In this document: piece by piece, positions 1 through 34,077 of the stretch
Numbering within the stretch: the first letter of the stretch is position 1
Layout: each line of letters starts with the position of its first letter
From: Massilia sp.
GTDB taxonomy: Bacteria; Pseudomonadota; Gammaproteobacteria; Burkholderiales; Burkholderiaceae_D
DNA length: 34,077 nt
Assembly (NCBI GenBank): GCA_025359245.1
Contig: JANYGW010000107.1
Location: forward strand, 1 to 34,077
Reading direction: 5' to 3'
Made by a program: the position numbers and the translations under genes
Notes under the pieces: model-generated
Seen by the model: the letters and a program-made list of their open reading frames with translations, nothing else
What the model was told of the DNA's origin: nothing
Databases searched by the model: none

Positions 1-90
1 GGGGTAGGACCATCGATTTACGTGAAAACCGGGCCATCAACTCGCGTGAGCACACTCAGGTGGGGACGGGTCCTTTTTTTAACGGCTAAG

Positions 91-109
91 AAAAAACGCC
101 CGCCGGCGT
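91..109 (-). terminator. Intrinsic terminator downstream of bdhA
   Basis: On the minus strand the sequence reads ACGCC, a four-base loop, GGCGT, then a run of T (the complement of the A-run at 91-96). This stem with a U-tract is a standard Rho-independent terminator and lies about 115 bases past the bdhA stop. The rest of 1-222 holds no gene I can support. Confidence 0.6.
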
Positions 110-203
110 ATGCCTTGAAGAAAGCTGTCAGCTCGGGGGCGCTGCAAGTTGTTGCAGTTGCTGTTCTATCCCGAGCGACGGTACCCTTCTGTCGCCTTGC
201 CAG

Positions 204-226
204 GTAAGCATGCGCAAAGTGCTTAC
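204..226 (-). other. Inverted repeat over the bdhA stop codon
   Basis: GTAAGCA at 204-210 and TGCTTAC at 220-226 form a perfect 7-bp stem with a 9-base loop. It includes the bdhA stop codon (complement at 223-225). No T-run follows on either strand, so it is more likely an mRNA 3'-end structure than a terminator by itself. Confidence 0.4.
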
Positions 227-1017
227 TGCGCCGTCCAGCCGCCATCCATATTCCACGCCACGCCGCGCACCTGGTCGCCGGCCGGGCTGCAGAAGAACAC
301 TGCCAGCGCGCCCAGCTCCTCGGGCGTGACGAATTCGCCGGACGGCTGCTTTTCGGCCAGCAGCGCCTTCTTGGCCGCGTCATTGGACAAGCCATCGCGC
401 GCGGCGCGGTCGTCGACCTGCTGTTGCACCAGCGGCGTCAAAACCCAGCCCGGGCAGATCGCATTGCAAGTGATGCCGGTATGGGCCGTTTCCAGCGCCG
501 TGACCTTGGTAAAGCCCACCAGGCCATGCTTGGCCGCCACATAGGCCGACTTTTGCGCCGACCCGACCAGTCCGTGCACCGACGCCAGGTTGACGATGCG
601 GCCCCAGTTCTTTTGCTTCATGCCGGGCAAGGCCAGGCGCGTGGTGTGAAAGGCCGAGGTCAGGTTGATGGCCAGGATCGCATCCCATTTTTCGACCGGG
701 AAGTCTTCGATGTTGGCCACATGCTGGATGCCGGCGTTATTGACCAGCACATCGACGCCGCCGAATTTTTCATCGGCAAACTGCATCATCGCCGCGATCT
801 CGGCCGGCTTGGACATGTCGGCATTGTGGTAGGCGGTTTGGACCGCGAATTCGCGCCCGATATCGGTGTACAGCGTCTCGATTTGCCGGGCGTCGCCGAA
901 ACCGTTGAACACGATATTGGCGCCTTGCCCGGCCAGCGAGCGGGCAATACCGAGGCCGATGCCCGAGGTGGAACCGGTTACCAGTGCCGTTTTGCCGCTT
1001 AACATGCTTGATTTCAT
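223..1017 (-). CDS. bdhA: 3-hydroxybutyrate dehydrogenase (SDR family)
   Basis: 264-residue classical short-chain dehydrogenase that interconverts 3-hydroxybutyrate and acetoacetate with NAD(H), a step in polyhydroxybutyrate turnover in the cytoplasm. The Rossmann motif TGSTSGIG is at 14-21, NNAG at 93-96, catalytic Ser146 and the YxxxK pair Tyr159/Lys163. The NNAGIQHV segment, IEDFPVEKWDAI and the C-terminal end WNMDGGWTAQ are typical of bacterial PHB-type hydroxybutyrate dehydrogenases, which sets it apart from generic SDRs. The ATG at 1017 is preceded by AGAGGA, a good ribosome binding site. Divergent from the hydrolase gene at 1129; a terminator follows at 91-109. Length is normal for the family. 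Confidence 0.9.
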   Translation of the reverse strand: MKSSMLSGKTALVTGSTSGIGLGIARSLAGQGANIVFNGFGDARQIETLYTDIGREFAVQTAYHNADMSKPAEIAAMMQFADEKFGGVDVLVNNAGIQHVANIEDFPVEKWDAILAINLTSAFHTTRLALPGMKQKNWGRIVNLASVHGLVGSAQKSAYVAAKHGLVGFTKVTALETAHTGITCNAICPGWVLTPLVQQQVDDRAARDGLSNDAAKKALLAEKQPSGEFVTPEELGALAVFFCSPAGDQVRGVAWNMDGGWTAQ

Positions 1018-1053
1018 TGTGTCCTCTGTGGGAAAGATTAGTGGGCGATGATG

Positions 1054-1085
1054 TAGAATTCTAAACTAAAGAAAATTCATAATTT
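1054..1085. promoter_or_regulatory. Divergent intergenic region with two palindromes
   Basis: The AT-rich gap between bdhA and the hydrolase operon holds the perfect 10-base palindrome TAGAATTCTA (1054-1063) and a second inverted repeat, AAATT CAT AATTT (1073-1085). Both lie where promoters for the divergent genes must be; CATAAT at 1078-1083 could be a -10 box for the plus-strand operon. They may be operator sites, but no regulator can be named from the sequence. Confidence 0.4.
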
Positions 1086-1128
1086 GTTTGAATACGGCTT
1101 CAGACAAGCGTCCAATACAGGAGTCGGC

Positions 1129-2007
1129 ATGACCGCAGCAAGAATCAAATCCGTCCAGTGCTGTTCCCCGACTGGCCTGCACCAGATGTCATACAAGGAG
1201 TGGGGCGATGAAAACAGCCCCAACATCCTCATTTGCGCCCACGGCGTGACCCGCGTCGGCGACGACTTCGACACCCTCGCGCGCGCCCTGTCCGACCATT
1301 ACCGTGTGATTTGCCCGGACGTGGTCGGCCGCGGCCGCTCCGGCCGCCTGCTCGACGGCCGCATGTATCTGGTACCCCAGTATGTTAGCGACATGGTGAC
1401 CCTGATTGCACGGGTAACGGCGCACAATGAGCGTGCGCAGATCGACTGGTTCGGCACCTCCATGGGCGGCCTGATCGGCATGGCGCTCGCGTCGCTGCCG
1501 TTCAATCCGGTGCGCAAGCTGGTGCTCAACGACATCGGTCCGGTGCTCGATCCGGCCGCGCTGCTGCGCATCGGCGACTATATCGGCCAGGAACTGCGTT
1601 TCCCCGACTTCGATACCGCCGCGCGCTTCGTGCGCGAAGTGTCGCAGTCGTTCGGCGAACACACGGACGAACAATGGCACAAGCTCGCCTCCGATGTGCT
1701 GCGCCAGGAAGCCGACGGCCAGTGGGTGCGCCACTACGACATGGGCCTGGCCCAGCCGTTCCGCTCGGCCACGCCGGAATCGGCCCAGGCCGACCAGGCC
1801 GCGCTGTGGGCGTGCTACGACGCGATCCGCTGCCCGACCCTGCTGGTGCGCGGCGCCAATTCGGACTTGCTGTCGCACGACACGGCGCTCGAGATGACCG
1901 GCCGCGGACCGAAGGCCCGGCTGGTCGAGATCGCCAACGTCGGCCATGCACCCACCTTTATCCATGACGACCAGGTCGCCATCGCACGACAATTTTTGAT
2001 CGGCTAA
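1129..2007 (+). CDS. Alpha/beta hydrolase
   Basis: 292-residue alpha/beta-hydrolase fold protein. The nucleophile elbow GTSMGG is at 109-114 (Ser111). HG at 38-39 can supply the oxyanion hole, the acid is probably the Asp in the late SDLLS segment, and the catalytic His is in the C-terminal NVGHAP. There is no signal peptide, so it is cytoplasmic. The substrate cannot be told from the sequence. An in-frame TTG at 1084 would lengthen it, but the ATG at 1129 has AGGAG just upstream (1119-1123) and is chosen. It is the first gene of a tight operon with the RidA-family gene (4-base gap) and relA, which suggests housekeeping or stress-linked metabolism rather than catabolism of a specific compound. 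That last point is inference. Confidence 0.85.
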   Translation: MTAARIKSVQCCSPTGLHQMSYKEWGDENSPNILICAHGVTRVGDDFDTLARALSDHYRVICPDVVGRGRSGRLLDGRMYLVPQYVSDMVTLIARVTAHNERAQIDWFGTSMGGLIGMALASLPFNPVRKLVLNDIGPVLDPAALLRIGDYIGQELRFPDFDTAARFVREVSQSFGEHTDEQWHKLASDVLRQEADGQWVRHYDMGLAQPFRSATPESAQADQAALWACYDAIRCPTLLVRGANSDLLSHDTALEMTGRGPKARLVEIANVGHAPTFIHDDQVAIARQFLIG

Positions 2008-2011
2008 ATTG

Positions 2012-2362
2012 ATGAACATTACACGACTGCACGTAGGCAAACGCCTGTCCGAAGTGGCGATCCACAACGATACGGTGTACCTGGCCGGCCAGATCGCCGA
2101 CGGCACCGAAGAAGGCATTGTCGGCCAGACCCGCGAAGTGCTGGGCCACGTCGACCGCCTGCTGGCCGAAGCGGGCAGCGACAAGAGCTGCATCCTGATG
2201 TGCCAGATCTACATCGCCGATATGGCCGATTTCGGCGGCATGAACGAGGTATGGGACGAGTGGGTCACGTCCGGCCACACGCCGCCGCGCGCCACCGTCG
2301 AAGCGAAGCTGGCCAATCCGGCTTGCCTGGTCGAGATCGTCGTCACCGCGGCACTGCGCTAG
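2012..2362 (+). CDS. RidA/YjgF/UK114 family protein
   Basis: 116-residue protein of the RidA superfamily, usually a trimer that hydrolyses reactive enamine/imine intermediates released by PLP enzymes. Family features are the N-terminal strand pattern VAIHNDTVYLAGQIA, the central helix with the TREVLGHVDRLLAEAG pattern, and the C-terminal PPRATVEAKLANPACLVEI, whose Arg matches the substrate-carboxylate-binding Arg of active RidA proteins. ATG 2012 is taken as the start; an overlapping TTG at 2009 is less likely. It lies 4 bases after the hydrolase stop and ends 6 bases before relA, so the three genes are probably co-transcribed and translationally coupled. It is not the closest RidA type, so deaminase activity on a given imine is inferred only. 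Confidence 0.85.
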   Translation: MNITRLHVGKRLSEVAIHNDTVYLAGQIADGTEEGIVGQTREVLGHVDRLLAEAGSDKSCILMCQIYIADMADFGGMNEVWDEWVTSGHTPPRATVEAKLANPACLVEIVVTAALR

Positions 2363-2368
2363 GCAGCT

Positions 2369-4609
2369 ATGGTTTCGATTGCGGCGCTGGGCAGCGCAAC
2401 GACCCAACTGGTGCAAGGCTTGTCGAACGTGGACGCCGCGCGCGTCGAAGCCGCATTGGCCTACGCCAGCGACGCTTATCACGACAAGGTCTGCAGCACG
2501 GGGCAGAACGCGCTCGAATTCGCGCTTGGCGTGGCTCATACGCTCGCCTTCCTGCGCAGCGATGCCGAAACGCGCATCGCCGGCTTGATGTTCGAACTGA
2601 CGGTGCTCGACCCGAAAGCGGTGGCCGGGCTCGAAGGCCGGGTCGGCAAGGAGGCGACCGACCTGGTCACCGGCGTGCGCCAGCTGATCCGCCTGCGCGA
2701 CATGACGGTCGGTAAAGAGACCGTCGGACGCGGCAAAGGCGCGGCCCAGCAGGCCGTGGCCCAGGTCGAAACGCTGCGCAAGATGCTGCTGGCGATGGCC
2801 AGCGACATGCGCGTGGTGCTGGTGCGGCTGGCGTCGTGCGTGACGACCTTGCGCTACTTCGCCGACCTGAAGCTGTTCAACCCCATGACCCACGCCTACG
2901 GCCGCGAGACGCTGGACCTGTACGCGCCGCTGGCCAACCGGCTCGGTATCTGGCAGCTCAAGTGGGAGCTGGAAGACCTGTCGTTCCGCTTCATCGAACC
3001 GGATACCTACAAGCGCATCGCCAAGATGCTCGAAGAGAAGCGCATGATGCGCGAAGGCTTCGTGCAGGGCGCGATCGTGCGCCTGCAGGACGAGCTGGCC
3101 GCGGCCGGCATCAAGGCCGAAGTATTCGGCCGGCCCAAGCACATCTACAGCATCTGGAACAAGATGCGCGGCAAGGAGCTCGATTTCAATGAGCTGTACG
3201 ACGTGCGCGCGTTCCGCGTGATCGTCGACGACGACAAGTCCTGCTACACGGTGCTGGGCGTGGTGCACAACATCTGGACCCCGATTCCGAAGGAGTTCGA
3301 CGACTATATCTCGCGCCCCAAGCCGAACGGCTACCAGTCGCTGCACACGGTCGTCACCGCCGACGACGGGCGTCCGCTGGAAGTGCAGATCCGCACCCAG
3401 GCGATGCACAATTTCGCCGAGTACGGGATCGCCGCGCACTGGCGCTACAAGGAGGAGGGCGGCTCCGACTTCAAGGGCCAGAAGTACGACGAAAAGATCG
3501 CGTGGCTGCGCCAGCTGCTGGCCTGGAAGACCGACGTCGCCGACGCCGTGGTCGGCCAGGAGGAAATCCAGCGCGAGTGGGTCGAAAAGCTCAAGTCCAC
3601 TACTCTGGACGACCGTATATTTGTTTTGACGCCGCAGGCGCGCGTGCTCGAGCTGCCAGTGGGCGCCACGCCGATCGACTTCGCCTACCACCTGCACAGC
3701 GAAGTGGGCCACCGCTGCCGCGGCGCGCGCGTGGACGGCATCATGGTGCCCTTGAATACGCCGTTAAAAAGCGGCCAGACCTGCGAGATCATCACCGCCA
3801 AGGGCGCGCCCGGCACGGCCGGCCCGTCGCGCGACTGGCTCAATCCCGAATACACGGTCAGCACCCGCACGCGTTCGAAGGTGCGGGCCTGGTTCCATGC
3901 GATCGACCTGGAAGAGACGCTGGCGCACGGCCGCGCGCTGGTCGAGAAATCGCTGCAGCGCGAAGGCAAGACCGCGGTCAACCTGGAGGCGCTGGCGCAC
4001 AAGCTGGGGTTTGCCAAGGTCGACGACCTGTTCGTCTCGGTCGGCAAGGAAGAATTCAGCCTGCGCCACGTCGAACAGGCGCTGCACGACACCGGCGAAG
4101 TGGTCGAGCCGGAAGACGCTGTGGTGCTCAACAAGAGCCGCGCATCGAGCGTCGAGCAGGGCGCCAAGTCGGGTGTGCTGGTGGTCGGCACCGAGGGCCT
4201 GATGACGGCGCTGGCCAAGTGCTGCAAGCCAGCGCCGCCGGACGGCATCGTCGGCTTCGTCACGCGCGGCAAGGGCGTGTCGATTCACCGCGCCACCTGC
4301 AAGAACTTCGCCGAGATGCGCCTGAAGGCGCCGGAGCGGGTGATCGAGACCGACTGGGGCCGCACTGGCCAGGACACCGTGTATCCGGTCGACCTGTTCA
4401 TCCTGGCGGGCGACCGCCAGGGGCTGCTGCGCGATATTTCGGAGGTGTTCTCGCGCGAGAAGATCAATGTCATCGGGGTCAACACGCAAAGCGCCAAGGG
4501 CCAGGCGCGCATGACGTTTACGGCGGAAATCGGCTCGACCGCGCAGCTGCAGAAGGCGCTGCTGGCGATCATGGAAGTGAACGGTGTGCAGGAAGCGCGG
4601 CGGCATTAA
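2369..4609 (+). CDS. relA: GTP pyrophosphokinase RelA, (p)ppGpp synthetase
   Basis: 746-residue long RSH protein that makes (p)ppGpp from ATP and GTP/GDP on ribosomes carrying uncharged tRNA. Order: pseudo-hydrolase domain (about 25-200), synthetase domain (about 235-360) with GRPKHIYSIW at 254-263, EFDD at 309-312 and RTQAMH with AEYGIAAHW (342-358), TGS domain (about 418-478), helical linker, Cys-rich segment with AKCCKPAPPDG, and a C-terminal ACT/RRM domain (last 75 residues). EFDD is the acidic EXDD signature of RelA synthetases; SpoT/Rel enzymes carry RXKD. The hydrolase HD dyad is replaced by Phe75-Glu76 and the upstream metal His is missing, so hydrolysis is not expected. It is the third gene of the hydrolase-RidA operon. 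A SpoT partner should be encoded elsewhere. Confidence 0.95.
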   Translation: MVSIAALGSATTQLVQGLSNVDAARVEAALAYASDAYHDKVCSTGQNALEFALGVAHTLAFLRSDAETRIAGLMFELTVLDPKAVAGLEGRVGKEATDLVTGVRQLIRLRDMTVGKETVGRGKGAAQQAVAQVETLRKMLLAMASDMRVVLVRLASCVTTLRYFADLKLFNPMTHAYGRETLDLYAPLANRLGIWQLKWELEDLSFRFIEPDTYKRIAKMLEEKRMMREGFVQGAIVRLQDELAAAGIKAEVFGRPKHIYSIWNKMRGKELDFNELYDVRAFRVIVDDDKSCYTVLGVVHNIWTPIPKEFDDYISRPKPNGYQSLHTVVTADDGRPLEVQIRTQAMHNFAEYGIAAHWRYKEEGGSDFKGQKYDEKIAWLRQLLAWKTDVADAVVGQEEIQREWVEKLKSTTLDDRIFVLTPQARVLELPVGATPIDFAYHLHSEVGHRCRGARVDGIMVPLNTPLKSGQTCEIITAKGAPGTAGPSRDWLNPEYTVSTRTRSKVRAWFHAIDLEETLAHGRALVEKSLQREGKTAVNLEALAHKLGFAKVDDLFVSVGKEEFSLRHVEQALHDTGEVVEPEDAVVLNKSRASSVEQGAKSGVLVVGTEGLMTALAKCCKPAPPDGIVGFVTRGKGVSIHRATCKNFAEMRLKAPERVIETDWGRTGQDTVYPVDLFILAGDRQGLLRDISEVFSREKINVIGVNTQSAKGQARMTFTAEIGSTAQLQKALLAIMEVNGVQEARRH

Positions 4610-4634
4610 GATGGCCAGCGCTAATCACAGGTGC

Positions 4635-4703
4635 TATGGGTCCTCGCCTGCGCAAGGACGACATGCCGCTGGCCCGTCATCCTCGCGCACGCGGGGATCC
4701 ATA
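4635..4703. repeat. Paired REP-like palindromes
   Basis: Two arms of about 30 bases (4635-4664 and 4674-4703) are inverted copies that agree at about 23 of 30 positions, each with its own internal palindromic core (TCCT...AGGA and TCCTCGCG...GCGGGGA). The GTCATCCTCGCG...GGATCCATA pattern resembles dispersed intergenic repeats of many proteobacteria. It lies between relA and the next gene and could fold into a large stem that ends or protects the relA mRNA. Confidence 0.65.
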
Positions 4704-4730
4704 CTGAGCATGAGCAGGGTTGGCGCCTGA

Positions 4731-5540
4731 ATGCGCCCCAACACCTTCCTCACCCTGAAACCCAGCAAATGGGCCCCGCTGCTGCTGCGCTTCGTGGCCA
4801 GCTGGTGGTACATGGTCCACCTGGGCGCGATCGCGCTGGTGATGGCATTCTCGCCGTCGACCTACAACCGCGAAAACCGCATCGCCACCTCGCGCCACAT
4901 CTACACCAGCACCTGGCAGGTGCTGCCCTGGTTCACGCTGCTGGCGGCGCTGGTGAGCCTGGTGCTGATCCGCATCGTGGTCGTCACCGCCCTCAGCTAC
5001 GGCCTGTCGCGCTACGCGCTCGAAATGGTGGTGCGGGTGCTGGTGCTCGAACTGATTCCGCTGACGGCTGCCATGTTCGTCGCCTTGCGCGCCGGCCTGG
5101 CCTTCAACAGCGGCGACGCGCGCGCCGTGCTGGCAGCGTCGTCGACCCCATCGGAACGCTCGGCCGACGCGCAAAACCGCTTGCGCCGCGAACTGGTGCC
5201 GCAGGTGATCGCGAACGCGTTCGCGGTCCTCAGCCTGGCGATGGTCAGCAGCGTCATCGTGCTGATCCTCGCCTATGTCAGCGTGTACGGCAACTCGCCC
5301 TGGGGCGTGCTTGAATACACGCGCACCGTGGGCCGCGTGTTCAATCCGGCGGTGACGATCGGCTTCATCTTCAAGACGATTTTCTTTGGCCTGGCCGTGG
5401 CCGTGATCCCCACCGCGGCGATCCTGGAAGTGCACCGTTTCGGGCGCCGCTCGTCTTCCACCGTGCAGCCGGGCGCGATCCGGCTGCTGTTCGTCCTGCT
5501 GGTTATCGAGGCCGCGTCGCTGGCCGTCAAATACATCTGA
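4731..5540 (+). CDS. Divergent MlaE-like (DUF140) ABC permease
   Basis: 269-residue inner membrane protein with about five hydrophobic segments (roughly 15-42, 63-86, 92-118, 160-186, 210-232, 243-266). The stretch LELIPLTAAMFVALRAGLAF matches the place of the MlaE segment ELGPVLTALMVAGRVGSAIA, and GFIFKTIFFGL matches the conserved GFxKSxFFG of MlaE permeases, so I place it in the MlaE/DUF140 family, as a divergent member. MlaE permeases move phospholipid or other lipids between membranes with an MCE protein and a cytoplasmic ATPase. The MCE partner follows 11 bases later with an AGAGGA site; no ATPase gene is in the window. The ATG at 4731 has only a weak ribosome binding site and follows the REP-like pair. 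Confidence 0.75.
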   Translation: MRPNTFLTLKPSKWAPLLLRFVASWWYMVHLGAIALVMAFSPSTYNRENRIATSRHIYTSTWQVLPWFTLLAALVSLVLIRIVVVTALSYGLSRYALEMVVRVLVLELIPLTAAMFVALRAGLAFNSGDARAVLAASSTPSERSADAQNRLRRELVPQVIANAFAVLSLAMVSSVIVLILAYVSVYGNSPWGVLEYTRTVGRVFNPAVTIGFIFKTIFFGLAVAVIPTAAILEVHRFGRRSSSTVQPGAIRLLFVLLVIEAASLAVKYI

Positions 5541-5551
5541 GAGGAAAGCGC

Positions 5552-6493
5552 ATGACCGAATCCGAAGCTGCAGCCCCCGCCGAACCGGTGGCCCACGTCG
5601 AAGTCAAGGCGGTGATCCTGCTGGTCTTGATGACGGCGCTGGTGATCACCTTCCTGCTGTACGTGATGTACGCGCGCGGCGTGTTCGAAAATACGCAGCG
5701 CCTGGTGCTGGTGTCGGAAGACTCGGAAGGCGTCATCCCCGGCATGGACGTGACGTTCTCCGGCTTTCCGATCGGACGCGTGCAGCGGGTCGAACTGGCG
5801 CCCGACGGCAAGGCCCGTATCCTGGTCGACGTCAACCAGAAGGACGCCAAATGGCTGCGCGTATCGAGCGTGTTCACGATGGAAAAGAGCATGGTCGGCG
5901 AAACCCGGATCCGCGCCTACTCCGGCATCCTGACCGACCCGCCGCTGGCAGATAATGCGACCCGCACGGTGCTGCAAGGCGACACCGCCGCCGAGATTCC
6001 CAAGCTGGTGGCCAGCGCGCGCACGCTGCTGGAAAACCTCGACAGCATGACCAGCAGCGACTCGGCCATCAACACCAGCCTGGCCAATATCCAGACCGCC
6101 ACTGCGCGGCTGGGCGGCAAGTACGGCCTGCTGGGCGGCGCGCTCGGCAGCGATGACGAAGCGCGCAAGCTGCTGCGCACCCTGGAGCGGGTCGACGCGC
6201 TGCTGGCCAAGGCCGACCAGCGGGTATTCGGCAAGGACGGCGTCATGGACGACGCACAAACCACGATCCGCCAGTTGAACGTGGTGCTCAAGGACGCCAG
6301 CAACAGCCTGAAGAAAGTCGATGCGGTGCTGGTCGAAGCGCAGGCAGTGGCGGGCAACGCGAAGGTCGCGACCAAGGACCTGGGCGCGCTGCGCGGCGAG
6401 GTCGATGCCAGCCTGCGCAAGGTGACCCGCCTGATCGATGAAATCAACCGCAAGTGGCCATTCGCACGCGAGACGGAGCTTAAACTGCCATGA
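5552..6493 (+). CDS. MCE/MlaD-family lipid-binding protein
   Basis: 313-residue single-pass protein: a short cytoplasmic N-terminus, a membrane anchor at about 19-39, one MCE domain (about 48-125, including SEGVIPGMDVTFSGFPIGRV) and a long helical C-terminal region. MCE proteins form hexameric rings or tubes on the periplasmic side that bind and pass lipids or other hydrophobic molecules to or from the MlaE-type permease. The C-terminal helices after 140, rich in Ala, Leu and Lys, are longer than in E. coli MlaD, more like the PqiB/Mce needle types, though there is only one MCE domain. The gene follows the permease by 11 bases and overlaps the lipoprotein start by ATGA, so the three are one unit. 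Confidence 0.85.
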   Translation: MTESEAAAPAEPVAHVEVKAVILLVLMTALVITFLLYVMYARGVFENTQRLVLVSEDSEGVIPGMDVTFSGFPIGRVQRVELAPDGKARILVDVNQKDAKWLRVSSVFTMEKSMVGETRIRAYSGILTDPPLADNATRTVLQGDTAAEIPKLVASARTLLENLDSMTSSDSAINTSLANIQTATARLGGKYGLLGGALGSDDEARKLLRTLERVDALLAKADQRVFGKDGVMDDAQTTIRQLNVVLKDASNSLKKVDAVLVEAQAVAGNAKVATKDLGALRGEVDASLRKVTRLIDEINRKWPFARETELKLP

Positions 6494-7137
6494 AGAATAT
6501 CGCCTTGATCGGACTGGCCGCACTGGCCTTGGCCGGCTGCGGCAGCAAGCCGGTGCAGCCGACGTGGAAATCGAACGCCAGCAGTTCGCTGACCGCTTTC
6601 AGCGATGCGTACCTGAAGGGCGACACCGGGATCGCCGACACCGAGTTTGCCAGCGCGCGGCGCGACATGGCCAGCACCGGCCGCCCCGACCTGGTCGCGC
6701 ATGCGGAGCTGTATCGCTGCGCCACGCGCGCGGCCAGCCTCGAATACGACAACTGTCCCGGCTTCGCGGCCGTAGCCCAGGATGCGACGGCTGCCGAGCA
6801 TGCCTATGCGGCCTACCTCGATGGCCGCTGGCAGGGACTCGACGCCATGCTGCTGCCGGAGCAGCAGCGCGCCATCGTGCAGGGCAAGGCCGGGCTGGCC
6901 ACGATCACCGATCCGCTCTCGCAGCTAGTTGCTGCCGGCGTGCTGATGAAGGCGCAGCGCATTACGCCGGCCGACATCGCGCTGGCCACGCAGACCGCGT
7001 CGGCCCAGGGCTGGCGCCGTCCGCTGCTTTTGTGGCTGGGTGTATCGCTCAAGCGCGCCCAGGCTGCCGGCGACAGCGCCGAAGCGGCCCGCATCCAGCG
7101 CCGCATCGACCTCGCGTCGGCTCCGGCGCGTGGGTAG
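6490..7137 (+). CDS. Lipoprotein of the MCE cluster, unknown function
   Basis: 215-residue predicted lipoprotein: KN followed by a hydrophobic stretch and the lipobox LAGC (Cys17). The mature part is mostly helical and Ala-rich, with some Cys residues (YRCATRAA, DNCPG). I do not recognise a family. It starts inside the MCE stop codon (ATGA), so it is translated with it. By position it may be the periplasmic or outer membrane partner of the MlaE/MCE pair, as in other MCE systems with an attached lipoprotein, but nothing in the sequence proves contact. The next gene overlaps its 3' end. Confidence 0.8.
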   Translation: MKNIALIGLAALALAGCGSKPVQPTWKSNASSSLTAFSDAYLKGDTGIADTEFASARRDMASTGRPDLVAHAELYRCATRAASLEYDNCPGFAAVAQDATAAEHAYAAYLDGRWQGLDAMLLPEQQRAIVQGKAGLATITDPLSQLVAAGVLMKAQRITPADIALATQTASAQGWRRPLLLWLGVSLKRAQAAGDSAEAARIQRRIDLASAPARG

Positions 7138-7822
7138 GTGCGCGGCGCGCGCGATGCTGCTCGCCACGGCGGGCAACCTGCTGGTTGGCGGCAGCAGCCT
7201 GGCCGCGAGCCAGTGCTTTGGCACGCCCAGTCATGGCCGACTAGAACAGGCAGTCAGGCTGCCCCTCGGCGGCGCCAATTTTTCGGCCTACAGCACCGTC
7301 GCGGCAGCGGCCGGGCGCACGTATCTGCATTCGACCGTCGCCGATATCGTGCTTGCGTCTTATGCGCGCCTGGCCACAGCGCTGCCGTCGACAAAGTTCG
7401 TGTACGGCGAGACCGGGCTGGCGGCGGGCGGCCCGTTCAAGCCGCACAAGACGCACCAGAACGGCTTGTCGGTGGATTTCTTTGTTCCGGTGCGCGATGC
7501 GGCGGGCGACTCGGCCATCTTGCCCGCGTCGGTGCTCAATCATTTTGGGTACGACATCGAGTTCGACGCCAAGGGGCAGTACCAGCAGTACCATATTGAT
7601 TTTCCGGCCCTGGCCGAGCACCTGTACCAACTCACGCTGGCCGCCGCCGCGCGCGGCGTGACGATCTCGAATGTCATCATCGACCGCCAATTTCTTCCGC
7701 AATTGTTTGCGACTCCGCGCGGGCCCTACCTGCGCGAGCAATTACCATTCATGGTCGGCAAGCCATGGGTGCGCCATGACGAACATTTTCACCTGGATTT
7801 CTCACTGAAATGCAAACCTTGA
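7130..7822 (+). CDS. MepA-like penicillin-insensitive murein endopeptidase
   Basis: About 230 residues, resembling peptidase family M74 (LAS metallopeptidases) that cut D-Ala-meso-DAP cross-links in peptidoglycan. The metal motif reads HQNGLSVD (HxxGxxxD, as in MepA HQTGLDVD) and the second His cluster is HDEHFHLDF near the C-terminus. A signal peptide is likely: Arg residues, then LLATAGNLLVGGSSLAAS. GTG 7130 overlaps the lipoprotein stop and gives the best signal peptide; ATG 7154 is an alternative with a TAGGTG upstream. Reading further upstream within the lipoprotein is unlikely. Overlaps on both sides place it in the same transcript as the MCE cluster, so wall remodelling and lipid transport may be expressed together. 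M15 peptidases share the motifs and remain possible. Confidence 0.75.
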   Translation: MGRCAARAMLLATAGNLLVGGSSLAASQCFGTPSHGRLEQAVRLPLGGANFSAYSTVAAAAGRTYLHSTVADIVLASYARLATALPSTKFVYGETGLAAGGPFKPHKTHQNGLSVDFFVPVRDAAGDSAILPASVLNHFGYDIEFDAKGQYQQYHIDFPALAEHLYQLTLAAAARGVTISNVIIDRQFLPQLFATPRGPYLREQLPFMVGKPWVRHDEHFHLDFSLKCKP

Positions 7823-7830
7823 AAGGTCTT

Positions 7831-8448
7831 ATGAACAGTGGCATGCGGGTTGTGACGAACGCCCTGGCGCTTGCAGTTTTGCTGAGCAGTGCCGGCTGTC
7901 GGGCAGAAATGTCGGAGGCGCGGCGCAACCATGTGCTGGCGGGCGACCATGGCTGGATCGACCTGACGCTGAAGTCCGCGCCAAAGTCGGCCGCTTATGA
8001 TCCAAAGAAGAATTGCACCGTCTGGTTTAATTCCAACGGCGAAACGCAGTACAGCGAATCGGCCGACCTGGAGCACGCGGCGAATAGCGAGAACCCGTTC
8101 GGCTACCGGATCGTGGCGCCAATCGGCAAAACGCAGGCCGAGCTGACGCTCAGCAATTGCATTGCCAAGCCGCTCGTGGTCAAGCTGCCGTTCGACCTGG
8201 CCAAGGACCACCTGGTGCGGCTGGCCTTCGACGGCACCGCGCTGGTCCTGGAAAGTTCAACGCCATACGAGCCGACCTCGCTCGAATGGGTGCGCGCCGA
8301 AATGCTCAAGCTCCAGTCCAATAACGCATCGTCCGACGAGGCTGTCGCGCGCCTGACCAAGCTCGCCTTTGCCAGCCTCGGGCTCAATTTATTGGCCTTG
8401 CTGGTCTTCATCATCAGTCGGCGCCGCAGCCCGCAGCGCCAGGCCTGA
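7831..8448 (+). CDS. Unknown exported protein with C-terminal membrane anchor
   Basis: About 205 residues from ATG 7831, which has GAAAGG nine bases upstream; an in-frame ATG at 7810 overlaps the previous gene and is less likely. The N-terminus has a hydrophobic stretch ending in SSAGC, a weak lipobox (Cys23), so lipidation is possible but not certain. The middle part is likely beta-rich with no recognised motif. Near the C-terminus LAFASLGLNLLALLVFIIS followed by RRR is a clear transmembrane helix with a cytoplasmic positive tail. An exported domain held by a C-terminal helix is the simplest reading. I do not recognise the family. Last gene of the cluster. Confidence 0.65.
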   Translation: MNSGMRVVTNALALAVLLSSAGCRAEMSEARRNHVLAGDHGWIDLTLKSAPKSAAYDPKKNCTVWFNSNGETQYSESADLEHAANSENPFGYRIVAPIGKTQAELTLSNCIAKPLVVKLPFDLAKDHLVRLAFDGTALVLESSTPYEPTSLEWVRAEMLKLQSNNASSDEAVARLTKLAFASLGLNLLALLVFIISRRRSPQRQA

Positions 8449-8581
8449 ACGCGCACCAGAAACGCCTGGAACGGGCCGATTGGCGCCCGCTGCCGGTGCG
8501 TTTCCTCCCCTTGGTCGCGCCATTGTGGGGCTTGTTGTTCCGTTACCACAAGACAAGTAAGATAGGCAAGACATAACACAA

Positions 8582-8609
8582 TTGCCGACGTACACTAAAT
8601 CCATATATA
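8582..8609 (+). promoter_or_regulatory. Candidate promoter for the Sel1-repeat gene
   Basis: TTGCCG at 8582-8587 and TATATA at 8604-8609 with a 16-base spacer, in an AT-rich patch of an otherwise GC-rich region, about 40 bases before the ATG at 8651. The gap 8449-8650 holds no gene I can support. Confidence 0.45.
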
Positions 8610-8650
8610 TGCACGTATATGTATGAACGTCTACTTCAATCGGGGGCAAT

Positions 8651-9352
8651 ATGTCTAAGCGGGTGATGCGGTCAGTGTTGGTTGTTGCAAGTTTTCTTCT
8701 CGCTTCATCGGTGTATGCCCAGGTGGTGAGCGCCAAAACGCTGGCCGAATACCAGAAGCTGGCCAACGAAAATAACGCGGCGGCCCAGCTGAGTCTTGGC
8801 GGCTTCTATGAAAAGGGCAATGGCGTGCCGGCCGACCTGGTGCTCGCGCGCAGCTGGTACGGCAAGGCCGCCGCACAAGGCGAAGCGATGGCGCAGTTCA
8901 ACCTGGCGCTGTTCTTCATGATGGGCAAGGGCGGTCCGGCCGACAAGGCTGAAGCGTTCAAATGGATGACCATGTCGGCGGACCAGGGATTCATGGCGGC
9001 CCAGAACAACCTGGCCATCATGTATGACGAAGGCAATGGCGTGCCACGCAATGCGAAGCTGGCATTTGCCTGGTTCGAAAAAGCGGCGAACGCCGGCAGC
9101 GTGTCGGCGCAAGTGAATCTGGCGGGGATGTTGCGCACCGGTCGTGGCGTCGAGCGCGACTTCAACAAGTCGGCCGTCTGGTACCGCAAGGCGGCCGAAG
9201 CGGGTAGTACGAGCGCCGCCGACCGACTCAGCTATCTGTATTCGATCGGGCAGGGCGTGCCGAAAGACATGGCACTGTCCGAAAAATGGAAGATCATGGC
9301 GACAGCTGGGGCCCCTGCGACAACGGCGACCATCGCCAACAAGGCCGACTAG
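8651..9352 (+). CDS. Periplasmic Sel1-repeat protein
   Basis: 233 residues with a signal peptide (KRVMR, hydrophobic core, cleavage after SSVYA) and five Sel1-like repeats of about 36 residues from about 38 to 218. Each carries the AQxxLG...Y..G.GV..D...A..W..KAA..G pattern, for example AAAQLSLGGFYEKGNGV and AAQNNLAIMYDEGNGV. Sel1 repeats form an alpha-solenoid that binds proteins, often in signalling or envelope assembly. The partner is unknown. GGGGGC upstream of ATG 8651 serves as ribosome binding site. It stands alone between the MCE cluster and a convergent metal transporter. Confidence 0.85.
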   Translation: MSKRVMRSVLVVASFLLASSVYAQVVSAKTLAEYQKLANENNAAAQLSLGGFYEKGNGVPADLVLARSWYGKAAAQGEAMAQFNLALFFMMGKGGPADKAEAFKWMTMSADQGFMAAQNNLAIMYDEGNGVPRNAKLAFAWFEKAANAGSVSAQVNLAGMLRTGRGVERDFNKSAVWYRKAAEAGSTSAADRLSYLYSIGQGVPKDMALSEKWKIMATAGAPATTATIANKAD

Positions 9353-9359
9353 CCGGTCC

Positions 9360-9385
9360 GCGCCACGCCGGCAACGGTGTGGCGC
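9360..9385. terminator. Hairpin between convergent genes
   Basis: GCGCCAC (9360-9366) pairs with GTGGCGC (9379-9385). It lies between the stop of the Sel1 gene and the stop of the CDF gene, so it can act for both strands. The T-run is poor, so its strength is doubtful. Confidence 0.45.
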
Positions 9386-9399
9386 CCTGTTGTGCGCTG

Positions 9400-10323
9400 C
9401 TAGTCGTGCGCTTCCGGCTGCAAGGTCACATGGTCGATGCCATGCCGCTCCAGCAGCATCGCATTGACCGAGGCCAGCACCGCCGGCCACTCCGCCAGGC
9501 TGCCGATTTCCAGGTGGCCGATCAGGGCCGGCTGGCCCGGCGACATATCCCACACATGCAAGTCATGCACCGACAGCACGCCCGGCATGTGCGCCAGGTC
9601 TTCGCCCACTTTCAGGTAGTCGATCGCATGCGGCACGCCTTCCATCAATGAATGGTAGGACTCGCGCAGGATCGCGACGGTGGTCTTGAGGATCAGCAGC
9701 GACACCAGCACCGACAGCAGAGGGTCGATCTGCATCCAGCCGGTCAGGTAGATGACGGCGCCGGCGGCCAGCGCAGCGAGCGATCCGAGCAGGTCGCCCA
9801 TGACATTGATCAGCGCGGCGCGCGTGTTCAGGCTGCCCTGGTCGCGCGAGAGCAGCCAGGCCACGCCGAGGTTGATCATCAGGCCGGCGGCAGCCACGAT
9901 AAAGACGATTGCGCCTTGCACGTGACTGGGCGCGGTAAAACGCTGCACCGCTTCGTACAAGATCCATGCCACCACCGCCAGCATGGCCAGGCCGTTGACG
10001 AAAGCGGCCAGCGCCTCGGCGCGGCCGAAGCCGAACGAGTGGCGCGCCGACGGCGGGCGCTTGGCGATCAGTTGCGCCAGCAAGGCCAGGCCGAGCGAGG
10101 CGGCGTCGGTCACGACGTGGCCGGCGTCCGATATCAGCGCCAGCGAATTGGAGCTGACGCCGGCGATCACTTCAACGACGGCAAGGCAGAGCGTGAGCAC
10201 CAGCGCGAAGATCAGCGTGTTCTGGCTGCGTTCTTCGGCCACGTGCAAATGCTTGGCATCGCCCTCGTGGTGGGCATGTAAATGGGCGGAGGGGGAGGGT
10301 GGTATATTTGATGGCATGGGCAA
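9400..10323 (-). CDS. Cation diffusion facilitator metal exporter (ZitB/CzcD type)
   Basis: 307-residue CDF protein, a proton-coupled antiporter that exports Zn(II) or related metals from the cytoplasm. The His-rich N-terminus (HLHAHHE...HLH) is typical of ZitB/CzcD forms. About six transmembrane helices follow, from 35 to 205, then a cytoplasmic domain with HDLHVWDMSPGQPALIGHL. The TM2 site reads HVVTD (His69, Asp73). In TM5 the expected HxxxD reads NVMGD (Asn173, Asp177), where close relatives as I remember them have His; this may change metal choice. Start at ATG 10323; a second ATG two codons later is possible. Substrate Zn is inferred from the family only. Confidence 0.85.
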   Translation of the reverse strand: MPMPSNIPPSPSAHLHAHHEGDAKHLHVAEERSQNTLIFALVLTLCLAVVEVIAGVSSNSLALISDAGHVVTDAASLGLALLAQLIAKRPPSARHSFGFGRAEALAAFVNGLAMLAVVAWILYEAVQRFTAPSHVQGAIVFIVAAAGLMINLGVAWLLSRDQGSLNTRAALINVMGDLLGSLAALAAGAVIYLTGWMQIDPLLSVLVSLLILKTTVAILRESYHSLMEGVPHAIDYLKVGEDLAHMPGVLSVHDLHVWDMSPGQPALIGHLEIGSLAEWPAVLASVNAMLLERHGIDHVTLQPEAHD

Positions 10324-10369
10324 AGTGTAATAGATTTCTTGGTGCTAAAAGAAGGCGTAAAAAAAGCCC

Positions 10370-10398
10370 TTGTTTTTATCGGAACGCCTCTCTATAAT
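10370..10398 (+). promoter_or_regulatory. Near-consensus sigma-70 promoter of tRNA-Val/thrS
   Basis: TTGTTT at 10370-10375 and a perfect TATAAT at 10393-10398, 17 bases apart, with the tRNA 5' end 11 bases after the -10 box. No other clear promoter is seen before thrS, so it probably also feeds the thrS leader. Confidence 0.8.
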
Positions 10399-10408
10399 GC
10401 TGGTCTTC

Positions 10409-10485
10409 GGGCGGTTAGTTCAGCTGGTTAGAATACTTGGTCGACATCCAAGGGGTCGGGGATTCGAATTCCTCACCGCCCACCA
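10409..10485 (+). tRNA. tRNA-Val (anticodon GAC)
   Basis: 77-base cloverleaf with encoded CCA: acceptor GGGCGGT/ACCGCCC, D-stem GTTC/GAAT, anticodon stem CTTGG/CCAAG with loop TCGACAT (anticodon GAC at 10443-10445), five-base variable region, T-stem GGGGA/TCCTC, discriminator A. All stems pair apart from G-U at 10-25 and 50-64. Two universal features are off: position 33 is C instead of U, and the 53-61 pair is A-U instead of G-C. The D-arm and variable region look like bacterial tRNA-Asp. Position upstream of thrS is, from memory, usual in betaproteobacteria, and the promoter is strong, so I take it as functional. Confidence 0.9.
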
Positions 10486-10519
10486 GACAAGCAGTAAAAG
10501 TAAGAGTGAGAAAGGCATC

Positions 10520-10567
10520 ATGGTTATGACACCGCGAACTACGACGGAGTTGTTCCAGCGGCACTAG
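10520..10567 (+). CDS. Threonine-rich leader peptide of thrS
   Basis: 15-codon ORF MVMTPRTTTELFQRH, with GAAAGG just upstream (10510-10515); the ATG at 10526 gives better spacing. Four of the codons are Thr, three in a row (ACT ACG ACG, 10538-10546). It lies 34 bases after the tRNA and is followed by a terminator and thrS. The stop codon TAG (10565-10567) sits inside CTAGTCG, a segment complementary to the terminator's left arm. That is the arrangement of an amino-acid attenuator leader peptide, here sensing charged tRNA-Thr. Inferred from layout; no homologue is recalled. Confidence 0.65.
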   Translation: MVMTPRTTTELFQRH

Positions 10568-10612
10568 TCGAGGTGATTCCTTTTGCTCTACGAAAAAGAA
10601 AAACGCGGCTAG
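10564..10612 (+). promoter_or_regulatory. Candidate antiterminator pairing in the thrS leader
   Basis: CTAGTCG (10564-10570) can pair over 7 bp, with one G-U, with CGGCTAG (10606-10612). This uses part of the terminator's left arm and its loop, so it excludes the terminator. A ribosome stalled at the Thr codons leaves 10564-10570 free; one that reaches the stop codon covers it. Confidence 0.5.
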
Positions 10613-10626
10613 CCCGCGTTTTTTTT
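10601..10626 (+). terminator. Intrinsic terminator/attenuator before thrS
   Basis: AAACGCGG (10601-10608), loop CTAGC, CCGCGTTT (10614-10621), then more T up to 10626. A-rich sequence on the left lengthens the stem with A-U pairs. A second CCGCG followed by T's (10630-10639) could pair with the same left arm. It lies between the leader ORF and thrS, so unless it is relieved most transcripts should stop here. Confidence 0.8.
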
Positions 10627-10676
10627 CGTCCGCGTTTTTGTTTTAAACTAGTCAGTCTTATGTTCAGGAGAACAGC

Positions 10677-12584
10677 ATGGTTTCAGTCCGACTTCCCGAT
10701 GGTTCCGAGCGCCAGTTCGATGGTCCAGTCACCGTAGCCCAGGTTGCTGCCAGCATCGGCACCGGCCTGGCCAAGGCGGCCCTGGCCGGCAAGGTCGACG
10801 GCAAGGTGGTCGATACCTCCTTCCTGATCGAGCAGAACGCCGAACTGGCCATCATCACCGACAAGGATCCGGAAGGGCTGGACGTGATCCGCCACTCGAC
10901 CGCGCACTTGCTGGCGTACGCGGTCAAGGAGCTGTTCCCTGAAGCGCAAGTGACGATCGGCCCGGTGATCGAGAATGGCTTCTTCTACGATTTTTCGTAC
11001 AAGCGTCCGTTCACGCCGGAAGACCTGGTGGCGATCGAAAAGAAGATGAACGAGCTGGCCAAGAAAGATGAAAAAGTCACGCGCTCCGTGATGCCGCGCG
11101 ATGAGGCAGTGGCCTACTTCAAGTCGATCGGCGAAAACTACAAGGCCGAGATCATCGCCTCGATTCCGGCCGGCGAAGACGTGTCGCTGTATGCCGAAGG
11201 CGCGTTCACCGACTTGTGCCGCGGCCCGCACGTGCCGTCGATCGGCAAGCTCAAAGTGTTCAAGCTGATGAAGGTGGCCGGCGCGTACTGGCGCGGCGAC
11301 TCGAAGAACGAAATGCTGACCCGCATCTACGGCACGGCCTGGGCCAAGAAGGAAGACCAGGAGCTGTACCTGCACAACCTGGAAGAGGCGGAAAAGCGCG
11401 ACCACCGCAAGCTCGGCAAGCAGCTCGACTTCTTCCACTTCCAGGAAGAGGCGCCGGGCCTGGTGTTCTGGCATCCGAAGGGCTGGACCATCTGGCAGCA
11501 GGTGGAACAGTACATGCGCCACAAGTACCAGGTCAACGGCTACCAGGAAGTGAAGGCGCCGCAAATTCTCGATAGCAGCCTGTGGGGCAAGACCGGGCAC
11601 TGGGAGAACTACCGCGAGAACATGTTCGTCACCGAGTCGGAAAACCGTTCGTACGCGCTGAAGCCGATGAATTGCCCGGGCCACGTGCAAATCTTTAACA
11701 GCAATATGCGCAGCTACCGCGACCTGCCGCTGCGCTACGGCGAGTTTGGCCAGTGCCACCGCAACGAGCCGTCCGGCGCGCTGCACGGCATCATGCGCGT
11801 GCGCGGCTTCACGCAGGATGATGGCCACATCTTCTGCACCGATGAGCAGATCGAGCCGGAAGTGGTGGCCTTCCACACGCAGGCGATGGAGGTGTATGCC
11901 GATTTCCACTTCGAGAATATCGACGTCAAACTGGCGCTGCGTCCGGACAACCGGATTGGCACCGACGAAGTATGGGACAAGGCCGAGGAAGCCTTGCGCT
12001 CCGGCCTGCGCGCCTGTGGCGTGACATGGACCGAGCTGCCCGGCGAAGGCGCGTTCTACGGCCCGAAAATCGAATACCACCTGAAGGACAGCCTTGGCCG
12101 TCCATGGCAGGTCGGCACCATGCAGGTCGACTTCTTCATGCCGGAACGCTTGGGCGCCGAATACGTGGCGATGGATAATTCGCGCCAGGTGCCGGTCATG
12201 CTGCACCGTGCGATCGTCGGTTCGCTCGAGCGCTTCATCGGCATCCTGATCGAAAACTACGCCGGCGCCTTGCCGCTGTGGCTGGCGCCGGTGCAGGTGG
12301 CGGTGCTGAATATCTCGGATGCGCAGGCCGATTACGCCAAGGAAGTGACGGCGCGGCTGGGTAAATTGGGCTACCGCGTTCAAGCCGATTTGCGGAATGA
12401 GAAGATTACCTATAAAATACGCGAACATTCCGTCCAAAAACTGCCGTATATCCTTGTGATAGGCGACAAAGAGCGGGATGCCAACACTGTGGCCGTGCGC
12501 GCACGAGGCAATGTCGAATTGGGAACCATGTCCATCGATGCCCTCGTGGAACGTCTGAAACTCGAGATCGATTCCAAGGCTTGA
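10677..12584 (+). CDS. thrS: Threonine-tRNA ligase
   Basis: 635-residue class II synthetase that charges tRNA-Thr. Order: TGS domain (1-60), editing domain with HSTAH (His73, His77) and the DLCRGPH Cys/His pair near 180, catalytic core with motif 2 around [15 protein letters not shown], and motif 3 with SLERFIGIL, then an anticodon-binding domain (about 535-635). Catalytic zinc ligands are present: Cys in MNCPGHV, His in DDGHIFC and His in VMLHRAI. Normal length. ATG 10677 has AGGAG at 10666-10670. It follows the attenuator-like leader and is followed after 51 bases, with no terminator, by infC, so the two are probably co-transcribed. Confidence 0.97.
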
Positions 12585-12635
12585 CGAGGCAACTCGTCAG
12601 CGCGGCTTATTCATCAGACATTAAAAGGAAACAAC

Positions 12636-13157
12636 ATAGCTACTGACAAGTCACATCGCATCAATGGCGAAATCACCGCCCCCGAAATGCGTTTATCCGG
12701 GGTGGAAAACGAGCCGCTTGGCATTGTGAGCCTGGCTGAGGCTTTTCGTCTGGCCGAAGAAGCGAACGTCGACCTGGTGGAGATTGCGCCAACCGCGCAG
12801 CCACCGGTTTGCCGCTTGATGGACTACGGCAAATTCAAGTATTCGGAGCAGAAAAAGGCCCACGAAGCGAAATTGAAGCAGAAGATCATCCTCGTGAAGG
12901 AAGTCAAATTCCGTCCGGGTACCGATGATGGCGACTACAATATCAAGCTGCGTAACCTGATCAAGTTCCTCGACGAAGGTGACAAAACCAAGATTACGCT
13001 GCGTTTCCGCGGCCGTGAGATGGCCCACCAGGATATCGGATTCCGGATGCTCGAACGCCTGAAGGCAGACCTGGAGCCATACGGCCAGGTCGAGCAGTTC
13101 CCGAAGATGGAAGGTCGCCAGATGATCATGATACTGTCGCCGAAGAAAAAGAAGTAA
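12636..13157 (+). CDS. infC: Translation initiation factor IF-3
   Basis: 173 residues from the ATA codon at 12636 (initiator, then [19 protein letters not shown]). IF-3 binds the 30S subunit, checks the start codon and keeps the subunits apart. The N-domain runs to about residue 85 ([20 protein letters not shown]), then the Lys-rich linker and the C-domain ([20 protein letters not shown]...[22 protein letters not shown]). A start at the first ATG (12687) would cut off the conserved HRINGEI region. AAAAGGA at 12623-12629 is well placed for ATA. Rare AUU/AUA/AUC starts allow IF-3 to repress its own translation. Follows thrS in the usual order. Confidence 0.93.
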
Positions 13158-13176
13158 AAGCGTATCATATTGACAG

Positions 13177-13285
13177 CGAGGGGTCAGACCCCGGTGTTTC
13201 AGTTAGGGGTCTGACCCCGATTTGCAGCCAGCGGCTCTAAATCGGGGTCAGGCCCCCAACGGAACCACCGGGGTCTGACCCCTCG
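13177..13285. repeat. Nested palindromic repeat with four GGGGTCWGACCCC units
   Basis: Four near-identical palindromic 13-mers are at 13180-13192, 13206-13218, 13244-13256 (one mismatch) and 13270-13282. The outer two are embedded in perfect 20-base inverted arms (13177-13196 and 13266-13285); the inner two in 18-base arms with one mismatch (13206-13223 and 13239-13256). The whole can fold into one nested stem. GGGGTC-GACCCC is a known dispersed palindrome in many proteobacteria. It lies just after infC and widens the infC-rpmI gap to 329 bases, which also holds a terminator, a promoter and a structured leader. Confidence 0.85.
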
Positions 13286-13290
13286 GCTTT

Positions 13291-13320
13291 GGCCCTTCAA
13301 GTAAGGGCAATGCAAGGGCC
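13291..13320 (+). other. Alternative stems before the infC/rpmI terminator
   Basis: GGCCCTT at 13291-13297 can pair with AAGGGC at 13303-13308 or with AAGGGCC at 13314-13320. The second pairing removes the left arm of the terminator that follows, so the region has the form of a terminator/antiterminator switch. Confidence 0.35.
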
Positions 13321-13346
13321 GATGGGTTTTCTCATCGGCCTTTGTC
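13314..13346 (+). terminator. Intrinsic terminator after infC
   Basis: GGCCGATG (13317-13324) pairs with CATCGGCC (13333-13340) over an eight-base loop, followed by TTTGTCATTT. It separates thrS-infC from rpmI-rplT. Confidence 0.75.
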
Positions 13347-13372
13347 ATTTCTACGAGGATTTGTGTTAAAAT
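13342..13372 (+). promoter_or_regulatory. Promoter of rpmI-rplT
   Basis: TTGTCA (13342-13347), and TAAAAT (13367-13372) preceded by TG in the extended -10 position. The spacer is long at 19 bases, which the extended -10 can compensate. The -35 box lies in the T-tail of the infC terminator. Confidence 0.6.
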
Positions 13373-13464
13373 CTTCGGCTTCGCTCCGCAAGGAACGAAG
13401 ACCAATGTGAAAGCAGGCATCTAAGCGCAGCGCGTTGCTGCCACCTGCAATCCTGCTACTGGAG

Positions 13465-13479
13465 CTGTCCCAAGGACAG
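13465..13479 (+). promoter_or_regulatory. Hairpin covering the rpmI ribosome binding site
   Basis: CTGTCC (13465-13470) and GGACAG (13474-13479) form a 6-bp stem with loop CAA. The AAGGA ribosome binding site (13472-13476) lies in the loop and right arm, so the stem would block initiation at ATG 13487. Repression of this operon by L20 on its leader is known in other bacteria; whether it binds here is inference. Confidence 0.45.
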
Positions 13480-13486
13480 AACTACT

Positions 13487-13684
13487 ATGCCTAAAATGAA
13501 GACCAAAAGCTCCGCGAAGAAGCGTTTTCGCGTGCGTCCAGGTGGAACCGTCAAAGCGGGTCACGCTTTCAAGCGCCACATCCTGACCAAGAAGACCACC
13601 AAGAGCAAGCGCCAGTTGCGCGGAATCACGAACGTCGACGCTGCGGATGTACGTTCCGTCATGCGTATGATGCCGTCTGCTTAA
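13487..13684 (+). CDS. rpmI: 50S ribosomal protein L35
   Basis: 65-residue basic protein, the usual L35 length: [20 protein letters not shown] start, then [18 protein letters not shown] and a C-terminal [10 protein letters not shown]35 is part of the large ribosomal subunit. ATG 13487 lies after a structured leader with the ribosome binding site in a hairpin. rplT follows after 27 bases with its own AAGGAG. The two genes appear to be transcribed from the promoter at 13342-13372. Confidence 0.97.
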
Positions 13685-13711
13685 TCTCACCACTCAATTT
13701 AAGGAGTTACT

Positions 13712-14071
13712 ATGCCTAGAGTAAAACGTGGGGTTACAGCTCGTGCCCGTCATAAGAAAATTCTTGTTCAAGCTAAAGGCTACCGTGGTCGCCGCAGCAA
13801 GGTATACCGCGTTGCCAAGCAAGCAGTCATGCGCGCTGGCCAATACGCTTACCGCGATCGCCGCAACAAGAAGCGCGTCTTCCGCCGCCTGTGGATCGCC
13901 CGTATCAACGCCGCTGCACGTCAGCATGGCGTGACGTACAGCGTGTTCATGAACGGTCTGAAGAAAGCATCGATCGAACTGGACCGTAAAGTCCTGGCCG
14001 ATATGGCTGTGATGGACAAGCCGGCGTTCGCCGCGATTGTCGCCGCAGTAAAGGCAAAGATCGCTGCGTAA
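13712..14071 (+). CDS. rplT: 50S ribosomal protein L20
   Basis: 119 residues, full length. [18 protein letters not shown] at the N-terminus and the [21 protein letters not shown] segment are diagnostic. L20 binds 23S rRNA early in assembly and in some bacteria also represses its own operon at the rpmI leader. AAGGAG lies before ATG 13712. The gene is followed by two stem-loops, the second a clear intrinsic terminator at 14114-14146. Confidence 0.97.
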
Positions 14072-14089
14072 GCATTGATCATTGTTAGC

Positions 14090-14105
14090 GCCGCCCCAGG
14101 GCGGC
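14090..14105 (+). other. Stem-loop downstream of rplT
   Basis: GCCGCC (14090-14095) and GGCGGC (14100-14105) with a four-base loop. No T-run follows, so it may stabilise the 3' end of the rpmI-rplT mRNA. Confidence 0.5.
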
Positions 14106-14113
14106 TCGAGAAG

Positions 14114-14146
14114 CGGGGCAGAGGTTCAAACCTGTGCCCCGTTTTT
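14114..14146 (+). terminator. Intrinsic terminator between rplT and pheS
   Basis: CGGGGCA (14114-14120) pairs with TGCCCCG (14135-14141), the inner GAGGTT/ACCT part can pair too, and TTTTT follows (14142-14146). I find no Phe-rich leader ORF in front of it, so it looks like a plain terminator rather than a pheST attenuator. Confidence 0.8.
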
Positions 14147-14175
14147 GATTGTGGCGCGTGTGCGCCATCTATTAA
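14145..14175 (+). promoter_or_regulatory. Possible pheST promoter with a palindrome in the spacer
   Basis: TTGATT (14145-14150) with TCTATT 17 bases or TATTAA 19 bases downstream. The spacer is filled by TGGCGC GTGT GCGCCA (14152-14167), a perfect 6-bp inverted repeat. It could be an operator or a further RNA stem. Confidence 0.35.
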
Positions 14176-14185
14176 CGGAATCCGC

Positions 14186-15202
14186 ATGAACTCCCTCGAA
14201 GAACTCGTCGTCTCGGCCCAGGCTGACTTTGTCGCCGCCGAAGACGCTGCCGCACTCGAAAACGCCAAAGCCAAGTACCTTGGCAAGACCGGCCAGATTA
14301 CCGAGCAAATGAAGGGCCTGGGCAAACTCGACCCGGACCAGAAAAAAATCCAGGGCGCGCTGATCAACGCGGCCAAGGTGCAGATCGAAACCGCACTGAC
14401 GGCCCGGCGCGATGCGCTGGCCAACGCGCAGCTCGAGGCCCGCCTGAACGCCGAGGCGATCGACGTCACGCTGCCGGGGCGCGGGCGCGCGATGGGCGGC
14501 ATCCACCCGGTGATGCGTACCTGGGAACGGGTCGAAGAGATCTTCCGCTCGATCGGCTTCGATGTCGCCGACGGCCCTGAAATCGAAACCGACTGGACCA
14601 ATTTCACGGCGCTCAACAGCCCGGAAAACCACCCTGCCCGCTCAATGCAGGACACCTTCTACATCGAAGGCAACGACAGCACCGGAAAGCCTTTGCTGCT
14701 GCGCACCCACACCAGCCCGATGCAGGTGCGCTACGCGCGCACCCACACGCCGCCGATCAAGGTGATCGCGCCGGGCCGTACCTACCGCGTCGACAGCGAT
14801 GCGACGCACTCGCCGATGTTCCACCAGGTCGAAGGCCTGTGGATCGCCGAGGACATTTCGTTCGCCGACCTGAAGGGCGTCTACCTCGCCTTCGTCAAGG
14901 CCTTCTTTGAAACCGACGACCTGCAGGTGCGCTTCCGTCCGTCGTATTTCCCGTTCACGGAGCCGTCCGCCGAGATCGACATCGCGTTCGGCAGCGGCCC
15001 CTTGAAAGGGCGCTGGCTGGAAGTGTCGGGCGCCGGCCAGGTACATCCGACGGTGGTCAAAAACTTCGGCCTCGATCCTGAAAAGTTCATCGGCTTCGCG
15101 TTCGGCTCCGGCCTCGAGCGCCTGACCATGCTGCGCTACGGGATCAACGACCTGCGCCTGTTCTACGAAGGCGATCTGCGCTTCCTGAAGCAATTTAACT
15201 AA
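14186..15202 (+). CDS. pheS: Phenylalanine-tRNA ligase alpha subunit
   Basis: 338 residues from ATG 14186; an in-frame upstream extension would run back through the terminator and is rejected. The alpha subunit carries the class II catalytic core of the alpha2beta2 enzyme. N-terminal coiled coil (about 1-90), then [25 protein letters not shown], motif 2 with FHQVEGLWI, and motif 3 [18 protein letters not shown] with GDLRFLKQF at the end. pheT follows after 14 bases with GAGGT as ribosome binding site, so the two form an operon. Confidence 0.97.
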
Positions 15203-15216
15203 TTCGAGGTCTACAC

Positions 15217-17643
15217 ATGCAATTCTCTGAAAATTGGCTCCGTACGATGGTCGATCCGAAGATGACTTCGGATGAACTGGCTCACCTGCTGACGATGTCC
15301 GGCCTGGAAGTCGAAGAAGTCGAAGCCGTCGCGCCGCCGTTTTCGAACGTGGTGGTCGCGGAAGTGCTGGAAGTGGTGCGCCATCCGAACGCGGACCGCC
15401 TGAACGTCTGCAAGGTCAATGTCGGCACCGGCACCTTGCTCAACATCGTGTGCGGCGCGCCGAATGTGCGGGTCGGCATGAAGGCCATCTGCGCGATGGC
15501 CGGCGCGATCCTGCCGCCTGGCGCGGACGGCAAGCCGTTCGTGATCAAGGTCGGCGAGCTGCGCGGCGTCGAGTCGCAGGGCATGATGTGCTCGGCCAAG
15601 GAACTGAAGATCTCGGAAGAGAGCAATGGCCTGATGGAGCTGCCGTCGGACGCGCAGGTGGGCCAGAATATCCGCGATTACCTGGCGCTGAACGACCTCA
15701 AATTCACCATCAAGCTCACCCCCAACAAGGCCGATTGCCTGTCGGTGCTGGGCGTGGCGCGCGAAGTGTCGGCGCTGACCGGCACTCCGTTGCTGATGCC
15801 GCAGTTCCGCAGCGTGCCCGTCAACGGCAGTGAAACGCTGCCCGTCAAGATCAGCGCACCGGACCTGTGCGGACGTTTTTCGGGACGCGTGATCCGCGGC
15901 CTGAATGCGCGCGCCGAAACCCCGGCCTGGATGCGCCAGCGCCTCGAGCGCAGCGGCCAGCGGCCGGTGTCGGCGCTGGTCGACATCTCCAACTACGTGA
16001 TGCTGGAGCTGGGCCGTCCGTCGCATGTGTTCGACCTTGCCAAGATCCACGGCGGGCTCGATATCCGCTGGGGCAAGAAGGGCGAAACGCTCAAGCTGTT
16101 GAACGGCACGACCATCGAGATCGATGAATTTTTCGGCGTCATCGCCGACGACAAGGAAATCGAATCACTGGCCGGCATCATGGGCGGCGATTCGACCGCG
16201 GTCACGCTCGACACCGACAGCATCTACCTGGAAGTGGCGTTCTGGTGGCCGAACGCGATCCAGGGCCGCGCGCGGCGCCTCAATTTCTCGACCGATGCGG
16301 CGCACCGCTTCGAGCGCGGGGTCGACTTCGCCACCACGGTCGAACACATCGAGCGCATCACCGCGCTGATCGTCGAAATCTGCGGCACCACGCACACCCT
16401 GGTCGGCCCGGTTGACGACCACGTGGTCAACCTGCCCAAGCGCGACCCGGTGCAGCTGCGCACGGCGCGCGCCCAGAGGGTCATCGGCGTGCCGGTCACC
16501 GACGCCATGGTGGCCGACATTTTCACGCGCCTGGCGCTGCCGTTCACGCAGCAACCCGGCCTGTTCGCGGTCACGTCGCCGTCCTACCGTTTCGATATCG
16601 AGATCGAGGAAGACCTGATCGAGGAAGTGGCGCGCGTGTACGGCTTCGAGAACATCCCGGCGCTGCCGCCGGTGGCCGCCAGCCAGATCATCCTGGCGCC
16701 CGAGAATACCCGTTCGCTGTTCGCCGTGCGCCACCAGTTGGCCGACCTGGGTTACCAGGAAGTGGTCAACATGAGCTTTGTCGAAGCGCAGTGGGAAACC
16801 GATTTTTCGGCCAATACCGACCAGATCAAGCTGCAGAACCCGATCGCCAGCCAGATGAACGTGATGCGCTCGTCGCTGATCGGCAGCCTGGTGGCCAATG
16901 TGCGCTACAACCTGAACCGCAAGGCGGGCAGGGTGCGCGCGTTTGAAGTGGGCGCCGTCTTCAAGCGCAACCCGGCGGCCGCGGACGGTCCGCTGTCGGT
17001 GGCCGGTTTCGACCAGCCGAAACGGGTCGGCGGCGTCGCCTACGGTCCGGCCCAGGACGAGCAATGGGCGTTGCCGACGCGCGCGGTCGATTATTTTGAC
17101 GTCAAGGCCGATGTCGAAGCGATGTTCGCGCCGCGCATGCTGCGCTTCGTCAAAACGGCCCATCCGGGCCTGCATCCGGGCCGTTCGGCCGCGATTCTGC
17201 TCGACGGCGTGGAGATCGGCTTCCTCGGCGAACTGCATCCGCGCTGGCTGCAGAAGTACGACCTGCCGCAGGCGCCGGTGCTGTTCGAGGTTGATGCGGT
17301 TGCCTTGCAACAACGTCTGGTGCCCCATTATAATGAGATTTCCAAGTTCCCCGGCGCCACGCGCGACCTGGCGCTGGTGGTCAAACAGGACGTGGCGGCG
17401 CAGGATCTGGTCGATGCATTTAATACTGAACTGCAATTAAATCCTGCTGGAAAGATTGTGCAAGCCATTGTTTTGTTTGATGAATATCGGGGAAAAGGAT
17501 TGGAAGCGGACGAAAAAAGCCTTGCTTTCCGCTTTAGCTTGCAAGATACTCAAACTACCTTGCAGGACGATCAAGTCGATGCCGTGATGGCAGCGCTGAT
17601 CGAGGCGGCGAGCAAGCAACTTGACGCAAAACCGCGTTCATAA
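15217..17643 (+). CDS. pheT: Phenylalanine-tRNA ligase beta subunit
   Basis: 808 residues, normal for the bacterial beta subunit. Order: N-terminal tRNA-binding (EMAP II-like) domain about 40-155 ([23 protein letters not shown]), B3/B4 editing domain about 210-370, B5 domain about 400-475, catalytic-like core, and the C-terminal FDX-ACB anticodon-binding domain from about 715 ([18 protein letters not shown]). It removes Tyr mischarged on tRNA-Phe and completes the alpha2beta2 enzyme. ihfA follows after 51 bases with no terminator, the order seen in many proteobacteria. Confidence 0.97.
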
Positions 17644-17694
17644 CCCCCGAAGCAGCAAGAACGAAGGCAGGGCTGGAAAATTAATAATAACGAC

Positions 17695-18093
17695 GTGGAT
17701 TCCGCCGTACTCCAATCGGCACTCGCGGCCGACCTGCATCGCGCGATGCTGGTCGCCAAGGTGCGCCAGGACGCGGAAAAAGATTTACCGACCTTGACCA
17801 AGGCCGAGCTGGCCGAACTGCTGTTCGAACAGGTCGGCCTGAACAAGCGCGAAGCGAAGGACATGGTCGAGACGTTTTTCGACGAAATTCGCAATGCGCT
17901 GGAACGGGGCGAGGCGGTCAAGCTGTCCGGCTTCGGCAATTTCCAGCTGCGCGACAAGCCGCAGCGGCCCGGCCGCAACCCGAAGACCGGCGAAGAAATC
18001 CCGATCACGGCGCGGCGCGTTGTCACCTTCCACGCCAGCCAGAAACTCAAGGGCATGGTCGAAGAAACCAGCCCGGTTTCGCGTGCTGTGTAG
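17695..18093 (+). CDS. ihfA: Integration host factor alpha subunit
   Basis: 132 residues from GTG 17695. The DNA-bending IHF/HU fold starts near residue 34 ([27 protein letters not shown]), with the intercalating loop [22 protein letters not shown]. About 32 residues precede the fold, while E. coli IhfA begins directly at it. The upstream context (GGAAAATTAATAATAACGAC) has only a weak ribosome binding site; a TTG at 17794 would give the short form. IHF alpha pairs with beta (IhfB) to bend DNA in transcription, replication and recombination. It lies after pheST and 18 bases before the MerR-type gene. Confidence 0.92.
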
Positions 18094-18111
18094 CAGCCAT
18101 AAAAGCGACTT

Positions 18112-18531
18112 ATGAATGATCGTCCGAGCAAGACTGATCTGATCGTGCTGCCGGCCATCCCGGCCAAGCGGTATTTTACGATCGGGGAAGTCAGCGAGCT
18201 GTGCGGCGTCAAGCCGCACGTGCTGCGCTACTGGGAGCAGGAATTTACCCAGCTCAAGCCGGTCAAGCGGCGCGGCAACCGGCGTTATTACCAGCATCAT
18301 GAAGTGTTGCTGATCCGCCGCATCCGCGAATTGCTGTACGAACAAGGCTTCACCATCAGCGGCGCCCGCAACAAGCTCGACAGTCGCGGCGGCGAATTGC
18401 ACGCCGGCGCCGACGAGGGCCAGAACGGCAGCGACGGCCAGGATGGCGGCGCGTTTCCGGCCGGCCCGGACCATGCGACGCTGCGCCTCGAGCTGACCGC
18501 CATCCTCGCACTGCTGCGGCCGCAGGCATAA
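18112..18531 (+). CDS. MerR-family transcriptional regulator
   Basis: 139 residues. The N-terminal winged helix-turn-helix is YFTIGEVSELCGVKPHVLRYWEQEF at about 21-45, followed by the wing KRRGNRRYY and the helix RRIRELLYEQGFTISGARNKL. The C-terminal part is short, Gly/Asp-rich and lacks the Cys metal-binding loops of MerR/CueR, so no metal sensing is expected. MerR proteins of this kind commonly follow ihfA in proteobacteria; their ligand is unknown to me. Close spacing with ihfA suggests co-transcription. Confidence 0.88.
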   Translation: MNDRPSKTDLIVLPAIPAKRYFTIGEVSELCGVKPHVLRYWEQEFTQLKPVKRRGNRRYYQHHEVLLIRRIRELLYEQGFTISGARNKLDSRGGELHAGADEGQNGSDGQDGGAFPAGPDHATLRLELTAILALLRPQA

Positions 18532-18596
18532 AGCGCGAGCGCGCCGCTGCCGTCGGCCGCATCACCGGCGCGCAAGCTGCGCGCGTTCACCCGTGC

Positions 18597-18624
18597 TTAT
18601 ACAAAGCCGACAGGGTGCTAGAAT
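18597..18624 (+). promoter_or_regulatory. Promoter of the NarL-type regulator gene
   Basis: TTATAC (18597-18602) and TAGAAT (18619-18624), 16 bases apart, with TG in the extended -10 position. A stem CCGGG/CCCGG (18643-18659) follows in the 5' leader about 40 bases before ATG 18697. Confidence 0.55.
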
Positions 18625-18696
18625 ACTAATTGATGCGCAGTGCCGGGCAAGAGTCCCGGGTTCTTTCCTATCCCAGGGAAAATTTAAGGGAAGACA

Positions 18697-19329
18697 ATGA
18701 TACGCGTTGCCATTTGTGACGACCACCAAATTGTACGAGCTGGGTTCAAGCAGATTTTTTCGTCATCGGACGACTTTGAAGTCGTTGCCGAAGGCGCCAC
18801 GGGCCGCGAGGCCCTCGATATCGCACGCCGCGAGATGTGCGACGTGCTGCTGCTCGACATCGCCATGCCCGACCAGAGCGGCATCGACATCCTGCGCACG
18901 ATCCGCCAGGGCCAGCCCAACTTGCCGGTGCTGATACTGTCCGGCTACCCGGCCCAGCAATATGCGCTGAACCTGTTCAAGATGGGCGCCAACGGCTACC
19001 TGAACAAGGAATGCGAGGCCGAGGAACTCAAGATGGCCGTGCGCACCGTGTTCCAGGGGCGGCGCTACGTCAGTTCCACGGTCGGCGAACTGCTGGCCCA
19101 AAGCTTCGACCGCGATCCGAGCACCGCCTTGCATACCGAATTGTCGGACCGCGAATTCCAGGTGTTCCTGCGCCTGGCCAAGGGCGCCACGGTGTCCGAT
19201 ATCGGCGTCGCGCTGTCGCTGAGCATCAAGACGGTGTCGACCTACCGCACCCGCATCATGGAAAAAATGGGGCTGCAGTCGAACAGCGACCTGACCTATT
19301 ACGCAATGAAAAACAACCTGCTCGATTGA
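18697..19329 (+). CDS. NarL/FixJ-type response regulator
   Basis: 210 residues. Receiver domain 1-120 with the acidic pair Asp8/Asp9, phosphoacceptor Asp54 (LLLDIAMPD), Ser82 in LILSGY and Lys104 (YLNKE). The LuxR-type helix-turn-helix is at about 145-205 (LSDREFQVFLRLAKGATVSDIGVALSLSIKTVSTYRTRIMEKMGL). The partner is most likely the CHASE3 histidine kinase encoded just downstream, since HisKA_3 kinases pair with NarL-type regulators. The genes are separated by 96 bases with a second -10 box, so they may be expressed separately. Target genes are not evident. Confidence 0.93.
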   Translation: MIRVAICDDHQIVRAGFKQIFSSSDDFEVVAEGATGREALDIARREMCDVLLLDIAMPDQSGIDILRTIRQGQPNLPVLILSGYPAQQYALNLFKMGANGYLNKECEAEELKMAVRTVFQGRRYVSSTVGELLAQSFDRDPSTALHTELSDREFQVFLRLAKGATVSDIGVALSLSIKTVSTYRTRIMEKMGLQSNSDLTYYAMKNNLLD

Positions 19330-19332
19330 ATC

Positions 19333-19383
19333 GCTGCAGTACGGTTGTGCTTGACTGCAGCGCAGCAATTCCCGGTCTATAAT
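19333..19383 (+). promoter_or_regulatory. Kinase promoter region with an 8-bp inverted repeat
   Basis: TATAAT at 19378-19383 lies 42 bases before the kinase ATG. No good -35 box stands at 17 bases; TTGACT (19351-19356) is 21 bases away. GCTGCAGT (19333-19340) and ACTGCAGC (19354-19361) are perfect inverted copies spanning the -35 area. A promoter with a weak -35 and an upstream palindrome suggests activator control. Confidence 0.5.
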
Positions 19384-19425
19384 CGCCTTCAAGCCTCAGC
19401 TCTGCAGCGCGCATAAGGATACAGG

Positions 19426-20922
19426 ATGTATTTCACCACCGACCCTCCCGCCAAGGCAGGCTTGCCGTTTTATAAGACCGTGGTCTGCCTGTTCTGCGTG
19501 CTGATCCTGATCGTCAACGGCTTCAGCCTGTTTCACAATCTCGGTTCGCTCAAGGCGGCCAGCCAGGCGCAGACGCAGACCGCGCTCGTGACGGAAAAAC
19601 TGCAGAACATCAACCTGCTGGTGATGGATGCCGAAAGCAATCTGCGCGGCTATTTTCTATCGAATAACGACGTCTACCTGGGCCCGCTGCGCACGGCCGC
19701 CAGCGAAATGGACGTGCAGTTTGCCGCCCTTGAGCAGCTGCTGGCCGACAGTCCGGCCGAGCGCAGGAACCTGAACCAGCTGCACAGCCTGGTGAGCCGC
19801 AAGCTCGACGGCATGAACCAGATCCTGACCGTGTTCCAGAAGGGCGGGCTGGGCGACATCGTGGCGATCGCCGCCAACAGCGACAGCAAGGCCTTGCTCG
19901 ACGAAATCGGCTTCCAGGTGACGGTCATGGTGCGCGAACAAAACCTGCTGCTCGATGCCGGGCGCGCCGCCTTCTACAAGGAATACCGCTACGCCGTCAT
20001 GCTCGGGATCGGCATCAACGCGATGGCGATCCTGGTGCTGGGCCTGTTCTACCGCCTGATACGCAGCGGTTTCTATGCGCGCGTGGCGACCCAGCGCGCG
20101 CTGCAGAACGCCAATGAAAACCTGGAATCGATGGTGGCGCTGCGCACCGAGCAGCTATCGGTGCTGTCGCGCCACCTGATCAGCGTCAGCGAAGAGGAAA
20201 AGGCGCGCCTGGCGCGCGAACTGCACGACGAACTGGGCGCCAACCTGACCGCCATCAATATCGACCTGAACGCCGTGGCCGACCGCCTGCGCGCGGCCCA
20301 GCCGGAGCTGGCCGCCATGCTCGACCGCGCGCGCGGCACGCTGGTCGACACGGTCGAACTGAAGCGGCGCATCGTCGACAACCTGCGTCCGAGCATGCTC
20401 GACCACCTGGGCCTGGCCAGCGCGCTGCACAATTATTGCGGCGAATACGCGCGCCTGACCGGCCTGGTGTGCGAGGTGCTGATCGAGGGCGAGGTCGACG
20501 CGGCTGGTCCGATGCATGCGATCGCGGTGTTTCGCATCGTCCAGGAGTCGCTCAACAATATTGCCAAGTACGCCGGCGCGCGCCAGGTGATCGTGCAGCT
20601 GATGCGCGAGGGCCAGATGCTGGCGCTGGAAATTATCGACGACGGGGTCGGCATTGCGGCCGATGCCGCGTCGAAACCGAAATCCTACGGCTTGCTGGGG
20701 ATGCGCGAACGCGCCTTGCTGCTCGGCGGCAGCCTGCAGGTGCGGCGCGGCATCAACGGCAACGGCACTTGCGTGGCGGCGATGATACCGGTCGGCGACG
20801 GTGCGGCGCGCGAGGGCGCGCTCAGCGTGCCACATCCATCAGCAGCCGATCATATTCCGTCTTTGCCACCTTGTAGCACTCGCCCGCATACAACTCAAGA
20901 CCTTGACGGTCAATTACGGTGA
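19426..20922 (+). CDS. CHASE3-domain sensor histidine kinase (HisKA_3)
   Basis: 498 residues: TM1 about 17-37, periplasmic CHASE3-type helical domain about 40-185 (MDAESNLRGYFLSNNDVYLGPL is typical), TM2 about 187-210, a short coiled coil, the HisKA_3 site RELHDELGANLTA (His267), then a HATPase domain with VQESLNNIAKYAGA, IIDDGVGI and YGLLGMRERA. It should phosphorylate the NarL-type regulator encoded upstream. The catalytic domain ends near residue 452; the last 45 or so residues have no family match, and the final 33 codons are read antisense through the end of the Crp/Fnr-type gene. The CHASE3 signal is unknown. AAGGATACAGG precedes ATG 19426. Confidence 0.92.
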   Translation: MYFTTDPPAKAGLPFYKTVVCLFCVLILIVNGFSLFHNLGSLKAASQAQTQTALVTEKLQNINLLVMDAESNLRGYFLSNNDVYLGPLRTAASEMDVQFAALEQLLADSPAERRNLNQLHSLVSRKLDGMNQILTVFQKGGLGDIVAIAANSDSKALLDEIGFQVTVMVREQNLLLDAGRAAFYKEYRYAVMLGIGINAMAILVLGLFYRLIRSGFYARVATQRALQNANENLESMVALRTEQLSVLSRHLISVSEEEKARLARELHDELGANLTAINIDLNAVADRLRAAQPELAAMLDRARGTLVDTVELKRRIVDNLRPSMLDHLGLASALHNYCGEYARLTGLVCEVLIEGEVDAAGPMHAIAVFRIVQESLNNIAKYAGARQVIVQLMREGQMLALEIIDDGVGIAADAASKPKSYGLLGMRERALLLGGSLQVRRGINGNGTCVAAMIPVGDGAAREGALSVPHPSAADHIPSLPPCSTRPHTTQDLDGQLR

Positions 20923-21631
20923 TATTGCCGCGCCGGTACTGAATCAGGCCGTCGTCCTGCAATTTGCCGGCCGCCGCCGTGATGCTTTCGCGGCGCACGC
21001 CCAGCATGATCGAAATGAGTTCCTGGGTCACTTTCAGTTCGTTGGAGGCGGAGCGGTCGAGGCGGTCGAGCAGCCAGCGGCACAGCTTTTGTTCGATCGA
21101 GCTGTGGCGCCCGCCGACGGCGTTCTGGGCCATCTGGGCGAACAGCGCATTGGTATAGCGCATCAGCAGCTGTGGCAGCGCGCCGCCCTGGTTGAAGGCG
21201 TCGCGCAGGAACTGGGTCTTGAGGCGGTAGCCGTAGCCGTCGCTCTGGACGACGGCGCTGCACATGGCCCGTTCGCCCATGAACAGCGACATGCCGACCA
21301 CGCCTTCATGGCCGACCACGGCGATTTCGGTGGTGGCGCCGTCTTCCATCACGTACAGCAGCGAGACGATGGCGGTGGTGGGAAAATACACATTGTCCAG
21401 TTTGCTGCCGTATTCGAACAATTCCTTGCCGAACGGCAGGGCGACCAGTTCCAGGTGCTCAAACAGCGATTCCAGATCCTGGCGCGGCAGGGCGGCCAGC
21501 AATTCGTTCTGCTGGGTGCCGCTAAAGCTGACAATGGGCCGTGACGCAACTTTTAACTCCTGCGCAGTGGCGGGAATCTGGTTTGCCGAAGGCGCATCGT
21601 GCGCGCTAGCACCAAGTTGGGTGTTGTTCAT
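20822..21631 (-). CDS. Crp/Fnr-family transcriptional regulator
   Basis: 269 residues from ATG 21631, which has GAGG seven bases upstream; the open frame extends further but without a better start. An effector domain of the cyclic-nucleotide-binding fold spans about 45-160 (LPFGKELFEYGSKLDNVYFPTTAIVSLLY...IAVVGHEGVVGMSLFMGE). It lacks the Arg-Ser/Thr cAMP pocket of CRP and the N-terminal Cys cluster of FNR. The helix-turn-helix is at about 201-220 (VTQELISIMLGVRRESITAA). Ligand unknown. It is convergent with the CHASE3 kinase and the two coding regions overlap by 101 bases. Confidence 0.88.
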   Translation of the reverse strand: MNNTQLGASAHDAPSANQIPATAQELKVASRPIVSFSGTQQNELLAALPRQDLESLFEHLELVALPFGKELFEYGSKLDNVYFPTTAIVSLLYVMEDGATTEIAVVGHEGVVGMSLFMGERAMCSAVVQSDGYGYRLKTQFLRDAFNQGGALPQLLMRYTNALFAQMAQNAVGGRHSSIEQKLCRWLLDRLDRSASNELKVTQELISIMLGVRRESITAAAGKLQDDGLIQYRRGNITVIDRQGLELYAGECYKVAKTEYDRLLMDVAR

Positions 21632-21662
21632 TATTTTCCTCACTATCTTTGACATCATGGAC

Positions 21663-21720
21663 GCCTGCCCTTCACAACGCGGCAGGACGATATGTGAACA
21701 ATATAGCCATAGTCCGTTGG
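21663..21720 (-). promoter_or_regulatory. Upstream region of the Crp/Fnr-type gene
   Basis: On the minus strand TTATGT and TATATT are 18 bases apart, a fair promoter about 60 bases before ATG 21631. The inverted pair CCTGCC/GGCAGG (21663-21685) could form a stem in the 5' leader. The rest of the gap up to 21885 is GC-rich and holds the opposite promoter. Confidence 0.4.
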
Positions 21721-21850
21721 CGAACATAAGATTAGCAGTCGCCCCTGTGTAGGCTGTTTGCATAGCTTTTTGTGGGCCTGGTCCTACTGGGGCGCAGGGC
21801 TGGCCGCCAGCGCCGGGACGGCGGGGCTGGTGTCGGCGGCCCGGGTGCGA

Positions 21851-21856
21851 CATAAT
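21851..21856 (+). promoter_or_regulatory. Possible -10 box of the OmpR-type regulator
   Basis: CATAAT 30 bases before ATG 21886. A start site near 21864 would leave a leader of about 20 bases with no clear ribosome binding site. The -35 region is GC-rich and does not match consensus. Confidence 0.3.
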
Positions 21857-21885
21857 GGTCCTACCGCAACTAATTGATTGCCCGT

Positions 21886-22551
21886 ATGCACGTGTTACTG
21901 GTGGAAGACGATGCCGTGCTGGCCGACGGCCTGGCCCGCGTGCTGCAGGGCCATGGCATGGTGGTCGACGTGGTGGGCAACGGCACCCAGGCCGACCAGA
22001 TGCTGCAGCACATCGAGGCGGCCGTGGTCGTGCTCGACATCGGCCTGCCCGGCATCGACGGCTTCGAAGTGGTGCGCCGGCTGCGCGCGCGCGACGGCAA
22101 CACCCCGGTGCTGCTGCTGACGGCGCGCGACGCCATCGAAGACCGGGTGCGCGGCCTGGAACTGGGCGCCGACGACTACCTGGTCAAGCCGTTCGCCACG
22201 GCCGAGCTGGTCGCGCGCGTCAAGGCGCTGGCCCGGCGCAATGCGCCCAAGCCGGCGCTGCTGACGCTGGGCCTGCTCACGCTGGACACCTTTGCCCGCC
22301 GCGCCAGCATCGACGGGCGCCCGGTCGAGCTGTCGGTGCGCGAATGGGCGGTGCTCGAATACCTGCTGCAGCATACCGGGCGCGTGGTGTCGAAACAGCA
22401 GATCATCGACGCCATCCTGCCGTGGGGCGGCGACCTGACGCTGAACGCGGTCGAGGTGTACGTGTCGCGCCTGCGCCTGAAGATTGCCGACGCCGGCATG
22501 AGCATCCTGACCATCCGCGGCTTCGGCTACATGCTCGAACAGCAGGCATGA
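21886..22551 (+). CDS. OmpR-family response regulator
   Basis: 221 residues from ATG 21886 (an in-frame TTG lies four codons earlier). Receiver domain with Glu7/Asp8/Asp9 (VEDDAVL), phosphoacceptor Asp51 (VVLDIGLPGIDG), Thr79 and Lys101 (YLVKPF). The C-terminal winged helix of OmpR type spans about 128-218 (ELSVREWAVLEYLLQHTGRVVSKQQI...NAVEVYVSRLRLKI...IRGFGYML). It resembles the QseB/TctD subgroup. Its stop overlaps the kinase start by ATGA, so both are translated together. 11-bp-phased direct repeats before the pilin operon are a candidate binding site. Confidence 0.93.
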   Translation: MHVLLVEDDAVLADGLARVLQGHGMVVDVVGNGTQADQMLQHIEAAVVVLDIGLPGIDGFEVVRRLRARDGNTPVLLLTARDAIEDRVRGLELGADDYLVKPFATAELVARVKALARRNAPKPALLTLGLLTLDTFARRASIDGRPVELSVREWAVLEYLLQHTGRVVSKQQIIDAILPWGGDLTLNAVEVYVSRLRLKIADAGMSILTIRGFGYMLEQQA

Positions 22552-23891
22552 GCAGCATGCGCAGCCGCCTGCTGGGCTGGCTGATCGGTCCTATCCTGCT
22601 GGTCAACCTGGCCGGCGCCAGCCTGGTCTACATGCTGGCCTGGGTGCCGGCCCAGCTGGCCTTCGACCAGAGCCTGGTCGACGCCACCGGCGCGCTGGCG
22701 GCGCGCTTGCGCAGCGACGCCGGCGCGGCCGCTTTCACGCTCGCGCCCGAGGCCGAGCAGATGCTGCGCGCCGGCGACGCCGATGCGGTCTATTTCACGG
22801 TACGCAGCGGCACAGGCCGGCTGCTGGCGGGCGACCCCGACTTTCCCTCGCTGGCGCGGGCTTCCCAGGGCGCCTTCGACAGCAGCATGCGCGGCGAGCC
22901 GGTGCGGGTTTACCTGCGCCTGGCCGACAACGGCGCCGCCCCGGCCCGGATCGGGGTCGCCAAGACCTTGCGCAAGCGCACCCAGACCCGCGCCGCCATC
23001 GTGCGCGCGCTGCTGCTGCTCGAGACGCTGTTCGTGTCGGCGCTGGTGGGCCTGATCTGGTACGCGGTCGGCAACGGCCTGCTGCCGCTGGCGCGCATGC
23101 GCACCCGGCTGGACGGGCGCGCGCAGGGCGATCTGTCGCCGATCGACACGGTCGGCGTGCCGCTCGAAGTGGCGCCGGTGGCGGCCGCCTTCAACGCGCT
23201 GCTGCTGCAGCTGCAGAACGGGGCCAAGGCCCAGCAGGACTTCCTGGCCGACATGGCGCACCAGCTGCGCACGCCGCTGGCCGGCATCCAGCTGCAGCTC
23301 GAGTGGCTGGGCGCGCGCCACGCGGCCGATCCGGACACCCAGCGTTCGATCGACTTGATGCTGCTGTCCAATGAGCGCATGATTCGTCATAGCAACCAAT
23401 TGCTCGCGCTGGCAAGGGCCGAACCGAGCCGCGCCGTCAAGGCGCGCAGCGACGTGCTCGACCTGGCCGTGCTGGTGCATGAAGCGGTCCAGGTCTTCGT
23501 CGACGCGGCCGCCAGGAAGCGCATCGACATCGGCTTCGAACTGGTGCCGGCCACCGTGCTGGGCGACGCCGGCCAGCTGCGCGACCTGATCGACAACCTG
23601 GTCGACAATGCGGTGCGCTACACGCCGCGCGGCGGCAGCGTGACGGTGCGCGTGGTCAGCGGCCAGCGCGGCGCCGTGCTGGTGGTCGAGGATTCGGGGC
23701 CCGGCATCGCGCCCGAGCACCGCGCCCTGGTGTTCGAGCGCTTCGCCCGGCTCGACGAAAAAGCCGCGCCCGGCAGCGGCCTGGGACTGGCGATCGTGCG
23801 CGACATCGTCGCCGCCCACCGCGCCGAGATCCGGGTCGGCGGCCAGGCCGGGCAGGGCGCGCGGATGACGGTGCTGTTCCCGCCGGTGTGA
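22548..23891 (+). CDS. TctE/QseC-type sensor histidine kinase
   Basis: 447 residues from ATG 22548, inside the stop of the regulator gene (ATGA). TM1 about 9-31, a periplasmic region about 32-150 of the 2CSK_N type, TM2 about 152-174, a HAMP-like linker, the H-box FLADMAHQLRTPLAG (His238), N-box DLIDNLVDNAVRY, G1 VEDSGPGI and G2 GSGLGLAI. Partner of the OmpR-type regulator just upstream. TctE relatives sense tricarboxylates and QseC relatives other signals; the ligand cannot be told here. The open frame runs far upstream in this GC-rich DNA, but nothing before 22548 is kinase-like. Confidence 0.93.
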   Translation: MSSMRSRLLGWLIGPILLVNLAGASLVYMLAWVPAQLAFDQSLVDATGALAARLRSDAGAAAFTLAPEAEQMLRAGDADAVYFTVRSGTGRLLAGDPDFPSLARASQGAFDSSMRGEPVRVYLRLADNGAAPARIGVAKTLRKRTQTRAAIVRALLLLETLFVSALVGLIWYAVGNGLLPLARMRTRLDGRAQGDLSPIDTVGVPLEVAPVAAAFNALLLQLQNGAKAQQDFLADMAHQLRTPLAGIQLQLEWLGARHAADPDTQRSIDLMLLSNERMIRHSNQLLALARAEPSRAVKARSDVLDLAVLVHEAVQVFVDAAARKRIDIGFELVPATVLGDAGQLRDLIDNLVDNAVRYTPRGGSVTVRVVSGQRGAVLVVEDSGPGIAPEHRALVFERFARLDEKAAPGSGLGLAIVRDIVAAHRAEIRVGGQAGQGARMTVLFPPV

Positions 23892-23926
23892 GCCGGTTTG
23901 TTGTTGCTTATTTGAAACAGATCGAC

Positions 23927-23967
23927 TTTGTCAGCATTTTGTCAGCCTGCTCTCAGCTTGCTGACAG
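23927..23967 (+). promoter_or_regulatory. Phased direct repeats before the pilin operon
   Basis: TTTGTCAGC at 23927-23935 and again at 23938-23946, exactly 11 bases apart. A weaker third copy, GCTCTCAGC, is in phase at 23949-23957, and an inverted copy GCTGACAG is at 23960-23967. Repeats spaced by one helical turn are how OmpR-type regulators bind DNA, and such a regulator is encoded just upstream. Confidence 0.55.
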
Positions 23968-23986
23968 GTTCCCCGAGTAATATTCT
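23958..23986 (+). promoter_or_regulatory. Candidate promoter of the pilin operon
   Basis: TTGCTG (23958-23963) and TATTCT (23981-23986) with a 17-base spacer; TAATAT at 23978 is an alternative -10. The phased repeats lie directly upstream of and touch the -35 box. AAGGAAATAGG precedes ATG 24019. Confidence 0.5.
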
Positions 23987-24018
23987 TCCATAGCAACAAT
24001 TTTCACGAAGGAAATAGG

Positions 24019-24462
24019 ATGAAACGCACCGCACAAGGCTTTACCCTGATCGAGGTCCTCATTACCGTGGTCATTGTCGGCATACTGACGGCCGTCGCGC
24101 TTCCAGCCTATAGCGTGTATGTGACCAAGGGCCGCTTGAACGAGGCGTTCGGCGCCCTCAGCGGCGTGCAGATCGGCGCCGAACAGTTCTGGGCCAATGC
24201 GCGCACCTACGTCGGCCTCGACGCCGCGGCCGCCGCCGGCGGGCGCATGCCGGCCAATACGGCCAATTTTACCTATACGCTCACCAGTGCCAGCGCCACC
24301 GCCTTTGTCGTGACGGCGACCGGCGCCGGTCCGGTCAACGGTTTCGTCTATACCATCAACCAGGCCGGCGCCAAGGTCACCACGGGCGTGCCCCCGACCG
24401 GTGGCTGGACCACCAACGGCAGCTGCTGGGTCGACCGCAAGGGTGGCTTATGCACCCAATAA
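24019..24462 (+). CDS. pilE: Type IV pilin-like protein (PilE type)
   Basis: 147 residues. Class III signal: short leader with basic residues, cleavage QG|FTLIEVLITVVIVG, Glu5 of the mature protein present, then a long hydrophobic N-terminal helix. A C-terminal pair of Cys (GSCWVDRKGGLC) forms the usual disulphide loop. The prepilin peptidase PilD cleaves it and it enters the pilus as a minor pilin; in this family and operon position it is usually called PilE. First gene of the minor pilin operon; the next gene overlaps it by 13 bases. Confidence 0.88.
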   Translation: MKRTAQGFTLIEVLITVVIVGILTAVALPAYSVYVTKGRLNEAFGALSGVQIGAEQFWANARTYVGLDAAAAAGGRMPANTANFTYTLTSASATAFVVTATGAGPVNGFVYTINQAGAKVTTGVPPTGGWTTNGSCWVDRKGGLCTQ

Positions 24463-25088
24463 AACAGCGCCGCAGCGCCGGCTTCACCATCGTCGAAGTC
24501 CTGGTGACGCTGGTGATTGTGGGCATCGCCGTGAAGATCGGCATGAGTTCGCTTGGGGGCTGGTACCTGACCGCCAATCTCGAGAGCGCCAATGAATTCT
24601 ATATGGAGGGCTTCCGGCTGGCCCGCGCCGAGGCGGTCAAGCACAAGGCGTCGAGCCGCTTGACGTTGATCAACAACGTCGTCACCAACCAGTACGACTG
24701 GCAGGTCGACCTGTGTTTCTCGACCGTCACGGTGAACTGCGACTTCGACAGCGGCGCCTGGTCGACGACGTCGGCCATCGCGACCGGCGACCCGGAAGGC
24801 AGCGCCGGCTTCAAATCGGTCTTGCGCAACTCGCCCAGCATGCCGCGTTCGGAAATCCTGGACCAGGATGTGCTTCCGCTCGGCGCCAGCCAGGTGTATT
24901 TTACGCCGCTCGGCTGGGTCGATACGACGTTTTCGTCCAGCCTGACGCGCTTGACGCTCAAGCCGAACATCACCGGCGGCCGGACCTTCCCCACGACGGC
25001 CATCGTCATCACCTTGTCCGGCATGGCCAGCAAATGCCTGCCGCTTGCTGCGGCTCATGATTCCAGAGGATGTCCACCATTGCCATGA
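24450..25088 (+). CDS. fimT: FimT/GspH-type minor pseudopilin
   Basis: 212 residues. Prepilin signal with cleavage AG|FTIVEVLVTLVIVG (Glu5 present), then NEFYMEGFRLARAEAVKHK, the segment typical of the FimT/GspH family, and a beta-rich C-terminal domain. In some species FimT binds DNA for natural uptake; a conserved basic C-terminal motif for this is not obvious here, as the end reads HDSRGCPPLP. Overlaps the previous gene by 13 bases and the next by 19, so translation is probably coupled. Confidence 0.85.
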   Translation: MHPIKQRRSAGFTIVEVLVTLVIVGIAVKIGMSSLGGWYLTANLESANEFYMEGFRLARAEAVKHKASSRLTLINNVVTNQYDWQVDLCFSTVTVNCDFDSGAWSTTSAIATGDPEGSAGFKSVLRNSPSMPRSEILDQDVLPLGASQVYFTPLGWVDTTFSSSLTRLTLKPNITGGRTFPTTAIVITLSGMASKCLPLAAAHDSRGCPPLP

Positions 25089-25507
25089 AGAACCTTCGCA
25101 TACAACGTGGCGTCGCCCTGGTCGAAGCCTTGATTGCCGTCGTGCTGCTGGCGATCGGCCTGATCGGCGCGATCGGGATCCAGGCGCGCTCGGTCGGTGC
25201 GCTGTCCGACGCCACGGCGCGCGCCGAGGCCGTGATGGCCAGCGAGAGCCTGGTCGGCATCATGTCCAATGACCAGCTCAACCTGTCGCAATATGTGCTG
25301 GCCCAGGCCGGCACGCCGAGCACCAGGCTGGCGCCATGGTACGCCGAAACCCAGGCGGCGATCCCCGGCGCGAGCGTGACGGTGGCAGTGACGCCGACCG
25401 CGGGCACGACCCACAACCGGGTCGATATTGCGATCAGCTGGACCCGCAAGGCGGGCGATCCGGCCAATACCCATTTGCTGACCGCCCACCTGGCGGGGGC
25501 CCAATGA
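25070..25507 (+). CDS. pilV: Minor pilin PilV
   Basis: 145 residues from ATG 25070; an in-frame ATG at 25085 is the alternative and gives a shorter leader (MKNLRIQRG). Prepilin cleavage RG|VALVEALIAVVLLAIGLIG with Glu5 present. The first residue after Gly is Val instead of Phe, which is common in PilV. The helix continues as GAIGIQARSVGAL, the PilV pattern. Joins PilW, PilX, FimT and PilY1 in the complex that primes pilus assembly. Its stop overlaps the pilW start (ATGA). Confidence 0.88.
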   Translation: MSTIAMKNLRIQRGVALVEALIAVVLLAIGLIGAIGIQARSVGALSDATARAEAVMASESLVGIMSNDQLNLSQYVLAQAGTPSTRLAPWYAETQAAIPGASVTVAVTPTAGTTHNRVDIAISWTRKAGDPANTHLLTAHLAGAQ

Positions 25508-26688
25508 GCCGCCGCCCGTTCCTGGTGCGCGGCGCCGGCTTCTCGCTGATCGAGATGATGGTCAGCCTGGTCATCGGCTTGTTGGCGCTGACCTTCGCCA
25601 CCCGCCTGATCCTGATCGGCGAGCGCAACAAGCAAGCGTCGGTTGGCGGTTCGGACAGCATGCAAAACGGCATGCTGGCGCTGTTCTCGATCACCAGCGA
25701 CGCCAGCCAGGCCGGCTTCGGCCTGAACGATCCCGCGCTGGTCGGCTGCAATACGCAATTTCATGACACCAGCGGCTACGTGCTGGGCAACGCGACCCGC
25801 GGCGGCGCCACCATACACCCGCTGGCCGCTGCGGTCATCGAGCCGAGCGCGCTCGGCCCGGACCAGATCAGCTTGTATTCGGGCAGTTCGCTGACCGGGA
25901 CCGGCAGCCTGGTGGTGGACCTGTACAGCGGCGGCACCAGCATCAACGTGGCCGACGTGCCGTACGGCTTCCTGTTGAACGACGTGATCGTTGCCGCCGC
26001 CGCGCCGGGCACCGACAGCAGCCTGTGCGCGATCACGCAGATCACGACCAACCCGGCCACGCAACCGACCACGCCGGCCCAGCAGAGCCTGGCGTTCGGC
26101 GGTACCGGCCGCTACGCCGGCTCGCTGGCGCCGGCCGCGTTTGCGCCGACCGTCTCGCGCGTGTTCAACCTGGGCCCGGCCGCCACGCTGGCGTTTCACA
26201 CCTGGTCGGTCAGCGACGGCTTCCTGCGCCTGCGCGCCACCAACCTGACCGGCGCCAGCGTCAACCCGGTTGCGGTGATCGACAACGTGGTCTCGCTCAA
26301 GGCGCAATACGGTTTCGACACGCGCTCCGTGGCCAGCTACGACACCAGCAACGGCTTGCAGATCGGCCAGTGGTCGGCCAGCATGATCGATGCCGACCAC
26401 GATGGCGTGATCGGCAGCCATGGCGACTATGCGCGCGTGGCGGCATTGCGCATCGCCGTGGTGGCGCGCAGCAAGAATCCGGAACGTCCGGCCGGCGGCG
26501 GCGCCGTCTGCAATGCCACCACGGTCCAGCCGGTGGTGTTCGATTCGGCCTCGCCGCTGGGCATCGCGCCGGTGCCGATCACCGTCGCGGTGGACGTCGC
26601 GGGCGACCCGATCGACTGGAAGTGCTACCGCTACCGCGTGTTTGAAACCATCGTGCCGCTGCGCAATGCAGGCTGGCATCCGAACTGA
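25504..26688 (+). CDS. pilW: Minor pilin PilW
   Basis: 394 residues from ATG 25504, inside the pilV stop; the open frame upstream is not pilin-like. Prepilin cleavage AG|FSLIEMMVSLVIGLLAL (Glu5 present), then a large globular domain, the usual PilW shape. SITSDASQAGFGLNDPALVGC matches the conserved segment with 'R/DxxQAGF'. The C-terminal CYRYRVFETIVPLRN is also typical of PilW. Part of the priming complex at the pilus tip together with PilV, PilX and PilY1. pilX follows after 7 bases. Confidence 0.9.
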   Translation: MSRRPFLVRGAGFSLIEMMVSLVIGLLALTFATRLILIGERNKQASVGGSDSMQNGMLALFSITSDASQAGFGLNDPALVGCNTQFHDTSGYVLGNATRGGATIHPLAAAVIEPSALGPDQISLYSGSSLTGTGSLVVDLYSGGTSINVADVPYGFLLNDVIVAAAAPGTDSSLCAITQITTNPATQPTTPAQQSLAFGGTGRYAGSLAPAAFAPTVSRVFNLGPAATLAFHTWSVSDGFLRLRATNLTGASVNPVAVIDNVVSLKAQYGFDTRSVASYDTSNGLQIGQWSASMIDADHDGVIGSHGDYARVAALRIAVVARSKNPERPAGGGAVCNATTVQPVVFDSASPLGIAPVPITVAVDVAGDPIDWKCYRYRVFETIVPLRNAGWHPN

Positions 26689-26695
26689 GGCTATC

Positions 26696-27286
26696 ATGAA
26701 ACAGACCCTGTTACGCCAGCGCGGCATTGCCTTGCCGGTCATGCTGTTGATCATGCTGATGATGCTGGTGACCAGCATCTTCCTGCTCAAGTCGATGAAT
26801 TCGGCGACCATGATGTCGGGCAATGCGGCCTATGAAAGCGCGCTCGGCAAGGCCGCCGACATTGGCCTGGTGAACGGCTTCAAGTGGCTCAGCACCCAGG
26901 CCAAGGCCGACAAGTCGGTGCTGGCCGCCGACTTGGTCGCCCAGGGCTATTCGTCCAGCTTCGATACCACGCTGACGCCGCGCGCCAGCGGGTTTTGGAC
27001 CAACAAGGTGAGCGTCACCGACAACGGCAACACGGTCGAGTACGTGATTCATCGGCTGTGCCCGTTTCCCGGCAACTATGACCAGATTACCCCGGTGGCC
27101 AACCATTGCGTGCTGACCGCGCCGGTCGACGATGTCACCGCGCCCACGCCGGTCGGCGCCAGCCTGGTGGGCGACAGCATTATTTTTCCCGCAGCACCGC
27201 AAGTGCACTATGTGATTACCTCGCGCATCTCCGGTCCGCGCGGCGGCAATGTTGTCAATCAACTCGTGGTAATGATCGGTGCTTAA
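26696..27286 (+). CDS. pilX: Minor pilin PilX
   Basis: 196 residues from ATG 26696 (GAGG upstream). N-terminus MKQTLLRQRGIALPVMLLIM: the pilin helix begins after RG, and the residue at mature position 5 is Val instead of Glu, as found in many PilX-type proteins, which carry the GIALP/GVALV pattern. The rest is a helical then beta-rich domain of normal size. Works with PilY1 at the tip. A stem-loop (27290-27305) lies in the 55-base gap before pilY1. Confidence 0.85.
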   Translation: MKQTLLRQRGIALPVMLLIMLMMLVTSIFLLKSMNSATMMSGNAAYESALGKAADIGLVNGFKWLSTQAKADKSVLAADLVAQGYSSSFDTTLTPRASGFWTNKVSVTDNGNTVEYVIHRLCPFPGNYDQITPVANHCVLTAPVDDVTAPTPVGASLVGDSIIFPAAPQVHYVITSRISGPRGGNVVNQLVVMIGA

Positions 27287-27289
27287 GGC

Positions 27290-27305
27290 CCGGCTGACCA
27301 GCCGG
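27290..27305 (+). other. Stem-loop between pilX and pilY1
   Basis: CCGGCT and AGCCGG form a perfect 6-bp stem with loop GACC. No T-run follows. It may set the level of pilY1 relative to the small pilins by slowing transcription or protecting mRNA. Confidence 0.45.
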
Positions 27306-27341
27306 CGCAACTTTACGCTGTAATTGAAGATCGGAATTCGC

Positions 27342-30300
27342 ATGAAACTCCTTAGCTCCCTGTTGGCACTGCTGCTGGCTTCGGCCGGCGCGCAGGCCGC
27401 GACCACCCAGATCGCCCAGCTGCCCTTGCTCAACGTGACCGGCACCGGCATGGTCAAACCGAATCTGATGCTGCTGTACGATAACTCCGGCTCGATGGCG
27501 TCGAATTTCACGCCCGATTTCATTGATGACTCAACCAGTTGCCGCGATGGCTCGCTGATGACCGACGGCACGCAGAAATGCCTGATCGGCCATCCGCCGT
27601 TTGCCAGCAGCGACTACAACAAGCAATATTACAATCCGAAAATCCAGTACGAGACGCCGGTGAAAGCGGACGGCACGCGCTATCCGAGCATGACCAGCGC
27701 CAATACCACCGCCTGGACCAGCGTCACCACCGATGCTTTTGGCAAAAATAACAGGAACATGTCGAATTCGTCGGCCTCGGCGAGCAACCTGGTGACCGGC
27801 TATCCGGACCTGAAATGGTGCAACGGCGGCAGCCCGAACGTGTGCGTCTATAACAGCGCCACCTACAGCTACCCGACCAATACCTACAGCAATGCGTCGT
27901 CATTCAACACCAACGCGTATTTCTACACCATCAATGTGGCCGAATGGTGCAGCGACGCCAACCTGACGGTCTGTTCTACCACCAACGTCGGCGACCCTGC
28001 GCCGCTGGGCAAGCCGTTTCCGGCCAAGCTGCGCTACTGCTCGGACACGGCGCTGAGCACCTGCCAGGCCAAATACAACGGCGCTTTCATCTATCCGCGC
28101 TTCGGCAATCCGAACGGCGGCCAGATCGCCTCGTACGGCACCATCACGGTCGGTGTGACGGCCGGCTCGACGTCGCAAAACATCACCAGCGTCAGCGTGA
28201 CCGAAGCGGCCGGCAGCGTGGTCATCACCGGCGGCTCGGTCAATGCACCGACCGGCACCACCAACAGCACCAAGCAGGCCACGCTGGCCAATGCGCTGGC
28301 CTTGTCGATCATCAACAAGACCGGCCTGACCAACCAGTACTCGGCATGCGTGCGGACCCCGACGTTGACCGGCGTGCTGAAATGCAGCGACCTCGGGATC
28401 ACGCTGGGCGCCGACAATATCGTGGCCGTCGTGCCGCTCGATTGCAGCCCGGCAGCGACCAGCAAGGCGATCGGCCAGTGTTCGGTGCTGGTCGACGCGA
28501 GCCGCTCCGGCTGGGCCATCACGGCGGTGAACGGCACGATTCCCCTGACCACCGTGCCGCTGTCGGCTGGTAACGCCGTCTTTGTCCGGACCGACATCGT
28601 CAGCGGCCGTAATTATCCGCGCGACGACCATCGCCTCGACTGCGTGGCGGCGACCTTCTGCACGTATGCCGAAGAAATGACCAATTTCGCCAACTGGTAC
28701 GCCTATTACAAGACGCGCAACCAGATGATGAAGACCTCGGTGGGGCGTGCGTTCGGCCCCGTCACCGCCAGCTTCAAGGTGGGCGTGGTGTCGCTGTCGG
28801 TGGCCGCTGCCGAAGGCACCATCACGCCGCCGGCGGCGTTCTCGGGCACCACGCGCAGCGATTTCTATGACTACCTGTATGCGATGGACGGCAGCAATTC
28901 GACGCCGCTGCGCCAGGCCTTGAACTCGGTCGGCAAGATGTACGCCAACCAGGGGGTCTATGCGACGGCAGCAGGTTCCGAAGTGGTCAAGTACCCGTGC
29001 GAACAAAATTTCGTGTTCATGACCACTGACGGCTACTGGAACGGCGGCGCGCCCACCGGCGTCAACAGCAACGACCAGGTCGAGAGCACCAACCGCTACT
29101 GCCTGCTCGCCAGCGGCTGCGTCGATCCGCGCTCGCAGACGGCGCCGTCGCTGGCCGATGTGGCGCTGTACTGGTACAACGGCGGCTTTAATACCTACAC
29201 GGCCGGCGCCAATTCGCTGCGGCCGACGCTGGAAGACTGGACCAAGCCAGGCCTGGTCACCGGCGGCACGGGCGACAACCGGCGCCTGCACATGACGACC
29301 TACACGCTGGGCCTGGGTGTGGACGGCATCATGACGTACGACCCGAAATACGACAAGAGTCCGGTGGTCGGCAGCGACTTCTACAAATTGATCACCCGCG
29401 CCAGCAGCGGCTGTCCGTGGAATTCGAACGGCGCCTATGTGTGGCCCGATCCGGCCGCCGGCGACAGCAGCGGCTCGGCCGCCTACCAGACCCGGGTCGA
29501 CGACCTGTGGCACGCCGCCGTCAACGGGCACGGCAAGTATTTCAGCGCGGCCGATCCGAACGCGGTCATCAACGGGCTGCAGGATGCGCTGGCGAACATC
29601 GAAAGTTCGGTTGGCGCGGCGGCGGCAGCGGCGACTTCGACGCCGAACATTTCGCAGCAGGACAACGATATTTTCTCGGATACCTTCACCACCGTGAAAT
29701 GGTATGGTGAACTGTCGGACAAGAAGATCAATACCATCACCGGCGACGTCTTGCCGACCCCGGTCTGGCTCAGCTCCGACCGGCTGGGCCGCCAGGTCGG
29801 CACCAGCACCGACACGCGGGTGCTGAAAATGCTCGACACCACCAACGGCACGCTGAAGAACTTCACGTATGCGGCCATGTCGGCCACGGAAAAAGCCTGG
29901 TTCGACACCAAATGCTCGAGTCTGCCGCAATGTCTGACGCTGAGCCCGGCCGACAAGGTGACGCTCGATACCGGCGCCAACATCATCAACTGGCTGCGCG
30001 GCCAGCAGCAGTATGCCGACGACAACATCATGCGCGCCTACAGCATGACGGACCACAATCCGCCAGGGCTGACGTCGCCCATCCCGATCGTGCTCGGCGA
30101 TATCGCCTCGTCCAAGCCGGCGTTCCTGCGCGACCCGCGCAAGCAGTACACGATGACCGGCTACAACGATTACGTGGTGGCCAACCAGAACCGCCAGGCC
30201 ACGGTGTTTGCGGCGGCCAATGACGGCATGCTGCACGCGTTCAACGCGACCACGGGCGACGAAATGTGGGCCTATGTGCCGCGCATCACGATGAAGAAGC

Positions 30301-31574
30301 TGTACCTGCTCTCCAGTATCCGCTACGGCACCAACCACCAGTACACCACCGACGGCTCGCCGGAACTGGCGGACATTCAGATCGGCGGCGTCTGGAAGAC
30401 CATCCTGGTCGGCGGCCTGAATGGCGGCGGCCGCGGCTACTACGCGCTCGACGTGACGGACCCGACCAATCCGAAGGCGCTGTGGGAACTGTGCGCCGAC
30501 AGCACCGTTTGCAGCGGCGGCAACTTCGAGCCTGAGTTGGGCCTGAGCTTCGGCAATCCGCAGTTCGGCATGTTCAACGGCCAGTGGACGCTGTTCCTGA
30601 CCTCGGGCTACAACAACGTCTCGGGCAGCGACGGCGTCATGGCCGGCACCGGCCAGGCCTATTTGTTCCTGGTCGATCCGGCCACCGGGGTCGTGCGCCA
30701 GAAGATTGCCGTCGGCGCGGCCGATGCGGTCACGCCGATCGGCTTTACCAAGATTTCGGCGATCACCAACGATCCGACCCACGACCCGGTCGTCACCTAT
30801 ATCTACGGCGGCGACAACCAGGGCCAGATGTGGCGCTTCGACCTGACCAGTGCCACCATCGTCAAGAACAAGATGGGCAATACCGGCAGCACCCAGCCGA
30901 TCACCACGCGCCCCGACATCACCACCTGCAAGGTGTCCACCGTGGTGAGCGGCGTGACGACGGTCTCCACGAAAAAAGTGGTGGTGTTCGGCACCGGCCG
31001 CCTGCTCGACTTGCCCGACGTCGCCGACGTGGCGGTCCAGAGCATCTATGGGCTCAAGGATACGACCACGGAAATAACGCCTTTGCGGACGTCGCTGCAG
31101 GAGCAGGTGCTGAGTGAAATCGTCGACGGCTCCAGCGTGAACTACTACAGGATCACGGCCAACAACGTCGACCTGTCGGTCAAGGCTGGCTGGTATCTGG
31201 ACTTGAAACTGAACGCCGGCGAACGCGTCAACCTGGACCCGAAAGTGGTGTCGGGCACGCTGGTCGCGGTGACCAACATCCCGAGTTCGTCGTCGGCCTG
31301 CAGCGTGGGCGGCAGCTCGAACGTGTACGAGCTGGACGTGTGCAGCGGCAGTTTCGTCAGCAATAGCTCGTCCGAGAAGATCGGCACCGACATCGTGGCC
31401 GGAAAAACCCTGTCGGCCACGTCGGCGGCGGTCGGTTTCATCATGATCCGCCTGCCAAGCGGCATCATCAAGATGGTCACCACCACCGCCGACGGGCATA
31501 CCATCACCGGCAACGGACCGCGCGGCACGGACAAGGGCACCACCCGTTCCGGCTGGCGCCAGGTCAAGGAGTAA
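27342..31574 (+). CDS. pilY1: Type IV pilus tip adhesin PilY1
   Basis: 1410 residues from ATG 27342 (a TTG at 27324 is less likely). Signal peptide with cleavage after GAQA. The N-terminal von Willebrand A-like part starts with LMLLYDNSGSM (MIDAS DxSxS at 47-51). The C-terminal beta-propeller, from about residue 900, has TVFAAANDGMLHAFNATTGDEMWAYVPR, VGGLNGGGRGYYALDVTDP and YIYGGDNQGQMWRFDL, all PilY1 hallmarks. The loop that binds Ca in Pseudomonas PilY1 is degenerate here: D1144 and D1148 remain, but positions 3 and 9 are Thr. PilY1 sits at the pilus tip, aids adhesion and counteracts retraction. Last gene of the operon. Confidence 0.93.
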   Translation: MKLLSSLLALLLASAGAQAATTQIAQLPLLNVTGTGMVKPNLMLLYDNSGSMASNFTPDFIDDSTSCRDGSLMTDGTQKCLIGHPPFASSDYNKQYYNPKIQYETPVKADGTRYPSMTSANTTAWTSVTTDAFGKNNRNMSNSSASASNLVTGYPDLKWCNGGSPNVCVYNSATYSYPTNTYSNASSFNTNAYFYTINVAEWCSDANLTVCSTTNVGDPAPLGKPFPAKLRYCSDTALSTCQAKYNGAFIYPRFGNPNGGQIASYGTITVGVTAGSTSQNITSVSVTEAAGSVVITGGSVNAPTGTTNSTKQATLANALALSIINKTGLTNQYSACVRTPTLTGVLKCSDLGITLGADNIVAVVPLDCSPAATSKAIGQCSVLVDASRSGWAITAVNGTIPLTTVPLSAGNAVFVRTDIVSGRNYPRDDHRLDCVAATFCTYAEEMTNFANWYAYYKTRNQMMKTSVGRAFGPVTASFKVGVVSLSVAAAEGTITPPAAFSGTTRSDFYDYLYAMDGSNSTPLRQALNSVGKMYANQGVYATAAGSEVVKYPCEQNFVFMTTDGYWNGGAPTGVNSNDQVESTNRYCLLASGCVDPRSQTAPSLADVALYWYNGGFNTYTAGANSLRPTLEDWTKPGLVTGGTGDNRRLHMTTYTLGLGVDGIMTYDPKYDKSPVVGSDFYKLITRASSGCPWNSNGAYVWPDPAAGDSSGSAAYQTRVDDLWHAAVNGHGKYFSAADPNAVINGLQDALANIESSVGAAAAAATSTPNISQQDNDIFSDTFTTVKWYGELSDKKINTITGDVLPTPVWLSSDRLGRQVGTSTDTRVLKMLDTTNGTLKNFTYAAMSATEKAWFDTKCSSLPQCLTLSPADKVTLDTGANIINWLRGQQQYADDNIMRAYSMTDHNPPGLTSPIPIVLGDIASSKPAFLRDPRKQYTMTGYNDYVVANQNRQATVFAAANDGMLHAFNATTGDEMWAYVPRITMKKLYLLSSIRYGTNHQYTTDGSPELADIQIGGVWKTILVGGLNGGGRGYYALDVTDPTNPKALWELCADSTVCSGGNFEPELGLSFGNPQFGMFNGQWTLFLTSGYNNVSGSDGVMAGTGQAYLFLVDPATGVVRQKIAVGAADAVTPIGFTKISAITNDPTHDPVVTYIYGGDNQGQMWRFDLTSATIVKNKMGNTGSTQPITTRPDITTCKVSTVVSGVTTVSTKKVVVFGTGRLLDLPDVADVAVQSIYGLKDTTTEITPLRTSLQEQVLSEIVDGSSVNYYRITANNVDLSVKAGWYLDLKLNAGERVNLDPKVVSGTLVAVTNIPSSSSACSVGGSSNVYELDVCSGSFVSNSSSEKIGTDIVAGKTLSATSAAVGFIMIRLPSGIIKMVTTTADGHTITGNGPRGTDKGTTRSGWRQVKE

Positions 31575-31594
31575 GGGCAGGGCTGCGAAAGCAG

Positions 31595-31625
31595 TTCACA
31601 CGAACTCGCAAGGAGCCGGTAGAAT
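31595..31625 (+). promoter_or_regulatory. Weak candidate promoter of prfC
   Basis: TTCACA (31595-31600) and TAGAAT (31620-31625) with a long 19-base spacer, 39 bases before ATG 31664. No terminator is seen between pilY1 and prfC. Confidence 0.35.
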
Positions 31626-31663
31626 CGAGGGTTTTTTGCGAGAGCCGTTGATGGCCGCCACTT

Positions 31664-33331
31664 ATGTCTAATGAAGCAACACCGTCGACGCCCCCCGAGG
31701 GCGTCGACCTTTCCTCCCCGGTCCAGGCCATCACCCCGGTCGCGATCGCGCGTGAAGTGGCGCGCCGGCGCACCTTCGGCATCATTTCCCACCCCGACGC
31801 AGGCAAGACCACGCTGACCGAAAAGCTGCTGCTGTTTTCGGGCGCGATCCAGATGGCCGGCACGGTCAAGGCCAGGAAGAGCGGGCGCCATGCCACTTCC
31901 GACTGGATGGAAATCGAGAAGCAGCGCGGCATTTCGGTGGCCAGCTCGGTGATGCAGTTCGAGTTCCGCGACCATGTGATCAACCTGCTCGACACCCCCG
32001 GCCACCAGGATTTTTCGGAGGATACCTACCGGGTGCTGACGGCGGTCGACTCGGCGTTGATGGTGATCGATGCGGCCAAGGGCGTCGAGGCGCAGACCAT
32101 CAAGCTGCTGGCGGTGTGCCGCATGCGCAATACGCCGATCGTCACCTTCATGAACAAGATGGACCGCGAAACGCGCGATCCGCTCGAACTGCTCGACGAG
32201 CTCGAATCGGTGCTCAAGATCGAATGCGCGCCGGTGACCTGGCCGATCGGCATGGGCAAGAACTTCCGCGGCGTGTACCACCTGCTGCGCGACGAGATCA
32301 TGCTGTTCAAGGCCGGCGAGGAAAAGGCCGACGGCGCCTTCGAGGTGATCAAGGGGATCGACAATCCGCGCCTGACGCAGATGTTCCCGCTCGAGATCGA
32401 ACAGCTGAAAATGGAAGTGGAGCTGGTGCACGGCGCCTCGCATCCGTTCGACCTGGCGCGCTTCCTGGCGGGCATCCAGACGCCGGTGTTCTTCGGTTCG
32501 GCGATCAACAATTTCGGCGTGCGCGAAATCCTGTCGGCGCTGGTCGACTGGGCCCCGCCGCCGCGTTCGCGCGACGCCACCGTGCGCGTGGTGGAGCCGG
32601 CCGAGCAGCCGTTTTCCGGCTTCGTCTTCAAGATCCAGGCCAATATGGACCCGGCCCACCGCGACCGGATCGCCTTCCTGCGCGTGTGCTCGGGGCGTTT
32701 CGAGCGCGGCATGAAGGTCAAGCATCTGCGCCTCGGGCGCGAGATCAGGGTGTCCTCGGTGGTCACCTTCATGGCGTCCTCGCGCGAACAGGTCGAGGAG
32801 GCCTTCGCCGGCGATATCATCGGCTTGCCGAACCACGGCAACATGCAGATCGGCGACAGTTTTTCGGAAGGCGAAATGCTGCAATTTACCGGCATTCCGT
32901 ATTTTGCGCCGGACTTCTTCCGCTCGGTGCGGATTCGCAACCCGCTGAAGATCAAGCAATTGCACAAGGGCTTGCAGCAGCTCGGCGAAGAGGGCGCGGT
33001 GCAGGTCTTCAAGCCGGTCCAGGGCGCCGAACTGGTGCTCGGCGCAGTCGGCGTGCTGCAGTTCGAAGTGGTGGCCAGCCGCTTGCTCAACGAGTACGGC
33101 GTCGACGCGGTGTTCGAAGGCACCAGCATCAGCAGCGCGCGCTGGGTCAGCGGCGACGACAAGCGCGTGCTGGCCGATTTCGAGGCCGCGCTCGGGCACA
33201 ACGTCGCCTACGACGCGGGCGGCAACCTCGCTTACCTGGCCACCTCCAACGTCAACCTGCGCCTGACCGAAGAGCGCTGGCCGAAGCTGACCTTCCACGC
33301 CACGCGCGAGCACGCGGTCAAGGTCGGCTGA
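31664..33331 (+). CDS. prfC: Peptide chain release factor 3
   Basis: 555-residue translational GTPase that removes RF1/RF2 from the ribosome after termination. GTP motifs: G1 SHPDAGKTT (42-50), G2 region with [13 protein letters not shown]3 DTPGH (110-114) and G4 NKMD (164-167). The [19 protein letters not shown] stretch separates RF3 from EF-G. The N-terminus is about 25 residues longer than in E. coli RF3. The start ATG 31664 lacks a clear ribosome binding site; a start further in, near [11 protein letters not shown], would lose conserved residues. Its TGA directly abuts the stop of the convergent DUF3108 gene. Confidence 0.96.
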
Positions 33332-34077
33332 TCACGGCGCCGCTGCGGGGGCTGCCGGCGTCATGCTGCGCAGCCGCTGCAGCGTGACCAGGCCGTTCGG
33401 TGCACTGCTGCGCAGCTGCACCGGGTACCAGCCCAGCGCCGGCGCCAGCCACAGTTCGAACCCGGCCTTGCCCGGCCTGGTCTGCTGGCGCAAATGCCAG
33501 GCTTCTATCACGCCGCCGGCCCCGGCTATCTGTTCCAGTCCGATCACGTCGAAATGGACCACCTGCGCTCCGCTGCCGCCATTGACATGGAACGACAGCG
33601 TATGCCGGAACTGGGCCGGCTGGGCCAGCCCCATGCCGGTCAGCTGCATCAGCATCGACACCATGTCCTGGGCGCTGGTGTCGAGCGCGGCGCTGGCGCC
33701 GCTGTCGAATTCGATGCGGCCGGCGTCGCGGTTGAAGCGGGTGGCGGCGCTGGCGCCGCCTTCGCTCTCTTCGAGCGCGCTGTCGGGCGCGATGCCGCCG
33801 TCGTTGACGCCGCCCAGGCTGGTGAAGGTGGTCGGCGCGCCGCCGTCCGGCGCCGGCACGTTCTCGAAGCGCAGCCGGTAATGTTCGCCGTTCGACTCCC
33901 ACAACAGGCGCGATGGCGTCGCGCGCAGCGTCTGGCCCGGTCCCTGGCTGACATCGAAAATGAGCTCCGCCGGCGGCGGCATGCGCACCTGGTAGCGCCC
34001 CGGCATGGGCTCGCTCGCTTGGTCCTGGCCGGGCGTGGCGGTCGGCGCGGCCGCGCTGCTGGCCGCGACCTGCGGCG
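33332..34077 (-). CDS. DUF3108 domain protein, 5' end outside window
   Basis: Partial: the frame is open from the stop at 33332 to the window edge, so the start lies beyond 34077. About 248 residues are visible. An Ala/Pro-rich stretch (AAAPTATPGQD) precedes the domain, which begins around MPGRYQVRMPPPAELIFDVS and continues with LLWESNGEHYRLRFE, FNRDAGRIEF, and near the end FELWLAPALGWYPVQLR. These fit the DUF3108 family, mostly exported or envelope proteins of unknown function. A membrane or signal segment would be upstream and is not seen. The stop codon is back to back with prfC (TGATCA). Confidence 0.75.
   Translation of the reverse strand, partial: PQVAASSAAAPTATPGQDQASEPMPGRYQVRMPPPAELIFDVSQGPGQTLRATPSRLLWESNGEHYRLRFENVPAPDGGAPTTFTSLGGVNDGGIAPDSALEESEGGASAATRFNRDAGRIEFDSGASAALDTSAQDMVSMLMQLTGMGLAQPAQFRHTLSFHVNGGSGAQVVHFDVIGLEQIAGAGGVIEAWHLRQQTRPGKAGFELWLAPALGWYPVQLRSSAPNGLVTLQRLRSMTPAAPAAAP

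Follow-up and report, generated by a model that had tools for sequence, protein, structure and literature searches.

A putative ribosome-mediated threonine attenuator between tRNA-Val and thrS in Massilia and other Burkholderiales

The textbook control of thrS, the gene for threonine--tRNA ligase (ThrRS), is exerted by a translational operator to which ThrRS itself binds. A 2010 study by Lopatovskaya et al. is said to deal with attenuators of aminoacyl-tRNA operons, and it may contain the prediction that we set out below. A threonine leader peptide in front of thrS has been reported for the thrL-thrS pair of Streptomyces lividans; there, the peptide MKRVRPFLETTPGFVPAR, which carries two threonine residues, precedes thrS on a leaderless transcript, and a clear intrinsic terminator was not found (PMC8079986). 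Within the searched open-licence full-text literature, this is the one threonine leader before thrS that we located. The passages of PMC2965389, PMC1262725, PMC2864571, PMC4833913 and PMC10272879 returned by term look-ups contain no thrS leader, and those of PMC2864571 include a Burkholderiales-1 motif.

Here, we analyze a window of 34,077 nucleotides, the whole stretch of DNA under study, from contig JANYGW010000107.1 of a Massilia sp. A short open reading frame rich in threonine codons and an intrinsic terminator are located between tRNA-Val and thrS in this window. In our assessment, a ribosome-mediated transcription attenuator of the classical kind very probably controls thrS and perhaps infC-rpmI-rplT-pheST as well.

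The leader open reading frame at the thrS locus and among relatives

The gene for tRNA-Val (GAC) at positions 10409–10485 of the plus strand, on which all features described here lie unless noted otherwise, was found with ARAGORN and scores 59.8 bits with the Rfam tRNA model. It is preceded by a putative promoter, TTGTTT-17 nt-TATAAT (10370–10398), that could serve a common transcript of tRNA-Val, leader and thrS. A gene for a cation diffusion facilitator family transporter (9400–10323, minus strand) is oriented divergently from this unit. Downstream of the tRNA, a Shine-Dalgarno sequence, GAAAGG (10510–10515), which is conserved in the leader alignment and paired in the ribosome-free fold, precedes the leader open reading frame MTPRTTTELFQRH* (10526–10567). 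Its 13 codons and the stop read ATG ACA CCG CGA ACT ACG ACG GAG TTG TTC CAG CGG CAC TAG, with Thr2 encoded by ACA (10529–10531) and the presumed control codons Thr5-Thr7 by ACT ACG ACG (10538–10546); the latter stand out by the conservation of their threonine and by the scan of stall positions described below. The presumed regulated gene, thrS, occupies 10677–12584 (NCBIfam TIGR00418, 712 bits), and 3' of it follow infC, rpmI, rplT, pheS and pheT (12687–17643; NCBIfam), which possibly share an operon with thrS.

A preliminary description of this DNA had the leader open reading frame begin at 10520 and span 15 codons. The frame is real, but the in-frame ATG at 10520 is missing in many relatives, which have CGGTTATG there, and the conserved ATG at 10526 is therefore the likelier start. 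The threonine codons, the terminator and a 7-bp pairing of CTAGTCG (10564–10570) with CGGCTAG (10606–10612) lie where that description had placed them, except that the terminator, given there as 10601–10626, begins with its stem at 10599.

In the following, the family is the Oxalobacteraceae and the order the Burkholderiales, labels that were taken from named relatives. We collected 110 thrS loci, 30 of them from 145 same-family genomes and 80 from named public contigs; the thrS search matched 145 of the 145 family genomes, in some cases weakly and to other synthetases. Ninety of the 110 upstream regions, a few of these 90 being identical, contain an open reading frame whose core is ATG-ACA-CCG-CGA-AC or closely similar to it, and its named carriers include Massilia, Duganella, Janthinobacterium, Herbaspirillum, Undibacterium, Paraburkholderia, Caballeronia, Burkholderia and Cupriavidus. 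A sequence-only search model built from 48 leaders, mostly of Oxalobacteraceae, matched, within the family, 113 of 141 genomes (103 of 124 if the good ones alone are counted), each with a single match, and all 113 matches are located on the thrS strand, 91–218 nt 5' of the thrS match. Among 300 order genomes, a sample that includes family members, the model matched 46; 30 of these were fetched, and thrS was the next gene in 30 of 30 (23 by script, 7 by eye). No match to the model was obtained in 28 of the 141 family and 254 of the 300 order genomes. The core 16-mer TTATGACACCGCGAAC occurs in 34 of the 300 order genomes and in 15 of 398 sampled phylum genomes, all 15 inside the order (33 order members sampled), and its exact sequence was found in none of the 365 sampled phylum genomes from outside the order. 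As model and 16-mer match only part of the order genomes, the element is patchily distributed within the order.

We added 63 genomes chosen for their missing matches, mostly one per family: 13 from the family that lack a model match and 50 from the order that lack a 16-mer match, four of the latter with weak model matches. Sixty-two of them yielded 63 thrS loci and 62 usable regions; the thrS start was set some bases off in many of these loci, which hardly affects the counts. By eye, many of the 63 upstream regions show no leader. In several of them, for example L178, L182, L202 and L218, a terminator-like hairpin comes immediately after tRNA-Val and thrS after the hairpin, again by eye and with no leader open reading frame in between, and such an arrangement suggests that the attenuator may derive from a tRNA terminator.

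An ATG-initiated open reading frame with at least three threonines in five codons is found on the coding strand of 78 of the 90 leader regions, on the reverse complement of 2 of the 90 and in 0.6% of dinucleotide shuffles; these regions were selected by their MTPRT-like core, and the 78 of 90 describes them and is not an unbiased survey. The less biased figure for conservation, 113 of 141, is the one obtained by searching whole genomes with the model, which comes mostly from the same family. Codon 5 specifies threonine in all 65 non-redundant leaders, of which 44 are of the Oxalobacteraceae type and 21 are others. In the former group, threonine is also present at codon 6 in 37 leaders and at codon 7 in 37, and codon 6 is written as ACA (14), ACG (9), ACC (7) or ACT (7), a usage indicating that selection maintains threonine at this codon while the third base drifts. 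The 21 other leaders have threonine at codon 5 in 21, at codon 6 in 5 and at codon 7 in 17; in Paraburkholderia and its relatives, the leader is mostly MTPRTLTETTSERR or close to it. The preliminary description had made conservation in relatives one of its tests, and both the open reading frame and its threonine codons are conserved.

Diverged leaders extend this picture. Open reading frames with at least four threonines in five codons are present in 6 of the 62 added regions, in none on the reverse strand and in 0.0% of shuffles. Threonine-rich frames among the added regions include MMRAFRTTTTTLLG at L161, MFKRTTTTRISR at L177, MIMQLNRTTTTS at L181 and, read from an inner start, MAVRTTTTHP at L180, and threonine runs of up to TTTTT recur in these four. 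Counts at a threshold of at least three threonines are poor evidence in the 62 regions (12 forward versus 5 reverse with ATG starts; 13 versus 17 once GTG and TTG starts are added), and the cut at four (6 versus 0) is the clearer one. Some distant leaders hold just Thr2 and Thr5, as in MTPRTFLLKR and, by eye, in MTPRTCFFLR and MTPRTWMRRLSMG. One of the six regions with at least four threonines, L216 (G175:C5), belongs to a second thrS of its genome (58% identical), which is preceded by a very threonine-rich and different leader open reading frame, MQQGLQSAHLAARFIVTTTTTTSTAT, with hairpin-forming repeats and no U tract seen.

Competing RNA structures and ribosome position

Folding yields three mutually competing structures. 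A long imperfect hairpin of the ribosome-free, untranslated leader (region 1:region 2; 10500–10591), delineated by folding and partner permutation, contains the Shine-Dalgarno sequence and the start codon and is predicted to block the antiterminator when the ribosome is absent. In the antiterminator hairpin (10564–10612; folding and swap test), RNA at the stop codon of the leader pairs with the loop and the 5' arm of the terminator, and the 7-bp pairing mentioned above forms its outer helix. The intrinsic terminator (10599–10626) has the stem AAAAACGCGG(CTAGC)CCGCGTTTTT at 10599–10623, with arms at 10599–10608 and 10614–10623 around a loop at 10609–10613, and its U tract extends from 10619 to 10626. 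A terminator is present after 90 of the 90 leaders, and its stems show compensating changes across leaders (for example CGCGG/CCGCG, CGCGC/GCGCG, GCACGG/CCGTGC). The distance from the leader stop to the terminator stem is 20–67 nt, except for 117 nt at L006 and L038. These two loci are copies of one sequence from Massilia eurypsychrophila in which about 85 nt are inserted between the leader stop and the terminator; the insertion, which by eye contains inverted repeats, is a natural disruption of the attenuator. In a further locus (L002), the 5' region of thrS between terminator and gene is taken up by a TTTTTGTTTGTCC-like repeat, present in about nine near-identical copies.

In the antiterminator, most Oxalobacteraceae pair GCTAGTCG with CGGCTAGT, one Massilia-type group pairs GCTAGACGCG with CGCGCCTGGT, and the partners are TCGAGG/CCTCGA in Paraburkholderia and its relatives and CGAGGT/GCCTTG in Cupriavidus; judged by these sequences, the partners co-vary between clades. 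The best complementary stretch begins between -6 and +5 from the end of the stop codon in 61 of 65 native leaders and in 26.6% of shuffles, and its strength exceeds that of shuffles moderately (a median of 15% of shuffles reach the native value; 6 of 65 leaders at 5% or less). When partners were swapped among all 65 leaders, 0 of 2000 permutations reached the native mean for either stem; within the Oxalobacteraceae, 0 of 2000 did so for the first stem and 1 of 2000 for the antiterminator, and among the non-Oxalobacteraceae 11 of 2000 and a marginal 93 of 2000, respectively, all of these statistics being inflated by the relatedness of the sequences. The partners of both stems change together, as the preliminary description had proposed to check. 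Relative to shuffles, the untranslated-leader hairpin is moderately more stable (mean z -1.58), and the antiterminator region is hardly so (mean z -0.30; 1 of 65 below -2). Consensus folding with RNAalifold on MAFFT alignments was weak and gave few pairs, perhaps because the stems shift register between clades; this column-based procedure was replaced by the swap tests and by partition functions of the individual sequences.

To follow the effect of the ribosome, we folded the unoccupied RNA on its 3' side as it exists prior to synthesis of the 3' arm of the terminator. Pairing between upstream RNA and the 5' arm plus loop of the terminator averages 0.30 in the absence of a ribosome, 0.81 when one is stalled at the threonine codons and 0.35 when it stands at the stop codon, and the corresponding values for the window are 0.28, 0.78 and 0.06. 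Dinucleotide-shuffled leaders placed before the same terminators gave 0.56, 0.52 and 0.44. A clear switch, in which the stall value exceeds both others by 0.3, is predicted for 32 of 65 native leaders versus 3% of shuffled ones (0–6% per run). When the stall is moved along the leader, antiterminator pairing is high for A-site codons 2–9 and drops from codon 10–11 in the Oxalobacteraceae and from codon 11 in the others. Threonine codons occupy positions 2 and 5–10, stall positions that still permit the antiterminator, and threonine amounts to 0–7% from codon 11 on. At equilibrium, pairing of the complete terminator is 0.99 without a ribosome, 0.76 when the ribosome is stalled and 0.99 when it has reached the stop. 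The 21 non-Oxalobacteraceae leaders give 0.99 in each of these states, the stalled ribosome included. The antiterminator side is the more stable one in 9 of 65 leaders and is not so in the window (-13.5 versus -16.6). Since the complete terminator is favored at equilibrium, control would have to be kinetic. Taken together, sequence and computation show the open reading frame, the conservation of its threonine codons, the alternative stems with their co-variation and a predicted dependence on the position of the ribosome.

Proposed mechanism and rival explanations

The conservation of the open reading frame and its threonine codons, together with the stem partners that change in concert, supports the leader-peptide attenuation proposed in the preliminary description, and we envisage it as follows. 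RNA polymerase would start at the tRNA-Val promoter and transcribe the tRNA and the 13-codon leader. With ample Thr-tRNA, the translating ribosome would reach the stop codon and cover 10564–10570, and the terminator would form. When Thr-tRNA is scarce, the ribosome would stall at threonine codons 2 and 5–7 and leave 10564–10570 free; this segment could then base-pair with the terminator at its 5' arm and loop, thereby allowing read-through into thrS. In the absence of a ribosome, the long hairpin would hide both the Shine-Dalgarno sequence and 10564–10570, and the terminator would again form. We infer that the leader is translated in a manner coupled to transcription, that it responds to Thr-tRNA and that the tRNA promoter is used. 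If read-through extends downstream, threonine supply would also set the levels of IF-3, L35, L20 and PheST.

The promoter of tRNA-Val probably drives leader and thrS. tRNA-Val(GAC) is the nearest upstream tRNA at 72 of the 90 leader loci, and the 73 loci with an upstream tRNA (one of them tRNA-Ser) have a median gap of 49 nt. At the other 17, an upstream tRNA is missing within 800 nt or up to the contig end. Twelve tRNA-less loci were inspected, and five of them (L025, L026, L058, L061, L087) have an exact TATAAT ending 51–90 nt before the leader ATG, a count made by inspection without chance control; the others have weaker hexamers. At L022, the 3' half of tRNA-Val is found about 80 nt upstream of the leader behind TATAGT, apparently the remnant of a tRNA deletion that spared the promoter.

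It could be argued that the terminator is merely that of tRNA-Val, that the promoter of thrS lies downstream of it and that the short open reading frame is incidental. The Burkholderiales loci with a hairpin directly after tRNA-Val and no leader would fit such a view, which we nevertheless consider improbable: threonine is kept despite synonymous variation, a switch governed by ribosome position is rare in shuffles, and four of the loci without a tRNA in 800 nt (L025, L026, L058 and L061) still possess TATAAT, leader and terminator. A stricter consensus promoter scan also found no promoter in 10200–10720, though it left TTGTTT-17-TATAAT before the tRNA unreported as well. Only a small share of probability falls, in our view, to a leader that senses general translation stress, or a specific stall at the nascent chain or the CGA codon, instead of threonine supply. 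The recurrent threonine runs of the diverged leaders and the fact that the downstream gene encodes the threonine enzyme are at odds with this idea, to which those distant members lend some weight that keep only M-T-P-R-T and CGA and have lost further threonines.

The bases of GTTATGACACCGCGAAC are near-invariant across many genera, as would be expected of a binding site for ThrRS, another protein or a trans-acting RNA in place of a translated leader; such a site is very unlikely, given that codon 6 interchanges all four threonine codons and that searches for known elements speak against it. Thirty genomes from other orders of the same class were examined, and 17 of them have, at most 75 nt before thrS, a hairpin that combines an NGU loop with a CCACT tail and that we take to match the E. 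coli thrS operator; by eye, this strict pattern misses some look-alike hairpins among the 30. None of 173 Burkholderiales regions (90 + 20 + 63, a few duplicates included) contains it, and an NGU-loop hairpin lacking the CCACT tail occurs in 10 of them. ATG-initiated open reading frames with three threonines in five codons are present in 2 of the 30 genomes of other orders, in 1 on the reverse strand and in 1.3% of shuffles. Like the E. coli-type operator, the T-box and the known Rfam leaders were looked for with a negative result: the T-box covariance model has no match up to E 10 in 10380–10690, and Rfam Thr_leader, the leader of the E. coli thr operon, has none in the window or six relatives. 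At gathering score, tRNA is the sole Rfam family in these six relatives, and a search of the whole window listed nothing, not even the tRNA seen in the scan of 10380–10690. The attenuator remains our preferred reading by far.

The CGA codon before Thr5 and comparison with known systems

Decoding of CGA is slow and proceeds via inosine-adenine wobble. In the codon pair CGA-ACT (Arg4-Thr5; 10535–10540), the arginine codon is near-invariant, being CGA in 89 of 90 leaders; in 80 thrS genes, CGA makes up 141 of 3310 arginine codons (4.3%). Among 17 diverged leaders of the R-T or Thr type, picked by eye among the 63 added regions, CGA precedes the first threonine in 13, and the codon before it varies freely; three more threonine-bearing candidates (L206, L211, L216) are without CGA. 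Base pairing was considered as the reason for the fixed codon and judged insufficient, since the third base of CGA is paired less (mean 0.25) than any other position between -6 and +23 of the ribosome-free fold. Its pairing is below 0.3 in 65% of the 65 leaders and above 0.7 in 14%, and it exceeds 0.9 in 5 of 13 diverged leaders. A further idea is that CGAAC might pair with the T loop of the upstream tRNA.

We tentatively propose that the Burkholderiales swapped the operator by which ThrRS binds its mRNA for an attenuator on the tRNA-Val transcript, and that its sensor is tuned by the CGA before the first threonine of the run, a scenario that we regard as possible and rather doubtful in its entirety. 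The inosine-adenine wobble of the arginine tRNA in the P-site would slow decoding of the next codon and make the leader hypersensitive to scarce Thr-tRNA. If true, the sensor would be set by a codon pair and not by the number of control codons, and it would become understandable that CGA-ACN persists in distant leaders, even in those with just two threonines. The near-invariant CGA affords a precise prediction on codon context and ribosome stalling.

A different principle than the textbook operator appears to control thrS in a large order, so one can ask how the feedback loop changed its sensor. Like the E. coli thrS operator, the Massilia locus would place thrS under feedback; in E. coli, the ribosome binding site carries an anticodon-like hairpin to which ThrRS binds, whereas no such hairpin is found here. 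The T-box of Gram-positive thrS would resemble the Massilia locus in sensing the charging of tRNA-Thr and in acting through a terminator, and it differs in that there is no T-box match here and the ribosome would do the sensing. Closely related in design are the pheST (pheM) attenuator of enterobacteria and the classical attenuators of trp, his and thr biosynthesis (background: PMC1183508): they share a leader open reading frame with the relevant codons, mutually exclusive antiterminator and terminator, and ribosome position as the switch. Unlike in these systems, the target is thrS, a near-invariant CGA precedes Thr5, and the leader is mostly situated behind tRNA-Val with a promoter that is probably shared. 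S. lividans thrL has the threonine leader before thrS in common with this locus and bears no sequence resemblance to it by eye (PMC8079986). Because this weaker threonine leader has been reported, the kind is already known, and the distinct solution suggested in the preliminary description is to be narrowed to what is otherwise new as far as we have searched: the family of leaders in the Burkholderiales, the contrast of operator and attenuator, and the near-invariant rare CGA before Thr5.
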